A stretch of 64,000 nucleotides of DNA from a bacterium (GTDB lineage: Bacteria > SZUA-182 > DTGQ01). Position 1 is the first letter of the stretch. The number at the start of each line of letters is the position of its first letter. The translations under genes were made by a program, and so were the position numbers. Under the pieces are notes generated by a model. The model was not told the origin of the DNA and did no database searches. It saw only the letters and a program-made list of their open reading frames with translations. The stretch is taken from assembly GCA_040755755.1 (NCBI GenBank), contig JBFLZW010000001.1, positions 124,001-188,000 of the forward strand. Direction: 5' to 3'. Shown here one piece after another: positions 1-64,000 of the stretch.

Positions 1-54
1 CCTGAATCACCGACAGGTCAGGTGCTGCGGGAATTGGTTGGGAGTGGTTGGTGA
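1..54 (+). CDS. Possible C-terminal end of an upstream gene (partial)
   Basis: The first frame is open from the window edge to a TGA at 52-54 and gives a short tail ending in QVLRELVGSGW. The peptide looks plausible as the end of a protein. The second frame is also open for a similar length, so this is a weak call. No function can be assigned. Confidence 0.22.
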   Translation, partial: PESPTGQVLRELVGSGW

Positions 55-330
55 TTAGGGGTCAGTGGTCAGTGGTCAGTAAAAAATACGGAGTACCCCT
101 CATTCCCGCGAAAGCGGGAATCCAGTGGTTTCTTCTAAATAGCCTAAACCCAACATTCAGGACACCATTGGACCTGGCGGCTCATGGGTCAAATGTTGGG
201 TTTACTCCAAGATGGGAAACATCTGTGCCCTGGGGCCAAATTTACCAGCCTTGATTTCTGCCTTAGCTTATGATAAATTAAATGAAGGATAAATTATTTA
301 CGGATATCAAGAAAAAGTTAAGGGTCAAAA
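55..330. other. Intergenic repeats upstream of the acyl-ACP synthetase gene
   Basis: No credible gene is seen here. Near 60-80 there are tandem copies of GTCAGTG. At 101-124 lies a palindrome (CATTCCCGCGAAAGCGGG followed by AATCCA) that recurs inside the MITE at 5.2 kb. At 146-157 and 192-203 there is a perfect 12-bp inverted repeat (AAACCCAACATT / AATGTTGGGTTT) separated by 34 bases. Confidence 0.6.
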
Positions 331-1848
331 ATGCTTTTACACCAGCAATTTGTATCCGTGGCCAAAAAATATCCAGGCAAACTCTCCATCATTGACCGTA
401 CTACGGGGAAGCAGCTTACTTTCTCCAGTGCTCTTGTGGCGTCCCTCATCCTGGCTGATAAATTCCGGGAATATGAACCCGGTTATCTCGGCATCATGAT
501 TCCGACCTCTGCGGGTTGTGCCCTGGCTATTTTGGCTGCTTTAATGAGCGGCAGGATTCCGGTCATGATCAACTATTCAACCGGAGCTGCCTATAATGCC
601 GAATTTGCCCGGAAAAAATGCGGCTTCAAGACCATCATCACTTCAAGAACCCTGGTGGAGAAGATACATTGCCGCCTGGTCAGGGGAATGGTCTTCATCG
701 AGGATATCATGAAGAGCATTTCCACGGCAGACAAATTCAAGGCAGCGCTCAAGTCAAGATTACCGCTGCCGCTTCTTCTCAAAGCCATCCATCGAGGGGA
801 TGAAGACGACAATCTCGTCATCCTGTTCACCAGCGGCAGTGAAAAAGAGCCGAAAGCCGTCCAGTTGACTCACCGGAATATCGTCTCGAATGTCGAAGGT
901 CTGACCGAAATGTTCGGGTTTTCGGCAAAGGACCGTATGCTGGCCAATCTGCCCTATTTCCATGTGTTTGGTCAGACAGCCAACCTCTGGCTGCCCGTCT
1001 ATCACGGAATGACGATTATCGCTTATTCCAACCCGCTCGACTATAAGACCATCTGCACCATTGTTCGTGAGGAAAAACCGACCTTAATGGCCGGAACCCC
1101 ATTTTTTTTCAAAGGCTATCTTCACAAGTCGGAACCGGGTGATTTTCAGAGCATCCGCATCGCCCTGACTGGTGCTGATCGATGCCCGGAGGCGCTGCGC
1201 AGGGGATTTATGGATAAACACCGGATACCGCTGCTCGACGCCTATGGAACCACGGAGACATCACCGGCCATTTCCGCCAACACCCCAGAGTTCAACCGGC
1301 CCGGCAGTGTCGGCAGGATTCTTCCGAATATACAGGTGAGAATTGAAAATTACGAGACCGGCCGGGAATGCGCTGCCGGTGAAGTTGGCAGGATCCTGGT
1401 CAGGGGCGCTTCCGTGATGAAGGGATATCTTCATGATTTTGAAGAGACTTCACTGCACCTTCGGAATGGCTGGTACGATACCGGCGATATGGGATTTATG
1501 GACGTGGAAGGTTATCTCTGGCATGTCGGCAGGTTGAGGCGATTCGTTAAAATCGGAGGCGAAATGGTCTCGCTGGTTCGCGTGGAAACCATTCTGGAAA
1601 GGCTGCTTCCGGAAAATGTTTCCTGCTGTGTGGTTGAGATCCCCGATGCCCTGAAAGGGACCAGAATAGTGGCTGCGGTTACCCGGAAAGTCGATGAAAA
1701 GCGCATCCTGGAACAGATGGCAGAGCTGCTTCCCAACCTTGCCCTTCCAAAGCAGTTTGTGGTTATCGAGGACCTTCCCGGTCTTGAAAGCGTCAAGACA
1801 GACTTTCAGGCTGTTTCCGAGATGGTGCGCGCCAGATTGGGGAAGTGA
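331..1848 (+). CDS. Aas-like acyl-ACP/acyl-CoA synthetase (AMP-binding)
   Basis: This is a stand-alone ANL-superfamily adenylating enzyme that would activate a fatty acid with ATP and pass it to ACP or CoA. The P-loop-like motif ILFTSGSEKEPKAV begins near residue 164, the adenine motif DAYGTTETS is near residue 302, and the YDTGDMG and GRLRRFVKIGGEMVSL hinge region follows. The C-terminal catalytic lysine sits in SVKTDF, close to the SGKPDF of the synthetase half of E. coli Aas. The length of 505 residues fits one synthetase domain, and the acyltransferase half of Aas is missing. It converges with cas4, leaving only 32 bases between the stops. The true acceptor (ACP or CoA) cannot be decided from sequence. 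Confidence 0.85.
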   Translation: MLLHQQFVSVAKKYPGKLSIIDRTTGKQLTFSSALVASLILADKFREYEPGYLGIMIPTSAGCALAILAALMSGRIPVMINYSTGAAYNAEFARKKCGFKTIITSRTLVEKIHCRLVRGMVFIEDIMKSISTADKFKAALKSRLPLPLLLKAIHRGDEDDNLVILFTSGSEKEPKAVQLTHRNIVSNVEGLTEMFGFSAKDRMLANLPYFHVFGQTANLWLPVYHGMTIIAYSNPLDYKTICTIVREEKPTLMAGTPFFFKGYLHKSEPGDFQSIRIALTGADRCPEALRRGFMDKHRIPLLDAYGTTETSPAISANTPEFNRPGSVGRILPNIQVRIENYETGRECAAGEVGRILVRGASVMKGYLHDFEETSLHLRNGWYDTGDMGFMDVEGYLWHVGRLRRFVKIGGEMVSLVRVETILERLLPENVSCCVVEIPDALKGTRIVAAVTRKVDEKRILEQMAELLPNLALPKQFVVIEDLPGLESVKTDFQAVSEMVRARLGK

Positions 1849-1880
1849 GAAGGGGGAGAGTGTTCCTCCTGCTTCTTTTC

Positions 1881-2489
1881 CTACCAGACATCGGCGCAAA
1901 AGTTTTGGTATGTACATCCGGTACATTGGCCCCGGTTTTTCGTCTGACCGGGCAGCCGCTCTTTCTGCAGCATTTCCCGGATAGAAGATACGAGTTTCAG
2001 CACTTCTTCCTTGAGCTCTCCGGTAACGTGAAAGACCTCAACATCCTGGAGCGCAAGCAGATAGACAAACCCTTGGCTGACCTGTACCCCGGAGATATCT
2101 TCCAGCAGCAGAGCGTAAGCTGTCAGCGGGTAAAGAGAGCTTTTCGATGGTTTGGGGGCAGTGGTATCACTGAATTCGACGGGAAACAGCCCTTCGCTGG
2201 ACTTGACGATCATATCCGGCTGTCCGCTCAACCCCAGTCTCGATGATGTCAGGGCAGGCTGAAACACCCGTTCTCCTTCATCCAGGTGGTATTTTCCCAG
2301 CTTGCGCCGATGTTCGAGCTTTTCAAGGATGATCTGGTAACACCGGGAGCGTTCCTGGTATTCTGGCGCAGGTTCAGCTTCCGGCCACTGAAGGGATAAA
2401 AAATAGGTAAAGAACACTATCCGCGGACAGTTAATATACTGCTTGATATCGGTAACCGTAAGATTTATCACTGTCGGCAGCCTCACCAT
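1881..2489 (-). CDS. cas4: CRISPR-associated Cas4-like protein
   Basis: Cas4 proteins are PD-(D/E)xK nucleases with a 4Fe-4S cluster that help select and trim CRISPR spacers. All four cluster cysteines are visible: C21 in QYINCPR, and C189, C192 and C198 in GQCTGCTYQNFC. The metal-binding aspartate lies in LSGQPDMIV. The next motif reads FPVEFSDT, where Cas4 normally has VEYK or VDYK, so the catalytic lysine position is serine. Nuclease activity may therefore be lost or moved. The ATG overlaps the cas1 stop codon (ATGGTGA), so translation is probably coupled. No cas2, effector gene or repeat array is present nearby. The family call is solid; activity is uncertain. Confidence 0.85.
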   Translation of the reverse strand: MVRLPTVINLTVTDIKQYINCPRIVFFTYFLSLQWPEAEPAPEYQERSRCYQIILEKLEHRRKLGKYHLDEGERVFQPALTSSRLGLSGQPDMIVKSSEGLFPVEFSDTTAPKPSKSSLYPLTAYALLLEDISGVQVSQGFVYLLALQDVEVFHVTGELKEEVLKLVSSIREMLQKERLPGQTKNRGQCTGCTYQNFCADVW

Positions 2490-3694
2490 TTGAAGCGGAA
2501 AGGCTTGTATTTGCCCTCCTCGCCTCTGAGAAAAGAGGCCAGATGCCGGGCCTGAATCTGGATAATCGATCTGATCTGATATTCCCGGTCCTCAGAGATC
2601 TGCGTCGATCCAAGCCGTTCCAGGATTTTTTGGCCGATGGACTCTCGTGTCTCCGGATCCAGGAGTCCATTGTGCACGCGGTTGATCTCTCCCAGATTCA
2701 CCTGACTTATGATTGGCAGATCCACTACCGGCTGGCCGAATTCCTCAGCCAGGTCGAGCACGAGCGAGGACCTGCCCGGCTGGTCAACATGCAGAAAGCC
2801 TGCAAAGGGTTCAAGACCGGCCTGCAAAACCGCACCCCAGATTTGAGAATATAAAAGACCGTATCCGTAATTGAGCATCGAGCGGATGGCCTCCGCAGCC
2901 TGCTGGTGAACCCGGCCCAGGAATTCGAATTTCCGGTCGATAATTTTCCTGACGGCCTCCCAGTACATTCTGTTTCCCTCTTCTTCGACTTCCAGCAGTG
3001 CGGCCCGGATTTCATCGATGCTCTCTCCGGTGATCTTTTTGACCTTGCCTCTCAGCACTGTGATGGACCGGGCAGCTTCCTGTATCTTTTCCGCCCGCTG
3101 CGGGTCTTTTTGTTTGAGAGATTTATGGAAGAGGAGAACCAGTTTTTCCTGGTTATGGAACTTTCCCGACAGAATGGCTTTGCTCACTTCCACTCCCCGC
3201 TGGTCCTGAAAAGCCAGAATCTGTTCCCGCCGGATAAGGGTGGTGGATGTCAGCAGGGGAGAAGTAATCATGGCCAGGGGTCTTCCCGTAGAGCTCAGCA
3301 GGCTGAGCCGTATCCCACGCTGGCATAAATCTGCAATCAGGCCACTGGAAATGGAGATTCCCCTTGAAGAAATGATAACCTCATTCATATGGTGCAGAGG
3401 AAATTTATAGACTGTTTTCCCCTCCCTGCTCACGATCAGCCGTTCATTCTCCTGCTCAAGAAACACTCCGAACCCGGAGATGAGAAGTTGAGAGGAGTTT
3501 TTATTTTTGATCATCGAAAGTCCCTCATCGATGATCACCTCCTCCCCTTCGTCAGGCTCCCAATGAATTCCTATGGGAATTGGATCCGGGGTGCTGGTGA
3601 AAAGGGCCAATTGCCGGGGATGGTAAACCCTGGCCGGCCCGGGTGAATAGCCGGGATGCCCGGAGCAGACTTTCAGTCTAGCCTTGGCCTGCAT
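2483..3694 (-). CDS. cas1: CRISPR-associated endonuclease Cas1
   Basis: Cas1 is the integrase that inserts new spacers. The metal triad is present: a glutamate in EEEGNRMYW (about residue 238), H302 in GFLHVDQPGR, and an aspartate in SLVLDLAEEF. The start chosen is ATG at 3694, preceded by GGGAG at good spacing; an upstream TTG at 3739 lacks such a site. Even so, the protein has about 403 residues against a usual 300-340, because some 60 extra residues precede the typical beta-sheet start near MIKNKNSSQLLISG. That extension is proline-rich and unrecognised. The gene overlaps cas4 by 7 bases in a two-gene leftward unit without cas2. Confidence 0.9.
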   Translation of the reverse strand: MQAKARLKVCSGHPGYSPGPARVYHPRQLALFTSTPDPIPIGIHWEPDEGEEVIIDEGLSMIKNKNSSQLLISGFGVFLEQENERLIVSREGKTVYKFPLHHMNEVIISSRGISISSGLIADLCQRGIRLSLLSSTGRPLAMITSPLLTSTTLIRREQILAFQDQRGVEVSKAILSGKFHNQEKLVLLFHKSLKQKDPQRAEKIQEAARSITVLRGKVKKITGESIDEIRAALLEVEEEGNRMYWEAVRKIIDRKFEFLGRVHQQAAEAIRSMLNYGYGLLYSQIWGAVLQAGLEPFAGFLHVDQPGRSSLVLDLAEEFGQPVVDLPIISQVNLGEINRVHNGLLDPETRESIGQKILERLGSTQISEDREYQIRSIIQIQARHLASFLRGEEGKYKPFRFKW

Positions 3695-3810
3695 AGCTTT
3701 TTCTCCCTCTCTCTCTTTATTTTTTGCTACTAGAGCCAATCTGATACGGATTCAGTTATTGGTGATGACAGATATCTTTTTTCTGCGCCTTTGATCACCT
3801 CATAAAACAA

Positions 3811-3840
3811 TTATGGTAGACTTTTATTAATATACCATAA
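3811..3840. promoter_or_regulatory. Palindrome upstream of cas1 (possible operator)
   Basis: TTATGGTA and TACCATAA form a perfect 8-bp inverted repeat separated by 14 AT-rich bases, about 120 bases upstream of the cas1 start. Its place and symmetry would suit a dimeric regulator. No clear -35/-10 pair was found around it, so the role is a guess. Confidence 0.3.
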
Positions 3841-4003
3841 TAATACATAAAAATAAACATTTTTTCCAATATGGAAAGAAAGAAAAAATCTCTTGAAGGT
3901 TATCTATCCAGGAGAGGATTCGGTAAGGTCTTACGGAAAAAGAATAATTTGATAATTTGTTCTCCAGATTCATCCACCTCATCATAAGACAGCCAGTAGC
4001 AAT

Positions 4004-4040
4004 AAAAAAGGCAGAGTCATCCTGACTCTGCCTTTTAAAA
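4004..4040 (-). terminator. Rho-independent terminator after the PEP-CTERM gene
   Basis: AAAAGGCAGAGTCA pairs with TGACTCTGCCTTTT around a three-base loop, and read leftwards the stem runs into a T-rich tract. It lies 20 bases past the stop of the leftward gene at 4060. The A/T-flanked stem would also stop rightward transcription. Confidence 0.8.
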
Positions 4041-4059
4041 CTTTCAAATGAAATTTGGA

Positions 4060-4857
4060 TCATCCTCTCCGAACCCTTTTCTTAATCCCACCAACACCGA
4101 GCAAGCCAAAGAAGCCAAAGCCAAAAAGAACTATGGTGGAGGGTTCGGGGATAGGACATGCAAAGCTATGCCCTTGAACTGTATAAGTTGTCCCATCCCA
4201 CGTAAAGGAATGATCTACATTTACTATTTGTGGAAGTGACAGTGTGCCTTGTGTAGGATCATAAGTATACTCGCCTATCCATGACACTCTTACGGGATCG
4301 CCATTTGTTCTTATACATTCGCCACTTCCCTCAAAAGTGATACTACCAGGCCCATTGGGTGTTAATAATTGAGACCAAGGAGAAATGGAGACTATATCAA
4401 TAGGTCCACCATATGTTCCCTCCCAATGAGAATTAACTTCAACTTGCCCTCCTCCTAAGTTCCTAACCTCATAAGTCATATTAGTTTGACTACCATCCTC
4501 GTAAAACAACGTCCTTGAGGCATTATAATTCCAGTCTGTAAGTTCATATAACAGTGTTGTATTAGCAGGTGCTAAAGGACACAGTCCAATTCCATTACAA
4601 CATACTACACAGAGAAAAGAGCTTAATGACCATGCGGCTGGATGAAAATTTATAGGCGTAGTATTAAAAACAACAGAACCGTCTAAATAACCTGTATCTG
4701 TCTCAACGCTTCCTGCAAGAACTCCATCAAAAGGCATACCATTAAATATTCCATCTGTTACACCCGTCAATGTTATATTTGTAGCCTGAGCCCATGATCC
4801 ATGTAACAAAAATATTGCTACCGACAAAATAAGTATAATTTTATAATACCCTTTCAT
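4060..4857 (-). CDS. Secreted PEP-CTERM sorting-signal protein
   Basis: The chosen start is ATG at 4857, preceded by GGAGG eight bases upstream; it yields a clean signal peptide (MKGYYKIILILSVAIFLL... ending near GSWAQA). The C-terminus carries a PEP-CTERM tail: IPEPSTIVLFGFGFFGLLG, a hydrophobic segment, then the basic tail KKRVRRG. Such proteins are cut and anchored by an exosortase, usually with exopolysaccharide export; no exosortase gene is in the window. The roughly 210-residue middle is beta-rich with a CCNG cysteine cluster and is not recognised. The gene is much AT-richer than its neighbours and stands alone, which suggests transfer. The class is sure, the function unknown. Confidence 0.85.
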   Translation of the reverse strand: MKGYYKIILILSVAIFLLHGSWAQATNITLTGVTDGIFNGMPFDGVLAGSVETDTGYLDGSVVFNTTPINFHPAAWSLSSFLCVVCCNGIGLCPLAPANTTLLYELTDWNYNASRTLFYEDGSQTNMTYEVRNLGGGQVEVNSHWEGTYGGPIDIVSISPWSQLLTPNGPGSITFEGSGECIRTNGDPVRVSWIGEYTYDPTQGTLSLPQIVNVDHSFTWDGTTYTVQGHSFACPIPEPSTIVLFGFGFFGLLGVGGIKKRVRRG

Positions 4858-5192
4858 ATCAATTTCCTCCATTTTACCAATACCTCTCTCAAGATACATT
4901 AGGAATTGGAAATAAATGAGTCTATTGAAATTTACTATGATCTTGAGAATTTTCCAAATTGTGATTCAATGAAAACAATATGTTATGACTACCATTTGGG
5001 GAAAAATTCCTCAATTTTGGACTAAATAAACAGAGTCATAAATAAGTAAAGCGATTTTGGGATTTATTATCCCCCATGTCATTTAGTCAAAAGGACAGAA
5101 ATGGGCTCCTTATTTATTTACGCTGTCTTAGCCATACTATAGAACTTCCCCGCCACTGGTTCCGGAACTGGAAGCGTTATAGAATTACTATT

Positions 5193-5344
5193 CACTACCG
5201 GACACTTTTTCTGTCATTCCCGCGAAAGCGGGAATCCATGCATGGTTGCAGCAAACCCCTGGATTCAAGCCTACGCGGGAATGACGTGAAATACCTGCAC
5301 TTACAGACGCATACAGAGTCGGGAATAAAAAGTGTCCGGCAGTG
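5193..5344. mobile_element. MITE-like element, 152 bp, with 18-bp terminal inverted repeats
   Basis: The ends CACTACCGGACACTTTTT (5193-5210) and its complement at 5327-5344 match at 17 of 18 positions. Nested inside is a second inverted repeat built on GTCATTCCCGCGAAAGCGGG near 5213 and CGCGGGAATGAC near 5275. The element is flanked by AGAATTACTATT at 5181-5192 and AGAATTACTGTT at 5345-5356, a 12-bp near-perfect direct repeat that looks like a target duplication. It encodes no protein and would depend on a transposase elsewhere. Confidence 0.75.
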
Positions 5345-5356
5345 AGAATTACTGTT

Positions 5357-6009
5357 GAATATATGCATTTTTTATTCCAGATAATAAGTTATTGATATTT
5401 AACAGAAATTATCTTACTGACAAAGCTAAAATATGTAGCTTTTAACTACAATTATGGTAATTATTTAAGTAGCTAATTAATCACATGATATTATTGATAC
5501 TAAAAACAGGGTGATTGTAGTGATTTACTACACTTATAGCCATTTACTGATAAGATTATCAAAGATGCATGAAAAGGGCACAATACATGCCAGAGAAAAA
5601 CATCTAAATTCTTATTGTGGTTGGTTGTAACCATGATCGGTAGAAAAATCAGGTCCCCCTTTTTTCTTCAGACAGACATCATGAGACGCCCGGAAATGGC
5701 TCGAAGTATGTGATATGATAATTTCCCCTTTATGGCCTGAAGGTCGAATAGATGTCAGCGTGCGACTGGTGAATTACCTCATCGATTTTTCCTTTGAAAT
5801 AAGAGAGCAAGGATGCTCAATATTTTCCTTACTAAAACCGATGAGCGGCTATTTTTTCATGCGGGCCTGCCTGGAAGAACACAGTCACCCTGAAAAAATA
5901 ATGCTGGCATTTTTTTCCAAAAATAGATTATACTCTGTGAAGGTATGGAAAGTTAATAAAATCAGCTATTGGTCAGTCGTCAATTTTCAACGGCAGGTAC
6001 GTTCTCCTT
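5357..6009. other. AT-rich intergenic stretch
   Basis: About 650 bases, strongly AT-rich at first. An open frame at 5715-6071 has no ribosome-binding site or recognisable features and overlaps the biotin ligase gene, so it is not called. No convincing promoter or RNA was found. Confidence 0.5.
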
Positions 6010-6918
6010 ATGGCAGGAATTCTCCTCTGGGGGACCGGCCTCTGCGGCAGAGCCGAAGAGACCAGTCCTGATCTACTGTCAAAAGCGGCCCCGCCAGGGG
6101 TAGTCGATATTTTGGAATTGTCGCCCTGGTTTGATCTTTCCATCGTCAGGGAGGGGCCGAAAAGCAGGTGCTGGGTATCGTCGCAGTGCCGGGAGGGTCC
6201 ACCTCTGATCATTACCGGCAGTTGCTCTTCCAGTCTCGATCTGGCCTGGCACTTTCATCGGATGGGTATTCTTCCGGTCTGGGGTTCGGTTCTGTCTCAC
6301 AGCCAATGGGCGGGAAGAGGGCAATTTGGCCGGGTATGGCTTTCTCCGCCGGGGAATATTTATGCTGCCTGGCGTCTGCCCAATCCTCCAAGGCCCTGGG
6401 CTGACATGCTTTCCCTGGTGGTGGGATACATGATTATCCGGGGCCTCATGAGCGAGGGGATTTCGGTCCGGCTCAAGTGGCCCAATGACCTTGTTATCGA
6501 CAGGAAAAAGGTTGGCGGAATTCTGATTGAGGCTAAACGGGATGCGATTATTGCCGGTGTGGGCATTAACCTGGTTTCAAGCCCGGAGAAATTACAGCTC
6601 GATGACCCTTTGGCACTTCCACCCATCTCCCTGAAGGCAGCCGGGTATTCGGCCAGACTGCTTGATCTTTGGAACAGGCTGGTATTGATTGGCCAGTCCT
6701 GCTGCCATGAAACGATCTTCTCCGGCTCGCCAGAGCGGTTTATTTCGTATCTCCAGCCTCACCTCGCTTTTATGGGCGAAGAGGTCACCATCGACGACCA
6801 TCGCGGCGCGGGGCTCTATCGGGCGGAAACTGTGGGGCTGGATCGCAGCGGCGGCCTCCTGATACGGGTATCGTCAGGCAGGGAAAGAGTAATCCATTCC
6901 GGAAAGATATATCCTTGA
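6010..6918 (+). CDS. birA: Biotin--[biotin carboxyl carrier protein] ligase
   Basis: Biotin protein ligase forms biotinyl-AMP and attaches biotin to a carrier lysine. The signature GRGQFGRVW near residue 101 matches the GRGRxGRxW adenylate loop with one change. KWPND near residue 156 and KVGGILIEA near residue 170 complete the catalytic core. There is no N-terminal helix-turn-helix, so it should not act as a repressor; instead about 75 unrecognised residues precede the SSSLDLAWHF motif. No strong ribosome-binding site precedes the ATG at 6010, so the start is less sure than the family. The next gene, 73 bases downstream, is pyruvate carboxylase, an obvious substrate. Confidence 0.88.
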   Translation: MAGILLWGTGLCGRAEETSPDLLSKAAPPGVVDILELSPWFDLSIVREGPKSRCWVSSQCREGPPLIITGSCSSSLDLAWHFHRMGILPVWGSVLSHSQWAGRGQFGRVWLSPPGNIYAAWRLPNPPRPWADMLSLVVGYMIIRGLMSEGISVRLKWPNDLVIDRKKVGGILIEAKRDAIIAGVGINLVSSPEKLQLDDPLALPPISLKAAGYSARLLDLWNRLVLIGQSCCHETIFSGSPERFISYLQPHLAFMGEEVTIDDHRGAGLYRAETVGLDRSGGLLIRVSSGRERVIHSGKIYP

Positions 6919-6991
6919 GAAGTGGTCAGCGGCCACTATCTTTTGACTCCTGAAAACTATGCTTAAATAGAAATAACGAGAGGAAAAACAC

Positions 6992-9900
6992 ATGAAAAAA
7001 GGGAAACCATTCGAGCAGGTACTTGAGAGCGTGCGGGGGAAAAGAATACTGGTTGCCAACCGGGGTATTCCGGCCCGGCGGATTGTGCGGTCCATCCGGG
7101 AGGTTTTCAATGCGATTCCGATCATGACAGCCACGGATGTGGATAAAACCGCACCCTTTACCTCCGGAGCCCAGGAGTTGCTTCTTCTGGGAGAAAACAC
7201 CCGGGCTTATCTGGATATGGACCTGATCATCTCCCTGGCCAAGGCGCGGGGCATCTTTGCCATTCATCCCGGCTGGGGGTTTATGTCCGAGGACGACTCA
7301 TTCCCTGCCAGGTGCGAGGAGGCGGGCATTGTCTTTATCGGCCCAAGCACTGAGGCCATGCGGCTTCTTGGCAATAAAGTGGAGGTCAGGGCTCTGGCCC
7401 GGAAGCTGGGGATCCCGGTTGTGCCGGGGTCTTTGGGTGCGGTCAGTGTGGATGAAGCCAGACGGGTGGCCAGAGAGCTTGGCTTTCCGATCATGCTCAA
7501 GGCCGAGGGCGGAGGCGGGGGCAGGGGCATTTACGAGATATTTGAAGAGGATCAACTGGAGAAGGCCTTTGGCAAGGCTTCGGCCCTTGCTCAGGCAACG
7601 TTCGGCAATCCCGGCCTGTATGTGGAGCGGCTCCTGACCAGTGTCCGCCACCTTGAAATTCAGGTCGCGGCTGACCGCTACGGGAATGTTTTTGCCTTTG
7701 ACGAGCGCGACTGCACGGTTCAGCGAAAACATCAGAAGCTGGTGGAGATTACCCCTACACCCTGGCCCGGCATGACTCAGGACCTTCGCAACCAGCTGAA
7801 GCGCTATGCCGAGGACCTGGTCAGGGAGGTGGGCTACTATTCCCTGGCCACGGTGGAGTTTCTGGTTGATGGGCAGGGGAACCCCTACCTGATCGAAGTC
7901 AACACCCGGCTTCAGGTGGAACATGGCATTACCGAGTGCCGCTACGGCATTGATCTGGTGGAAGAGCAGATCGCCATTGCCCTGGGAGCCAGCCTGCGGT
8001 TTAATAAAAAGGACACCGTCCCCTTCAACCATGCCATGCAGGTGCGCGTCAACTGCGAGGACCCGCAGAGCAACTTCGCTCCCAATGCCGGGCTGATTAC
8101 CCGCTACATCTCGCCCGGAGGTCAGGGGATACGGCTTGACTCCTGTGTTTCGTCAGGCTATGAATTCCCTTCGGAGTACGATTCGGCTGCCTCCCTGCTG
8201 ATCGCCTACGGAAAGACCTGGACCAAGGTGCTGGGAATCATGGACCGGGCCCTTCGGGAATATACCATCAGCGGCCTGAAGACCACCATACCCTTCCATT
8301 TGCAGATTATTGACCATCCCCAGTTCAGGGCTGGTGATTTCGATACCAATTTCATTGCCAATACCCCCTCCCTCATGGATTACCAGGTGCATGAGCCCGA
8401 ACCCCTGCGCCTGTCGCGGCTGGTGGCCGAGATTTCAGCCAGGGGCTACAACCCCTTTGTCCAACTAGGCGAATACCGGGGCAGGCAGGATAAGCGGCTG
8501 GGTAGATTTACGCCGGTTGTGCCGGAAAAAAATTTCGACCGCCACCAGCATACCTATCCCAGGGGAGACCGCACGGCCCTGCTGGATTATATCCGCGATT
8601 CCAGGCTGGTTCATTTCACCGATACCACGACCCGCGATGTCACCCAGTCAAACAGCGGAAACCGCTTCCGCCTGGCCGAAGACCAGCTCATCGGGCCATA
8701 TCTTGACCATTGCGGCTTTTTCTCTCTGGAAAACGGCGGCGGAGCGCATTTTCATGTGGCCATGATGGCCAATATGACCTACCCCTTCCAGGAGGCCAGG
8801 GACTGGAACCGGTTTGCGCCCAATACCCCCAAGCAGATTCTGATCCGATCGACCAATGTGCTCGGCTACAAGCCCCAGCCCAAAAACCTGATGAGGCTGA
8901 CCGGCGAGATGATCTGCGAGCACTACGATGTGATCCGCTGCTTTGATTTTCTAAACTATATCGACAGTATGGAGCCTTTTGCCGAGGTGGCCTTAAACTC
9001 CAGATCAAATATTTTCGAACCAGCCATATCCCTCTCCTGGGCTGCGGGGTTTGATGTACCCCACTACCTTGGCGTGGTGGAGAAAATAATCGATATGGTA
9101 ACCAGGGTCAGCGGCACTGGCAGGAAGAAGGCCACCAGCCTTTTTATCCTGGGTCTGAAGGACATGGCCGGAGTCTGTCCGCCCCGGTTCATGAGGGAAC
9201 TGGTCGGGGCCATCAGGAAACGCTATCCGGATCTGGTCATCCACTATCACCGGCACTACACCGATGGCCTGTTTATCCCGGCAACGGGGGCAGCGGTCGA
9301 GGCAGGAGCCCAGATCGTGGATACGGGCCTTGGTCCTGCTGTCCGATGGTATGGTCAAGGGGATGTTCTGGCTACCGCCGCCTTTGTCGAGGGCGAACTT
9401 GGCCTGGCCACCAACCTGAATAAAGAGATGATCCGAAGCTGCGGCTTCCTGCTGAAGCAGATCATGCCCTACTATGACCGGTATGCCGCCCCGTATTTTC
9501 AGGGGATCGATCATGACGCCGTATCACACGGCATGCCGGGGGGGGCCACATCCTCCTCGCAGGAGGGGGCGATGCAGCAGAATTACATTCACCTTCTGCC
9601 CTCCATGCTCCGTTTCCTGGCCGGAATCCGCACCATTGTCCGCTACCATGACGTAACTCCCGGCTCTCAGATCACCTGGAATACGGCCTTTCTGGCCGTG
9701 ACCAGCGCCTTCAAGCGGGGCGGGGAGCAGGAAGTCCGGCATCTTCTCGCAGTGCTGGACAAGGTGGTCAACACTCCGGAGGGAGAAATGAGCGATGAGC
9801 TGAAAAAAGAGCGGCTGATGATTTACCGGGAGAGTAACGACGCTTTCCGTCAACTCCTGCTGGGGCAGTTTGGCCCGCTCCCTCTGGGTTTTCCGCCCGA

Positions 9901-10687
9901 CTGGGTGTACGAGAGTGCCTTTGGCCCGGCATGGAAGGAAGCCGTAGCCGGGAGGACCGAAAAATCTCCCCTCGCTTCCCTGGAGGATGTGGATATCGAG
10001 GCCGAGCGCCAGGCACTCTCCTCCCACCTCAACCGCGGACCTTCGGAGGAAGAGCTGGTGATGTACCTGAACCATCCCGGCGATGCCTTAAAGACCATCC
10101 GGTTCCAGCAGCAGTTTGGCGATCCGAACCTGATACCCCTGGATGTGTGGTTCGAGGGCCTGACTCCCAAGCAGGAGATGTACTTCAACGACAGCGGCGG
10201 AAAACCCCACCTGATGACCATTGTCGATATCTCACGGCCCAATGACCAGGGCATGAGCCTGGTCCGCTATGTCCTTGACGGCGAATTCTTTACCTATCCG
10301 GTGAAAGTGGGCGAAGCAGTCAGGGGAAAGGCCGGATCCATCGAGATGGCGGACAAGAACAACCCCTGCCATGTGGCTTCACCCTGTAATGGCGACCTGT
10401 GGATCATGTATGTCAATGTCGGTGACATCGTCAAAAAGGGTGAGGAGCTTTTCAATATCACCATCATGAAGCAGGAAAAGGCGGTCCTCTCCCCGATGGA
10501 CGGAACCGTCAAGCGGATTCTCAAGTTTGCCAACTACAAGGAAGACAAGAAGATGGTGCCGGTCAAGGAAGGAGAGCTGATCGTGGAGCTTGGCCCCATC
10601 GGCAGGATCTGCGGCAAATGCTCGTCTCCTGTTTCCGGTGAAGGATTTAACTTCTGCCCCAACTGCGGAGGGAAGCTGGCTGAGTGA
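6992..10687 (+). CDS. pyc: Pyruvate carboxylase, single chain, with C-terminal zinc ribbon
   Basis: A biotin-dependent carboxylase turning pyruvate, bicarbonate and ATP into oxaloacetate. The biotin carboxylase part spans about residues 15-470 (glycine loop AEGGGGGRG; EVNTRLQVEHGITE). The carboxyltransferase part runs from about 545 (FTDTTTRDV) to 870, keeping the carboxy-lysine motif LGLKDMAG and the metal histidines in HYHRHYTDG, where standard enzymes have HTHD. The carrier lysine is K1160 in TIMKQEKA, so the usual Met after the lysine is Gln. Unusually, the chain ends in a four-cysteine ribbon (C1207, C1210, C1222, C1225; CGKC and CPNC). The start has GAGAGG upstream. The overall assignment is strong; the divergent carboxyltransferase leaves some doubt about the exact acceptor. 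Confidence 0.88.
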   Translation: MKKGKPFEQVLESVRGKRILVANRGIPARRIVRSIREVFNAIPIMTATDVDKTAPFTSGAQELLLLGENTRAYLDMDLIISLAKARGIFAIHPGWGFMSEDDSFPARCEEAGIVFIGPSTEAMRLLGNKVEVRALARKLGIPVVPGSLGAVSVDEARRVARELGFPIMLKAEGGGGGRGIYEIFEEDQLEKAFGKASALAQATFGNPGLYVERLLTSVRHLEIQVAADRYGNVFAFDERDCTVQRKHQKLVEITPTPWPGMTQDLRNQLKRYAEDLVREVGYYSLATVEFLVDGQGNPYLIEVNTRLQVEHGITECRYGIDLVEEQIAIALGASLRFNKKDTVPFNHAMQVRVNCEDPQSNFAPNAGLITRYISPGGQGIRLDSCVSSGYEFPSEYDSAASLLIAYGKTWTKVLGIMDRALREYTISGLKTTIPFHLQIIDHPQFRAGDFDTNFIANTPSLMDYQVHEPEPLRLSRLVAEISARGYNPFVQLGEYRGRQDKRLGRFTPVVPEKNFDRHQHTYPRGDRTALLDYIRDSRLVHFTDTTTRDVTQSNSGNRFRLAEDQLIGPYLDHCGFFSLENGGGAHFHVAMMANMTYPFQEARDWNRFAPNTPKQILIRSTNVLGYKPQPKNLMRLTGEMICEHYDVIRCFDFLNYIDSMEPFAEVALNSRSNIFEPAISLSWAAGFDVPHYLGVVEKIIDMVTRVSGTGRKKATSLFILGLKDMAGVCPPRFMRELVGAIRKRYPDLVIHYHRHYTDGLFIPATGAAVEAGAQIVDTGLGPAVRWYGQGDVLATAAFVEGELGLATNLNKEMIRSCGFLLKQIMPYYDRYAAPYFQGIDHDAVSHGMPGGATSSSQEGAMQQNYIHLLPSMLRFLAGIRTIVRYHDVTPGSQITWNTAFLAVTSAFKRGGEQEVRHLLAVLDKVVNTPEGEMSDELKKERLMIYRESNDAFRQLLLGQFGPLPLGFPPDWVYESAFGPAWKEAVAGRTEKSPLASLEDVDIEAERQALSSHLNRGPSEEELVMYLNHPGDALKTIRFQQQFGDPNLIPLDVWFEGLTPKQEMYFNDSGGKPHLMTIVDISRPNDQGMSLVRYVLDGEFFTYPVKVGEAVRGKAGSIEMADKNNPCHVASPCNGDLWIMYVNVGDIVKKGEELFNITIMKQEKAVLSPMDGTVKRILKFANYKEDKKMVPVKEGELIVELGPIGRICGKCSSPVSGEGFNFCPNCGGKLAE

Positions 10688-10760
10688 AGAGGGGAATTGG
10701 ATGGGGAAGTTCATATTTTCGGCTTTATTTCCGCCACTACCATAGCTGGGAGTCCAATGG

Positions 10761-11072
10761 ATGGTCGAAGTGCTCGACGGGATTATCAGGAAAATACGAG
10801 AAGGCCTGTATGAGTATTCACAGCATGCAGTAGATCAAAGTATTGTACGGATGATTTCAAATCATGAGGTACGGGAAGCTATTTTTCATGGTAAAATAAT
10901 AGAGGATTATCCAGACGATAAGTATGGTCCAAGTTGCCTTATCTTTGGCAAGACTACCAAAGGGCGTCCGATTCATGTTCAATGCAGTTATCCATCTCGT
11001 CCGCTTATCAAGATAATAACTGTTTACGAACCGAATCCCGCCTTATGGATCAATTGGGAGATCAGGAGGTAA
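10761..11072 (+). CDS. DUF4258 family protein (possible toxin of a TA pair)
   Basis: A 103-residue protein with the DUF4258 pattern: an N-terminal helix with EYSQHAVDQSIVR, then HGKIIEDYPDD, CLIFGKTTKGRPIHVQ and a final ITVYEPNPALW strand. The family is small and compact, RelE-like in size, and is commonly paired with YgiT/MqsA-type zinc-finger proteins. Exactly such a gene starts three bases after this stop. Toxin activity is inferred from that pairing, not shown. Confidence 0.75.
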   Translation: MVEVLDGIIRKIREGLYEYSQHAVDQSIVRMISNHEVREAIFHGKIIEDYPDDKYGPSCLIFGKTTKGRPIHVQCSYPSRPLIKIITVYEPNPALWINWEIRR

Positions 11073-11075
11073 AAC

Positions 11076-11324
11076 ATGAAATGCGACCTTTGCGGAGGGC
11101 CATTAGAAGATCGAACAATCTCTTATGCAATCGAGTATGAGGGACATTTGCATATCATTGAACATGTGCCAGTTAAGGAGTGTTTGCAGTGTGGTGAGAG
11201 ACTGTACTCTCCTCAAACTGTTGAAAAAATCCAAAACGCTATCTGGCATGGTCAGAAACCGGACAAAGTTATTGAAACACCAGTCATTGACTATGCATCT
11301 ATTGATATGAATACGGATCTGTAA
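11076..11324 (+). CDS. YgiT-type zinc finger protein (antitoxin-like)
   Basis: An 82-residue protein with two CxxC knuckles: CDLCGG at residues 3-6, and CLQCGERLYSP near residue 37. This is the N-terminal zinc domain of MqsA/YgiT antitoxins. The DNA-binding helix-turn-helix found in full MqsA is absent, as is usual for partners of DUF4258 genes. It is tightly coupled to the upstream gene (three-base gap, RBS GGAGG inside the end of that gene). Confidence 0.78.
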   Translation: MKCDLCGGPLEDRTISYAIEYEGHLHIIEHVPVKECLQCGERLYSPQTVEKIQNAIWHGQKPDKVIETPVIDYASIDMNTDL

Positions 11325-11407
11325 AAAACTTGGGTTAGACAACCAAATGTCAATACATAGACATTAACTTACTGGATACAGAATAAGCCGCCGCAGGAGG
11401 ATACCGC

Positions 11408-11808
11408 ATGAAATGGACAAGCCAGGCGGAAGATGCCGTATCGAGAATTCCCTTTTTTATTCGCAAGCATCGAAGAAGAGGCCCTTCGTTGCGGTGTCCG
11501 GGAGGTCAGCCTCAGTCACGTTCAGATTCAGACATGCCAAAAAAAGGTTTATTGATAGTATGGAGCAGGAGGTTAAGGGATATCGAATCGAGACCTGCTT
11601 TGGTTCATCGGGATGTCCCAACCAGGCAGTACCAGGCTCAGGCTTAGTCCAGAGAGTGGAAGCCCGCCTTTCCGGCAGGAATCTGAGAGATTTTCTGAAA
11701 ACCCGGGTTAGCGGGCCTTTAAAGATCCACCACGAATTTGTGGTTTCTCTATCTGATTGCCCCAATGCCTGCTCACGGCCGCAAATCGTGGATTTAGGGC
11801 TTATCTAA
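11408..11808 (+). pseudogene. Broken PCP_red / sulfite-nitrite reductase half-domain gene
   Basis: A good ribosome-binding site (GCAGGAGG) precedes ATG at 11408, and the product starts as MKWTSQAEDAVSRIPFFIRK, typical of the PCP_red domain. The expected continuation IEEEALRCGVREVSLSHV is encoded in a second frame from about 11469, and KRFIDSMEQEV onwards in a third frame from about 11540, just after a run of seven A. The third part carries a ferredoxin-like sulfite reductase half domain with CFGSSGCPNQAV and SLSDCPNACSRPQI, then stops before the usual C-terminal cluster region. Two frameshifts plus truncation make it a pseudogene unless the assembly is wrong at both places. Confidence 0.75.
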
Positions 11809-11842
11809 GGAATATAGAACCGGGGTAGGTTATAGGTTTAGT

Positions 11843-13876
11843 ATGTTTAATGATGTCTTATGGACTCTCGATAATGAAATGGACGATAGGCGCTTTGAGC
11901 GGCTGTGTACAGATTTACTAGCCCGTGAGGGCTATAAAGATATAGTACCTATTGGTGGCGTTCGTGACCGGGGCCGAGATGCTGAAGTTCGCCTATGGAA
12001 GGGGATAAAGGCAACTGGTGGAGTAACCTTTTTTCAATATTCTCTTGAAAAAAGGTGGGAAGTTAAGGTGAACCGAGAGCTTAAAAAGGTGAAAGAGAAT
12101 GGCCATATAATTCATTTTTATGTTTTTGTGACTAGCCAAAAGGTAACAGGCGAAAAAAGAGACAAACTTGCAGAGATAACTGCAACCACATATGAATGGC
12201 AGTTGCTCATTTACGACCGTGAATGGTTACGCCATCGACTTGAAGAAGTGCATCCTGATCTAGCTGCAAAATACCTTGGCATCACAAATGTAATGGGACA
12301 AAAATATCCTGCATCAAAACTAAAGACAACAATATCACAAGGCAAAAAAAACGAAAAGGCTTGGCAGCTTTATCTACAGAAAGAATATGAAGCCGCTGTA
12401 GTAGAGTTCAACGGGTTACTAAAGAAAAATGATCAAGATGCTATAACCTGGCATGCATTGGCTGAGTGTCAGTATGCACTCTTCCGCTATAATGATGCTC
12501 TTATTAGTATAAACCATTCAATTTCCTTAAAAGAGGATAATGAGCATAGCCTAGCATTAAAAGCTTGCATTCTGACAGAATATGGGATTCAAAAGAGGGA
12601 AAAAGCCCATCTTTTGTTAGCCAAGGACATATTTAAAAAAATAGCTGAAAAAAGTAACCATTGGTCTGCCCATTATAATTATGCGAATACCTTGCATGCA
12701 TTAGGTGATTATGAGGGTGCAAAACAGGAACTCCTCATTGCTCTTGACTGTAATTCACAACAACCGGAGATATGGACAAATTTAGGTACAACTTATTCTC
12801 ATCTACAAGACCATAAGAAAGAAATCGATTGTTACAATAAGGCCCTTGCTATTAATAAAAACCTTTTCCAGGCATTAGTGAGTAAAGGGATAACCTTGCT
12901 AAGGGTGTTTGGAAAGGCAGAAGAGTCTATTCAGCTTTTAAGACACGCCATAGAGTCTGATGAAATCGCAGCAGTAAATTGGATCCATATCTGGTATTGG
13001 TTAGGTAGAGCTTACTATGAATCAAATGACTTACAAAAAGCATTACGGGAAGTCAATGCAGGTTTGGCAATTGCACCTCATCATGATGGACTTCTTCGTT
13101 TAAAATCCTTGATCCTATCACAATTATGGAGAAAAGACTCTCACTTCATCAATGAAGCATTGTCATTTTTCGAATTCCGTGTTGCTTTATCAGACATGGA
13201 CTATGACAGCTTTGCAGAACTCGTGAGACTATATAATGCTAAGGGCCAAGATGAGGTGGTTTGGAGCCTACTGGAAAAATATATTAATCGATATAAAAAG
13301 GGGTTCCTAAAATATATAAAGTTCATGGGACATAGCTTAGAAGAATATCTTATTGGTTTAAGATATCTTTCTGCTTATGAGAGATTTAGATTAATCTGTT
13401 CTATTCAAGAGTACATAAAGTTACTAAACCTCCATACAATCTCACCTGATGATGATTTTAAGGACGCGTTATTTATCGTCTGTTCCATTCCATTTGGTCT
13501 TGCATGTAATACCCTTGCAAAAATTCCACAAAACCAGCGAAATAGAGTAACAATAAAAGAAGTACAATCCATTATTTTTAACCTGTTAAAATCTTCTCTT
13601 CCAAAAGTTAGTATAAAGTTATTACAATCAGTTAGAGTTGATGTTATAGAGCAACTATCAGAAAAATTATCTCAAATTCTTTTTATTTGGTCTGATATAG
13701 CACTTTTAGAGTCAAGTAGACAAATTGGATATATTGGAGGAATTTTTGGAATATCCGCAAAGGAATTAGACGATTCAATAGTAGGAACAGATGAGGATCT
13801 CGGTAATTGGTACAAGGATGTTTTGATTGAAACTTTATCCGAAATCAACAAGCAATTAAAAATTTTTAAGGAGTAA
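11843..13876 (+). CDS. Restriction-endonuclease-like domain fused to TPR repeats
   Basis: A 677-residue cytoplasmic protein. Residues 1-150 look like a PD-(D/E)xK (Mrr-like) nuclease: RRFERLCTDLLAREGY, then GGVRDRGRDAEV holding the acidic residues, then FFQYSLEKRWEVKV where the QxK/ExK motif would be. From about residue 165 to 440 there are TPR-type helix pairs (for example AWQLYLQKEYEAAVVEFNGLL and PEIWTNLGTTYSHL). The C-terminal 230 residues are helical and unrecognised. Nuclease-TPR architectures often occur in phage defence, and this gene sits between two toxin-antitoxin-like pairs. Its AT-rich DNA contrasts with the flanking housekeeping genes, which suggests transfer. No clear RBS is seen; the frame stays open a little upstream of 11843. 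Confidence 0.7.
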   Translation: MFNDVLWTLDNEMDDRRFERLCTDLLAREGYKDIVPIGGVRDRGRDAEVRLWKGIKATGGVTFFQYSLEKRWEVKVNRELKKVKENGHIIHFYVFVTSQKVTGEKRDKLAEITATTYEWQLLIYDREWLRHRLEEVHPDLAAKYLGITNVMGQKYPASKLKTTISQGKKNEKAWQLYLQKEYEAAVVEFNGLLKKNDQDAITWHALAECQYALFRYNDALISINHSISLKEDNEHSLALKACILTEYGIQKREKAHLLLAKDIFKKIAEKSNHWSAHYNYANTLHALGDYEGAKQELLIALDCNSQQPEIWTNLGTTYSHLQDHKKEIDCYNKALAINKNLFQALVSKGITLLRVFGKAEESIQLLRHAIESDEIAAVNWIHIWYWLGRAYYESNDLQKALREVNAGLAIAPHHDGLLRLKSLILSQLWRKDSHFINEALSFFEFRVALSDMDYDSFAELVRLYNAKGQDEVVWSLLEKYINRYKKGFLKYIKFMGHSLEEYLIGLRYLSAYERFRLICSIQEYIKLLNLHTISPDDDFKDALFIVCSIPFGLACNTLAKIPQNQRNRVTIKEVQSIIFNLLKSSLPKVSIKLLQSVRVDVIEQLSEKLSQILFIWSDIALLESSRQIGYIGGIFGISAKELDDSIVGTDEDLGNWYKDVLIETLSEINKQLKIFKE

Positions 13877-13990
13877 AGTTTTTGATATAAGTATCTCCTT
13901 AATATAACCGAACACAAAGACAACTCAATGCAACAATGAATAACAAATTAATACCATTTCGACATTCAACCGCAGCATAAGTAGAGAATT

Positions 13991-14014
13991 CAGGAGCCAG
14001 GAGTCAGAATTCAG
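13991..14014. repeat. Heptamer-type intergenic repeat (CAGGAGCCAGGAGTC)
   Basis: Short tandem copies of CAGGAGY. The same repeat type, in the opposite orientation, is at 59343-59395 where it runs into the lptE reading frame. Confidence 0.6.
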
Positions 14015-14036
14015 AATAAAGTGCTGTAGCGCTGTA

Positions 14037-14058
14037 GGGTGGGACTTTTTGCCCCACC
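14037..14058. terminator. GGGTGGG hairpin repeat, probable terminator
   Basis: GGTGGG and CCCCACC flank an ACTTTTTG loop. Two close relatives follow other genes at 50176 and 63435, so this seems to be a repeated terminator-like hairpin. Here it lies 160 bases past the nuclease-TPR gene. Confidence 0.5.
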
Positions 14059-14159
14059 AAAATGGTTAATCTTCCCCCTGTTGCTACGCTAGCTCCTTTG
14101 GCCAGTTTATGCTCAGTTTCAGATGAGAAATGGTATAAGATCAAGCAAAAGAAAAAATC

Positions 14160-14540
14160 ATGAATAAAGAACCCCAAGAGTGGCTAAAACAAGCTGATTA
14201 TGATCTGGACACAGCAGAACTTATGTTTGATGGAGGCCGATTTTTCTATGCGGTCTTTATGTGTCATTTATCTATGGAAAAGGCATTAAAGGGGCTCTAT
14301 CAGGAGAAATTGAAAGAAATACCACCAAAGGTGCATAACCTTATCTACCTGCTGAATAAGATCGGTATTAAGCCATCGGAGGATATTGGAAGATTCCTCA
14401 TAAAACTTAATGAAGCTAATATTGTTACCAGATATCCCGAAGATATCGATAAGCTTCAAAAAGACTTCACACAACCAGTTGTAAAGGATATACTTGCAAC
14501 GAGCAAGGTGGTTTTGAGATGGATAAAAACACAGTTTTAG
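14160..14540 (+). CDS. HEPN domain protein (toxin-like partner of MNT)
   Basis: A 126-residue all-helical HEPN protein (PF05168 type): EWLKQADYDLDTAELMF, FFYAVFMCHLSMEKALKGLY and the late NIVTRYPEDI motif. In HepT/MntA-like systems the HEPN member is an RNase toxin, and a minimal nucleotidyltransferase neutralises it by modifying it. The next gene overlaps by 22 bases and is such a nucleotidyltransferase. The RxxxxxH motif of active HEPN RNases is not obvious, so this may belong to the non-RNase branch. Confidence 0.82.
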   Translation: MNKEPQEWLKQADYDLDTAELMFDGGRFFYAVFMCHLSMEKALKGLYQEKLKEIPPKVHNLIYLLNKIGIKPSEDIGRFLIKLNEANIVTRYPEDIDKLQKDFTQPVVKDILATSKVVLRWIKTQF

Positions 14541-14836
14541 AGATTATATCCCGTTTTATCGAAGTTATTGAGTCTAAAGGTATAAGGGTGAATAAGTTAG
14601 TGCTTTTTGGATCTTACGCCAGGGGAACGTACCGGGAAGGAAGCGATATTGATATCGCCGTTATATCCGAAGACTTTGCAGGTAAAGATTATTGGGAAAG
14701 AATAGAAATCCTCTCTGATGCTATTTATGATATATTCGAACCTATCGAAGCTATTGCTGTCACCCCTGATGAATGGGAAAGGAAAGAATCGCTGGTTATT
14801 GAGTATGCTCAAGATGGTGAAGTAGTTTGTAAGTGA
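14519..14836 (+). CDS. Minimal nucleotidyltransferase (MNT, antitoxin-like)
   Basis: A 105-residue polymerase-beta-fold protein. The catalytic signature GSYARGTYREGSDIDIAVI (GSxARGxxxxxSDxD) is intact, with the third acid expected in FEPIEAIAVTP. In characterised HEPN-MNT pairs it transfers AMP to the HEPN toxin. The start lies inside the HEPN gene, giving a 22-base overlap and probable translational coupling. Confidence 0.87.
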   Translation: MDKNTVLEIISRFIEVIESKGIRVNKLVLFGSYARGTYREGSDIDIAVISEDFAGKDYWERIEILSDAIYDIFEPIEAIAVTPDEWERKESLVIEYAQDGEVVCK

Positions 14837-14918
14837 ATGGTGAATAGCTCGGCCATTGAACATCCTTTGTGGACATCAGAAAAAAGAGCTTGAGATCAGA
14901 AAAAAGCACGAGGTCAAG

Positions 14919-15923
14919 GTGAAATATTTGGTAGTGGGTACAGGAGCTCTGGGAAGCATCTTCGGCGGATTTCTTCACCTTGGCGGCCAGGATGTAGGGT
15001 TTCTGGGAAGAGGGGCTCATTTTGAAGAGATCCGGCGGCAGGGGTTATTCATGAGCGGGATCTGGGGGGAGCATAAGGCAGAGGGGCTGAAAACCTTTTC
15101 CTCACCGCAGGAAGTTCCCTCTCCCTGTTCAGTCATACTCCTGTGTGTCAAGTCCTTTGACACCACTGAGGCCGTACGGCAGGTCGTCCCCCTGCTTGAT
15201 GAAGAGGGCCTGGTTATCTCATTGCAGAATGGCCTTGGCAATGTGGAAAAAATCGCTGCCGAAGTAACCGAAAAGCGCACGCTCGGCGGAAGAGTCATCT
15301 TCGGAGCTGAGATTCCCCGGCCCGGCGAGGCCAAAGTAACCGTATGTGCTGACAGGGTCTTATTGGGACCTCCGGGACCGGGAGCAGCTTCAGAACCCGG
15401 AGCGGCTTCAGAACCGGGAGCAGATATAGAGAAGATCGGTCAGATTGTCGATGATTTCCAAAGGGCGAATATCCCGACCGGGATGGTTGATAATATCTTT
15501 CCCTATATCTGGGCCAAAGTTTTATATAATTGCGCGCTCAATCCGCTGGCAGCATTGCTTCGGGTAACTTACGGGGAATTAGGGGAAAATCAGGAAACAC
15601 GGGACATCATGAAAGAAATCGTGAGCGAGATCTACCGGGTGGCGGATTGCCAGGGGATTATCCTGCCCCAGAGAACCGCCGAAGAATACTTCGATCACCT
15701 CATCAATAACCTCATACCGGCCACAGCCTCACACCATGCCTCCATGCTTCAGGACCTGAACAGGGGGAAAAAGACCGAAATCGATGCCTTAAACGGTGCC
15801 ATCAGCCGGATGTCATCATCGCTGGGCCTGTCATCGCCTGCTAACCAGCTCATCACCCGGCTGATCCACTTTTCCGAGTCCCGGACTGCCGGGCAAGAGA
15901 ATTTCCCAGGCGAGAATTCATAA
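14919..15923 (+). CDS. panE: 2-dehydropantoate 2-reductase (ketopantoate reductase)
   Basis: An NADPH-dependent enzyme of pantothenate synthesis that reduces ketopantoate to pantoate. The Rossmann motif VGTGALGSIFGGFL opens the protein; LLCVKSFDT and ISLQNGLGNVEKI follow, and the catalytic lysine region NIFPYIWAKVLYNCALNPLAAL is in place. The preferred start is GTG at 14919, directly before VKYLVVGTG; a TTG at 14856 would add 21 unrelated residues. A small tandem duplication (GAASEPGAASEPGA) enlarges a surface loop near residue 150. The family also contains relatives with other 2-oxoacid substrates. It is convergent with the PBP gene, with nine bases between them. Confidence 0.85.
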   Translation: MKYLVVGTGALGSIFGGFLHLGGQDVGFLGRGAHFEEIRRQGLFMSGIWGEHKAEGLKTFSSPQEVPSPCSVILLCVKSFDTTEAVRQVVPLLDEEGLVISLQNGLGNVEKIAAEVTEKRTLGGRVIFGAEIPRPGEAKVTVCADRVLLGPPGPGAASEPGAASEPGADIEKIGQIVDDFQRANIPTGMVDNIFPYIWAKVLYNCALNPLAALLRVTYGELGENQETRDIMKEIVSEIYRVADCQGIILPQRTAEEYFDHLINNLIPATASHHASMLQDLNRGKKTEIDALNGAISRMSSSLGLSSPANQLITRLIHFSESRTAGQENFPGENS

Positions 15924-15932
15924 AACAAAGGG

Positions 15933-18056
15933 TTAATCGATAAAATTCAGATAAAAGTCGTCCTCTTTTATTTTGACCTTCATTTTGACCGGGCTGTATT
16001 TTTTCGGCTCAGTCCCTTTCCTGAAAACCTCCAGGAACTTGGTGGGCAGATGATCGTGCGCCAGGAGGCCGGTTTCGGGATCGATAAAGACAAATGATAA
16101 TCCGCCTGGCACCCTGAAGTTCGGGACTTTTTCCTGCCTGCTCAGAACCTGGCCCATGAATTTTGTCCAGATCGGACAGGCGGCCAGGGCCCCCGTTTCA
16201 TGCGGTCCCAGGCTTTGGTTATTATCCAGCCCCACCCAGACTCCGGCCACAAGGTCAGGGGAGTAGCCGATAAACCAGGCATCCGAAGCCCGATCGGTAG
16301 TTCCAGTCTTTCCAGCCAGCGGATAGGGCAGTGCTCTGGCTGGATATCCTGTCCCCCGCCGTATCGCCCCCTGCAGCATGCTGGTTACGATGTAAGCAGT
16401 CTGAGGTGAGATGACTCTGCTTCTTCGGGTCATATTCTCCTCCAGAACCTTCCCGTCCCGGTCAGTCACCCGGCGGATGAATACGGGATTCACCCGGATA
16501 CCCTCATTTGCCAGGATACCATAGGCTGAAGTCAATTCCAGAAGAGACACCTCACAGGTACCAAGGGCTGTAGACAGGACATGGGCTACCGGACTGGTAA
16601 CACCCATCTTGTGGATAAAGGAGATGACCGTATCGATTCCCAGTTTATAGGCCAGTTTTACCGTCACGATGTTTCGTGATTCCTCCAGGGCAGTACGCAG
16701 GGTAGTCGGGCCGTAAAACCGTCTGGTGAAGTTTTCCGGCTTCCACCGTTTTTCTCCGCTCTGTAAGACGAAGGGAGAATCAATGATAATATCCGCTGGC
16801 GTAAACCCGCTCTCAATGGCCGCTGTATAGATGAGCGGTTTTATGGCTGAGCCCGCCTGCCGCATGGCCTGTGTGGCCCGGTTAAATTTACTGCGGAAGA
16901 AGTCCCTCCCTCCGACCATGCTCTTCACAAAGCCGGTCCGGGGATCGATAGCCACCAGGCCCGCCTCGGTGGATTGCGCCCCCCGCCTTTGCAGGCCGCT
17001 CATTTCCCTGCGCATGTCGATAGCCTCAAGCCCGGCGGCCACGGCCTGTTCGGCAGCCCGCTGCATATCTCTGTCCAGGGTGGTATAAACCTGGAGTCCG
17101 CCCCGGTACAGCAGGTTGGCACCATACTTTTCCTCAAGATGCTGACGAATATATTCGATGAAATGCGGAGCAAGTTCTTCTTTTTGCTTCGCGGGGATAC
17201 GCAGCGGGGACGAGATGGCTGCGCCGAATTGCTCTTTCGAGATACATTCCGCATCCAGCATTCTTCGCAGGACATGGTTTCTTCTCTCCAGGGCCAGATA
17301 AAAATCGCTCTGAGGGGAATAGCGGTTCGGTGAGCCGGCCAATCCGGCAATCATGGCGCATTCCGGAAGGCTCAACTCTCTGACACTTTTACCGAATATG
17401 GCCCTGGCTGCCGACTCCACGCCATAGGCCCCATTGCCCAGATATATCTGGTTCAGATACAGTTCCAGAATTTCATTCTTGGTATACCGCTGCTCGATCT
17501 GCATGGCCAAAATAGCCTCCTTGATCTTTCGGGACAGGTTTCTGTCAGATGTCAGAAACAGCACTTTGGCCAACTGCTGGGTGATGGTGCTCCCTCCCTC
17601 TTTAATCTTTCCTGCCCTGAAATTAACATAAAATGCCCGCAAAATACCTGTCAGGGCAATGCCATGATGGGAGTAAAAATGTTCATCTTCCACTGCCAGA
17701 AATGCCTTGATGAGCTCTTCGGGCATCTCGGACAGGGGAGTGAACATCCGCTGCTGCTGGTAGAGCTGGCCGATGAGCTTGTCATCATGGGAATAAATCA
17801 GGGTGGAGACAGGAGGAAAATATTCTTCCAGCCACTCGAGCTGGGGAAGCTGGGAAAGATAGGCCGTGACCAGCCCGGCGGTCACTCCTCCGAGGATGAA
17901 GAAAAAGATCAGGGAGCACAGGATCAGCCGCTTCGGTAATTCTATCGCGCTTATTCGATAAACGGTTGTGCGCTTGAAAAAATCCCACTCGTATTGAATG
18001 CCATTCCAGGTGCGCCTGCATCTTCGCCTGCACCTGTCCCAAATTGATTTCACCAT
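15933..18056 (-). CDS. mrcA: Penicillin-binding protein 1A (transglycosylase/transpeptidase)
   Basis: A bifunctional peptidoglycan synthase. A cytoplasmic basic segment and one membrane helix (LILCSLIFFFILGGVTAGLV) lead into the GT51 domain with the catalytic motif EDEHFYSHHG (near residue 125), GGSTITQQLAK and RKIKEAILAMQIE. The transpeptidase domain has SAIK near residue 403, SRN near 461 and KTGTT near 582. The length of 707 residues is typical of class A enzymes. It is a stand-alone leftward gene with a GGAG-like site before ATG 18056. Confidence 0.92.
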   Translation of the reverse strand: MVKSIWDRCRRRCRRTWNGIQYEWDFFKRTTVYRISAIELPKRLILCSLIFFFILGGVTAGLVTAYLSQLPQLEWLEEYFPPVSTLIYSHDDKLIGQLYQQQRMFTPLSEMPEELIKAFLAVEDEHFYSHHGIALTGILRAFYVNFRAGKIKEGGSTITQQLAKVLFLTSDRNLSRKIKEAILAMQIEQRYTKNEILELYLNQIYLGNGAYGVESAARAIFGKSVRELSLPECAMIAGLAGSPNRYSPQSDFYLALERRNHVLRRMLDAECISKEQFGAAISSPLRIPAKQKEELAPHFIEYIRQHLEEKYGANLLYRGGLQVYTTLDRDMQRAAEQAVAAGLEAIDMRREMSGLQRRGAQSTEAGLVAIDPRTGFVKSMVGGRDFFRSKFNRATQAMRQAGSAIKPLIYTAAIESGFTPADIIIDSPFVLQSGEKRWKPENFTRRFYGPTTLRTALEESRNIVTVKLAYKLGIDTVISFIHKMGVTSPVAHVLSTALGTCEVSLLELTSAYGILANEGIRVNPVFIRRVTDRDGKVLEENMTRRSRVISPQTAYIVTSMLQGAIRRGTGYPARALPYPLAGKTGTTDRASDAWFIGYSPDLVAGVWVGLDNNQSLGPHETGALAACPIWTKFMGQVLSRQEKVPNFRVPGGLSFVFIDPETGLLAHDHLPTKFLEVFRKGTEPKKYSPVKMKVKIKEDDFYLNFID

Positions 18057-18390
18057 GTACTCTCTATGCTCCGCGATGTTACTCCGCGTATGCTCCGTAT
18101 GTATTCCGCAGTGAAGGCACCTGTTCCCTCTTGATGAGGGCGACTGTTCTCCATCGCCCCTTTGGGGAGAGGGTTGGGGTGAGGGGCTCTTTTGGTAAGT
18201 AGCCTAAAGTAAAGTAAGTGACATCGCCCTTAAGGTGGAAGGCCGGGCAGGGATGAATCAAAGAATTACCCTCCTTTGGATATACTACCAATTTTGGGAG
18301 CCCCTACCTCACCAAGACTGCCTATACACTATCGTATCGTCCTATCGGACGGTAGCATCATACCATTGTTTCCGGGTTTTAACAATTTTA
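18057..18390. other. Intergenic region with a GAGAGGGTTGGGGTGAGG repeat
   Basis: No gene is seen. Around 18160-18190 lies GGGGAGAGGGTTGGGGTGAG, the purine-rich repeat scattered through many bacterial intergenic regions. The rest is unremarkable up to the tRNA promoter. Confidence 0.5.
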
Positions 18391-18420
18391 TTGACATCCG
18401 CCTGTTTTGCTGGGTATAAT
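18391..18420 (+). promoter_or_regulatory. Sigma-70 promoter of the tRNA-Gly gene
   Basis: TTGACA at 18391-18396 and TATAAT at 18415-18420 are both perfect consensus, separated by 18 bases. Transcription would begin about six bases before the tRNA at 18433. Confidence 0.85.
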
Positions 18421-18432
18421 GCAGTCTGAAAA

Positions 18433-18504
18433 GCGGGCATAACTCAGCGGTAGAGTACAAGCTTCCCAAGCTTGGAGTCGCGGGTTCAAATCCCGTTGCC
18501 CGCT
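18433..18504 (+). tRNA. tRNA-Gly (anticodon CCC)
   Basis: A full cloverleaf of 72 bases: acceptor GCGGGCA with TGCCCGC, D arm ACTC/GAGT, anticodon stem CAAGC/GCTTG around loop TTCCCAA (anticodon CCC, reading GGG), and T arm GCGGG/CCCGT around TTCAAAT. The discriminator base is T and CCA is not encoded. A consensus promoter lies just upstream. Confidence 0.95.
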
Positions 18505-18772
18505 CTTGTTTATCCTCTTGCAGAAAAAAGAGAAAAAAGGTCAGCGCTGAGTTCACATCACCGGAAACCCACCCACGAGTCGCCACAAGCCTCACTTCTC
18601 TTCCTTACGAATTATGTGGCTAACTCCGGGCGGGGGTAAAGTGAGAAACTCGATCCTCAGTACGGAGATCGCCTCAGTCCCCTGCCCAGGGAATGTGATT
18701 GCCCTTTTGGGTGGTGGATATTGGAACCGTAATTGATGATAACCTTAAGGCTATGGCGGGCGGGACGGCCAG
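18505..18772. other. Spacer between tRNA-Gly and larC
   Basis: No gene is seen. CGGGCGGG at 18757-18764 pairs with CCCGCCCG at 18779-18786 across the larC stop; it is a GC-rich hairpin that could end larBC transcription, although no T-tract follows. Confidence 0.4.
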
Positions 18773-19990
18773 TCATTCCCCGCCCGGCATTGCCTGCAAA
18801 GCCTGCAGCGCCGCCTGGTAAATTTCCTTCAAGGGCCGGTGGCTTTTCACAGCAATTTGCCGGCAGTCCTCGTATTCCGGCGAAGCGGTGACAACCTTTC
18901 CGTTGAGTTTGCCAGTCTTGACCCTGACAGGCCCGAAGGGCGTGATCACGGAGACGACCTGGCGGGGCAGGGTTTTTCTCCAGCTATCCTTGATGCGGAT
19001 ACCCAGGGTGGAGGTTTCCTGAAAAATGATCGAGCACAGCTCATCGATCACAGGTGGGGTGGTAAGCACGCTGAGGCGGGTGGCTGGACGGTTTTTTTTC
19101 ATGGCCAGGGGGATAAGCGAGACATCGAGGGCTCCGGCTGAGAACAGGCGGTGGATGAGATAATCGTATATTTCCGGGTTCATGTCATCGATATCGGTCT
19201 CCAGCATCGATACTTGCTCCAGGTGCCAGTCAGGGACGGTGGTTCCCATGATTACCCGCAGGAAATTCGGTATTTGCTCAATCTCCCGGGTTCCGGCACC
19301 ATAGCCTGTCTTTTGGATGCAGAGGGAAGGCAGCGGTCCGAAACCTGAAGCCAGATGGGAAATGATGGCCGCACCAGTCGGGGTGACCAGTTCATGAGGG
19401 ATGCCGGTCGAGTATACCGGCACATCGGTAAGAAGCTCCAGGGTGGCCGGACCGGGGACGGGGATGGTGCCGTGCTCGGTTTGAACAAAGCCGGTCCCCA
19501 GGTTCAGGGGAGAGGAGAAAATTTTGTCAATGCCAAGGGCCTTGACTCCCATGACCGCACCGACGATATCGACCACCGAGTCCAGATAGCCAAGCTCGTG
19601 AAAGTGAATTTCGTCGATGCTCTTGCCGTGAGCTTTGGCTTCAGCCCGGGCAATGGCGGTAAAAATCCGGATGCTGAGGCTTCGGATATCCTCGGAAAGC
19701 GGACTTTGTTCCAGGAGGCTGACAAAATCCCGCAGGGTCCTTCGGTGATGATGGGAGGAACCGGATTCAGATTTAGACTCAGGTTCAGGTTCGGGAATGC
19801 AGACCTTGATGAGGGTGCCGCTCAGGGCTCCCCGGACCGTGGGCTGCGGTTCCAGGACCAGTCCCCTGAGGGAGGAGATTGACTGTAATTGTCCGGTCAG
19901 CCAATGAATGTCCAGCCCTAATTCTGTGAGCGCGCCTAAAATCATATCACCGCTGATACCGGAATAGCAGTCAAAATAGAGGACTTTCAA
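18773..19990 (-). CDS. larC: Nickel-pincer cofactor synthesis protein LarC
   Basis: LarC (DUF111) is a CTP-dependent enzyme that inserts nickel into the pincer nucleotide used by lactate racemase and other LarA-type enzymes. The hallmark start VLYFDCYSGISGDMILGAL is intact, followed by HFHELGYLDSVVDIVG with the metal-binding acids and histidines, GTIPVPGPATLELL and TPTGAAIISHL. A TTG at 19990, with GGAG nine bases upstream, is preferred because homology begins right there; this gives 405 residues. It follows larB by 20 bases in the same operon. larA and larE are not in the window. Confidence 0.9.
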   Translation of the reverse strand: MKVLYFDCYSGISGDMILGALTELGLDIHWLTGQLQSISSLRGLVLEPQPTVRGALSGTLIKVCIPEPEPESKSESGSSHHHRRTLRDFVSLLEQSPLSEDIRSLSIRIFTAIARAEAKAHGKSIDEIHFHELGYLDSVVDIVGAVMGVKALGIDKIFSSPLNLGTGFVQTEHGTIPVPGPATLELLTDVPVYSTGIPHELVTPTGAAIISHLASGFGPLPSLCIQKTGYGAGTREIEQIPNFLRVIMGTTVPDWHLEQVSMLETDIDDMNPEIYDYLIHRLFSAGALDVSLIPLAMKKNRPATRLSVLTTPPVIDELCSIIFQETSTLGIRIKDSWRKTLPRQVVSVITPFGPVRVKTGKLNGKVVTASPEYEDCRQIAVKSHRPLKEIYQAALQALQAMPGGE

Positions 19991-20010
19991 CTTTCTGTCT
20001 CCTCTGTAGA

Positions 20011-20790
20011 CTACTGTCCAGGCAATTCCGGACTGCCGTCCGGCGCATCGAGGGTATTGATGAGATGGGCGATGCATCCGGCAGAATAGCCATTATCGAT
20101 ATTGACCACAGCCACGCCGCCGACACAACTGTTGAGCATGGACAGGAGGGCTGCCACACCGCCGAAACTTGCCCCATAGCCGATGCTGGTAGGCACGGCA
20201 ATGACCGGCTTATTGACCAGGCCGCCGACCACACTGGCCAGAGCCCCCTCCATCCCGGCCACGACCACGATGACTCTGGCCTCATCGAGAAGGTGCTGAT
20301 GGTCAAGCAGCCGGTGGATGCCCGCCACGCCAACATCAAAGAGATTGGTTACCCTGCTGCCGTGGACCCGGGCTGTAATGGCTGCCTCCTGGGCAATGGG
20401 GATATCGGCGGTTCCGGCAGACAGGACCATGACCTGCCCTTTTGGGGGCAGCGGCTCCTTCTGGACAACGATCATCCGGCCCTGCGGGTAAAACAGGGCA
20501 TCGGAAGCGATCGCTTTGATGGCTTCGTAGATCTGCGGATCAGCTTTAGTGGCCAGGAGTGTCGATCCAGCGGCAATGATTCTTTGGGCAATGTGGACGA
20601 TCTGCTCCAGGGTCTTGCCAGGGCAGAAAACCGCCTCCGGAAACCCCCGGCGCAGGTGCCGGTGGTGGTCAAGCTTGGCAAAGACCAGGTCCTCGTACGG
20701 GAGGTTCTTCAGCTCTCCAAGGGCCTCATCAAGGTTAATATCCCCCTTTTGCAGGGATTCCAATATGCTTCGGATTCGTGCCGGGTTCAT
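20011..20790 (-). CDS. larB: Nickel-pincer cofactor synthesis protein LarB
   Basis: LarB is an AIR-carboxylase (PurE)-like enzyme that carboxylates and hydrolyses nicotinate adenine dinucleotide, the first step of pincer-cofactor synthesis. Visible signs are the N-terminal DLDEALGEL-like helix (NLDEALGELKNL), EAVFCPGKTLEQI, the PurE-like core VLSAGTADIPIAQEAAITA, and GMEGALASVVGGLVNKPVIAVPTS with YGASFGG. The length of 259 residues is normal for the family. It is the first gene of larBC. Confidence 0.92.
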   Translation of the reverse strand: MNPARIRSILESLQKGDINLDEALGELKNLPYEDLVFAKLDHHRHLRRGFPEAVFCPGKTLEQIVHIAQRIIAAGSTLLATKADPQIYEAIKAIASDALFYPQGRMIVVQKEPLPPKGQVMVLSAGTADIPIAQEAAITARVHGSRVTNLFDVGVAGIHRLLDHQHLLDEARVIVVVAGMEGALASVVGGLVNKPVIAVPTSIGYGASFGGVAALLSMLNSCVGGVAVVNIDNGYSAGCIAHLINTLDAPDGSPELPGQ

Positions 20791-20849
20791 GAGGGATTTT
20801 AGCCATATTCAGGTGAGTTTGTCAACCGCAAAACTGGAAGCTCGCTCTT

Positions 20850-22823
20850 TCATTGTTCCTGACTCCGGGGGACCTGCGGTTGGTCCTCGCCGGTATAGAC
20901 AAGGAGGGTTCCGCTGAGAGTGCCAAAGTAAATATTGCCATCCTGCCCCTCAGTCAAAGAGCAGACTTTGCCGGTCGATTGGAACATTCTCGGATTAGCT
21001 TCGGGCCTGTCCTGTGATCTGTCATAGGGATTCGCGGTCCAGGGATCCTGAGGGTTGTAGCGGATGAAATAGCCGCTTACCGCAGAACCCAGGTAGATAG
21101 TGCCGTTGTCAGCGCAGATCATATCCAGCACTTCGGTACTGCCACCAAGAAACCCTTTCGAATCGAATGAATCGGAGTTGGGATCATAACTGAAAATCCT
21201 GTTCATGTCACCGGTCCCGGCAGCATATACCAGGCCGTCTTTCCCGATAGTGAGCCCCAGGGCTCCCTCATCGGCTGGCTTGGGATCGATTATGGTGAAG
21301 GATTTGTCAGCAGGGTCAAAGGAAAATATCTTGCCTGCCGGTCGCTTATAGGCATTGACCGGAGCTGGCAGTACGAGGCCGTAGAGGATCCCGTCGGCAG
21401 CAATGGCCAGGCAGTCGATACTGTTCTGGTTCGAAACCGGCTGGCCAAGATACTCGAATTTTTCTGTCGCGGGATCGTAGGAAAAAAGACAGGCATAAGA
21501 TTCTCCCGGCGCTGCATATTGCCATCCCGTACAGCCATAGATCTTCCCGTCCTGGGCTGTAACCAGATCCTTGATCATAATCGGTCTTCCCCGTGCATCC
21601 CCGGCGAAGGAAATCACCCGGCCAAAATCACGGGGATTGGACTCCGGGCTGCTGCCCGGGTTCCATTCCCCGGCAGGGTCATAAATGGCAAAATTGGCAT
21701 ATCCTGCTGTTTCGCCCGTTGAAATGAGCCTGTTTCCTCCGCCGATATAAATCAGGCCATTGGTTCCGGTGGTCATGGCCGCGCATTCGTAGTCCAGAGT
21801 GCCAAGGTCAGTGATTGTATCGGCGGCGGGATCATAAACAAACATACGCGCTCCCCGCGGGGAGCTGATATTCGTCCCACCGTAAATGCGGCCATCCGGC
21901 CCGCCCGTCAGGGAGAGAATCCGGCTGGCTTCCGTGTCGGGCTTTCCCAACTCCCTGATTGCTTCGGTATCGGGTTTTGGATCGGGTTTACTGACCGGTA
22001 CCGGCACCGTGAGTTTGAACGTTCCCCGCTCTGCCTCCCGGCCAAGATCATCGGTAATGATATAACTTCCTTCAACCTCGAAAGAACCGGCGAAAGCGCA
22101 AGAAACACCACGAGGACAGAGCAAGTTTTCGGCTTCTCCACTCAACTCGGCCGTGTGGCCTGACGGGAATTCAGCGGTAAAGGAGATCGGGGCCTTGCCA
22201 AGAGCCGGAGTGTACTGAAACCGGGTAACGGTCCCCCGGTCAAGGAGCAGAGGAGAATCTTTAATCTCAATGACTTGCCGGTCATTATCGGCATCGAGGA
22301 TCAGTGCTCCTTTTCCTGGCGCGCTACCTTCCGCACCGGATGTCGTCTGCTGGCTTTGCCATTCTCCCTCCAGCCTGTCAGGAGCAGGGGCGGGCTTTTC
22401 CCCGACCTGTGGCCATTGCGGAAGCGGCACGACAGTAGTCACTGGAATAACAGGTGTAACGGGGAGTGACCATTGCCATCGGGGAAGAGTTATCACCGGT
22501 AAAGAGTATGCGGGAGTAAGAGAAAACCCGGAAGAGAAAGCGGGGGCTCTCCAGGTGTAAGCGGTGGAGTTTCCCCATGCTCTCGACCATGATCCTGAAA
22601 ATGGAGAAAATAATCCTGCGCTGGAGTAATTGCCGGCAAGCGGATTCAAGGAGAAAACTGGAGAACCAAAAGAAAATCCGCTGCCAGGATACCCCCATTG
22701 CGATAATGCTGCGGAGGCATTGGTCAAACTGATCAAGACCACGATCAAACCCGTGGTTAACCAGGATTTCAATGCGTTTGCTTTCTTACTATTTAATTTC
22801 CCTGTTTCATTGTCCGGTATCAT
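20850..22823 (-). CDS. Secreted beta-propeller protein
   Basis: 657 residues. A hydrophobic segment (TTGLIVVLISLTNASAAL) acts as signal or anchor after a basic start. Residues 50-150 are rich in Pro, Trp and Ser (for example VITLPRWQWSLPV). From about residue 300 there are six or seven propeller blades of the form DGRIYGG...FVYDPAADTITDLG, such as DGKIYGCTG, DGILYGLV, DGLVYAAG, NGTIYLGS and DGNIYFGT. This resembles Kelch or SMP-30-like propellers, and no catalytic motif is evident. It would work in the periplasm or at the surface. RBS AAGGAG precedes ATG 22823. The function is unknown. Confidence 0.7.
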   Translation of the reverse strand: MIPDNETGKLNSKKANALKSWLTTGLIVVLISLTNASAALSQWGYPGSGFSFGSPVFSLNPLAGNYSSAGLFSPFSGSWSRAWGNSTAYTWRAPAFSSGFSLTPAYSLPVITLPRWQWSLPVTPVIPVTTVVPLPQWPQVGEKPAPAPDRLEGEWQSQQTTSGAEGSAPGKGALILDADNDRQVIEIKDSPLLLDRGTVTRFQYTPALGKAPISFTAEFPSGHTAELSGEAENLLCPRGVSCAFAGSFEVEGSYIITDDLGREAERGTFKLTVPVPVSKPDPKPDTEAIRELGKPDTEASRILSLTGGPDGRIYGGTNISSPRGARMFVYDPAADTITDLGTLDYECAAMTTGTNGLIYIGGGNRLISTGETAGYANFAIYDPAGEWNPGSSPESNPRDFGRVISFAGDARGRPIMIKDLVTAQDGKIYGCTGWQYAAPGESYACLFSYDPATEKFEYLGQPVSNQNSIDCLAIAADGILYGLVLPAPVNAYKRPAGKIFSFDPADKSFTIIDPKPADEGALGLTIGKDGLVYAAGTGDMNRIFSYDPNSDSFDSKGFLGGSTEVLDMICADNGTIYLGSAVSGYFIRYNPQDPWTANPYDRSQDRPEANPRMFQSTGKVCSLTEGQDGNIYFGTLSGTLLVYTGEDQPQVPRSQEQ

Positions 22824-23252
22824 TCCCTCACCCTCTCCTTAACCCATTTTTGAAGATTAATCAGTCAATTAAGCCCGATTAGACCTACAACGCATTATTT
22901 GTACCATTTACAATAGTTGCAAGGTTCTAACCGGCTTTCCGTGTCAGACGGGAACTTTCTTCATTGGTTACGCAACCTCACTACCAGAGCCGGAGCTCTT
23001 TCATTCCTGCTCAAGATCATACGGGAATCGCTCAGTTATCAGTGATCAGAAAAAAACTCATAGCCGCTAACCAACGGCTGGCAGCTTCTTTTTATCAACT
23101 GGGCGGTAGGGAAAAGGGCCTGAAAGGTACGAGAAATTATCGGCAGTCAGGTTTTACCTGCGCGATGCGCTTCCTGGAAGTCAGCAGCAGCAGCCCAGGG
23201 TAAAAGTGATCTGAACAGAACAGCACCGGCGCAGAAAGGAGATCAGTGCAGG
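22824..23252. other. Divergent intergenic region
   Basis: It holds the upstream regions of the leftward propeller gene and the rightward baeRF gene. I see no clear promoter pair, RNA or repeat. Confidence 0.4.
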
Positions 23253-24419
23253 ATGATGGAGTTGCTGAACATAGATAACCTCAAAATGCTTCTGAAAGAG
23301 CATCAGAAGCCGTGTATCTCGATTTTCATGCCAACCCACCGCAGGGGCAAGGATGTTGAACAGGACCCCATTCGGTTTAAAAACCTCCTCCACGGGACTG
23401 CAAAGTCGGCAATGGATCAGGGCTTTCGCTCTTCTGAGGTAAAAGAGCTTATATATCCGGCAGAGAGACTCTTGGACGATACCAACTTCTGGCGGCATCA
23501 AAATGAGGGACTGGCGGTTTTTATCGCCCCGCAGGAGTTCTCCTGTTTCCGTCTTCCTGTTCAATTTGAGGAATTGGCCGTTGTATCTCATCGCTTCCAT
23601 ATCAAACCGCTCATTCCTCTGGTCAGCGTAAACGGGCATTTCTTTATTTTAGCCATCGGCCAAAAGTATCCCCGGCTGTTCCACGGCTCGCATTACAGCC
23701 TGAGTGAAGTCGAGATCAAAGAGGTCATTCCCCAGAGCCTGGAGGAAGCCCTGAAATTCGATGAGCCGGAAAAACAAACGCAATTTCATACCCGAACGCC
23801 CGAAGTAAAAGGAGGAAGACGCGCGGCAGTATTTCATGGCCAGGGAGTTGATACCGACGAGGTCAGACACAAGAAGGACATTCTCCGGTATTTTCAGATG
23901 ATTGACCGAGGCCTTCATGCGATGATCGCCGGAGAGCACTCACCATTAGTCATTGCGGGAGTAGAGTATCTGCTTCCAATCTACCGGGAGGCAAACACCT
24001 ATCCCCACCTCATTGAGGAGGGCATCCCTGCAAACCCCGAAGATATGAGCGAGGATGAGCTGCACGACCGTGCCTGGAAGGCTGTTGAGCCTGAGTTCCA
24101 AAAATCACAGATGGAAGCGTCTTCACTCTACCGGCAGCTTGCCGGCTCTGGACGCACTTCTCATGATCTTCAGGAGATTATCGAAGCATCATATCATGAC
24201 CGGATTGATATCCTCTTTGTCACCTCGGGGCTGCAGAAATGGGGCACCTTTGATCCACAGTCAATCAAGGTGATCATCCACCGGGAAAGGCAACCCGGCG
24301 ATGAAGACCTTTTGGACCTTGCAGCCGTGCAAACCCTTCTGCACCGGGGAGATGTCTATATCCTGCAGCCAGAGCAAATGCCAGACCATTATCCCCTGGC
24401 CGCTGTTTTCCGCTTTTAG
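23253..24419 (+). CDS. baeRF family protein (bacterial eRF1-like)
   Basis: A 388-residue protein of the bacterial archaeo-eukaryotic release-factor superfamily: an N-terminal ISIFMPTHRRGKDVEQDPIR segment, a middle domain with ILAIGQKYPRLF, and the eRF1-like core AAVFHGQGVDTDEVRHKKDI leading to DRGLHAMIAGEHSPLVIAGV. The GQG in that loop recalls the GGQ loop of release factors and is typical of baeRF proteins. The C-terminal RIDILFVTSGLQKWGTFDP and HRGDVYIL segments also match. Proposed family roles are ribosome rescue or stress response, with little experimental proof. It is convergent with the cytochrome gene, one base between stops. Confidence 0.8.
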   Translation: MMELLNIDNLKMLLKEHQKPCISIFMPTHRRGKDVEQDPIRFKNLLHGTAKSAMDQGFRSSEVKELIYPAERLLDDTNFWRHQNEGLAVFIAPQEFSCFRLPVQFEELAVVSHRFHIKPLIPLVSVNGHFFILAIGQKYPRLFHGSHYSLSEVEIKEVIPQSLEEALKFDEPEKQTQFHTRTPEVKGGRRAAVFHGQGVDTDEVRHKKDILRYFQMIDRGLHAMIAGEHSPLVIAGVEYLLPIYREANTYPHLIEEGIPANPEDMSEDELHDRAWKAVEPEFQKSQMEASSLYRQLAGSGRTSHDLQEIIEASYHDRIDILFVTSGLQKWGTFDPQSIKVIIHRERQPGDEDLLDLAAVQTLLHRGDVYILQPEQMPDHYPLAAVFRF

Positions 24420-24420
24420 G

Positions 24421-25182
24421 TTATGAGTTTTTTCCCCTCCGGATAATACTCAGGTTGCCGTAACCCTTACCCTCATGGCATTGCTCACAGGTACTTTCCG
24501 AAGACCGGCAAAACCCTTCGTGGCATTCAATGCAGGCAACCTCTGGATGGAGATCGAGTAAGGAGACTTCCTTCCCCTCGAACCGGATGCCCAGATGAGC
24601 CGGGTGACACGAAGTACACTTCGCGGCATTGATATCCTGATTAGTATGGCATGTTCCAAAGCAATCTTTTTTCATGTCCGGCAGATGGGTAGCCTCTCCA
24701 TGAGCAATTCTGCGATGGCAGGGCATGCATTGGTTCCTTGTGCCAACTTTTTGCATCAGCTTAATATGCTTCAGGTGATTCAAATTGACCGTTTTATCAG
24801 GACGAATAGCTCTATCCATATCTTCAAGTTGATGGCAGCCATCCCGGATGCATACTATCGGCTGAGCAGCCTCGAAATGATAGTTGCCGGTGATATGATA
24901 AACCAGAGAGAGAAGACCGGTGACTTTGGCCTTGAAAAGCCCCACCAGCCCTGGTTGAGAATGGCATTTCATACAATTGTGCATTTTGGGATTGGCAGCA
25001 TTATACGGGCCGTGTTTTGAAAATTTCCAATTATTACCAAGCTCCTTCATCTCATGACAACTGATGCAAAACCATGAGCTGAAGGTAATCTCGATTCCCC
25101 CAAGAGTTATTATTCCAAATAACGCCAGTCCGGCTGCAACTATGACCAGCTTCTTTGCCAAGCTCCTGACTCTTTTATTCAT
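24421..25182 (-). CDS. Octahaem NapC/NirT-like cytochrome c, membrane-anchored (copy 1)
   Basis: An N-terminal anchor (KKLVIVAAGLALFGIITLGG) is followed by FCISCHEMKE, the NapC/NirT-type first haem site. In all, eight haem attachment motifs are visible: six CxxCH, one CX4CH (CIRDGCH) and one CX3CH (CFGTCH). NapC-type proteins take electrons from menaquinol and pass them to periplasmic partners. The copy at 46184 is closely similar along the whole length and the one at 62202 is more distant. Where the others have CFLCH or CFACH, this copy has an extra residue. The distal half lacks an obvious enzyme active site, so an electron-transfer role is inferred. Confidence 0.88.
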   Translation of the reverse strand: MNKRVRSLAKKLVIVAAGLALFGIITLGGIEITFSSWFCISCHEMKELGNNWKFSKHGPYNAANPKMHNCMKCHSQPGLVGLFKAKVTGLLSLVYHITGNYHFEAAQPIVCIRDGCHQLEDMDRAIRPDKTVNLNHLKHIKLMQKVGTRNQCMPCHRRIAHGEATHLPDMKKDCFGTCHTNQDINAAKCTSCHPAHLGIRFEGKEVSLLDLHPEVACIECHEGFCRSSESTCEQCHEGKGYGNLSIIRRGKNS

Positions 25183-25917
25183 ACAACTGCCTTCCCTCTC
25201 TCACTCTCACTCTCCCACCCTTTTCTCTCTTCTTCTTTACTCCACAGAAATCCGGTGAGCACCTATCCTGAAAGTCCCAGGCTGGACATCCGTGCTCCAT
25301 CCCCCAGCTAACCCTCTTCCCCAGGGGAGATGGAGTGAACGGTTACGCACCTTCAGCATTGGAGTCAAAGGCCGGGGGTCTTTCGAAGTCTTTCGGATAG
25401 GCACCTGGTGCCTGATAATCCTGGTCGATCAAATGACCGGCCGATATGCACACCATAACAATTACGACCGCGGGAGTTGCCACAATAGAGGTTGCTCACC
25501 GGGTTTTGAACGTGCATCCTTGGGTACAGCATGGTTGTAAAGATGACGGCAAGCGGACACCGTGTCAGCATGTCATCTGATCAGAGAAAAGGAAATCCAT
25601 CCCCTGATTCAGAGAACAGGATATATTCTCATCGGTATTATTTGGTAAGCAAGGAAAATGCCGGACTGGTTTATTAGTGGTCAGAGGAGAGAAGAGAGTG
25701 GTCAGTGGCCAGTGGTCAGTGATCGGTGGAACGAGGAATTGGCCTTGCATAATGGCTGAAACACCACAGGAAAAGTGGAACTTCATCTCGTCCCGGAGGC
25801 AGAGAATGAGTGACGGTATGATAATATACAGGTTTCCTCTGTATAATTTTCATGACATTACCGGCAATTCGGACATAGATGGTATGACTGGAAACAGTAT
25901 CCCCTGGCCACTGACCA
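25183..25917. other. Long intergenic region with GTCAGTGG repeats
   Basis: About 735 bases without a credible gene. Near 25677-25722 there are several copies of GTGGTCAGTGG/CC, and an inverted copy (CCACTGACCACT) lies at about 25908-25919. The same repeat occurs at 55-80. Pyrimidine-rich CTCTCACTCTCACTC lies near 25198. Confidence 0.5.
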
Positions 25918-27135
25918 CTATTCATAGAGTTGATTAAACAGGTTATTGGCCAGATCCCTGTTCAGGTCCTTGAGTATCCTGTACTCATCGAGAGCGGAAC
26001 TGTTATCTCCCAGTATCATATAGGTTACGCCCAGGTTATAGTGCGCTTCGGCATACTTTGGATCAAGACGGACTGCCTGCCTGAAGGCTTCCAGTGAATC
26101 CCTGTGGCGTCCGAGGACGGCATAGGCAGAGCCCAACAGGTAATGAGTTTCTGCACGGTCGGGTTGCAGCCGGATTGCCTGCTTAAAGATTTTCAATGCC
26201 TCCCGGTCACGTTTGAGCCTGAAATAGGCCGTGCCAAGATTACAGTGTGCCTCGGCATAGTCAGGTTTCAGGCGGATCGCCTGTTTAAAGGCTTCGATGG
26301 CCTCCTGGTGACGGGCAAGCACGGCATATTCCGCACCCAGGGCGCGATGCGCTTCAACATAATCGGGTTTTAAGCGGATCACCTGTCTGAAGACTCTGAT
26401 TGCCTCGCTGTGAAGGCCAAGTGCAGCGTAGGAGGTACCCAGAGAATAGTATGCTTCGACATAGTCGGGCCTGAGCCGGATTGCCTGTTTAAAGGCTTCC
26501 ACCGCATCCCGGTGACGCTTCAGCACGGCATAGGTCGAACCCAGAGAATAATATACCTCAACATAGTCGGGCTTCAGGCGAATCACTTGTTTCAGAGCCT
26601 TGGCTGCCTCCTCATGGCGTCCGAGTTTCATATTACAATAAACGATTCTGAAGTAGGCATCGATGAACTCCGCATCTATCTCAACAGCCCTGGTGAAATC
26701 AGCGATAGCCCGCTCATACTTTTCCCTCCTGAGATATGCACCCCCCCGGCTGTAATACGCCCTGGGATTCTCGGGGTTAAGCTCTATGGCCCTGGTAAAA
26801 TCAGCGATAGCCCGCTCACTCTCGCCCTGGCCTTCATATGCATTGCCCCGCTGGTAGTAGGCATCGGCGTACTGTGAGCTTGCCTCTATGGCCTTGGTTA
26901 AATCGGAGATTGCCTGCCTGTATGCACCCTTTTTCCGTAAGGCGACTCCCTGCCGATAATAAACCTCGGCCCTCTCCTGCTTTTTCGTAACCATGAATGA
27001 CCATGCAGCAAGGATAATCGATAGGGAAACAACAATTATCAATGAGATCAGTACTTTTGCTTTCAGCTTATTATCCTCCGGCAATAAGTATTCCTGAAAG
27101 GGATGAGCGTCATTTGCCTGATAGAACATTATCAT
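25918..27135 (-). CDS. Membrane-anchored TPR protein (ten repeats)
   Basis: 405 residues from ATG 27135, chosen because it lies just past the upstream stop; a longer frame would run deep into that gene. A single membrane helix (VLISLIIVVSLSIILAAWSF) near residue 30 is followed by ten consecutive 34-residue TPR units with the pattern YVEAYYSLGTSYAALG and AIEAFKQAIRLKPD. The repeats are very alike, especially units 5-9, which suggests recent internal duplication. It probably scaffolds protein complexes at the membrane. It is translationally coupled to the outer-membrane barrel gene before it. Confidence 0.85.
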   Translation of the reverse strand: MIMFYQANDAHPFQEYLLPEDNKLKAKVLISLIIVVSLSIILAAWSFMVTKKQERAEVYYRQGVALRKKGAYRQAISDLTKAIEASSQYADAYYQRGNAYEGQGESERAIADFTRAIELNPENPRAYYSRGGAYLRREKYERAIADFTRAVEIDAEFIDAYFRIVYCNMKLGRHEEAAKALKQVIRLKPDYVEVYYSLGSTYAVLKRHRDAVEAFKQAIRLRPDYVEAYYSLGTSYAALGLHSEAIRVFRQVIRLKPDYVEAHRALGAEYAVLARHQEAIEAFKQAIRLKPDYAEAHCNLGTAYFRLKRDREALKIFKQAIRLQPDRAETHYLLGSAYAVLGRHRDSLEAFRQAVRLDPKYAEAHYNLGVTYMILGDNSSALDEYRILKDLNRDLANNLFNQLYE

Positions 27136-27137
27136 AA

Positions 27138-28055
27138 TCAATATGCGTAGCCAAGAGCCAGCATATGCTGCACATCTGCGATCGTTTCCCAGTACATGCA
27201 GCCATAGTCTACCTTCCATCCTGCAAATTTCCAACCAAATCCGGCTGTATCTGCCCTCAGTTTGCTGTCGAATACATGGTACCTGCCAAGCCGTATTACC
27301 AGGCTGTCCAAAGCGCGGGCTTCCATACCGAGTCGAACGTCTCTATCTCCCCGCGAATTATTCAGGGCATCATAAACATCAGCGGCAAGAACGATGTTTT
27401 TTACCGGTCTCCAGGCGATTCCCGGCCGCAGGTTAAAAATATATATCTCTCCTTTCATTATCTCAGGGTAGTACATCCTGGGCTCGTTCAAGTTCTGGGC
27501 CAGAACACCAAGACTGATACCTGAACCGACTTTCCAGAGAAGGCCAAGGTCAAGCAGGTATGTGTCATCGGAACAGGTAAAAGGAACACCGCTCTTGACA
27601 TCGGTCCCCTGGTAATCCGTCTTGATAGTATTGATATTCAATCCAAGGGATAGAGCTTTTCCGAGAGATACCCCGCATCCACAGTTTACATATCTATCTT
27701 CTTCCTTGTTTATCACGTATCTCTTATACCTGGGATTGCTCCATTCATTCTTTTTATCATGGTTGCAGGTCAAGCCAACTCCCAGGGTGCAAATACCCAG
27801 GGAAAGTGCACCGGCGGCAAAATCATCGTAATTGACGATGTCTCGTCTGCTGAGCCAGCGGCTATAGGTTAAATCAAAATGTTTAACCCCGGTCAGACCG
27901 GCAGGGTTCCAGTAGATGCCGTGAACGTCGTCCGAAACAGCGGAAAAGGCACCGCCCATGGACAATGGTCTTGTACCCCAGCAGGCAATGGAGTCAGATG
28001 CAACACCAAGAATCAGGGCAAGAAAAACCACCCACCCCCACCTCGCTCGATTCAT
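27138..28055 (-). CDS. PorV/FadL-like outer-membrane beta-barrel protein
   Basis: 305 residues with a signal peptide (WGWVVFLALILGVASDSIAC). The start of the mature part, RPLSMGGAFSAVSDDVHGIY followed by WNPAGL, is the classic N-terminus of PorV/PorQ and UPF0164-type barrels. Alternating amphipathic strands continue to the end, which is the aromatic ALGYAY, as expected for BAM-inserted barrels. It forms an operon with the TPR protein. The cargo or function is not visible. Confidence 0.78.
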   Translation of the reverse strand: MNRARWGWVVFLALILGVASDSIACWGTRPLSMGGAFSAVSDDVHGIYWNPAGLTGVKHFDLTYSRWLSRRDIVNYDDFAAGALSLGICTLGVGLTCNHDKKNEWSNPRYKRYVINKEEDRYVNCGCGVSLGKALSLGLNINTIKTDYQGTDVKSGVPFTCSDDTYLLDLGLLWKVGSGISLGVLAQNLNEPRMYYPEIMKGEIYIFNLRPGIAWRPVKNIVLAADVYDALNNSRGDRDVRLGMEARALDSLVIRLGRYHVFDSKLRADTAGFGWKFAGWKVDYGCMYWETIADVQHMLALGYAY

Positions 28056-28320
28056 TCACTTCCCTCGTTGATTTTGGATCCCCGCCCCTATAGAATATTT
28101 ATCGACCTTAAGTATATCGTTATACATCGAAGATGACAATCTTATTTTTGGTAAAGCCTGCTCAACTATTCGAATAAAAATTTTACCACATTTCCCCTCC
28201 TCGTATTGTTTCGTGCTCCGGGGAAAGGTTTTCATTTGTATTGATCCGACAGGCCAGATTTAGTACTATAAGCAGAGTATCTGAGCCGACCTGTATACCT
28301 GAGACCGTAATCATTCAACC

Positions 28321-28335
28321 AAGGAGAACCAGATC
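28321..28335 (+). promoter_or_regulatory. Strong Shine-Dalgarno before an in-frame ATC codon
   Basis: AAGGAGA at 28321-28327 is a near-perfect ribosome-binding site. Five bases on, at 28333, is ATC in frame with the dikinase gene, and the frame is open from a TGA near 28300. Between here and ATG 28498 there is no in-frame ATG, GTG or TTG, yet the encoded peptide (FWQLSLEQPE, YLTLTITAHRPDQ) reads like the start of the carbohydrate-binding domain. This suggests initiation at ATC. Confidence 0.45.
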
Positions 28336-28497
28336 GTTACTGCCCAGGATAAGGAAAGAGAGCTTGCAGCCGCAACCGGGCCGGTTCTGCTCTCAGGGAA
28401 CGAGAATGACATCTTCTGGCAGCTTTCGCTGGAGCAGCCGGAGCCGGAGCGACAGTATCTGACCCTGACCATAACCGCCCATCGCCCTGATCAGCCC

Positions 28498-31400
28498 ATG
28501 CTTCATTGGGGTGTAACTTATGAAAAATGGTCGGAGTGGATCGCTCCGCCACCGATCATTCGACCGCCGGGAACCGGAGACAGCCGGGATGGGCTGGCAG
28601 TGCAGACTCCCATGATTGACGAGGGCAATAACCGTTTTTCGGTAACTATAACCATTCCAACAGGCCTGAATATCAGGCAGGTTTTCTTTGTGCTCTATTT
28701 TCCCCGGAGTCATCAGTGGGATAACAACCTTCAGCAGGATTATGCCATTCCCCTGCCCTCGGATCCGGACATTCTGTCGCTGCTGGTGCGGCAGAAGGAA
28801 AACACCCCGGTTCGGTCACTGGCAGGATTGATCCTTGGCCGGGAGAACAGAAAATCCTGGGAAATGGGGATGCGGCTCGAATTCATCGGGCAGCTTCTGG
28901 ATGAGTTTGAGCCCGCCGAATCCATGCTCAGCCTGCTGGAGATTTATTTACAGTATGCGGCTCAAGGTCATCTTCCCTGGCGACGGCACTATGATCGCCA
29001 GACGTATATACTGGCCCCGAAGATTCTGGGACTGGCGATAAAAATATCCGGCATGGTTTCCTCATATCCCCGGTTTTTGCACTTTTTCCGGCGAATGCTG
29101 GGAAATCTCCCCTCTTCGGGCCGCAATTTGCAGGATATCGGGCTGGCCATCCGGCTCAAGATTCTGGAGTGCAAGGACCATCAGAACCGGCTCATCTATG
29201 ACCGGTTCGTATCCGAGTTCCACCAGAAGCTGCACAATGCCAGCGGCCCTGAAGATGTGGCTGTCTGCCGGGCTTATCTGGCCTTTCTGGACTCGCACGG
29301 GGATATCGACCGCTTCGGCGAAAGCCTTTGGCAGGCGGGGCTGGCCAAAAAGGAAAACCGGGATGGGCAGGAAGTAATCATCCCCCTGCTGGATATTTAC
29401 GGAGATTATCGCTCCATTCAGCATCTTCCGACCTATGAGCCCGGGAAAGCCCAACCTACCCGGAAGGTCTTTCAGGAGCTTCTCACCCTTCTGGAGAATT
29501 TTTTCGGGGGTATGGAAGTGGAGGAAGCGATCGCCCTGGTCCAGCTCCGGGCTGATTCGGCCCTCCGGCAAGGGTTGCTGGACTTTCTGGCCCATAAAGA
29601 AAAACCGAAGGAGCAGGGGACCGGACCTGACATCATTCGGCATCTGTCACACCTTCGGCATCAGCTTCACGCAAAAGTACTGTGCACCTCCACTGCCGAG
29701 GAAATCCGCGACCTTCTGCACCTTGATCTGGTTCTGGATAATTACGCCAGAGCCCTGGCCGGTTCATTACTGAATGACCTGGTATTCCGGAGCAACGATC
29801 AACCTGCCGAATCGCTGTCTGTCTGCCTTGAGCTTTTCCCGGCCATCCTCCTGCACCTTTTCCCCGGCGGCCTGCTGGATCCTGAAATCCTCCTGATCCA
29901 GCAGCAGGTGCACCAGTGGGGGAAGAGGGGCGACTGCCGGGGCAATGAATGTGACCATGAGTATGATGAAGACTGGTGTTTACAGGGAAAGGCTATTTTT
30001 GACCGCCTCAGCCGGGTTGTTCAGGCACAGGTCAGCAGGCAGGTGGCGCTCTACCAGCCGAAGGCGGAATTACTCGGCCGTTTGCTCGAAATCAGGCCGC
30101 AGGTCTGGCAGACTTTCAGCGAGGAGAACCTGCGCAATGACTGGCTGTTTTACCTCTCCCGGCTGGTCACTCTCATCAGGCAGGTTCTGCGGCGGATAGC
30201 GGGATGGAGCCCGACCGAAGTACTGGTGCCCGGCCGTGTCCGGGGGATAGTAACCAGATTGCCTGATCTTTCATCCATCCCCTCATCCTCATCCTTCCCT
30301 CTGATTCTGCTGGTAAACCACCTGCGGGGAGATGAGGATATACCGGGGAGCGTGGCTGCTCTTATCAGCCGGGTGCCGCGGGACCGGATGAGCCACTTTG
30401 GCATCCGCGCCCGGGAGCAGGGCGTGGTCTGGATTTATTGTGAGGAGGAATCTGGCTACCGGCAGCTCGAAGCCTATGAGGGGAGGTGGATTGAACTTGC
30501 AGCCGACGAGGACCATTTCCACACCGCTCCCATCGAACCCTCATCAGCCATGCACCAACCTGCCACAAGAGCCGCACGGCCAGGATTTTCCGTTCCCCCG
30601 GTGCGCCTGGCCGAATCATTCACCCTGCTGACCCCCGACCGGTATGAGCTTTCGACCGTCGGCCCCAAAGCCTGTCAACTGCGTCTGCTTACGGAGCGCC
30701 TCTCCGGCCAGGTGCAGGTGCCGGATTCCCTAGCCGTGCCCTTTGGCGTGTTCGACCTGGTGTTACGGAGTAACCCAAAAGGATGCAGCCAGTACCGGCA
30801 CATCACTGCTGCCCTGGCTGCGGAATCGGGGGGCGGGGTATCCGGCCTGCTGGAAACCGTGCGCGGCCTGATTGAATCGCTCGATATCGATGAGGCTTAC
30901 AGTGCGGAATTGAAAAGGACTGTCCGGGAAAGATTCGGCCGGGAAGTGCCGCTGATTGTCCGTTCAAGCTCCAATGCCGAGGACCTTGAAGGGTACAGCG
31001 GGGCTGGCCTGTATGAGTCCTATCCCGGCGTGGGCTGTGAGGAATTGCCCCGGTACCTGAAAAAGGTATGGGCTTCCCAATGGACACAGCGGGCAGTGAG
31101 TAACCGTGCCCGCTCAGGGGTCCTTCCTGAAGATGTTCACCTGGCTGTGTTGATCCAGGAGTTGATTCCGGCCGATTATGCCTTTGTGACTCACACCCGC
31201 TATCCCTTGACCGGAAGGCAGCAGGGTCAGGTATATATCGAGGTGGTCCAGGGGCTGGGAGAATCGCTGGTCGGAGGATCCGAAGGGCAGGGATACCGCT
31301 TTCTGTATGACCGGACCTCACAGGAAGTGAAACGGGCAGGTTTTGCCAACAAGGGACATCGCTGGGTGATCGGGCAGGACGGCCTTCCTGCCAGGATCTT

Positions 31401-31578
31401 GGCTGACTACTCGAACGATTTCCTGTCCCTGGAAAAGAAGAATTGGGAAACCCTGATTGGCCACATTGGCCGCATCTCGGTCATGATCGAAGCAGCCTGG
31501 GGAAATCAGCCCCAGGATATCGAAGGAGTTATCAGGGGCAGAGAGGTTTTTATCGTTCAGACCAGGCCGCAGGTTTGA
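28498..31578 (+). CDS. Alpha-glucan water dikinase homologue (GWD-like)
   Basis: Dikinases of this type phosphorylate glucose units of starch-like glucan with the beta-phosphate of ATP through a phosphohistidine. The beginning (LHWGVTYEKWSEWIAPP, then PPGTGDSRDGLAVQTP) resembles the CBM45 starch-binding repeat of plant GWD. A phosphohistidine domain is seen at LVNHLRGDEDIPGSVAAL with H633 in RMSHFGIRARE. The C-terminal ATP-binding domain has VRSSSNAEDLEGYSGAGLYE from about residue 821 and ends with VFIVQTRPQ. In PEP synthase the histidine domain is arranged differently, so GWD is the better fit. The first ATG is 28498, but the coding frame probably begins about 55 codons earlier at an ATC with a strong RBS. 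A phosphatase gene follows. Confidence 0.82.
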   Translation: MLHWGVTYEKWSEWIAPPPIIRPPGTGDSRDGLAVQTPMIDEGNNRFSVTITIPTGLNIRQVFFVLYFPRSHQWDNNLQQDYAIPLPSDPDILSLLVRQKENTPVRSLAGLILGRENRKSWEMGMRLEFIGQLLDEFEPAESMLSLLEIYLQYAAQGHLPWRRHYDRQTYILAPKILGLAIKISGMVSSYPRFLHFFRRMLGNLPSSGRNLQDIGLAIRLKILECKDHQNRLIYDRFVSEFHQKLHNASGPEDVAVCRAYLAFLDSHGDIDRFGESLWQAGLAKKENRDGQEVIIPLLDIYGDYRSIQHLPTYEPGKAQPTRKVFQELLTLLENFFGGMEVEEAIALVQLRADSALRQGLLDFLAHKEKPKEQGTGPDIIRHLSHLRHQLHAKVLCTSTAEEIRDLLHLDLVLDNYARALAGSLLNDLVFRSNDQPAESLSVCLELFPAILLHLFPGGLLDPEILLIQQQVHQWGKRGDCRGNECDHEYDEDWCLQGKAIFDRLSRVVQAQVSRQVALYQPKAELLGRLLEIRPQVWQTFSEENLRNDWLFYLSRLVTLIRQVLRRIAGWSPTEVLVPGRVRGIVTRLPDLSSIPSSSSFPLILLVNHLRGDEDIPGSVAALISRVPRDRMSHFGIRAREQGVVWIYCEEESGYRQLEAYEGRWIELAADEDHFHTAPIEPSSAMHQPATRAARPGFSVPPVRLAESFTLLTPDRYELSTVGPKACQLRLLTERLSGQVQVPDSLAVPFGVFDLVLRSNPKGCSQYRHITAALAAESGGGVSGLLETVRGLIESLDIDEAYSAELKRTVRERFGREVPLIVRSSSNAEDLEGYSGAGLYESYPGVGCEELPRYLKKVWASQWTQRAVSNRARSGVLPEDVHLAVLIQELIPADYAFVTHTRYPLTGRQQGQVYIEVVQGLGESLVGGSEGQGYRFLYDRTSQEVKRAGFANKGHRWVIGQDGLPARILADYSNDFLSLEKKNWETLIGHIGRISVMIEAAWGNQPQDIEGVIRGREVFIVQTRPQV

Positions 31579-31670
31579 CCTGCACGGGCCTGATCTTTTG
31601 CTTGAACAATAGGGAATATTACTGCACTGAACCTGAGTAATCACTAACGAACGATGGAGATTAACAGGCC

Positions 31671-32879
31671 ATGACTGATCAATTTGTCCTGATCAAAGAG
31701 ATTCATCCACCCCTGGGGTCCTCACGCACGCTGTATATGCTGGAGCCTTTTGGCGTGATTGTTAAGGTTGCATCCCGCTCTTCACCCCAGAACCTGACCG
31801 CGGAAATCTGGACCAATGTCATCGATAAGCTCAGCCCCGACGGAGTGTGGCATGGAGTTCCCATGTACCTTAATTCCCGGCATTCAGCGGGGATTCTGGA
31901 GTTTCACGGCTCTTTCATGCCCACCGACCAGGGCCGGTTCGAGTACACGGTCCGGATCGGCCTCAAACGAAGCGGGCAGTATTACCCTTCTCAATGGCAG
32001 TGGGCCGGAGCGTATGGGCAGAACGGATCGTTGACTGTCCTTCCCCCTTCACCGGAAATGCAGTGGACCCAGGGGCCGCAGGCTGAGGAGATTGCTCCCG
32101 GAGTATTTGTCGGAAATCTCATTGCTGCCTCCAAAGCCCCTGAGCTTGGCTTTCAGGCTGTATTGAATATGGCTGAAGAACTGAATATCGGCTTTCCTTC
32201 CGGCGGGGTTGAATATAAAAAGATCGCCCTGGCTGATGGGGCCCATAATCCGATCCCTCCGGAGAAAATCCTGGATGCCGTATCCTGGATTCAGCAGCAG
32301 GTTAAAAAAGGGCATAAGGTTTGCGTTAATTGCCGGGCCGGAATCGGCAGGTCAGGGTCGATCGGGATCGCCTATCTGTATGCTTCCAATCCTGCCTGGC
32401 CATACTCCAGGGCATTGCAGGCTGCCTGGGATAAAAAGCCGAATATCTATCCCCATAAAAATCTGCAGGAAACTCTTGAAGCTCTCTTTCCCAGAAAGCC
32501 GAAAGAGCATACCCTGTCCAGCCATGAAAACCCTTCGGGTTTATCGTCCTCCGGCCAGATTCAATGGGTGAAATATGTTGATTTTCAGCCAGGCCAGCAT
32601 ATCGAAATCTCCCGCTATCAGCCCCTGATCATCCGGATCAGAATCAAAGCTGCTGATGCCGATCATCAGGCCCTGGTGACTCTTCGAACCAACCTCAATC
32701 AGGACCCCTTTGAAGAAGTGGAGCTGTATAATAGCCGGGGCGACGGAATTTACGAAGGACAAATTCAGGCCAAAAGGGGTGGTGAATACTGGCTTACCGC
32801 CTCAGCCTCTTTGCATGAGAAGCTCCCGGATAATGAACGCTCATGGGCTGGAGACAATCTGATCATCCGGGTGAGATAA
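31671..32879 (+). CDS. Dual-specificity phosphatase flanked by beta-sandwich domains (possible glucan phosphatase)
   Basis: 402 residues. The centre (about 135-275) is a dual-specificity phosphatase: FVGNLIAASKAPELGFQAVL, a candidate general acid D189, and the P-loop CRAGIGRSG with nucleophile C221 and R227. The histidine usually before the cysteine is asparagine (VNC). Residues 1-125 look like a beta-sandwich of the kind in glucan enzymes (GVWHGVPMYL, GRFEYTVRIGLKRSG, WQWAGAYGQNG). The last 110 residues form a second Ig/CBM-like domain. Plant glucan phosphatases (SEX4, LSF) and animal laforin combine the same fold with a carbohydrate-binding module. Lying 93 bases after the dikinase gene, it is a candidate for removing the phosphate the dikinase adds. 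No signal peptide, so cytoplasmic. Confidence 0.75.
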   Translation: MTDQFVLIKEIHPPLGSSRTLYMLEPFGVIVKVASRSSPQNLTAEIWTNVIDKLSPDGVWHGVPMYLNSRHSAGILEFHGSFMPTDQGRFEYTVRIGLKRSGQYYPSQWQWAGAYGQNGSLTVLPPSPEMQWTQGPQAEEIAPGVFVGNLIAASKAPELGFQAVLNMAEELNIGFPSGGVEYKKIALADGAHNPIPPEKILDAVSWIQQQVKKGHKVCVNCRAGIGRSGSIGIAYLYASNPAWPYSRALQAAWDKKPNIYPHKNLQETLEALFPRKPKEHTLSSHENPSGLSSSGQIQWVKYVDFQPGQHIEISRYQPLIIRIRIKAADADHQALVTLRTNLNQDPFEEVELYNSRGDGIYEGQIQAKRGGEYWLTASASLHEKLPDNERSWAGDNLIIRVR

Positions 32880-32982
32880 GGCTTAAAAAAAGTAGCTGAA
32901 AAGTACCTTCTGATACGATCTACCTAAGTATAAGGTCACTCATTCTAAGAACCCATCTTTTTTGTATCGGGAGGGAAAGGCT

Positions 32983-34197
32983 TTGAGGGTCGATAACGAA
33001 GAGAAGGCACTCAGAAAGTTAAAAAACCGCATTAAACTTTGTTCCCGGGGTATTACCCTGCCAACTGGATCAAAACCCGTGCTTCACCTGCAATCGAAAC
33101 AGGGAGGGGCAGGGCCGCAGGGAGTGGCTTCCTATGTTGGCGAAACTCCGGGAGATCACACCAGTCAGATAAGCCTGCTGATTTTTCCCGAAGAGCATTA
33201 TCTGGCCCGGTATGCCCTGCCCACGCACTGGCACGAAACAGGTTTAAACGGCAGGGGAGAGAAAGAGGGAAAAATCCTCCAGGCAGGGCCGGACATCTTC
33301 CTGGAAAAGGTGCCGAGCAACTGGAGAGGATCATTACCGGATGGCCGCAGAGCAAATATGCTTTCAAAGGCGCGGTTTCATCCCTATCGGACCTTCTCCA
33401 TTTGTCTGTACCGGGATTGCAGGCATCTTGAAAATGACGAGGGATGCAAGTATTGCACCGCCAATTTGCTGATCAATAAACTTAACCTGCATGAACGGTT
33501 GTCGGATCAGGAAAACCTGGATTACCTCAAGCTGGCTATTACCAATAATCCTATTCGCTCGGTAACCCTGACCAGCGGTACTTTTGAATCTCCGGAAAAG
33601 ACTGCCAGGGAGCTGATATCTCAAGCCAGGCTGATCAAGGAGAAAACCGGCATGTCGATCCATGTTCAAATCGAACCGATTTTCGATCGGACCCTTATGA
33701 AAGAGTTGAGCGAAGCCTGTGATTCAATCGGCCTGTTCCTGGAATTCTTCGATGAGCGGGTTCGCCGTGAAATCTGCCCCGGCAAAGCCAGAGCATTCTC
33801 TCAGGAAGATTACCTGAGGAGCTGGGAACTTGCCGCCTCCTGCTTTGGCTGGGGAAAAGTATTCACCACCAACATTCTCGGTTTCAATGAGGATTACGAG
33901 GTTATCCTCCAGGGAATTGAACGCGCGGCTAAGGTCGGCGTAATGACCTCTCTTCTCTGGCTCCGGGTCGGCAGCCCGCAGTTAGGTGAATTTATTCCAT
34001 CCTATCTTGAAAAAGATGAAAAATTGCTCTTGCAGCTCCATATGGATGCAGGGAAAATCCTGGTGGAAAACTCGGTGGACAGCATTGCCGGAGAAAATTC
34101 CGGCTGCCTGGGCTGTCATGGATGCAGTGCGAGCAGCGAGGCTATTTCCTGGGCACGAATAGCCTCCAAGAAGAGCGAGGCGGTAAAAGTTGGCTGA
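32983..34197 (+). CDS. Radical-SAM-like protein with atypical cysteine spacing
   Basis: The TTG at 32983, preceded by GGGAGGG, is preferred over an upstream TTG at 32962. The 404-residue protein has a TIM-barrel look: the cysteine cluster SICLYRDCRHLENDEGCKYC (C141, C146, C155, C158), then SVTLTSGTFESPEKTA and VQIEPIFD, as in radical SAM barrels. The canonical CX3CX2C is not present; spacing is CX4C-X8-CX2C. A second cluster, CLGCHGC, lies near the C-terminus and could bind an auxiliary iron-sulfur centre. The substrate is unknown. It follows the phosphatase gene by about 100 bases and may share its transcript. Confidence 0.62.
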   Translation: MRVDNEEKALRKLKNRIKLCSRGITLPTGSKPVLHLQSKQGGAGPQGVASYVGETPGDHTSQISLLIFPEEHYLARYALPTHWHETGLNGRGEKEGKILQAGPDIFLEKVPSNWRGSLPDGRRANMLSKARFHPYRTFSICLYRDCRHLENDEGCKYCTANLLINKLNLHERLSDQENLDYLKLAITNNPIRSVTLTSGTFESPEKTARELISQARLIKEKTGMSIHVQIEPIFDRTLMKELSEACDSIGLFLEFFDERVRREICPGKARAFSQEDYLRSWELAASCFGWGKVFTTNILGFNEDYEVILQGIERAAKVGVMTSLLWLRVGSPQLGEFIPSYLEKDEKLLLQLHMDAGKILVENSVDSIAGENSGCLGCHGCSASSEAISWARIASKKSEAVKVG

Positions 34198-34220
34198 TAA
34201 ATTTTGGGGAGCTCCGAATG

Positions 34221-34258
34221 GTGGTTGATGGGCACGTGCAGAGGGGCTCATCAACCAC
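34221..34258. terminator. Hairpin between convergent genes
   Basis: GTGGTTGATG at 34221-34230 and CATCAACCAC at 34249-34258 form a perfect 10-bp stem with an 18-base loop, in the short gap between the radical-SAM-like gene and the nif3-like gene. There is no strong T-tract, so termination is inferred from position. Confidence 0.55.
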
Positions 34259-34283
34259 TTCAATCTTCTCTTGATGAAACCGG

Positions 34284-35027
34284 TTAGACGGGTGCAGGGA
34301 TATCGACGTAAGCGACCTCGATCTGAAACCTTTCCTGAAGGAATTCGGACAGGGCCTTGATCCCCAGGGTTTCGGTGTGATAATGCCCGGCTACGAAGAC
34401 GTTGAATCCGGCCTCTTCGATCTTTCGAACCAGAGATTCTTTCATATCTCCGCAGATAAAAAGGTCCGCTCCGGCCTGTTGAGCTTCCTCCCACAGGTAG
34501 GAGCTTCCGCCGCTGATAATGGCTATTCTTTTGACCTCAGGAAGGCCGAATTCGAAGGTCATGACTTCCCGGCCATACATGTCCTGAACCTCACCCGCCA
34601 GGGCATCCAGTTTTGCGGGAGCAGGCAGATCCCCGATAAATCCCACATCCAGGGCCTCAATGTTTTGCATCCGGAGCTTTCGACAGACCAGGATATTATT
34701 TCCGATCTCCGGATGGGCATCCAGCGGCAAATGGTAGCCGGCCAGATTGATGTCCTGGGAGAGCAGCAGGGACAGCCGCTCCCGCAGGCCACCGCACAAG
34801 CGGGGCGGATCGGGGATATCCCCCTTGAACAGGCCATGATGAACCAGAATAAGCTCCGCTTTCCGGAGAATAGCCTCCTGAATCAACCGCTGGCTGAAGG
34901 TGACTCCTGAAACAATCTTGTTCACTGTCCGGCTGCCCTGCACCTGAAGGCCATTATGGCAGTAATCCTCAAACCGGTCCACCTCCAGGTAATCATCAAG
35001 AAAGAATAGCAATTCATCCCGATCCAA
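34284..35027 (-). CDS. Nif3-like dinuclear metal protein (YbgI/DUF34 family)
   Basis: 247 residues with Nif3 hallmarks: an N-terminal LLFFLDDYLEVDRFEDYCHN, NGLQVQG, ILVHHGLFKG, GYHLPLDAHPEIGNN, and near the C-terminus VFVAGHYHTETLG. The histidines and acids in these motifs bind two metals in a hexameric ring. The family is named GTP cyclohydrolase 1 type 2 homologue in databases, but its true reaction is unsettled. The start is a TTG with AGGAGG seven bases ahead. Last gene of the leftward cluster after argJ. Confidence 0.88.
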   Translation of the reverse strand: MDRDELLFFLDDYLEVDRFEDYCHNGLQVQGSRTVNKIVSGVTFSQRLIQEAILRKAELILVHHGLFKGDIPDPPRLCGGLRERLSLLLSQDINLAGYHLPLDAHPEIGNNILVCRKLRMQNIEALDVGFIGDLPAPAKLDALAGEVQDMYGREVMTFEFGLPEVKRIAIISGGSSYLWEEAQQAGADLFICGDMKESLVRKIEEAGFNVFVAGHYHTETLGIKALSEFLQERFQIEVAYVDIPAPV

Positions 35028-35148
35028 TGGAGAATCCTCCTGTCTGGTTTTTCAAAGGCCTAAATACAAAAGAAACCACAGAGACACAGAGGCACAGAGA
35101 AAAGCGCCAGAGTGAAAATCTCTGAGGCCTGATCGCACATGTTTCTTA

Positions 35149-36393
35149 TCAGCTATAGCCCATATTAATGGTTACATACTCAGTCGAGAGGTCGCAGGTG
35201 TAAATTTTCGCTTCTTCCCGGCCAAGGTCAAGGTCAATGGTAATCTGGAGCTCTTTCGCTTCCATGATGGTATTGGCTTCGGCATCTTTGCCTGTGCCAA
35301 GACCCTTTGAGACGACCTGAACGGGGCCGTAGAAAACGTCAATCTTATCAGGCTCGATTGGTATTCCCGCATAACCGACCGCAGCCAGTATCCGGCCCCA
35401 CATGCACCGGCCTGCGCTGAAGGATGTTTTCACCAGAGGGGATTCAGCAACCGCGAAGGCAATCTGTCTGGCTTCTTCGCGGTCACGTGCCCTGCGGACC
35501 GTAATTTCTACAAATTTCCTGGCACCTTCCCCGTCCCGGACAATCATCTTGGCCAGTTTCAGGGTGACATGGTTCATGGCATCCTGGAACCTGGCAAAGT
35601 CAGGGTCATTTTCTTCAGCCAGACAGGTATTGTGCGCCAGTCCATTGGCCAGAATGATCACCATGTCGTTGGTGCTGGTATCCCCGTCGATGGTGATGGC
35701 ATGGAAGGACTGGTCAACAGCCTGCCGGAGCGCCTTATTCAGCAGTTTGGGTTCGATAGCGGCATCGGTGCAGAGGAAGGAAAGCATGGTAGCCATATTC
35801 GGCTTGATCATGCCCGCTCCCTTGGCGATACCGGCCAGGTAGACCTTCCTGCCTGACAGGTCCATCTCGACAGCCACGGATTTAAGAAAAGTATCGGTGG
35901 TCATAATCGCTTCAGCCGCTTCCTGACTGTCTGCCGAGTTGGAGAGCTTTGCGGAAGCGGCCAGGATTCCGTCGCGGATTTTATCCATGGGTAATCGCTG
36001 GCCGATCATTCCCGTTGAGGCAACGATGACCTTGTCACTGGATATGTGCAGGGCATCGGCGGTGATATCGGCCATTTTTTCGGCATCTTCCAGCCCCGCC
36101 GCCCCGGTGCAGGCATTAGCGTTGCCGCTGTTAACGACAATCGCCTGGGCCAGTGAATTCTGAAGGTGGGATTCGGAAACAATGACCGGTGCGGCCCGGA
36201 AGGGGTTGATGGTAAATACTCCGGCAGCGGTGCAGACCGTCTCCGAATAGATTATGGCCAGATCTTTCTTATTCTTTTTAATCCCGCAGTTGACTCCGGC
36301 GGTCAGTATTCCTCTTACCAGAGAAAGCCCTCCGCCCGAAGGCACTTCCCTCACCGAAACCAAGCTTTCACTGACTTCAGCAGAGTAGTCCAT
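35149..36393 (-). CDS. argJ: Glutamate N-acetyltransferase / amino-acid N-acetyltransferase
   Basis: ArgJ moves the acetyl group from N-acetylornithine to glutamate, recycling it in arginine synthesis; some forms also use acetyl-CoA. The self-cleavage and active-site motif KGAGMIKPNMATMLSFL is intact, with the threonine after Ala as nucleophile. NSGNANACTGAAG and DGDTSTNDMVIILANG, typical of the family, are also present. At 414 residues it is full length. It lies 94 bases after argC. Confidence 0.95.
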   Translation of the reverse strand: MDYSAEVSESLVSVREVPSGGGLSLVRGILTAGVNCGIKKNKKDLAIIYSETVCTAAGVFTINPFRAAPVIVSESHLQNSLAQAIVVNSGNANACTGAAGLEDAEKMADITADALHISSDKVIVASTGMIGQRLPMDKIRDGILAASAKLSNSADSQEAAEAIMTTDTFLKSVAVEMDLSGRKVYLAGIAKGAGMIKPNMATMLSFLCTDAAIEPKLLNKALRQAVDQSFHAITIDGDTSTNDMVIILANGLAHNTCLAEENDPDFARFQDAMNHVTLKLAKMIVRDGEGARKFVEITVRRARDREEARQIAFAVAESPLVKTSFSAGRCMWGRILAAVGYAGIPIEPDKIDVFYGPVQVVSKGLGTGKDAEANTIMEAKELQITIDLDLGREEAKIYTCDLSTEYVTINMGYS

Positions 36394-36487
36394 CTATTCT
36401 CTCCATCTGTATTTTTTCTCTCCATCTGTATTTTTCTCCGGTCCTCTGTGTCTTGAGTGGTGTCCTTTGCTTTTTCTTTTTGTCTCT

Positions 36488-37552
36488 TTAAGGATACGGA
36501 ACAAATGCCCCCAGCCCGGCTCTCTCATCCAGGCCGAGCATGATGTTCAGGTTCTGGACCGCCTGCCCGGCTGCTCCTTTCAGCAGGTTATCGAGAACCG
36601 AGATGACAACCAGCGTCCTGGTCCGCTGATCAAGAACCAGTCCAAGACGGCAGTAATTCGAGAGGTAGACATCCTTCAGGCAGGGTATACTGCCCGCAGG
36701 ATTAACCAGGACAAAGGGCTCATCCTGGTAAAACCGGCAGTAGATTTCCCGGATTTCATCGAGGGATGGATGATCCGGCTGTAATGGCACATAGATATTG
36801 CTGAGTATTCCCCGGCGGACAGGTACCAGTTGAGGGGTAAACAGGACCGAAACGGCGGAATGGGCAAACAGGCCAAGTTCCTGTTCGATTTCAGGAACAT
36901 GCCGATGCTTTCCGATATTATACGGTTTGACGTTCTGATCACATTCGGTAAACAGATAAGTCGCTTCAAGCTTTCTGCCTGCTCCGGAGATACCCGATTT
37001 GGAGTCGGCGATAATCGGCATTTGGTCATTGAGCAGTCCTGCTTGCAGGCAGGGGACCAGGCCAAGAATGATACTGGTGGCATAACAGCCGGGATTGGCA
37101 ACCAGCGAGGAGGCACGGATCTTCTGACGATGGATTTCCGGCAGGCCATAGACCGCCTGGGCTGCCAGAGATTCATCGGCATGACTTTTCCCATAAACCC
37201 GCTCATAGGTCGCAAGGTCCTGGAACCGGTAGTCCGCGCTCAGATCGATGACCATCTTGCCCTCGCCCCGCAGCACGGGTGTCAGCGAGAGAGAGATGCC
37301 GTTCGGGAGGGCCAGAAAAAAGATATCCGCCGCAGGAAGAGCTGACCTGATATCCAGGGCCTGATATTCCAGGCTCAGGGAGGGATGCAGAAAAGGAAAG
37401 CAATCCCGGACTCTCTTTCCTGCCAGCCGTTCGGAAGTTACATACGTCAGCTCAAGGTCAGGGTGAGCGAGAACGAGGCGGATCAATTCAAGACCCGTAT
37501 ATCCGCTGCCTCCGATAACTGCAACTCTGGTCAGGTCAGGCTTCACTGTCAC
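36488..37552 (-). CDS. argC: N-acetyl-gamma-glutamyl-phosphate reductase
   Basis: ArgC reduces N-acetylglutamyl phosphate to the semialdehyde with NADPH in arginine synthesis. It begins with the Rossmann motif VAVIGGSGYTGLELIRLV; the catalytic cysteine is in SLVANPGCYATSIILGL, and KSGISGAGRK and the histidine-bearing KHRHVPEIEQEL follow. The length of 354 residues is standard. The start is GTG, five bases after the rpsI stop, so it is cotranscribed with ribosomal genes, an uncommon neighbourhood. Confidence 0.95.
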   Translation of the reverse strand: MTVKPDLTRVAVIGGSGYTGLELIRLVLAHPDLELTYVTSERLAGKRVRDCFPFLHPSLSLEYQALDIRSALPAADIFFLALPNGISLSLTPVLRGEGKMVIDLSADYRFQDLATYERVYGKSHADESLAAQAVYGLPEIHRQKIRASSLVANPGCYATSIILGLVPCLQAGLLNDQMPIIADSKSGISGAGRKLEATYLFTECDQNVKPYNIGKHRHVPEIEQELGLFAHSAVSVLFTPQLVPVRRGILSNIYVPLQPDHPSLDEIREIYCRFYQDEPFVLVNPAGSIPCLKDVYLSNYCRLGLVLDQRTRTLVVISVLDNLLKGAAGQAVQNLNIMLGLDERAGLGAFVPYP

Positions 37553-37557
37553 AACTG

Positions 37558-37950
37558 TTATCTCTTGGAGAACTGATACCGGGCCCGTGCACCCCGCTGG
37601 CCGTACTTCTTTCTTTCCTTGGCCCTGGGGTCCCGCGTAATAAGACCGGCCCTTTTCAGCTTCTGGCGAAGATCCGGGTTGATCTGGAGAAGGGCTTTCG
37701 ATATGCCGTGCCGCACGGCTCCTGCCTGTCCGTAAATCCCCCCTCCGGCAACATTGATGGAAATGTCGTATTTATTGATGTACTCGGTTATATTCAGCGG
37801 CTGCAAAACCGTGGCTTTCATCCGTTCGGTAGGAAAATATTCCTCAAATGGCCGCTCGTTGATGAGAATCTTGCCATTTCCCGGACGCAGGAATACTCTC
37901 GCTACCGAGGTTTTGCGTTTGCCCGTCCCGTAATACTGTACCAGTGCCAT
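37558..37950 (-). CDS. rpsI: 30S ribosomal protein S9
   Basis: 130 residues with the S9 signature: [40 protein letters not shown] and the basic tail ending [11 protein letters not shown], which contacts the ribosomal P site. RBS AAGGAG precedes ATG 37950. Normally it follows rplM directly; here two unrelated genes lie between them. Confidence 0.97.
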
Positions 37951-38011
37951 AGTGTTTTTCTCCTTTCTTCCCTTACCGGTTTTCGGCGTTGGTAATTACT
38001 CAGGTAATTCC

Positions 38012-38530
38012 CTATTGTTTATCATGGCAGGCAATGCATAATGCACTGCGGATGTTTGTCCGCCGTAAAAAATATGATCTATATTGATTCGTACCAGCAA
38101 CCCTGGTTTCCCTCGCCACCATAGGTATGGACGAGGTCCAGTTTCCATGAGGGTTGTGGCAGGTTACACAGGTTATCCTCATATTTTCATCGAGATGCAG
38201 GTCTTCCGGAATTTTCATATCCTTGCCGGGTTCCACATCGACCGAATGGGTACGCCCCAGTTTTTCCACGGAATGGCATTTAGTACCGTTGATCCCCTCA
38301 TCCCCTCTCATGCAGGAGGCCGTGACTCCCTGCTTCAGGCGGACATCGAGGTAACTGACCACCGTGTTGGGATCATTGGCATGACATTCCCTGCAGAAGG
38401 TATGATTCTCATCGTTTGACCATGTATGCGGGTTCCTCTCATCCACGGCAAAAGATTTTGCGTACACCAGGAATGCACAGGAGAACAGCAGCGATAAGAA
38501 TATAACTCTCATCTTTTGTTTCACGGCCAC
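38012..38530 (-). CDS. Small periplasmic multihaem cytochrome c with a CX11CH site
   Basis: 172 residues with a signal peptide (VIFLSLLFSCAFLVYAKSFA). Three normal haem sites are present (CRECH, CVTCH, CIACH). A fourth candidate, CMRGDEGINGTKCH, has eleven residues between its cysteines. Late histidines such as THSVDVEPG and CHNPHGNW may be axial ligands. It probably shuttles electrons in the periplasm. The GTG start at 38530 lacks a clear RBS; an ATG six codons on is possible. It is paired with the HAMP gene and inserted between rplM and rpsI. Confidence 0.8.
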   Translation of the reverse strand: MAVKQKMRVIFLSLLFSCAFLVYAKSFAVDERNPHTWSNDENHTFCRECHANDPNTVVSYLDVRLKQGVTASCMRGDEGINGTKCHSVEKLGRTHSVDVEPGKDMKIPEDLHLDENMRITCVTCHNPHGNWTSSIPMVARETRVAGTNQYRSYFLRRTNIRSALCIACHDKQ

Positions 38531-38560
38531 GTATCAGAATTACCGATTAATATGCTTCAT

Positions 38561-39166
38561 TTACAGCTTAAAATGCTCCAAAGCCTGCTGCAAGCTTGAA
38601 GATATGTGTGATAACCGGGTTATAATGCCCGTCAGTTCTTCGGAGGATACTGTTTTCTTCTGACTCAAAACCTTCATCTCATCGAGCAGTACCGGCAGCT
38701 CTTCCGACTCCTTGCGGACGTCGAGTAATTTTTCCCGCAACTCCAGAGTCATCCTGCTCAGGGCATCCGCCAGACCCTTGGCCTGGTCGGATTGCCGCAG
38801 CCTGGTGACAATGGTCAAATCTCCCTGGGCAATTCGCTCGGTGTTTTTTTCAAAACGGTAGAGGGGTCCGGCAATCCTGTGGGAGATGAAAACAGTCAAA
38901 GCTACCGTCGCCATCCCAATGATAACTATGGCTATGACATTGCCGATCAGGACATTCGGGAGAATAAGCTCTCCTGTTGTTTTCAGCTTCGAGTGGGCCT
39001 CTCCGTATGAATTTCCCAAATCCACCGAAGTCTTTTGGTAAAGCAACCCCCCTGATATGATACTGCCCAGGATAACCAAAAAGAGAAAGAGTATAATAAA
39101 TTTCGTTTGAAAAACCTGTTGAATAAGATACTTTTTTCTCCGTATCATACCCTCTTCCCTGGACAT
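38561..39166 (-). CDS. Membrane protein with HAMP domain, no output domain
   Basis: 201 residues. Two membrane helices (FIILFLFLVILGSIISGGLL and a second, VLIGNVIAIVIIGMATVALT) bracket a short periplasmic loop of about 30 residues. A HAMP domain follows (HRIAGPLYRFEKNTERIAQG, then DLTIVTRLRQSDQ) and a C-terminal helical coiled coil. No kinase, MCP or cyclase domain is present. It may sense or organise a partner such as the cytochrome gene 30 bases downstream. The domain calls are good; the role is unknown. Confidence 0.8.
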   Translation of the reverse strand: MSREEGMIRRKKYLIQQVFQTKFIILFLFLVILGSIISGGLLYQKTSVDLGNSYGEAHSKLKTTGELILPNVLIGNVIAIVIIGMATVALTVFISHRIAGPLYRFEKNTERIAQGDLTIVTRLRQSDQAKGLADALSRMTLELREKLLDVRKESEELPVLLDEMKVLSQKKTVSSEELTGIITRLSHISSSLQQALEHFKL

Positions 39167-39197
39167 TACTCTTCCTTCCTGGTTTTTTGGGATTGGA

Positions 39198-39629
39198 TCA
39201 CGAAAGCTTTAAGACTTGTGGCTCTTGAGCTTGGTGGGGATGATCCGGTCCCGTGTATACCTTCAGTTTCCGGTAAACCTGTCTCCCCAGCCGGTTTTTG
39301 GGCAGCATGCCTTTAACCGCTTTTCTGATAATCTCTTCGGGCTTTTCCTTCATCATCTTGTGGGCTGGCGTCGCTTTGATCGCTCCCGGATAGCCGGAGT
39401 GACGGTAATAGATCTTTTGCTGAATCTTTCTGCCAGTCATCAGGACCTTGTCCGCGTTGACGATAATAACGAAATCACCAGTGTCAACGTGAGGGGTAAA
39501 ATCTGGTTTCGCTTTCCCCCGCAGGATGACGGCGACTTTTGTGGCCAGCCGGCCCAGGACCTCACCCTTGGCATCCAAAACGTACCAACATCTTTTCTGA
39601 TCTTCCTCTTTGGCCATAAATGTTTTCAT
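39198..39629 (-). CDS. rplM: 50S ribosomal protein L13
   Basis: 143 residues with L13 features: [56 protein letters not shown] and the late [18 protein letters not shown]. It is the first gene of a leftward cluster led by a good promoter at 39748-39777, leaving a 5' leader of about 110 bases. Confidence 0.97.
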
Positions 39630-39747
39630 TTTCTACCTCTTGCCTGACTTTCTGTTCCTCTGTAAGTTAGCGGGTGCAGAGTGGTTTAATTACTCGAGAA
39701 CAAGATAATATAATACCAACGATATTAAATTAGCAGCATAAATACTC

Positions 39748-39777
39748 ATTATATAAGCAATTATCTGCATATGTCAA
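39748..39777 (-). promoter_or_regulatory. Sigma-70 promoter of the rplM cluster
   Basis: On the minus strand TTGACA (39777-39772) and TATAAT (39753-39748) are both perfect and 18 bases apart. Transcription would start near 39741 and could run through rplM, the HAMP and cytochrome genes, rpsI, argC and argJ. Confidence 0.82.
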
Positions 39778-39891
39778 GTAAAACTCTCTTACTGGGGATA
39801 TTTTCGATTGGAAATCCATGCTACTATAGCATACCGGAGTAGTTTAATCAATTATCGACATCAGTACATGAATGCTCCCCCCTTTTCCTTA

Positions 39892-40335
39892 TTATGGTAC
39901 GAGCAGTCCAAAACCAGTCTCAGCATCAAGAATACGCACTCCGGTGGATTCTACCAATTCGAAGAGAATAACTTCCATAATGTGCCATACCTTTACACCT
40001 TTGCGAACACATCCGCTGATTGTGGATGTACCCCTGCCACAGGCAATGTGCATGTGTAATACCGGATTGCCCCGCTCATCCGGAAAAAGTGTTCCCGTAC
40101 CTGCTATTTCGTGAACGTTGTCAAGAACATGTTCCATAGGCTGAACAGGTCTTACCCGTCCCTGTTCCGGTCCGACCACAAGCCTGCTGCCGGTGTCAGC
40201 TCCTCCGATTATGATGAGAGAGGCGCATGAAATGGACTGCTCACGGGCAAACTGTTCAATCTTCTCGTGAACAATGTCCCCATCTTCCAATCGTATGACA
40301 AATATGCGCCCCTGTTTTGCTGGTGAATATTTCAT
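39892..40335 (-). CDS. PPC (DUF296) domain protein, possible DNA-binding
   Basis: 147 residues from ATG 40335, which has GGAGG six bases ahead. It is a single PPC domain: GRIFVIRLEDGDIVHEKIEQ, ISCASLIIIGGAD, EIAGTGTLFPDERGNPVLHM with the HxH metal motif (HMHIACGRG), then a final VILFELVES strand. Bacterial PPC proteins form trimers and are often called DNA-binding, but direct evidence is thin. No operon partner. Confidence 0.85.
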   Translation of the reverse strand: MKYSPAKQGRIFVIRLEDGDIVHEKIEQFAREQSISCASLIIIGGADTGSRLVVGPEQGRVRPVQPMEHVLDNVHEIAGTGTLFPDERGNPVLHMHIACGRGTSTISGCVRKGVKVWHIMEVILFELVESTGVRILDAETGFGLLVP

Positions 40336-40511
40336 GGTAAGCCTCCTCAATAAAAGTTTCCAAAAACAGCAGGTTTAATGAGTTATTCACAATAATTGTG
40401 GATAAGCTGTAGGTAAGTCTGGGATTGATCTCCGTAAGTAGCCGAAAGATAATTGGAAATAGCATTTCGATCCCGGAGGGGAAACGTGCTTTGCCGGTGA
40501 TTTTTGCACTA

Positions 40512-41351
40512 CTACCGGAAAAGATCAAAGGATGATGGGGGGACAATTCCTCTGGCTTCGGCTTTGGCCAGGAGCAGGCGTATGGCATCTTCTCCATCCT
40601 GGCCGATATCCAGGGTATACTCGTTGACATAAAGATCAATATGGCTGAAGATAACAGAATCCTCCATCTCCTGAGCATGGTGTCGGATGTAGTCTTTCGC
40701 CTCTTCCGGATGAGCCCGGGCATAGCGGACACTCTGACGGATTGCATCTTCGATCGTTCGGGCAGTTTCCCGGCCCAGAGCCCGCCGCACCATGATGCCC
40801 CCAAGGGGCAGCGGGCAGCCGCCGCTCTCTTTTTCCCAGAAATCGCCAAGGTCAAGGATTTTCCGGAGCCCGAAGCTCTGGTAGGTAAAGCGGCTTTCGT
40901 GGATAATCAATCCTGCATCCGCTTCACCCCGTCGGACAGCCTGAAGTATTTGATTAAAGGGAAGAATAATGATATTTTGTGCTTTCGGCTCATACATCCG
41001 CAGCAGAAGAAAGGCAGTGGTGAATTCACCGGGCACGGCAATGCGCTGTCTGGTCAGGTCAACCGCCGGTGCATCTTCTCCCCGCTCCACCAGGAGCGGA
41101 CCGCATCCCTTGCCCAGGGCGAAGCCGGAGCGCAGCAGGACATAGCGGTTTCGCACATGCCCGAAGGCGTGGCATGAAACCTTGCTGATATCCAGCTTCT
41201 CCTGAAAAGCCATCCGGTTCAGGGTCTCGACATCCTCCAGTCGTTCCCGCAGGGTGATCCCCTCCGGCAGGGGAACCTTTCCCTGGACCAGCGCAGAGAA
41301 AATAAAGGTGTCATTCGGGCAGGGAGAGTAGCCAAGCGAAAGATCAATCAT
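40512..41351 (-). CDS. mqnD: 1,4-dihydroxy-6-naphthoate synthase (menaquinone, futalosine route)
   Basis: MqnD converts cyclic de-hypoxanthine futalosine to 1,4-dihydroxy-6-naphthoate. The family start LSLGYSPCPNDTFIFSALV is clear, followed by VSCHAFGHVRNRYVLLRSG and GLIIHESRFTYQ. The chosen start is ATG 41351, overlapping the end of mqnB by eight bases; a longer frame adds 46 unrelated residues. The resulting 279 residues are normal. With mqnB it marks the futalosine pathway for menaquinone. Confidence 0.92.
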   Translation of the reverse strand: MIDLSLGYSPCPNDTFIFSALVQGKVPLPEGITLRERLEDVETLNRMAFQEKLDISKVSCHAFGHVRNRYVLLRSGFALGKGCGPLLVERGEDAPAVDLTRQRIAVPGEFTTAFLLLRMYEPKAQNIIILPFNQILQAVRRGEADAGLIIHESRFTYQSFGLRKILDLGDFWEKESGGCPLPLGGIMVRRALGRETARTIEDAIRQSVRYARAHPEEAKDYIRHHAQEMEDSVIFSHIDLYVNEYTLDIGQDGEDAIRLLLAKAEARGIVPPSSFDLFR

Positions 41352-42066
41352 GCGTTTTTTCCCACTGGGTGGCCAGATCCAGGGCAGCCTGCTGACTGAT
41401 ATGAGCGGCGGCGGACAGGTCCCACTCTTCCCGGTTTCTTTCCTTGACCAGGTTGCTGATTCCCCGGATTTCCAGGAATGGGACTTCATACAGGGTGCAT
41501 AACTGGGCTACGGCCGCACCCTCCATATTTTCACAGATGCCGTGAAAGCGCTGCTCCATCTCTTCGGCCTTCTGCTGTGTGCCGCTGACTTCGGAAATGG
41601 TAATGAAGGGGCCGACCTTGGGATTGAACTTGTGCAGAATGGCCATCGCCCGGTTTAAAACAGCCTGATCTATCTCAAAGGAATTGTAATAAGCCCGGTC
41701 TCCCTTGCGAAGGAGAGGCAGATTCAGAAAATGGGTCGATCTCCACCCCTGCGGCGTGATCACCCCTTCTTCTCCAAAAATTTCCCTGTTGGCTATGGCC
41801 AGATCCCCGGGCTGCAAGCCCGACCCCCGATAAGCGCCGCCGCAGCCGATAAGGAGCAGAATCTTTGGATAGAACTTCTCCAGCAGCAGGGTGGTGCCAT
41901 GAGCTGCATTGGTTTTTCCGATGCCAAGATGAAATATCAATACCTTAAACTCGTGAAGGCATCCCTGGAGGGCGGTAAACTTACCCAGGATAATATGACG
42001 GGGATGGGTCAACTGGCTGGATATCCAGGCAGTTTCAAAAGGCATGGCCGCGGTGAGTACAATCAC
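41344..42066 (-). CDS. mqnB: Futalosine hydrolase
   Basis: MqnB removes hypoxanthine from futalosine in menaquinone synthesis. It belongs to the nucleoside phosphorylase superfamily: LIGCGGAYRGSGLQPGDLAI, then the nucleoside-binding motif ICENMEGAAVAQLC and LEIRGISNLVKERNREEW. The start is GTG 42066 with GGAGG upstream. It overlaps mqnD, so the two form an operon. MTA/SAH nucleosidase is a relative but less likely given the partner. Confidence 0.9.
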   Translation of the reverse strand: MIVLTAAMPFETAWISSQLTHPRHIILGKFTALQGCLHEFKVLIFHLGIGKTNAAHGTTLLLEKFYPKILLLIGCGGAYRGSGLQPGDLAIANREIFGEEGVITPQGWRSTHFLNLPLLRKGDRAYYNSFEIDQAVLNRAMAILHKFNPKVGPFITISEVSGTQQKAEEMEQRFHGICENMEGAAVAQLCTLYEVPFLEIRGISNLVKERNREEWDLSAAAHISQQAALDLATQWEKTHD

Positions 42067-42270
42067 AATTCAGACCTCCGCATACAAGCTGGGGATGAAA
42101 CTCGGATAGGTTTTTGCTATCTTTATATACTATCCATTTCTTTTTTTCAAGGGGATATTCGTGGTATGCGATCCCGATCATCCAGATAACCTCGGTCATG
42201 TTGCCGATGTAAGAATATAAGCAGGGAATAAATCCCTGATAAGCAAACTCAGTGGAGAAGAGGAACTCTG

Positions 42271-44943
42271 ATGCAAAAAGCGGGAGAAAAATTACCCTGC
42301 CGAAACACCATTACGAATGCCGTAACCATCATCGGTATTTCTTTTCTGTTGGTGCTCTCTCCATCTCTTGCATCCCTGGCCGCGGCTGAAGAGACAGCAC
42401 CCCGTCTTGAGTCCATCACTCCATCCCTGGTCTATGCAGGCGGGGTGACACCGATTACCATCCTGGGAGAGAACTTCTCTCCGCAGGCGGTGGTCAGTAT
42501 CTATGGCGAGGGTCTGGTATTATCCGGCAAATGTGATACCCCGGACTTTGCCCGCGAGGTGACAATTGCCGGAGAATATGCTTATGTCGCTGATGACAGC
42601 GGCGGGCTGAAAGTCATCCGCATCCAGGACCAAAGACACCTTATTCAGGCCGGAAGCTGTGATACTCCCGGCACAGCCTGCGGAGTCTGGACAGGCGGAA
42701 AGTACGTCTACCTGGCCGATGGTAATCACGGCCTGGAGGTGATAGATGTCAGTGCCCCTGAAAATCCCGTGATCTGCGCCAGTCTGCCCCTGCCCGGCTA
42801 TTCCTGGAAGGTCACGGGAAGGGATAGCCTGGTTTATCTTGCCAATGATCAGGGGCTGGCCATTGTCGATGTTCATGACCCCCGAAATCCCGCTCTGAAG
42901 GCTGTCTGTGAGACGCCAGGGTCTGCCTGCGGAGTCTCTCTGTCTGGAAATTACGCCTATGTTGCGGACTGGTCAAAGGGAATCGCGATTATCCGCATAT
43001 CCGATCCCAATTCCCCGCACCTGCTCCAAACCTTCGATACCAACGGCCTGGCCAAGGGAGTGTTCACCCTGGGTGAATATGCCTATGTGGCCGATGGTGC
43101 GGCAGGTTTGAAAGTGATTCATATCAACGATCCGCAGAATCCAGCCCTGACTGCAAGTCTGAACGTTCCGGGTGATGCCGAAGGAATCAGGGCTGTCGGA
43201 AGCCGCGTCTACCTTGCTGCTGCCGATGGAGGCCTTCAGATGATCGATATCCGGGATCCGCAAAAACCCGCCCTGATCGGCAGTTTTACTACAGCCGGTC
43301 TTGCCTGCGGTCTCTGGGTTGAAGATGATTATGTCTATATGGCCGATGGACCGGAGGGATTGCAGGTTATCAATACCCACCGGTTCCCCTCTCTGGGAGG
43401 ATGCGACACCCCCGGCGATGTCCAGGGGCTCTGGGTGGATGAAAACCATGTCTATCTGGCCGGGGGGCAGAAAGGGCTTGAGGTTGTCGCCCTGGAAGAT
43501 GCCCAGCAACCGGCCCTTATAGTCAATTATAACCTTCAGGGAATTGCCCGGAAAGTACAGGTGTCCGGCAGCTATGCCTATGTGGTCGATGCGCGGACAG
43601 GGGTCTATATCATCAACATTCAAAATCCCGACTACCCCCTGCCGGCAGGGAGCTACTACAGCCGTGGCACTGCCTATGGAGTCTTCCCGGATTTTCCCCT
43701 GGTCTATGTGGCTGACGGGTCCGACGGTGTGGCTGTTCTGAATGTCAGTAATCCGGTCAGCCCCCAGGTCCTGGGGAGATGCCGTACACCCGGAACAACA
43801 ATGGATGTTTGGGTCTCCGGAAAGGTTGTCTATGCGGCGGATGGAGACCAGGGTCTGGTGATTATCAGGGCGGATTTGCCAACCGCACCCACACCCGCAG
43901 GATATTGCGATACACCAGGTACGGCCCAGGGGGTCTGGGTTGATGGCGATATCGCCTATGTAGCAGACGGGAACCAGGGGCTTGCCCTGATCAATGTGCA
44001 GGACAAGACCCGCCCTGCACTCATTGCCCGGGTGGATACCCCTGGTGAAGCCTGTGATGTAGCGGTGAGCGATGGTTTTGCTTATATCGCTGACGGCCCC
44101 GGTGATCTTGCCGTCGTCGATGTCCATGATCAGCATAAGCCGGTGCTGATCGGCCATGTGGAAGTTCCCGGCATAGTCAGGGAAGTCTGTCTGCACAACG
44201 GGAAAATTTACCTTGCCGCCGGAGAAGCCGGTCTGCAGATTTTATCCCAGTCATTCTGCTGGAGGCTGCAAGTCCAGCAGGTGAACAGCGAAGGGACACA
44301 AATTCAGGCACTTTTGCCATCCGGACTTCGTCGCGGAGACTATACCCTGCGGGTAACCAACCCTGACGGCCAGGCAGACTGGCAAACCGATATGATCGGC
44401 ATCAGCGGGATGGTCTACATTCCCGCAGGCTTCAACATTCTGGTCTGTCCCGACGGCAGGGAGGGAATCCGCTATTCCGATGAGCTTCTGGCTTATCTGG
44501 AAGAGGGCTATGCCAAGTCAGTGCAGGCCTATGATCCGGTAAGCCAGAAATTTCTGACCACAGCCTGGGTGAATGGCGAAATTCAAGGCGAGGAATTTAC
44601 CCTGAGTGAGTCACGAGGATGTCTGCTCTATATGAAGCGGGGAAGAATGGTCGATTTTTCCATCGACCAGATCGAGGTATTCTCGTTATCCCAGACAATG
44701 GACAGATTAACTCCCGGCCTGAACCTGCTTGGCATCCCGACGGGCATCTCCTCCGATGGCCTGACCTCCTATCAACTGCTGGCCACCTTTCTGAAAACCG
44801 GAGATGTTTCCAGCCTTCAGCGGTATAACCAGCAGTCCGGCAACTGGCTTGCTGCCTACCAGTTCATGGGCCGAAGCTGTGGGATTCCCTACTCCCTGCC
44901 AGGTGGCGAAGGCTGCCTGCTGTACCTTCCTGATCAGCTCTGA
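42271..44943 (+). CDS. Secreted LVIVD-repeat beta-propeller with IPT/TIG domain
   Basis: 890 residues. A signal peptide (IGISFLLVLSPSLASLAAA) leads into an IPT/TIG domain (LESITPSLVYAGGVTPITIL then GENFSPQAVVSIYG). Residues 80-670 hold about a dozen LVIVD-type repeats, each with CDTPGTACGVWTGGKYVYLA and DGNHGLEVIDVSAPENP; enough for two propellers. The C-terminal 190 residues repeat a different unit (SGMVYIPAGFNIL, TPGLNLLGIPTG). It is probably a surface or periplasmic binding protein. No catalytic residues are recognised. Confidence 0.82.
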   Translation: MQKAGEKLPCRNTITNAVTIIGISFLLVLSPSLASLAAAEETAPRLESITPSLVYAGGVTPITILGENFSPQAVVSIYGEGLVLSGKCDTPDFAREVTIAGEYAYVADDSGGLKVIRIQDQRHLIQAGSCDTPGTACGVWTGGKYVYLADGNHGLEVIDVSAPENPVICASLPLPGYSWKVTGRDSLVYLANDQGLAIVDVHDPRNPALKAVCETPGSACGVSLSGNYAYVADWSKGIAIIRISDPNSPHLLQTFDTNGLAKGVFTLGEYAYVADGAAGLKVIHINDPQNPALTASLNVPGDAEGIRAVGSRVYLAAADGGLQMIDIRDPQKPALIGSFTTAGLACGLWVEDDYVYMADGPEGLQVINTHRFPSLGGCDTPGDVQGLWVDENHVYLAGGQKGLEVVALEDAQQPALIVNYNLQGIARKVQVSGSYAYVVDARTGVYIINIQNPDYPLPAGSYYSRGTAYGVFPDFPLVYVADGSDGVAVLNVSNPVSPQVLGRCRTPGTTMDVWVSGKVVYAADGDQGLVIIRADLPTAPTPAGYCDTPGTAQGVWVDGDIAYVADGNQGLALINVQDKTRPALIARVDTPGEACDVAVSDGFAYIADGPGDLAVVDVHDQHKPVLIGHVEVPGIVREVCLHNGKIYLAAGEAGLQILSQSFCWRLQVQQVNSEGTQIQALLPSGLRRGDYTLRVTNPDGQADWQTDMIGISGMVYIPAGFNILVCPDGREGIRYSDELLAYLEEGYAKSVQAYDPVSQKFLTTAWVNGEIQGEEFTLSESRGCLLYMKRGRMVDFSIDQIEVFSLSQTMDRLTPGLNLLGIPTGISSDGLTSYQLLATFLKTGDVSSLQRYNQQSGNWLAAYQFMGRSCGIPYSLPGGEGCLLYLPDQL

Positions 44944-44964
44944 GCGTTCCTGTCCTCCGCAGAG

Positions 44965-45843
44965 CTAAAAGTATAAAATCAGAATCACAACCAGGCCATA
45001 GATCAGGACATTAATTAACAGGGGCTTATCCGTTACCAGAAGCTCTTCGGGCTTTCCGCCTGCTTGTTTCTGGTGGATTAAATAGAGGTACCGCAGGATC
45101 CCATATAAAACAAAGGGCACCGTATAAATCAACCGGGTGGTGTGAAACTTCTGCACGGTCTCGGGAGCCAAGGTATACAAGGCATAGGCAACCACTGTAG
45201 CCGAGGTTACTACGGCAATCATCTGATCCAAAAGATAGGGACTGTATTCCTGCAGGGTCTTGCGGTGACTGATGGCTTCGTCTTTTAAAAATACCAGCTC
45301 ATGTCTCCTCTTGCTCAGGGCAAGGAAGAGAGAAAGCAGCATGGTACAGACTAAAAGCCATGAGGATATGGGAACGTGAATGACTTCAGCTCCGGCAATG
45401 ACCCGAAGCACGAAACCGGAGGCTATGGAAAAAACGTCCAGGATAACTATTTGCTTTAATCTATACGAATAGGCTACCTGGAGCAGGAAATACGAGAGAG
45501 CAATGAAGAAAAACGGCCTGCCCAGGAACCAGGCAGAAACAGACCCTCCCAGGCCGATGGCCACTGTTCCCCAGATGGCCGTGGATTTTCCGAGATTCCC
45601 GGAGGCTATCGGCCTGCGGCACTTCAGGGGATGCTTCCGGTCCGATTCAATGTCGAGAAGATCGTTGAGAATGTAGACACATCCTGAAAAAACACAGAAA
45701 AGCAGAAAAGCAGCCATTACCCGGGCGAGCATATTCCATCGCACAATGTTATAGGAAAAGATTATTGCAGCAAAAATTACTATATTTTTGACCCATTGAT
45801 GGGGACGCATGCTCAGGATGAAATATTTAAACTGATATCTCAA
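44965..45843 (-). CDS. UbiA-family prenyltransferase, decaprenyl-phosphate phosphoribosyltransferase-like
   Basis: 292 residues with about eight membrane helices. The N-terminus (MRPHQWVKNIVIFAAIIFSY) and the first aspartate motif NDLLDIESDRKHPLKCRRPI match the DPPR synthase branch of UbiA enzymes, which join phosphoribose from PRPP to a polyprenyl phosphate for cell-envelope arabinose. A second motif follows at FSIASGFVLRVIAGAE. The TTG start has GAGGAG upstream. No other DPPR pathway gene is nearby, so the polar substrate is not proved. Convergent with the LVIVD gene. Confidence 0.82.
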   Translation of the reverse strand: MRYQFKYFILSMRPHQWVKNIVIFAAIIFSYNIVRWNMLARVMAAFLLFCVFSGCVYILNDLLDIESDRKHPLKCRRPIASGNLGKSTAIWGTVAIGLGGSVSAWFLGRPFFFIALSYFLLQVAYSYRLKQIVILDVFSIASGFVLRVIAGAEVIHVPISSWLLVCTMLLSLFLALSKRRHELVFLKDEAISHRKTLQEYSPYLLDQMIAVVTSATVVAYALYTLAPETVQKFHTTRLIYTVPFVLYGILRYLYLIHQKQAGGKPEELLVTDKPLLINVLIYGLVVILILYF

Positions 45844-46014
45844 GATGTCTCCTCGGTTTTTGTTTTCTGCCGGATAGCGATGACACAGCGTATGAGCCGA
45901 ATAGTAATAAGCCTTATCAGAATCAGTAAAATATTAATTTCATCATAAATGACTGAAGATATAAATATAAGTTAACCGCTTTATTTATAGGTAAACAAAA
46001 GTAAAAATTTTAAC
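45844..46014. other. AT-rich divergent intergenic region
   Basis: It separates the UbiA-family gene from the octahaem cytochrome gene. No gene or repeat is seen; the promoter of the rightward gene lies at its right end. Confidence 0.45.
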
Positions 46015-46044
46015 TTTACAAACATTGTTCTAATGAGCTATAAT
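46015..46044 (+). promoter_or_regulatory. Sigma-70 promoter of octahaem cytochrome copy 2
   Basis: TTTACA at 46015-46020 and TATAAT at 46039-46044 are 18 bases apart in AT-rich DNA. The leader to the GTG start is about 135 bases. Confidence 0.7.
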
Positions 46045-46183
46045 CTTAAGTGTTTTTTCCGTAAAAATCAATCAAAACAATTAACCAAAGGTTTTATCCA
46101 TATCCCAGCATGGCCAAAAATAAAATCATACCGTAAATCTAACCGTTGTTCCAATAAGTGTTATAAAGAGGAGGGTAAAGGTT

Positions 46184-46936
46184 GTGGCTGAGAAGAAAAA
46201 GATGAGCATGGGTAAGAAACTGACCTTAGTCGCTGTTGGAGTTGTATTGTTCGGGGCAATTGCTTTCGCGGGAATCGAACTCACGTGTACTTCGTGGTTT
46301 TGTCTCAGTTGCCATGAAATGAAGGAGCTTGGTGCTGCGTGGAAATTATCCAAACACGGACCGGATAATCCTGAGATGCACAATTGCATGAAATGTCACT
46401 CACAACCGGGTCTTTTGGGACTTCTGAAGGCTAAAATCGCCGGCCTTTTCTCTCTTGTCTATCACATTACGGGAGATTACCACCTTGAGGCCACGCAGCC
46501 GGTAGTATGCGTTCGGTCGGAGTGCCACCACATTGAGGATCTCGACAGGGCTACCCGGCCAGACCAGACGGTTACTTTAAACCATGCCAAACATATCAAG
46601 GTGATGAAGAGTATCGGAACAAGATACCAGTGTATGCCCTGTCACCGTGATATTGCGCATGGTGAACAAAAATTTCTCCCGGATATGAAAACCAGTTGTT
46701 TCCTGTGCCATACGAACCAGGATATCGGTGCTTCGAATTGCGCCCTGTGCCATCCGAAACACCCTGTTGTCCGGCTGACGGACGACGAGACCCCCATTCT
46801 TGAATATCATCAGGATGTGAAATGCGTCGAATGTCATACGGAGGCCTGCAAGGCTACCAAAGCTACCTGCGATACTTGCCATGAGGGTGAAAACTATGGT
46901 GATCGGGTTGTCTACAAAGGAAAAGCCCTGAAATAA
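46184..46936 (+). CDS. Octahaem NapC/NirT-like cytochrome c, membrane-anchored (copy 2)
   Basis: 250 residues starting at GTG with GAGGAGGG upstream. An N-terminal anchor (KLTLVAVGVVLFGAIAFAG) precedes eight haem sites: CLSCH, CMKCH, CVRSECH (CX4CH), CMPCH, CFLCH, CALCH, CVECH and CDTCH. It is closely similar to copy 1 at 24421 (shared blocks SCHEMKELG, MHNCMKCHSQPGL, LFSLVYHITG/LLSLVYHITG) and shares the CX4CH site with copy 3. It is predicted to draw electrons from menaquinol. It stands alone, with its own promoter and terminator. Confidence 0.9.
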   Translation: MAEKKKMSMGKKLTLVAVGVVLFGAIAFAGIELTCTSWFCLSCHEMKELGAAWKLSKHGPDNPEMHNCMKCHSQPGLLGLLKAKIAGLFSLVYHITGDYHLEATQPVVCVRSECHHIEDLDRATRPDQTVTLNHAKHIKVMKSIGTRYQCMPCHRDIAHGEQKFLPDMKTSCFLCHTNQDIGASNCALCHPKHPVVRLTDDETPILEYHQDVKCVECHTEACKATKATCDTCHEGENYGDRVVYKGKALK

Positions 46937-47123
46937 TCTTTCCTGATTTTTGCGGCGTAAGGATTTTCCGGTTCTTTCGCCTGATAAGGCAAGATTCAAG
47001 GAAAAAATTCCATATGGCTGTCTAATGAAAAGTACGTTACCGGATCTTTAAAATCGAGAAAGGAGAATAAGAGATTTTTTAGAACTGTTAAATGACGGTT
47101 AGACGGTCCATATGTTCTTTATG

Positions 47124-47163
47124 AAAAAGGCAGAAAGTGATCTTTTTATTTTCTGCCTTTTTT
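47124..47163 (+). terminator. Rho-independent terminator
   Basis: AAAAAGGCAGAAA pairs with TTTCTGCCTTTTT and ends in a run of T. It lies about 190 bases after the cytochrome stop. Confidence 0.8.
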
Positions 47164-47422
47164 GTTTTCCGCACAGGGTGTTTATTGACAGCCAATGCGG
47201 GTTTTTTCGTAATGGCCTGAAAGAAAAATATCCGATCTGTATCTCACCTGACTTGAGAGTCCCAATCGTTCACCCGATGATTCACATTACCATAGGGTGA
47301 AACGATGGCGACGAAAAACTCCATGTCCCGGAAGCTAAAATTTTCGCCACATCTGTCGACGGTAATCTCTTGAAGGGAAATATCTATTATTAACCATAAT
47401 CCTAACTGACGGGAGGAGTAAC
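47164..47422. other. Leader of the large secreted protein gene, with hairpin
   Basis: Nothing coding. Near 47302-47355 GATGGCGACGAAAA can pair imperfectly with TTTTCGCCACATC. It may fold in the 5' leader of the next gene; it matches no riboswitch I know. Confidence 0.3.
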
Positions 47423-50134
47423 ATGGAATCAGGGAGAAAAAAAGTCTTCAAGATGGCCTGGATCATGGCTGTACTTGTCCTTGTATCTATCGGGTTTACC
47501 GGCAGGATTGAAGCCGGTTGCTGTACCGGAGAAGCGTCCTCTCCTCTGGCAACCGGGGATGACACCGGTTCGATTCAATCGGCCCAGACAGGACCTTGTC
47601 CGATCCTGGATCGGGAATTGCTGGGCAAGGCCGAGCCTGATGAATGCTACAATGGAATTGGCAAGCCCTATCCTCCCGGACCTCCGTGTTCGGAGGGTGT
47701 ACCCAAGGTAAATCAGACCTATGTCTGGGGCATGACCATGTCCGGAGACGATATCTGGTTTGCAAGCTCCGCCAATGTAACCTGTATGGCTATGGCCAGC
47801 AGCAGTTTAACCGATCTGACTCCACGGGAGAGATCGAACTCTGTGTGTGAATATGGCGAGTCGCAATTTTGTCCTCCTCTGCTCCCTCCGCAGGGTGATT
47901 GGAGGCCGCCCAAAATCTATGTCTATCATACCAGGACAAAGACGCTGGTCGAGAAAACACCCGAATGTACCGCGCTTGATTCAAGGATCAAAACCACCAT
48001 GGGGATTCGCTCAGCCGGTGCGCTCGGCAATGTGGTCATCTTCGGCGGCCCCTGTCTGCCTACCGGGGGCGCAGGGATCAATCTCTTTGCCTTTCGGGCC
48101 GATACGGGAGATTATCTGGGGTCAACGACCCTGGCTGCTTATGCCGACATCCGGAAATGGCGGGTGGTAAACGATGTCCTCTATACAGCGGTGCGTGACA
48201 CCGCCGGAGGGGGAAGTGTGCTGCGATGGAGAGGCAACCTGATTGACCCTTTCATATTTGAGGTGGTTGGCAAGCTGGACAGTGAGGGCGTAGAGCTGGC
48301 CGAACACGAAGGCAGGCTCTTTGTAACAACCTGGCCGGAGGTGATAGTTCCGCCGCCGGCATTGGCCGGTCTCTATATGAGTCCGCCTATTCCGCCCGGA
48401 GGACTGTTGTCGATCCATGCAAATTCCTGGACCAAGGTCTGGCAGGCGAATGACTACGAGCCTGACCTGTTTATGGCAGGCACCTATGGAGGCGGTCCTC
48501 TGGCTTCATTCAAAGGCTACCTCTACTGGGGAACCATGCATGTGCCCGGTGTGGCCCAAAGTCTTCATTTCACGGTGTTCGGAGAGCCGGAAGATCCGAA
48601 TCAACGTGCCCAGGCCGTCACGGGGACCACTCGAAGAACCAGTCTGTTCCGCGGGCGGAATTTTGGCACCAGCGCCCAGGAGATCAAGCTCCTCTATGGA
48701 GAGGAAAAACTGTGGAAATATACTCCTGATTTGTCTGATCCCGGTACCTATGGTACATGGGAGGAAGTGGCCAATAACATGGGCGGGGCAAAACCGCTCT
48801 TTGGCTCATCCGGTCTGGGCCAGCCGGGTAATTATTATACCTGGTCAATGGCTGTTTTTCAGGATCAGCTTTATGTCGGGACTATGGATGCTGGAGGGAG
48901 GAGGAGCAGCGGCAGTCAGAATTCCTCCGGGGGTGATCTTTTCCGCTTTTGCGATGCCGACACCCCGGCATTTTGCGAGTCCTGGGATGGACTTGGTAAT
49001 ACGAACAATATCGGTTTCCGGAACATGGTTGCAACCGAAGATGCCCTGTACGTTGGTACAGCCAGTATGGCCAACCTGGTGCCTGATCCCGACAAACCGC
49101 ACGGAGGATGGGAATTGATCAGGCTGACACCCAAATCCCCTGTTCCTGATGTGGATCCCCTTCCCGAGGTGATAGCCGAATGTGGAATAACCCTGGCACC
49201 ACCAACTGCCACCGAATACTGCACGGGGAGAAAAATAACCGCCACGACCAGTGATACTCTCTCCTACACGAAACCCGGCGTCTACACCGTGACCTGGACC
49301 TATGGACCGGCCAGCAATCATGCAATCCAGACTCAGCAGGTCATTATCCAGGACAGTCAGCCACCTGTTCCGCTCGTCGATCCCCTTCCTGCGGTCACCG
49401 GAAAAGGCAAGGTTACCCTGGTTCCGCCCGCGGCGACCGATAGCTGTGCAGGCAAAATAACTGCCACGACCACTGATCCTACCATCTATAGTGTTCCCGG
49501 CACCTACACGGTAACCTGGACCTATGCTGATGGCCACGGCCACTCCATTACTCAGACCCAGCAGGTAACGGTTGACCTTGCCGTTGATATCAAACCGGGA
49601 AAATGTCCGAATCAACTGAGCATGACGAGTATTGCACCTTTTTCGGTTGTCGTCCTTGGCAGCAGCGGGTTCGATGTTACCAGCATCGATTTCGCGTCGA
49701 TCAGGCTTGGCCGGGAGGGTGTGTCAGGAAAAGTCATCCCTGAGCGCCGAAGTTATGCAGACCTGTCTACACTGCCCTCGGATGGGGGAGACCCGTATGA
49801 TTGCCCGGATCTGCGCAGAGATGGTTACAAGGACCTGATCATGGACTTTAATGCCCAGGAGGTTATCAGAGTATTGCAGTTAAAGGAGGTCAGGGAAGAA
49901 ATGATACCTCTTGTCCTGAGCGGCTCCCTCAAAGCGGAACATGGCGGCAGCCCGGTCAGGGGTCAGGACTACGTGTCGGTCAACTTTCCCTGGCACCATA
50001 TTTCCCGGGGTCCGAGTGCCAGAACAACCGGCTGGCAGGAGCGGGGAGGATCGATTCTCCCTGATTCACTGCTTCGTCTGCTGCAGAGAAGGGAAACGCC
50101 TTCGTTTCCCTATTGGGATCCTTTCAGACAGTGA
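47423..50134 (+). CDS. Large secreted protein with HYR/Ig-like repeats
   Basis: 903 residues with a signal peptide (MAWIMAVLVLVSIGFTGRIEA) and a cysteine-rich start (GCCTGEASS). Residues 90-560 contain propeller-like segments (for example GNVVIFGGPCLPTGGAGINL and YWGTMHVPGVAQSL). Two HYR-like domains follow from about residue 570, each with VDPLPEV/VDPLPAV, APPTATEYC/VPPAATDSC and PGVYTVTWTY/PGTYTVTWTY. The last 170 residues (VDIKPGKCPNQLSM, then IRLGRE) resemble a domain common at the end of secreted proteins in environmental bacteria. It is probably extracellular. Function not recognised. Confidence 0.7.
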   Translation: MESGRKKVFKMAWIMAVLVLVSIGFTGRIEAGCCTGEASSPLATGDDTGSIQSAQTGPCPILDRELLGKAEPDECYNGIGKPYPPGPPCSEGVPKVNQTYVWGMTMSGDDIWFASSANVTCMAMASSSLTDLTPRERSNSVCEYGESQFCPPLLPPQGDWRPPKIYVYHTRTKTLVEKTPECTALDSRIKTTMGIRSAGALGNVVIFGGPCLPTGGAGINLFAFRADTGDYLGSTTLAAYADIRKWRVVNDVLYTAVRDTAGGGSVLRWRGNLIDPFIFEVVGKLDSEGVELAEHEGRLFVTTWPEVIVPPPALAGLYMSPPIPPGGLLSIHANSWTKVWQANDYEPDLFMAGTYGGGPLASFKGYLYWGTMHVPGVAQSLHFTVFGEPEDPNQRAQAVTGTTRRTSLFRGRNFGTSAQEIKLLYGEEKLWKYTPDLSDPGTYGTWEEVANNMGGAKPLFGSSGLGQPGNYYTWSMAVFQDQLYVGTMDAGGRRSSGSQNSSGGDLFRFCDADTPAFCESWDGLGNTNNIGFRNMVATEDALYVGTASMANLVPDPDKPHGGWELIRLTPKSPVPDVDPLPEVIAECGITLAPPTATEYCTGRKITATTSDTLSYTKPGVYTVTWTYGPASNHAIQTQQVIIQDSQPPVPLVDPLPAVTGKGKVTLVPPAATDSCAGKITATTTDPTIYSVPGTYTVTWTYADGHGHSITQTQQVTVDLAVDIKPGKCPNQLSMTSIAPFSVVVLGSSGFDVTSIDFASIRLGREGVSGKVIPERRSYADLSTLPSDGGDPYDCPDLRRDGYKDLIMDFNAQEVIRVLQLKEVREEMIPLVLSGSLKAEHGGSPVRGQDYVSVNFPWHHISRGPSARTTGWQERGGSILPDSLLRLLQRRETPSFPYWDPFRQ

Positions 50135-50175
50135 CTTTGAGATGAAATATCAAGTGCCAGATCGCATACGGTATT

Positions 50176-50199
50176 GGGTGGGGCGAAAAGCCCCGCCCC
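50176..50199. terminator. GGGTGGGGC hairpin repeat, terminator
   Basis: GGTGGGGC and GCCCCGCC pair around GAAAA, followed by CTGTAAATTTTTC. It lies 41 bases after the secreted-protein stop and belongs to the same hairpin family as 14037 and 63435. Confidence 0.65.
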
Positions 50200-50642
50200 T
50201 GTAAATTTTTCTTGACAATGTTTTTAATAGTATGAAAAGATAGGAAGTTATAGAAGAAAGTGTATATCAATCAGTATATTGGTCAGTATATCGGTCGCAC
50301 ACTGATTACACTTGGAATGTTTTTTCCGTGAGTTAAATTCAATAACCCCTGTTGCAATATTCTTCTTGTAATGGTATCCTTAAGGGACTGCACCTATTCC
50401 GGGCCCGGCAATGAAAGGTCAGGAATATGTTAACTCTTTCCCAGTGGCTATTCTTTCCAGTGCAGTGGGGCTTGAGATGATGAAAGCAGGATTGAGTGGA
50501 TTTCTTTTGTTAAAAAAATACCGGATTTCAAGATTGATCCGAGCCTCAACGGTTTTGAAGACGATGAATTCATAAAATACTCTGGAATTCAAGCCTGTCA
50601 AAATCAGGATAACCATTTATTCGTTTCGGAGGTTTAATTTCT
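50200..50642. other. Upstream region of the S1-domain gene
   Basis: No gene. A TTGACA is at 50212-50217 but a good -10 at the right distance is not obvious. A 12-bp tandem repeat (TCAGTATATTGG, TCAGTATATCGG) lies at 50271-50294. The RBS CGGAGG precedes ATG 50643. Confidence 0.4.
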
Positions 50643-52133
50643 ATGAGCGAAGCAGAAAAGATTCAAGAAACTACAAACAATGAAGGGAGTGAGGAGAATA
50701 TGGCCGAACTCCTGGAAAAAAGCAACACCAAGCCAAAGAAATACTCACAGGGTCAGAAAATCAAAGGCAAGATTGCCCGGATTTCTGAGGAGTGGGTTTT
50801 TGTTGACCTTGGCGGGGGTAAAAGTGAAGGAGTTATTGCTCGAAGCGAGCTCGAGGATGAGCAGAGTCAGGTCAAGGTAGCCGAAGGTGACGACATAGAA
50901 GCCCAGTTTCTCTACCTGCAGGATGGAGAGATTGTTCTGACAACCAAGGTTGGAGGGCAGGCCAAGGCCAACAAAAAACAGCTTGAGGATGCCTTCCGGG
51001 GCCACATCCCGGTAGAAGGATACGTGATGGGCGAGATCAAGGGAGGGCTTGAGGTGAAGGTTTCGGGAGTGCGGGCCTTCTGTCCATCCTCTCATATCGA
51101 GCTGCGCCGGGGAGCGAATCTCGCGAAATACCTGGGGAAGCGCATGATGTTTCACATCCTCGAGTACAAAGAGGGTGGGAGAAACATTATCCTGACCAGG
51201 CGGGAAATCCTCGAAGAAGAGCAGGGAAAGAAGATTGCCAGTCTCAAGGAAACCTTGCAGGTTGGTCAGGAGATTACGGGAGCGGTACGCTCTATTCAGA
51301 ACTTTGGCGCTTTCGTGGATCTGGGCGGTCTGGACGGGCTCATTCCCGTATCCGAGATGAGCTGGGGCCGGATCGAGAATCCTTCCGAAGTACTGAAAGT
51401 CGGCCAGCGGGTTCAGGCCAAGGTAACCTCCATCGACTGGGATAAGCAGCGGATATCTCTTACCCTGAAGCATACGCAGGCTGATCCGTGGCTGACCGTC
51501 AGTCAGCGGTATCAGGAGGGAGCATGGCTCCAGGGCACGGTAGTGCGGTTGACCGAATTTGGCGCTTTTGTCGAGCTTGAGCCCGGAGTAGATGGCCTGG
51601 TGCACATTTCCAATTTAAATGCCGAGCAGCATGTAAAACATCCCAAGGAAGTCGTTGAGATAGGCCAGAAGGTGGATGTTCGTGTTCTTAAAGTGGACGA
51701 ACAGGGCCGGAGGATATCCCTGACGATGGAACCGGAGCGGATAAATCCATTCAAAAAGGAAGACCTTGGTTTTAAAGAGGGTGACGTGCTGGAGGGCACT
51801 GTGGAATCGGTCAAACCCTATGGTGTGTTTGTTAAATTGCCCAGCGGGCTTACCGGCCTTGTCCCCAATGAAGAAATGGGAACTTCCAAGGGAACCAAAC
51901 ATGCTCAAATGTTTAAGGCGGGAACCCCTATGAACGTCGTGGTCCTGGGTATCGACCGGGAAAACGAGAAGATCAGATTGAGCCGGAAGTCTGCCCTGGA
52001 AACCGTGGAAAAGCAGAATGTCCAGGAGTACGTTCCTTCCAATGGGAAAAAAGGCAAAGAAGAGCCTCCTCTGGGATCTCTCGGAGTTATTCTCAAGGCA
52101 AAGCTCGAAGAAAAATGGGGTAAGAAACTGTAA
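50643..52133 (+). CDS. rpsA: S1 RNA-binding domain protein, ribosomal protein S1-like
   Basis: 496 residues with five S1 (OB-fold) domains: GQKIKGKIARISEEWVFVDL, then GHIPVEGYVMGEIKGGLEVK, GQEITGAVRSIQNFGAFVDL, GAWLQGTVVRLTEFGAFVEL and GDVLEGTVESVKPYGVFVKL. S1 brings mRNA to the 30S subunit; E. coli S1 has six domains and 557 residues, and shorter forms are common in other phyla. It is a single-gene unit with a 440-base upstream region. A second S1 paralogue elsewhere in the genome is possible, so the symbol is a best guess. Confidence 0.85.
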   Translation: MSEAEKIQETTNNEGSEENMAELLEKSNTKPKKYSQGQKIKGKIARISEEWVFVDLGGGKSEGVIARSELEDEQSQVKVAEGDDIEAQFLYLQDGEIVLTTKVGGQAKANKKQLEDAFRGHIPVEGYVMGEIKGGLEVKVSGVRAFCPSSHIELRRGANLAKYLGKRMMFHILEYKEGGRNIILTRREILEEEQGKKIASLKETLQVGQEITGAVRSIQNFGAFVDLGGLDGLIPVSEMSWGRIENPSEVLKVGQRVQAKVTSIDWDKQRISLTLKHTQADPWLTVSQRYQEGAWLQGTVVRLTEFGAFVELEPGVDGLVHISNLNAEQHVKHPKEVVEIGQKVDVRVLKVDEQGRRISLTMEPERINPFKKEDLGFKEGDVLEGTVESVKPYGVFVKLPSGLTGLVPNEEMGTSKGTKHAQMFKAGTPMNVVVLGIDRENEKIRLSRKSALETVEKQNVQEYVPSNGKKGKEEPPLGSLGVILKAKLEEKWGKKL

Positions 52134-52516
52134 CACCAGAGGGCCTTTGGGTATTTTTTACACCCTGGTTTGTCGTTCGCTATGCTGGCAATATCCTGGG
52201 GTTAATTTTGGGCTTCGTCAATAAAAATATCTGACCTCAATAATTCAGGCCGCTTTCTATCTCAAAAAAACAACCTTTCTGTTCCTCATCTTCAGGACGA
52301 TTTCACGAACATTCGGAACGGATAAAAACCTATACCTTATCTGTGTCCCTATCCAGAACAAGCCGGAAAAATAGCCTTGTTCACCTTGAACGAGATGACC
52401 GGAAACCAGAAGATGCACAAGAGCTCCAGGCTTTTTCTCAGGGCAAAGTCGATAAGGTGTCAAAAACCGATATGGTATTACAGAGGGAAAGGAGTACTCA
52501 AGGGAGGTCATGAATC
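52134..52516. other. Spacer before the aminopeptidase gene
   Basis: No credible gene on either strand, no clear terminator hairpin or promoter. GGGAGG precedes the aminopeptidase start. Confidence 0.4.
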
Positions 52517-53935
52517 ATGAGTGAATTGCAGGGAAAGGACAATCTGCCCGCGAAGTTGAAATCGAAAGGAGAAATGGTCTGGAACCGCCTGAGCGAGCAG
52601 GACCGGCAGCAGGCTGCATCTTTTGCCCAACAGTATATCGACTTTTTGAATATCGCAAAAACGGAGCGGGAAGCGGTTGACAACATCCGAAAGCAGGCCA
52701 AAGAGCAGGGATTTCATGAGCTATCCTCCCCGGAGAATGGTACCAGATTTTATCAGGTCAATCGTGACAAGAATATTGCTCTCTGCTCACTGGGGCAGGA
52801 AGACATCCGTCAGGGGATTCGAATTATCATTTCCCATATCGATTCCCCACGGCTTGACCTGAAGCCTAATCCCCTTTATGAGGACCAGGATCTGGCCTTG
52901 CTGCGCACCCACTACTATGGAGGAATTAAAAAGTATCAGTGGGTGGCTCTTCCTTTGGCTCTCCACGGGATGGTGGTCCGTTCCGATGGCAGTAAGATTG
53001 AATTTCGCATTGGCGAGAACCCGCAGGATCCGGTATTTACGATCAGCGATCTTCTGCCGCATCTGTCTCAGAGAATTATGGATGAGAAAAAATTGAAAGA
53101 TGCGATCGAAGGAGAAAAACTGACCATTCTCTTCGGTCATCACCCCATAGCCGGGCATCAGGAGGAGAAGGAGCGGGTCAAGTCGAATATCCTCTCCCTG
53201 CTGCACGAGCGGTACGGAATCATCGAGGAGGACTTCATCAGCGCGGAGATAGAAGCAGTCCCTGCCTGGCCGGCCCGCACAGTCGGCCTGGACCACAGCA
53301 TGGTCGGCGGATATGGGCAGGATGACCGTATCTGCGCTTATACTTCCCTGCAGGCTATCCTTTCCCAGACCGCTCCCCCCCGGCACGCCTCAATGGTTTT
53401 CTTTATGGATAAAGAGGAAACCGGCAGCGAGGGGAACACCGGCTCCCAGTCCCGGTTTGCAGAGCTTGTGGTCAGCCAGCTTCTCCAGAAAGCCGGAATC
53501 AAGCCGGAAGAATACCTTGTGCGGGACCTTCTGTTTCGCTCCAAAGCCCTGTCAGCGGATGTAAATGCCGCACTCGACCCCAATTATCCGGATGCTTTTG
53601 AAAAACAAAACGCCTGCCGGCTCGGTTACGGCATCAACCTCTGTAAATACATCGGATCCAGAGGGAAGTACGCCACCAACGATGCCAGTGCAGAGTATAT
53701 GGGGGAAATCAGGAGGCTCTTCAATGAGCACGGCGTGATCTGGCAGGCCAAGGAACTGGGCAAGGTGGATGAAGGAGGCGGCGGAAGCATAGCCAAATTT
53801 CTGGCTAAATACGGCCTGGACATGATCGATTGCGGCCCGCCCCTCCTGGGCATGCATTCCCCCTTTGAAATTGCCAGCGTTGCTGACCTGTACGAGACCT
53901 TTAAAGCCTACCGGGTCTTTCTGGAGAAAAGTTAA
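52517..53935 (+). CDS. M18 family zinc aminopeptidase
   Basis: 472 residues of the M18 (aspartyl aminopeptidase / aminopeptidase I) family, which remove N-terminal residues and use two zinc ions in a dodecameric shell. Zinc ligand H107 is in ISHIDSPRLDLKP; the catalytic and ligand acids are E300-E301 in FFMDKEETGSEGNTG; RTVGLDHSMVGGYGQDDRIC and the final GPPLLGMHSPFEIASVADLY complete the site. It is close to the bacterial group annotated as aminopeptidase 1. A terminator follows at 54066. Confidence 0.92.
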   Translation: MSELQGKDNLPAKLKSKGEMVWNRLSEQDRQQAASFAQQYIDFLNIAKTEREAVDNIRKQAKEQGFHELSSPENGTRFYQVNRDKNIALCSLGQEDIRQGIRIIISHIDSPRLDLKPNPLYEDQDLALLRTHYYGGIKKYQWVALPLALHGMVVRSDGSKIEFRIGENPQDPVFTISDLLPHLSQRIMDEKKLKDAIEGEKLTILFGHHPIAGHQEEKERVKSNILSLLHERYGIIEEDFISAEIEAVPAWPARTVGLDHSMVGGYGQDDRICAYTSLQAILSQTAPPRHASMVFFMDKEETGSEGNTGSQSRFAELVVSQLLQKAGIKPEEYLVRDLLFRSKALSADVNAALDPNYPDAFEKQNACRLGYGINLCKYIGSRGKYATNDASAEYMGEIRRLFNEHGVIWQAKELGKVDEGGGGSIAKFLAKYGLDMIDCGPPLLGMHSPFEIASVADLYETFKAYRVFLEKS

Positions 53936-54065
53936 AGAAAAAAATTGCCGGTGGTTATCTGCGGGAGAAATACCAAGAAATAACAAGACTGCCATCTCAT
54001 CTTTCCCCTAAGAAAGATCAAAAGAGATTCAGGGAGGGGGGCCTGCCCGGAAATAGTCGTCATTA

Positions 54066-54098
54066 ATTGCTCATTACCAGCCCGGAGCAATATTTTTT
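54066..54098 (+). terminator. Rho-independent terminator of the aminopeptidase gene
   Basis: ATTGCTC and GAGCAAT form the stem, followed by ATTTTTT. An outer perfect repeat (GGGCCTGCCCG at 54039-54049, CGGGCAGGCCC at 54116-54126) surrounds it, giving a larger nested fold between the convergent genes. Confidence 0.8.
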
Positions 54099-54176
54099 CC
54101 CTGAGACATCTTTATCGGGCAGGCCCTTGGTGCGGGCAAAGGTTAAGGGAAAATCCTCACACTTCCAGCAGCCCGG

Positions 54177-54659
54177 TCAAATACCAAGCAAAAGCAGCGT
54201 CGAGGTTGAAACCCCTCCGCCAAGCAGCAGGGCTGTGGTTGTTCCAATGGTCGGCGTCGTGGTGACGGTCGGGACCGTCGTGGTAACGGGAGTAGTAGGC
54301 GCTGCCGCCGCCAGCAGGGCCAGGGTTGTAGTCGAAACTCCGCCGCCAAGCAGCAGTGCTGTGGTAACACCGACCGTTGTGGTTGGTACGGTGGTCGTAG
54401 TCGGAGCAGCAAGGGTGCTTGCCAGAAGGAGGCTCGTCAAGGTGACATCAGCGTGTCTGCCCGGATAACCATAAAAAGGCGGCGCTCCAATCGGAAAGCC
54501 TCCATAATAAGAGCAGGCAAAGGGAACAGGAAAGGCAGGGGGATAATACGGCATAAACTGAGCGCTGCCAGGCTGGGGGAAGAATGCTGCCAGCAGCAGA
54601 ATACTGAAAATCATAATAGCTTTTTTCCCTGATTTGATTCCCGGAGAGTGGGTTTTCAT
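54177..54659 (-). CDS. Secreted Thr/Leu/Gly-rich small protein (cassette A, gene 2)
   Basis: 160 residues, not recognised. A signal peptide (KKAIMIFSILLLAAFFPQPGSA) is followed by a Pro/Tyr/Phe-rich part (FMPYYPPAFPVPFACSYYGG, PPFYGYPG). The rest is low complexity, with two copies of TTALLLGGGVST near residues 97 and 140 separated by Thr/Val/Pro runs. It ends TSTLLLLGI. The same C-terminus ends the paralogue at 56150. It follows the cassette A gene 1 by 114 bases. It could be a surface or matrix protein, but there is no evidence beyond composition. Confidence 0.6.
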   Translation of the reverse strand: MKTHSPGIKSGKKAIMIFSILLLAAFFPQPGSAQFMPYYPPAFPVPFACSYYGGFPIGAPPFYGYPGRHADVTLTSLLLASTLAAPTTTTVPTTTVGVTTALLLGGGVSTTTLALLAAAAPTTPVTTTVPTVTTTPTIGTTTALLLGGGVSTSTLLLLGI

Positions 54660-54773
54660 GACTACACCTCTTTTCTTGATTTACAGGCTGCCATGAACCT
54701 GCCCAGCAGGTCAGGCTCATGGCAATCGCCGTTTACGGGGATACTCTTATGAATGCATGGTGTGATACGCTGT

Positions 54774-55328
54774 CTAAATCAATGTCAGCCCCGCGATGGC
54801 CCCGGTGGTCAGCAAAGGGGCGAATTGCGGGTAGGTGGTATAGTAGGTACTGTTTCCCACCGGAACATTTGCCTGGAGCCAGGTTGTGCTGGTCGGCAGC
54901 AGGGTACTCCAGAGGATCTTGCTCAGGTTGAGGGGAAGAGGCGTCCCCAGAGGGCTCAGGAGATATGATGGCGGCCAGAGATTAATACCGAACAACGGGT
55001 CGTAGTACACCATTCCGGAAGGAGTGTTATAGAGAAGCCATGGGTAAGTCTGATTGACCGGATCCCAGGTAAGCCCCGGCTGCACAGGGAGAACGGTATT
55101 TTTGGTCAGGCTGCTGACAATCGGAATTGAAATACCGATAGCATTCGGTGGAGAAAGAACAGGTGACCACAATGGCCACAGGGTATTATAAGGAGGCAGA
55201 GGCCACCATGTGGGAGTTGTTACTGCAGCAGCGTGACCAAAAGAAATCAGGCCGACAATCATGCCGAGGACAATAATAGTACCGAGTGCGGTTTTTATCA
55301 ATCTTGGGCTTTTCTTGTAATTACTCAT
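54774..55328 (-). CDS. Secreted Trp/Pro-rich protein (cassette A, gene 1)
   Basis: 184 residues, not recognised. Signal segment TALGTIIVLGMIVGLISFGHAA, then WWPLPPYNTLWPLWSPVLSP, PGLTWDPVNQTYPWLLYNTP, MVYYDPLFGINLWPPSYLL, and a C-terminus ending FAPLLTTGAIAGLTLI. The paralogue at 56704 matches along nearly the whole mature part, and one stretch (about 54840-54905 against 56771-56836) is almost identical in DNA. This points to recent duplication or conversion. No cysteines or catalytic motifs are apparent. Confidence 0.65.
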   Translation of the reverse strand: MSNYKKSPRLIKTALGTIIVLGMIVGLISFGHAAAVTTPTWWPLPPYNTLWPLWSPVLSPPNAIGISIPIVSSLTKNTVLPVQPGLTWDPVNQTYPWLLYNTPSGMVYYDPLFGINLWPPSYLLSPLGTPLPLNLSKILWSTLLPTSTTWLQANVPVGNSTYYTTYPQFAPLLTTGAIAGLTLI

Positions 55329-56149
55329 AGCTGTACATCCTTTTCCTTATATTTATGGTGTTGTAAGGTTGAAAACTACCCTGATAGAGATATCTTTATG
55401 CCTCGATCACTATTTCTATACGGGATATCCCTCCTTTCACAATTATATTGTCAAAGATAAATAAATAAGGTTAATGGTATAAAAACGAAATGTGCTATTC
55501 GATATTCGATAGTATTGGCGAAAGAGTTTGTGCGTGATCAGGAATTATGGAGAAGCGTTCTTCCCTGAATCGGCAGCACAGGAAGCTTTAAGCGGATTTA
55601 CATCTACCGGCCATTGACTGTTGGCCATTTACTCCGATAATGGTGAATCCTCCATGACTCTGGAAAAGTACAGGGCTTTCTGATCCCGAAAATGAGATCA
55701 GACTGCCCTGTTGCGCAATAAGAGCATTAGTTTTGAGTTCAGTTCTCTAAGGAAGCATAATTTGTGCCACATGATCTTTTCAGCGAACCGGAGATTCAAC
55801 TATGCCTGAGTGAGGCTGCTTGAGGCCATCCAGCCTGTATCCTTCAGGGCGGCATATCATTGCTGCCGCAAATTGCCTTGCCTGGAGAAGTAATGCCTCA
55901 GTAGCGAAAACGGACGCCATTTTTGGATCTTAGAAGCGAAAATAGACACTAGCCTTTCCATGTGCTCCTGTGGATACCCTGGAAGCACTCATAATCGAGA
56001 AAATACGGGGGAAGGATCGGCCAGGAACAAGCAGAATGACCAGGACCGACAATGTGATGATCTTTATGGTTGTCGCCTATTCATCCTGGTCATTCTGTGT
56101 TTCAAAAGTCAGGCCGCAGGCTTGAATGAATTCATCCAGTCAGATGGTC
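55329..56149. other. 820-bp spacer between the two secreted cassettes
   Basis: No credible gene. ATCCCTCCTTTCA at 55427-55439 recurs upstream of the other cassette (57342-57354). At 55903-55918 and 55935-55950 there are two direct copies starting AGCGAAAA, 32 bases apart, resembling the multiple end repeats of IS21-type elements; no transposase remains. Confidence 0.4.
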
Positions 56150-56641
56150 TCAAATTCCGAGCAGGAGGAGGGTCGAAGTTGAAACTCCTCCTCCGCTCAA
56201 GAGCAAGGCCGTGGTCGTCCCGATGGTTGGGGTGGTGGTGACCGTGGTGGGAACCGGAGTAGCTGCCAGAGTGGCCAGCGTGGTGGCCGAAAGCGAAGTT
56301 CCCCCCAGGGTAGCCAGAGTTATGGCCGTACTGACCCCAATTACCGGTGCTGCTGTGGTTGTGGTTGTCGGAGCAAGAAGAGTCGGCAGAAGGAGAGCGG
56401 TTGCCAGAGTAGTTGCGGCGGTTCGGGTAACAGGGTAACTATAGGCCGGATAGCCATAGAGGGGCGGTACGGCCACAAATGGCGGCACTATGGCCGCGAA
56501 TACCCCGGTGTAGGCATAAGCAGGGGGATAATACGGTACGATCTGCGTATTCCCCTGCCTGACAAAGAGGATAAATACCAGTGATAGTGTACTGAGGGTC
56601 AGAATAAGCCCTCGGATAATTCTCATCTGATCGATTTTCAT
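56150..56641 (-). CDS. Secreted Thr/Leu/Gly-rich small protein (cassette B, gene 2)
   Basis: 163 residues, paralogue of the protein at 54177. Signal segment GLILTLSTLSLVFILF, then VPYYPPAYAYTG and PPLYGYPAYSYP, then Thr/Ala/Leu-rich low complexity (TTLATALLLPTLLAPTTTT). It ends TSTLLLLGI, as in the paralogue, after TTPTIGTTTALLLSGGG. The middle has diverged strongly while both ends are kept, which suggests the ends matter. AGGAGG precedes ATG 56641. Function unknown. Confidence 0.6.
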   Translation of the reverse strand: MKIDQMRIIRGLILTLSTLSLVFILFVRQGNTQIVPYYPPAYAYTGVFAAIVPPFVAVPPLYGYPAYSYPVTRTAATTLATALLLPTLLAPTTTTTAAPVIGVSTAITLATLGGTSLSATTLATLAATPVPTTVTTTPTIGTTTALLLSGGGVSTSTLLLLGI

Positions 56642-56703
56642 GGCTGAAAACCTCCTCCTGATTTTCGGATGGTCGTTCTTTACCCGCTGAGTTCTGGATG
56701 CTC

Positions 56704-57264
56704 CTAAATGAGCGTCAGTCCGGCGATCGAACCGGCAGTCAGGAGAGGAGCAAACTGCGGGTACGTAGTATAATAGGTACTGTTTCCCACCGGAACATTT
56801 GCCTGGAGCCAGGTTGTGCTGGTCGGCAGCAGGGTGCTCCAGAGGATCTTACTGAGGTCAAGAGGCAAAGGAGTTCCCCAGATAGTCAGAAGGTAGCTTG
56901 GCGGCCAGAGATCAATGCCAAACAGCGGATCATAGTAGACCATGCCTGAAGGAGTGTTATAAAGCAGCCAGGGATATTTCCTGTTGACCGGATCCCAGGT
57001 CAGACCGGGTTGTACGGGCAGAATAGTATCTTTGGTTAAACTGCTGACGATGGGAGTTGGGATTCCCAGTGCATTCGGCGGAGACAGGACTGGCGACCAT
57101 AACGGCCACAGGGTGTTATAAGGAGGAAGGGGCCACCAGTTTATGGTTGTTGTGGTGGTTGGTACCAGGGCGGCCTGAGTCAAGGGAATTACGGCAAGGA
57201 GAACAATCATGAGAGCGATGATGCAGGATACAGCTTTTCTTACGGATACAGCTTCCTTTTTCAT
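56704..57264 (-). CDS. Secreted Trp/Pro-rich protein (cassette B, gene 1)
   Basis: 186 residues from ATG 57264, chosen because GAGG lies nine bases ahead and the signal peptide (KAVSCIIALMIVLLAVIPLT) then starts properly. The mature part parallels the protein at 54774: WWPLPPYNTLWPLWSPVLSP, VLPVQPGLTWDPVNRKYPW, MVYYDPLFGIDLWPPSYLL, and the end FAPLLTAGSIAGLTLI. Gene order (Trp/Pro protein, then Thr/Leu protein) is the same in both cassettes, so the pair was duplicated as a unit. Function unknown. Confidence 0.65.
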   Translation of the reverse strand: MKKEAVSVRKAVSCIIALMIVLLAVIPLTQAALVPTTTTTINWWPLPPYNTLWPLWSPVLSPPNALGIPTPIVSSLTKDTILPVQPGLTWDPVNRKYPWLLYNTPSGMVYYDPLFGIDLWPPSYLLTIWGTPLPLDLSKILWSTLLPTSTTWLQANVPVGNSTYYTTYPQFAPLLTAGSIAGLTLI

Positions 57265-57783
57265 GGTTTGATTCCTCATCCAACAATATATATAGGTTAT
57301 CAATGGCTGGGGAATGTCTCAACAAACAATGCAATATTCTCATCCCTCCTTTCAGACAGTTAATGATTGATCAACCCACAGCTACAGGGCATTGCTCGCC
57401 ATCTGTAGCTTGAATAATGATATCACGTGAAGATCCAGGGAAAAAATCCACTCGGAGAATATGGCTGATAAGGCAGTTATCCTGATTGTGCGTTCTCAGG
57501 TCAGTTTTCGCGGAGAAATCGGAGTTTCTGAATTTCTGAAATTATAATTTAAGCATAAATCATGCCAAATAACCAACTTCGATCAGAGTTTCAAGAATCA
57601 ATATTTTTCAGTATGATATCTGCGGCAAGGGAAAAAGCGGGGAAGATATTCCGGGTAAGAATAGTATCCTCATGTGCAAAAATTTACATGACCCAGAAAC
57701 TCTATGATATAATACCTTGTTTATAAAAATATATCTACAGTTTAAGACTGTGAAACAGAATGCACCCTCAATCCGGTTTGATC
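57265..57783. other. Upstream region of cassette B, with a hairpin
   Basis: No gene. AGCTACAG at 57380-57387 pairs perfectly with CTGTAGCT at 57403-57410, with an inner GGC/GCC. The shared motif ATCCCTCCTTTCA is at 57342-57354. The remainder, up to the holA stop, is AT-rich with nothing recognised. Confidence 0.4.
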
Positions 57784-58794
57784 TTAACTATCGGGAGAAT
57801 TCTGGCACATCTCGATGATTAAATTTTCAAGGATTAACCGCGGGTGACAACTGCTTGATTTCAGGGTCAGGTCTGTCTCCAGGAGCCTGCCATACAGTTC
57901 TTGCAGTCTCTGGTAGCTGAAGAACCTGGCCTGTTCAGCTATCTGGCGGGCGAACATCGGCGCAAGGCCGAGAGCACGGTTCAATTCAGTCCCCCCCTTC
58001 CCCTGCTCCAGCAGAGACCTGGCCAGGTATATCTGACGGAATTGCCGGACAATCATGGCCAGGAGGAGAATCTGGCTGGTTCCCTCTTCCATCAGTTTAT
58101 CGAGAATTTTCAGGGCAGGTTCAACATTTCGCTCTCCAAGGTTTCTGACCAGATCGAAGACGGAAAAAATCCGTGATTCTCCGGAAACAACTACGAGGTG
58201 CTGCCGGGTGATCTGGGTATCCTTCCCCATATACAGATAAACCTTGGTCAATTCCCGTTCGATCCGGTAGAGGTCATTGCCCAGCATCTGGGCCATGACC
58301 TGAGCCAGGGGGAGAGGAATAGTTCTGCCGCTTTCCCTGACTTTTTGCACAATCCATCCGGGAAGCCTGTCCTCGAACAGCCGGTAAAAATGGACCGCTG
58401 TGGCTTCTTTTTGGGTAACCTCACCCAGCCTGGTCCGCTGATCAATTTTTTCGGCCACCAGGATCAGGCGCACCGAAGGCTGTTTTTTTTGCAGGAGCTG
58501 CGCCAGACGGTCAGCATCCCCTTTTTTGATTTTTTCCGGCCCTTTCAGCACAATCAGCCGGTTCTTTCCCGAAAGAGGAATTGTTTGAACCAGAGCACGG
58601 AGGGTGTCAAAATCAAGATCATCACCGGAAAGAGTATGAAAGTTCCCCTTTTCTTCCTCTCCGGTCAAGGCGTGGCTTCTGACAAGGCTTACTGCTTCTT
58701 CAATAAAGTAAGGCTCATCCCCGGTGAAAAGGTAGAGATGGTCCACCGTCCCCTCTTTCAGCCGTCTGGTTAACTCTTCGGGTTTCAATTGCAT
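57784..58794 (-). CDS. holA: DNA polymerase III subunit delta
   Basis: 336 residues. The delta subunit opens the sliding clamp as part of the clamp loader. N-terminal signs are DHLYLFTGDEPYFIEEAVSL and KNRLIVLKGPEK; the middle has LPGWIVQKVRESGRTIP and the delta-specific RESRIF-like segment GESRIFSVFDLVRNLGE; the end has LLLAMIVRQFRQIYLA and TDLTLKSSSCHPRLILENLI. It follows lptE by six bases, the same gene order as in E. coli. Confidence 0.93.
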   Translation of the reverse strand: MQLKPEELTRRLKEGTVDHLYLFTGDEPYFIEEAVSLVRSHALTGEEEKGNFHTLSGDDLDFDTLRALVQTIPLSGKNRLIVLKGPEKIKKGDADRLAQLLQKKQPSVRLILVAEKIDQRTRLGEVTQKEATAVHFYRLFEDRLPGWIVQKVRESGRTIPLPLAQVMAQMLGNDLYRIERELTKVYLYMGKDTQITRQHLVVVSGESRIFSVFDLVRNLGERNVEPALKILDKLMEEGTSQILLLAMIVRQFRQIYLARSLLEQGKGGTELNRALGLAPMFARQIAEQARFFSYQRLQELYGRLLETDLTLKSSSCHPRLILENLIIEMCQNSPDS

Positions 58795-58800
58795 GGGCCT

Positions 58801-59403
58801 TCAGGATCCTCCCCGGAATCGCTCATCCAGCAGTTTCCTGGCCATGTCCCGGGCAGCTTTCTGCTGCGCCCGGTTTTCCTGGGCACGGGTTGTAGCCAGA
58901 TCGTTCTGAAAAAACTGGTAATCTCCCTGGATGGTAATGTCCTTTGCCTGCCAGAAAATTTTCCTGGTTGCGACCTCTTCAAGGTGCAGGTCCAGGTGAA
59001 TGGTTAACCGGTATTCCCCGACGTTTCGGTCCCGGTCAAAGGAGAGCGGCTCATCAGCCCCGTATCCGGTGATTACTCCGGACAGGATGGCCTGGGCTTC
59101 CGGGCGGTTGACGATTCTCACCCTGTCCCAGTGCCAGAATTCCTGGATCAGAGCATTGGTTATCGTCTTATCCAGGCCGGGTTCGGTGGTCTGGTTGCTG
59201 ATAGTCTCGATATGGACCCTGCGGATGCCCTCCGGCCAGGCAGGATATTGGTTTAAAATCCGGTATCCGCAGCCGCTCAAGGCCCCTATGGTCACCAGGT
59301 TAAACAATGCCAGGATGGACCACTGAGCAGCCAGCAGCTTCTTACTCCTTACTCCTGACTCCTGACTCCTGGCTCCTGGCTTCTGACTTCTGATTTTTTC
59401 CAT
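58801..59403 (-). CDS. lptE: LPS-assembly lipoprotein LptE
   Basis: LptE plugs the LptD barrel that inserts lipopolysaccharide into the outer membrane. A lipobox (GALSGCGYR) ends the signal, followed by the family features VHIETISNQTTEPGLDKTI, TNALIQEF, AILSGVITGYG and the C-terminal AQQKAARDMARKLLDE helix. The first 22 residues (for example SQKPGARSQESGVRS) come from an intergenic repeat, so the real start may be a CTG just after AAGGAG in that repeat. No ATG exists closer to the lipobox. It marks a diderm cell. Confidence 0.82.
   Translation of the reverse strand: MEKIRSQKPGARSQESGVRSKKLLAAQWSILALFNLVTIGALSGCGYRILNQYPAWPEGIRRVHIETISNQTTEPGLDKTITNALIQEFWHWDRVRIVNRPEAQAILSGVITGYGADEPLSFDRDRNVGEYRLTIHLDLHLEEVATRKIFWQAKDITIQGDYQFFQNDLATTRAQENRAQQKAARDMARKLLDERFRGGS
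59343..59395. repeat. Heptamer repeat (ACTCCTG) overlapping the lptE start
   Basis: Tandem ACTCCTGACTCCTGGCTCCT copies, the reverse of the repeat at 13991. Read on the minus strand it supplies both a Shine-Dalgarno-like AAGGAG and the first codons of the annotated lptE frame. Confidence 0.65.
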
Positions 59404-59578
59404 CTTTCTCCCTGATTAAAAGGAAGTCTCCTACCGAAAAGAATTATAGCAAAAACTCCTGCAAAACCTCAAACTATTATTTGGCGTACCATCACAGCGC
59501 TCTTTCAGCAACTTGACCAGCCTTTCATGAAAGATTGTCAATTTGAGACAGTCATGTTTTCGAGCAAGGAGGCTTTTC

Positions 59579-62170
59579 ATGGCTAAAGACCCCATATCCA
59601 GAACCAAGCGTGCTTTTTCCCTTACATCGATTCTCTTGCTGGCTGCAATACTTTTTTTCCCTCACCAGGCCAATGGCGTCAACCAGCGGCTTGAGGTCGA
59701 AAAGAGCCTGCCCTGGACAGTCCAGGTCATGTTTGGAATCCGCGGCCCCAAACCCCTGATCTGGGATGGAAAGGCAGAAGTGAGTAAAGGGCGGATCGAA
59801 GGAATCAAGGCCATCAATTTTACCGAACAGGATAGTCTCAAGGCTGATGAGAAGCGGTGGAAGTGCAGCATTGACCGGCTTCGCGGCAGTGAAATCGCAG
59901 ATGACCTGGGAAAAATATCACCACGGGAATACCTGGAGGAGCGCGTGGCCAAGGGGATTATCCTCGATCTGAACACGGCACCCACCGACAGGGTGTCCAT
60001 AACTACCGAGGGCGGTGTTTTTTCCTTCACCCTGGCTGACTTGAAATTCGGGAGCCCCCTGGAGAAGCTGGATGGAAATATCAAACTCCAATTGCTTCCG
60101 CGCTCATTTATCTTCGGCTCCAAAGGACAGATGAATAACTATCCAGCCATAGCCAAGGACAGCATGGAAAATGTCTGGGCCATCTGGACCAGCTATACAG
60201 GGGGCAAGGAGCGGCTGGTGATGCGTAAGTACGATGGCCAGCGCTGGGGTGATGAGATGGTGGTGGCAGACGCAGGCTGCTATCTGCAGCCCTCTCTGAC
60301 TGGAGACAATGAAGGCGGTTTATGGGTTTGCTGGCCTGGCCGCGTTAATGACAACTGGGACATCTACCTGCGGTATTATAAAGATGGCAAATGGTCCCAG
60401 ACGAGCCGCCTTACCGAGCACCCGGCTCCGGATACCGATCAGCAGATTTTTGTGGATGCAAGTAACCGCCTGTGGGTCTGCTGGCAGAGCTTTCAGTTCG
60501 GGAATGCCGACATTTTCATGAAATACCGGGACCAGGGGCAGTGGTCTCCGATCATCCGGGTTACCGATTATCCGGGGAACGACTGGCAGCCGGCCATTAC
60601 CGTGGACAGGGTGGGGAATGCCTACCTGGCCTGGGATACCTACCGGAACAAAAAACATCTTATTCTTCTTCGTAAATTTACCAGTGAACGCCTGTGGCCG
60701 GAGGTTGAAGTGGAGTCCACGAATAATTACGTGGCTCATGCCAGTCTGGCCTGCGATGAGCACGGCAGGGTGTGGATTGCCTGGGATATTTCGGGTGACA
60801 ACTGGGGGTTTGGCGAGGATGAAGAGAACCGGACCATTTCACTGAACAAATTTGAAGCTGTCGAGACGCAGATCAACTATGACAAAACGCCGATGGAGGG
60901 AAGACGCGGCCGGTACAATTCCCGAAAACTCGGCCTGGTGTGTTATTCCGGAGAAAAATTTTACCAGACCTACGAGGATTTCTACGCCAGACTTCCCGAA
61001 ACCATGAAGATGTATTCTGACCTGCCGCAACTGAAGATCGACTCCAGCGGACGGCTGTGGTGCTTTTTTCACCACTATATCGGGAAGATTCCCTTCTACA
61101 TTCACGATAAGCTCATGGAGGTGTGGAAGGTTTACGGAGTCTTTTACGACGGGCATTTGTGGTCATCTCCAATCGAGTTCTCGCAGACAACCTGGCGGAA
61201 TATCTTTGCTTCGTCAGTGTGTGTCGGCCAGCAAAAAGGGGATGTCTGGATCGCGTATTCCGGAGACAACCGCCAGAGCGAATCCCGCGATCTCGATCCT
61301 GCAAGCATCTGTGTGGCTACCCTGACCATGGACAAGATATCGCCCCATAATATGGACCTCTTGCCCTGTGCTAATCAGCCCAGGGTCATTGATCAGGCAT
61401 CGTATACCGAGTTTACGCCGGTGCCCAAAAAGCGCTATGAGTCCACGCTGGGCCTTGAGAAGTATCAACTGTTCTGGGGAACCCTCCATGAGCAGCATGA
61501 TGTCCGGGGCCGGATGGCCATGGATGGCTTCGTGGTCGATGCCTTCAAGTATGCCCTGGATGACCAGCAGTATGACTTTTTAGGGATTTCGGATTATGCC
61601 TTCCGTCACAAGGGCTGGATCAACTCTGATAATTATCCCCTCTGGGAAGCCAACAAGGCTACTTCCCGCTATTCCAATGGGAAAGACTTTCTCTCTTTCT
61701 ATGTGCCGGCAATAAGCCCCTATAAACGGGCCCCCGGACATTCTCTGCAAAAGAAACCCATTCCGAAGGGAATGCCGGTCATTACCGCCGTCTATGCCAA
61801 GGATTTTACGGACAAGTCCTTTAACGAGGCCCTTGAGAAAAAACGAAACTACGTGGCTACGGACTGGATTGTTCTCGACTTCACGGTTGAAGGCCACCCC
61901 ATGGGCGATAAATTCCCCAGCCGCAACCGCTATCCCCGGATGCTGGCCAAAATTCTCGGCACCGATGATATTATCCAGGTGGACATTGTCCGGAATGCCA
62001 AGTGCATTTACAGCTCGACGAACATTAAAGGAAAAAACGCTGATATCACCTTTGTGGACATGGACCTGCCGATGGACAAAAAGGATGATTACCACTACTT
62101 TATCCAGGTGACACAAAAGAACGGGGCCATGGCCTGGACCCCGCCGATCTGTTACCATTTTATACCGTAA
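59579..62170 (+). CDS. Secreted beta-propeller fused to a degenerate PHP-like domain
   Basis: 863 residues from ATG 59579, preceded by AAGGAGG. Signal segment SLTSILLLAAILFFPHQANG. Residues 180-600 carry propeller blades with Asp-box-like units such as DNEGGLWVCWPGRVNDNWD, DASNRLWVCWQS, DEHGRVWIAWDISGDNW and DSSGRLWCFF. From about residue 640, LFWGTLHEQHDVRGRM, then YDFLGISDYAF and a final YVATDWIVLDFTVEGHPMG match the outline of DUF3604/PHP hydrolases, whose usual motifs are WGDLHxHT and LTDHD. The metal-binding histidines are mostly replaced, so it is probably not an active PHP enzyme. It sits 31 bases before octahaem cytochrome copy 3. Confidence 0.7.
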   Translation: MAKDPISRTKRAFSLTSILLLAAILFFPHQANGVNQRLEVEKSLPWTVQVMFGIRGPKPLIWDGKAEVSKGRIEGIKAINFTEQDSLKADEKRWKCSIDRLRGSEIADDLGKISPREYLEERVAKGIILDLNTAPTDRVSITTEGGVFSFTLADLKFGSPLEKLDGNIKLQLLPRSFIFGSKGQMNNYPAIAKDSMENVWAIWTSYTGGKERLVMRKYDGQRWGDEMVVADAGCYLQPSLTGDNEGGLWVCWPGRVNDNWDIYLRYYKDGKWSQTSRLTEHPAPDTDQQIFVDASNRLWVCWQSFQFGNADIFMKYRDQGQWSPIIRVTDYPGNDWQPAITVDRVGNAYLAWDTYRNKKHLILLRKFTSERLWPEVEVESTNNYVAHASLACDEHGRVWIAWDISGDNWGFGEDEENRTISLNKFEAVETQINYDKTPMEGRRGRYNSRKLGLVCYSGEKFYQTYEDFYARLPETMKMYSDLPQLKIDSSGRLWCFFHHYIGKIPFYIHDKLMEVWKVYGVFYDGHLWSSPIEFSQTTWRNIFASSVCVGQQKGDVWIAYSGDNRQSESRDLDPASICVATLTMDKISPHNMDLLPCANQPRVIDQASYTEFTPVPKKRYESTLGLEKYQLFWGTLHEQHDVRGRMAMDGFVVDAFKYALDDQQYDFLGISDYAFRHKGWINSDNYPLWEANKATSRYSNGKDFLSFYVPAISPYKRAPGHSLQKKPIPKGMPVITAVYAKDFTDKSFNEALEKKRNYVATDWIVLDFTVEGHPMGDKFPSRNRYPRMLAKILGTDDIIQVDIVRNAKCIYSSTNIKGKNADITFVDMDLPMDKKDDYHYFIQVTQKNGAMAWTPPICYHFIP

Positions 62171-62201
62171 CGACTCGGGTTGATAGAAGGGAAAAACCTG
62201 C

Positions 62202-63416
62202 ATGAACAATAGCCTGAAAGACCGGAGAAACCTGAAGGACCGCTTGAATTACCGAGACTTTTTTACCAGGAGAAAGCAGCATATCCTGATTCTGGGTGCC
62301 GGAATCGTCTGCGGTGTTCTTTCTCTCTGGGTGTTAAACAACTATGTTCTGGACCGGCCCTCTTTTTGTATCACCTGCCATATGATCAAAAGCGCCAATG
62401 ATACCTGGCAGAAAGCCAAGCACAAGCCGGAATACACCAAAAACAGTTGTAATGCCTGTCACGTCGAACCCGGTCTGACCGGCTCGATCAAAGCATCCAT
62501 CTACGGTCTGGAAAATGTCTATGTCTTTTTATTCGGCCCCGGAGAGGATGACATTAAAGCCTCAAGGCCTGTCTACTGCACCCAGAAAGGATGCCATGAT
62601 CGGATGGAAAAATCCATGCTCGGAAAGAATATCCGGGTGAATCACGGCATGCACATGAAGCAGGGCTATGCCTGTGTCATCTGCCATGATCGGGTGGCCC
62701 ATGAAGAATTTGCCATGGTCAGTAATCTGTCCATGATGAAGGATTTCTGCTTTGCCTGCCACAATGACGAGGTAGCGCCCCGCAAGGATTGCAGTGTCTG
62801 CCATGTCTATCAGGACCGGATGATGAAAGGGACCGAGACGCCGGATAATCTGGTGGGGATTATCTCACCGCACGTGCAGCCGGATGAAGTCACCTGCCAG
62901 AACTGCCACGTTGACCTTGAGGAATCACCCCAAAAAAGCTGCATCAACTGTCACGATGAGACTGTCCTTCCCCAATACCGGCAGGATAAAGCGGATTTCA
63001 ACCAGCGGCTTGCAAAAGTCAAAGCCCAGATTGACGAGATCCAGGACCTGCTGGCGAAAATCAAAAAGGCGGAGCCTGAAAAGTGGGCGGGATCAGGGAA
63101 TCTGGGGAGCTCAGCAGGGAATACCGGCAGTTCCGGTGGGAACCCAGGGAGCTCAGGGGAGAATCCAGGGAATGCTGGGGGGAATATAGGAAACCCTGGC
63201 CAGAACGCACAAAGCTCAGCAGAATCAGGAGGGCCGGATCCTGCCTGGAACCAAACCCTTTCTCTCCTCCAGACGGTCCAGAAAAACTACACGTATCTTA
63301 TCCAGGATAACAGCCAGGGTGCTCATAACAGAAAGCTGGCAGCGGCGATTTTATCCAAACTGGAAGATGATGTCCAAAGGGTGCGCTACTTCATGTATGG
63401 CTACCAGAGATTATGA
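62202..63416 (+). CDS. Octahaem NapC/NirT-like cytochrome c (copy 3) with coiled-coil tail
   Basis: 404 residues. A membrane anchor (HILILGAGIVCGVLSLWVLN) precedes eight haem sites: CITCH, CNACH, CTQKGCH (CX4CH), CVICH, CFACH, CSVCH, CQNCH and CINCH. The order and the CX4CH site match copies 1 and 2. This copy has an extra 145-residue tail: a helix (LAKVKAQIDEIQDLLAKIKK), a Gly/Ser/Asn linker of repeated NPGSSGE/NTGSSGG units, and a second helix (LLQTVQKNYTYLIQDN). The tail could fold back as a hairpin and bind a partner, perhaps the upstream propeller. Electron transfer from menaquinol is inferred. Confidence 0.88.
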   Translation: MNNSLKDRRNLKDRLNYRDFFTRRKQHILILGAGIVCGVLSLWVLNNYVLDRPSFCITCHMIKSANDTWQKAKHKPEYTKNSCNACHVEPGLTGSIKASIYGLENVYVFLFGPGEDDIKASRPVYCTQKGCHDRMEKSMLGKNIRVNHGMHMKQGYACVICHDRVAHEEFAMVSNLSMMKDFCFACHNDEVAPRKDCSVCHVYQDRMMKGTETPDNLVGIISPHVQPDEVTCQNCHVDLEESPQKSCINCHDETVLPQYRQDKADFNQRLAKVKAQIDEIQDLLAKIKKAEPEKWAGSGNLGSSAGNTGSSGGNPGSSGENPGNAGGNIGNPGQNAQSSAESGGPDPAWNQTLSLLQTVQKNYTYLIQDNSQGAHNRKLAAAILSKLEDDVQRVRYFMYGYQRL

Positions 63417-63434
63417 TCATGAGCAGAACATGAA

Positions 63435-63460
63435 GGGTGGGGCTTCTTTTTTGCCCCACC
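63435..63460. terminator. GGGTGGGGC hairpin repeat, terminator
   Basis: GGTGGGGC and GCCCCACC flank a T-rich loop, followed by TGTTCCTTTTTCTCC. It lies 18 bases after the cytochrome stop. Third member of the hairpin family at 14037 and 50176. Confidence 0.65.
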
Positions 63461-63913
63461 TGTTCCTTTTTCTCCTGTGTGCGCACATAACGATGAAAGA
63501 CATCAACCGCTCGTGTTACTTCATCCTCAGCACGGACACGTTCACCCATGGTGAGGGCAGATCATATCTGAGTTGCGTAAGCTTATCGCCTTCAAACTCT
63601 CTGCTGATGGCCGTCTTTCCGGAGGGAGAGCTGCAAGGCTGGCCGGAATGAGCAGAATTCACTTCCTCATGGAAGCCGGGGCACAGACGATCATCCCAAA
63701 AGCATAAAAAGAGCATAGATTCACCCGCCCAATTGGTTTCGCTCACCGCACTATTAATCAACAAGTTTCCAGCCAAATCTTTCGCTGTGATTACTGACGA
63801 GCAATCAAAGATTGATTTTACGACACTATTTTGGTTATACTGGTACCTCAGATAAGCTATTGTGGAGATAAGCTGCATGAAGGCAATCGTAAGCTATATG
63901 GAGATAAGCTATC
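63461..63913. other. Intergenic region with duplicated leader and a small leader frame
   Basis: No major gene; a minus-strand frame at 63516-63878 has no RBS or features. GGAGATAAGCT occurs twice (63864 and 63900), each followed by ATGAA after two or three bases. The first drives a possible 20-residue peptide (63877-63939, MKAIVSYMEISYHESRNYGT) that overlaps the start of the GTPase gene. It may be a duplicated initiation site. Confidence 0.35.
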
Positions 63914-64000
63914 ATGAAAGTCGCAATTACGGGACTTAAAGGGAGTGGTAAGACAACCATTTTTAATTCATTGACCGGGCTGGCTGCCAAAACGGGGGGA
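63914..64000 (+). CDS. P-loop GTPase, YchF/Obg-like (partial, runs off window)
   Basis: The first 29 residues are present: MKVAITGLKGSGKTTIFNSL and then TGLAAKTGG. The GxxxxGKT P-loop at the extreme N-terminus followed by the IFNSLTG helix is typical of YchF/Obg-type GTPases. The ribosome-binding site is GGAGATAAGCT. Too little is visible to choose between YchF and a relative. Confidence 0.7.
   Translation, partial: MKVAITGLKGSGKTTIFNSLTGLAAKTGG

Follow-up and report, generated by a model that had tools for sequence, protein, structure and literature searches.

A glucan-dikinase-family gene next to a dual-specificity phosphatase gene in a bacterium: possible reversible phosphorylation of a glucan

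The window (the whole stretch of 64,000 nucleotides analysed here) comes from the genome of an uncultured bacterium, 5.26 Mb in 88 contigs (G000). It carries, on the forward strand, neighbouring genes for a protein of the glucan dikinase family, a dual-specificity phosphatase (DSP) and a radical SAM protein. The features of the locus are the following:

28303-31578, + strand: open frame that contains the dikinase
28321-28327, + strand: AAGGAGA, a likely ribosome-binding site separated by 5 nt from the ATC at 28333, with AAGGAG at the same place in the related locus L020
28333-31578, + strand: glucan-dikinase-family protein, about 1081 aa from 28333, recognised by motifs, Pfam and phmmer, its start putative
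28435-28755, + strand: N-terminal Ig-like GWD domain with LHWGV, a CBM45-type starch-binding region, PF23166 (Ig_N_CWD1), E 1.5e-14
28840-30201, + strand: GWD-type helical domain in the middle of the protein (residues 170-623), matched by phmmer to the GWD chain 9ha9 with E 2.5e-19
30217-30534, + strand: phosphohistidine domain, PF22973 (GWD1_pHisD), E 2.2e-18
30655-31572, + strand: C-terminal ATP-binding domain in unpermuted PPDK order, PF01326 (PPDK_N), E 4.8e-35, contiguous over 3-309
31671-32879, + strand: DSP, 402 aa, PF00782, E 1.3e-12, above cut-off, with orthologues in the genomes G001, G002 and G003
31671-32075, + strand: orphan N-terminal beta-rich domain of the DSP, conserved in all four relatives
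32085-32489, + strand: DSP catalytic domain, CRAGIGRS, with D189 (32235-32237), C221 (32331-32333) and R227
32562-32876, + strand: C-terminal beta-rich domain of the DSP, in the window protein only
32962-34197, + strand: radical SAM protein, third gene of the triad, PF04055, E 1.2e-9, 57-82% identity to its relatives

The start of the dikinase gene is peculiar. There is no in-frame ATG, GTG or TTG upstream of 28498, and at 28333, where the ribosome-binding site points, stands an ATC, which could be either the start itself or a sequencing error. If the first ATG (28498) were the start, the N-terminal domain would be cut. Counted from 28333, LHWGV lies at residue 57, HQKLH at 297, the catalytic histidine at 688 and RSSSNAEDLEGYSGAGLYES at 877; the H633 of the initial annotation is this same H688, counted from the ATG at 28498. 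At the other end of the gene there is a terminator-like stem, of a kind no commoner than expected by chance.

The initial annotation had described a GWD-type dikinase with an LHWGV domain, a phosphohistidine domain and a C-terminal ATP domain, and both Pfam and the motifs confirm it, PF23166, PF22973 and PF01326 all scoring above their curated cut-offs. The N-terminal domain is present as a single copy, is of the starch-binding type as judged by its sequence and reaches E 9e-24 against a profile of bacterial GWD N-terminal domains. The helical region (residues 170-623) has its counterpart in two GWD fragments of solved structure, 9ha9 and 9qvi (E ~1e-19), and the catalytic H688 (codon CAC, 30394-30396) is part of the motif SHFGIRAR, in which S687 and H688 are invariant across an alignment of seven GWDs. 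The three GWD-specific regions are thus either above cut-off or matched with E 1e-14 to 1e-19, and sequence comparison confirms the protein as a true member of the glucan dikinase family. Its ATP domain also matches PEP synthase and rifampicin phosphotransferase, to which the protein might be related instead. However, these families match nothing beyond that domain, the other three regions being GWD-specific, and their full-length models score 108 and 102 bits against cut-offs of 866 and 999, respectively. Because of the domain content and the missed cut-offs we reject this identity, which we regard as extremely improbable; the dikinase is nearer to GWD, as had been proposed.

The ATP-binding domain is the part that sets the protein apart. 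Plant GWD1 carries the RSDxxxED segment late (permuted order), and so do the GWDs encoded on contigs C84 and C22 of the same genome and nearly all other bacterial GWDs. This GWD1-type permutation (RSDxxxED after the VWAS segment) is absent in the window dikinase, in which RSSSNAED (30961-31020, residue 877) precedes KKVWAS (residue 910). Such an unpermuted order is the mark of PWD/GWD3; plant PWD/GWD3 (EC 2.7.9.5) has it together with an N-terminal CBM20, and the window dikinase shares it with the bacterial PWD-like proteins compared here. It differs from PWD and PWD-like proteins in having neither a CBM20 nor a xylose-isomerase-like barrel (Pfam finds no CBM20 or AP_endonuc_2-like barrel at the N terminus, PF23166 being the sole domain there) and in falling outside the bacterial PWD-like clade. 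With plant GWD1 (EC 2.7.9.4) it has in common the Ig/CBM45-type N-terminal domain, the helical domain, the phosphohistidine domain with its conserved histidine and the C-terminal ATP domain, but the plant enzyme has tandem N-terminal domains where the window dikinase has one. Going by its domain order, the enzyme is therefore an unusual one, a GWD-like front end joined to an unpermuted PWD-like ATP domain, and not a plain GWD.

In unrooted trees, calculated for the helical and for the ATP region, the clade of the window dikinase is set apart on a long branch that lies between the GWDs and the PWD-like proteins. The branch of the plant GWD fragment is long as well in the helical-domain tree, and for this reason we claim no origin for the enzyme. 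One protein with the same architecture was found in an Auribacterota locus (L027). The window enzyme could fill the PWD role beside the C84 GWD in G000, a genome without a barrel-type PWD-like protein. In the related genome G002 (96% complete) the window-type dikinase is the only type found, so that it may also act alone. A third GWD subtype occurs in the family of the window genome (L017:9977-12892, L018:10466-13129 and L021:1100-3814), in which the ATP domain is permuted and the N-terminal CBM45-type domain is missing, and which forms a long branch of its own.

The phosphatase follows the dikinase, as the initial annotation had stated, its frame starting 92 bp past the dikinase stop. The C-x5-R phosphatase with C221 was also recognised correctly: PF00782 is above cut-off, and C221, R227 and the acid D189 are present and invariant in the four orthologues, of which those of G001, G002 and G003 are 70%, 82% and 61% identical to the window protein. 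The idea that the DSP lies between two beta-sandwich domains held in part. Strands are predicted on both sides of the catalytic domain, a weak support given the poor model (pLDDT 50, from an alignment of four sequences), and the three relatives keep the orphan N-terminal domain and the DSP domain but are missing the C-terminal one. The N-terminal domain is without a match in Pfam and without a reliable one among PDB sequences, and neither flanking domain could be connected by sequence to a known carbohydrate-binding module. No kinship of either to the CBM45 domain was found (hhalign probability <1%), and a Pfam match of the N-terminal domain in L113 (E 0.09) was discarded as noise. Fold searches returned mostly nanobodies, with GlgE, GlgP (glycogen phosphorylase) and the CBM21 of PTG weakly among them; since the model is poor, these matches are taken as a hint and not as evidence.

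By profile comparison, the nearest relatives of the DSP are PDB chain 5z5b, an archaeal-type PTP, and generic DSPs (E ~1e-11). The matches to LSF1 (E 0.0044) and laforin (E 0.008) are far weaker, and profile comparison did not reveal a closest kinship with the known glucan phosphatases (laforin/SEX4/LSF). The window protein resembles SEX4, LSF2 and laforin in its DSP fold, in the C-x5-R motif with an upstream Asp, in having an extra beta-rich domain and in being the genetic partner of a glucan dikinase. It differs from them in being bacterial, in the orphan nature and N-terminal position of its accessory domain and in having no specific sequence kinship to them.

All four genomes of the family share the gene order dikinase-DSP-radical SAM (G000, G001, G002 and G003; loci window, L019, L020 and L113, the dikinase of L113 being a fragment at a contig end). 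The triad is under purifying selection, with dN/dS between the window and L020 of ~0.21 for the dikinase and ~0.09 for both the DSP and the radical SAM protein. The last of these has TIGR04043 (MSMEG_0568 family) as its nearest model (E 1e-29, below cut-off), and its gene is duplicated in tandem in G001 (L019:4773-7296). Within the sample of the phylum (nine genomes, including G000) a DSP of any kind was found only in the four family genomes, and the only one above cut-off in each is that of the window locus; G000 has one further match below cut-off. Outside the clade, none of 50 GWD-bearing genomes has a full-length orthologue of the window DSP, and the DSPs found in loci from such genomes are unlike it beyond the catalytic domain. 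The pair, which had been expected to be conserved elsewhere, is therefore the arrangement of one lineage, present throughout the family and absent from those 50 genomes. The four triad genomes are close kin, so that they count as one evolutionary event and not as independent evidence.

The main alternative accepts the dikinase as a glucan dikinase and gives the DSP another substrate. This would be either a small molecule that carries phosphate or a phosphoprotein, perhaps the radical SAM protein or an enzyme of glycogen metabolism. The affinity of the catalytic domain to generic DSPs and archaeal-type PTPs speaks for it, as do the orphan partner domains and the identity of the third conserved gene, a radical SAM enzyme without a known role in glycogen metabolism. 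Nevertheless, the DSP is tightly linked to the dikinase and co-occurs with it in four genomes that have no other DSP above cut-off, and all known glucan phosphatases are DSPs (PMC13011383). On balance we consider this explanation unlikely.

A link of the pair to glycogen genes had also been suggested. Within the 64 kb window none of the glycogen genes tested for is present, and the link exists by way of the C84 GWD paralogue and of the loci of other bacterial GWDs. G000 encodes two further GWD proteins, on contigs C84 and C22. The gene of the former (L016) lies directly before that of a GH13 hDGE-type enzyme, which is followed by a GDE_N/GDE_C debranching enzyme, and the genome also encodes a starch synthase, CBM48 enzymes and a phosphorylase relative.

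Beyond this family, we scanned 84,980 species genomes with an alignment of GWDs only and obtained 131 relatives (a lower bound, because of the patterns used in the scan), 80 of which were examined at the locus. They come from MAGs labelled Nitrospirae, Deltaproteobacteria/Desulfobacterales, Planctomycetota, Verrucomicrobia, Myxococcales, Gammaproteobacteria, Omnitrophota and Acidobacteria, among others. Their distribution is patchy: a GWD was found in 24 of 296 sampled genomes of the phylum of L089 (Nitrospirota) and in 5 of 395 of the phylum of L026, one in each set being below cut-off, and in none of 14 control genomes. At least 27 of the 78 examined loci outside the window family have a PWD-like dikinase directly behind the GWD. 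The examples checked by Pfam combine an N-terminal xylose-isomerase-like barrel with an unpermuted ATP domain, and dikinases of this barrel type are found at L047:12360-16037, L052:12387-15992 and L061:2992-6861. A starch synthase, a branching enzyme or a GH13 hDGE-type gene was present in the examined flank of 31 of the 78 loci.

This genomic context bears on a second alternative, that the polymer served by the pair is not glycogen and that the dikinase phosphorylates, for instance, an oligosaccharide or a glucan that is secreted or forms a capsule. It would agree with the lack of glycogen genes near the pair and with the long branch of the dikinase, apart from both the GWD and the PWD-like clades. 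However, the N-terminal domain of starch-binding type has been retained, and other bacterial GWDs adjoin starch synthase, branching enzyme and GH13 genes, which makes this alternative quite improbable in our view.

Our preferred reading, which we favour somewhat, is that the dikinase and the DSP form a module for the reversible phosphorylation of an alpha-glucan. The dikinase would dock on a storage glucan via its CBM45-like N-terminal domain and transfer the beta-phosphate of ATP through His688 to glucosyl hydroxyls, while the adjacent DSP would strip the phosphate esters by a Cys221-phosphate mechanism with Asp189 as the acid. Phosphorylation would disturb the order of the polymer and open it to attack, after which the phosphate would have to come off again for phosphorylase and debranching enzyme to continue. 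Family membership, the catalytic residues, adjacency, conservation under purifying selection, the glycogen genes of the genome and the GWD paralogue in a glycogen locus are observed; the substrate, the hydroxyl position, the direction of use and the action of the DSP on glucan are what we infer. The writing half of the cycle is well supported, drawing on what is known of the family. The erasing half, the predicted action of the DSP on phosphoglucan, is plausible, on the grounds of adjacency, co-occurrence, an intact active site and the fact that the known glucan phosphatases are all DSPs. The cycle put forward in the initial annotation thus keeps its GWD-family writer, and sequence does not place its DSP with laforin or SEX4. 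This placement, the orphan domains, a pair confined to one family, a window without glycogen genes and the non-canonical start of the dikinase all count against the module.

Among known systems, the TgGWD/TgLaforin cycle of Toxoplasma (PMC9254107) similarly has a glucan dikinase functionally paired with a DSP in one organism, but it is eukaryotic, its genes have separate locus numbers and its laforin carries a CBM20. A 2009 survey of laforin and SEX4 judged a bacterial glucan phosphatase unlikely (PMC2714694). A paper of 2018 reported GWD so far only in starch accumulators, proposed that some bacteria had acquired it by lateral transfer and mentioned bacterial GWD sequences in passing (PMC6260743). 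Our searches of the open-licence literature brought up no account of a bacterial dikinase paired with a DSP, nor of tandem GWD and PWD-like genes in the glycogen loci of bacteria. Tentatively, and with more reserve than for the module itself, we suggest that bacteria might run a complete write-and-erase phosphate cycle on their storage glucan. In it, the tandems of several phyla would be a widespread writer, and the window DSP, whose accessory domain resembles none of the known ones, would be the first glucan phosphatase from a bacterium. If this were true, glucan phosphorylation would not be an invention of eukaryotes or of the plastid age, and the two plant dikinases, GWD and PWD, could go back to a pair of bacterial enzymes. 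The dikinase-DSP pair and the tandems make both published views (PMC2714694, PMC6260743) testable with small soluble enzymes, with a bearing on the origin of starch phosphorylation and on the question of a covalent mark on bacterial glycogen.

Other components of these bacterial loci deserve mention. The barrel of the PWD-like dikinase of L047 also matches the model of the phosphodiesterase CbiR (E 1.9e-8, below cut-off), and dikinases with such a barrel have the writer joined to a phosphoesterase-like fold within a single polypeptide. Directly behind the GWD and PWD-like pair there is often a conserved gene for a protein of ~350 aa without a Pfam match (L048:15872-16915, L052, L033, L047, L026 and others; 19 loci by profile). 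A confident model of it (pLDDT 90) shows a TIM barrel whose closest folds are those of endonuclease IV and sugar isomerases, with conserved His, Asp and Glu, so that, going by this predicted structure, it could be a metal-dependent phosphoesterase and a possible eraser other than a DSP. Finally, a DUF4912 protein is encoded in the flank of bacterial GWDs at L026:18281-19102 and at eight other loci, often with a GH57 branching enzyme, which makes DUF4912 a candidate glycogen-associated family.
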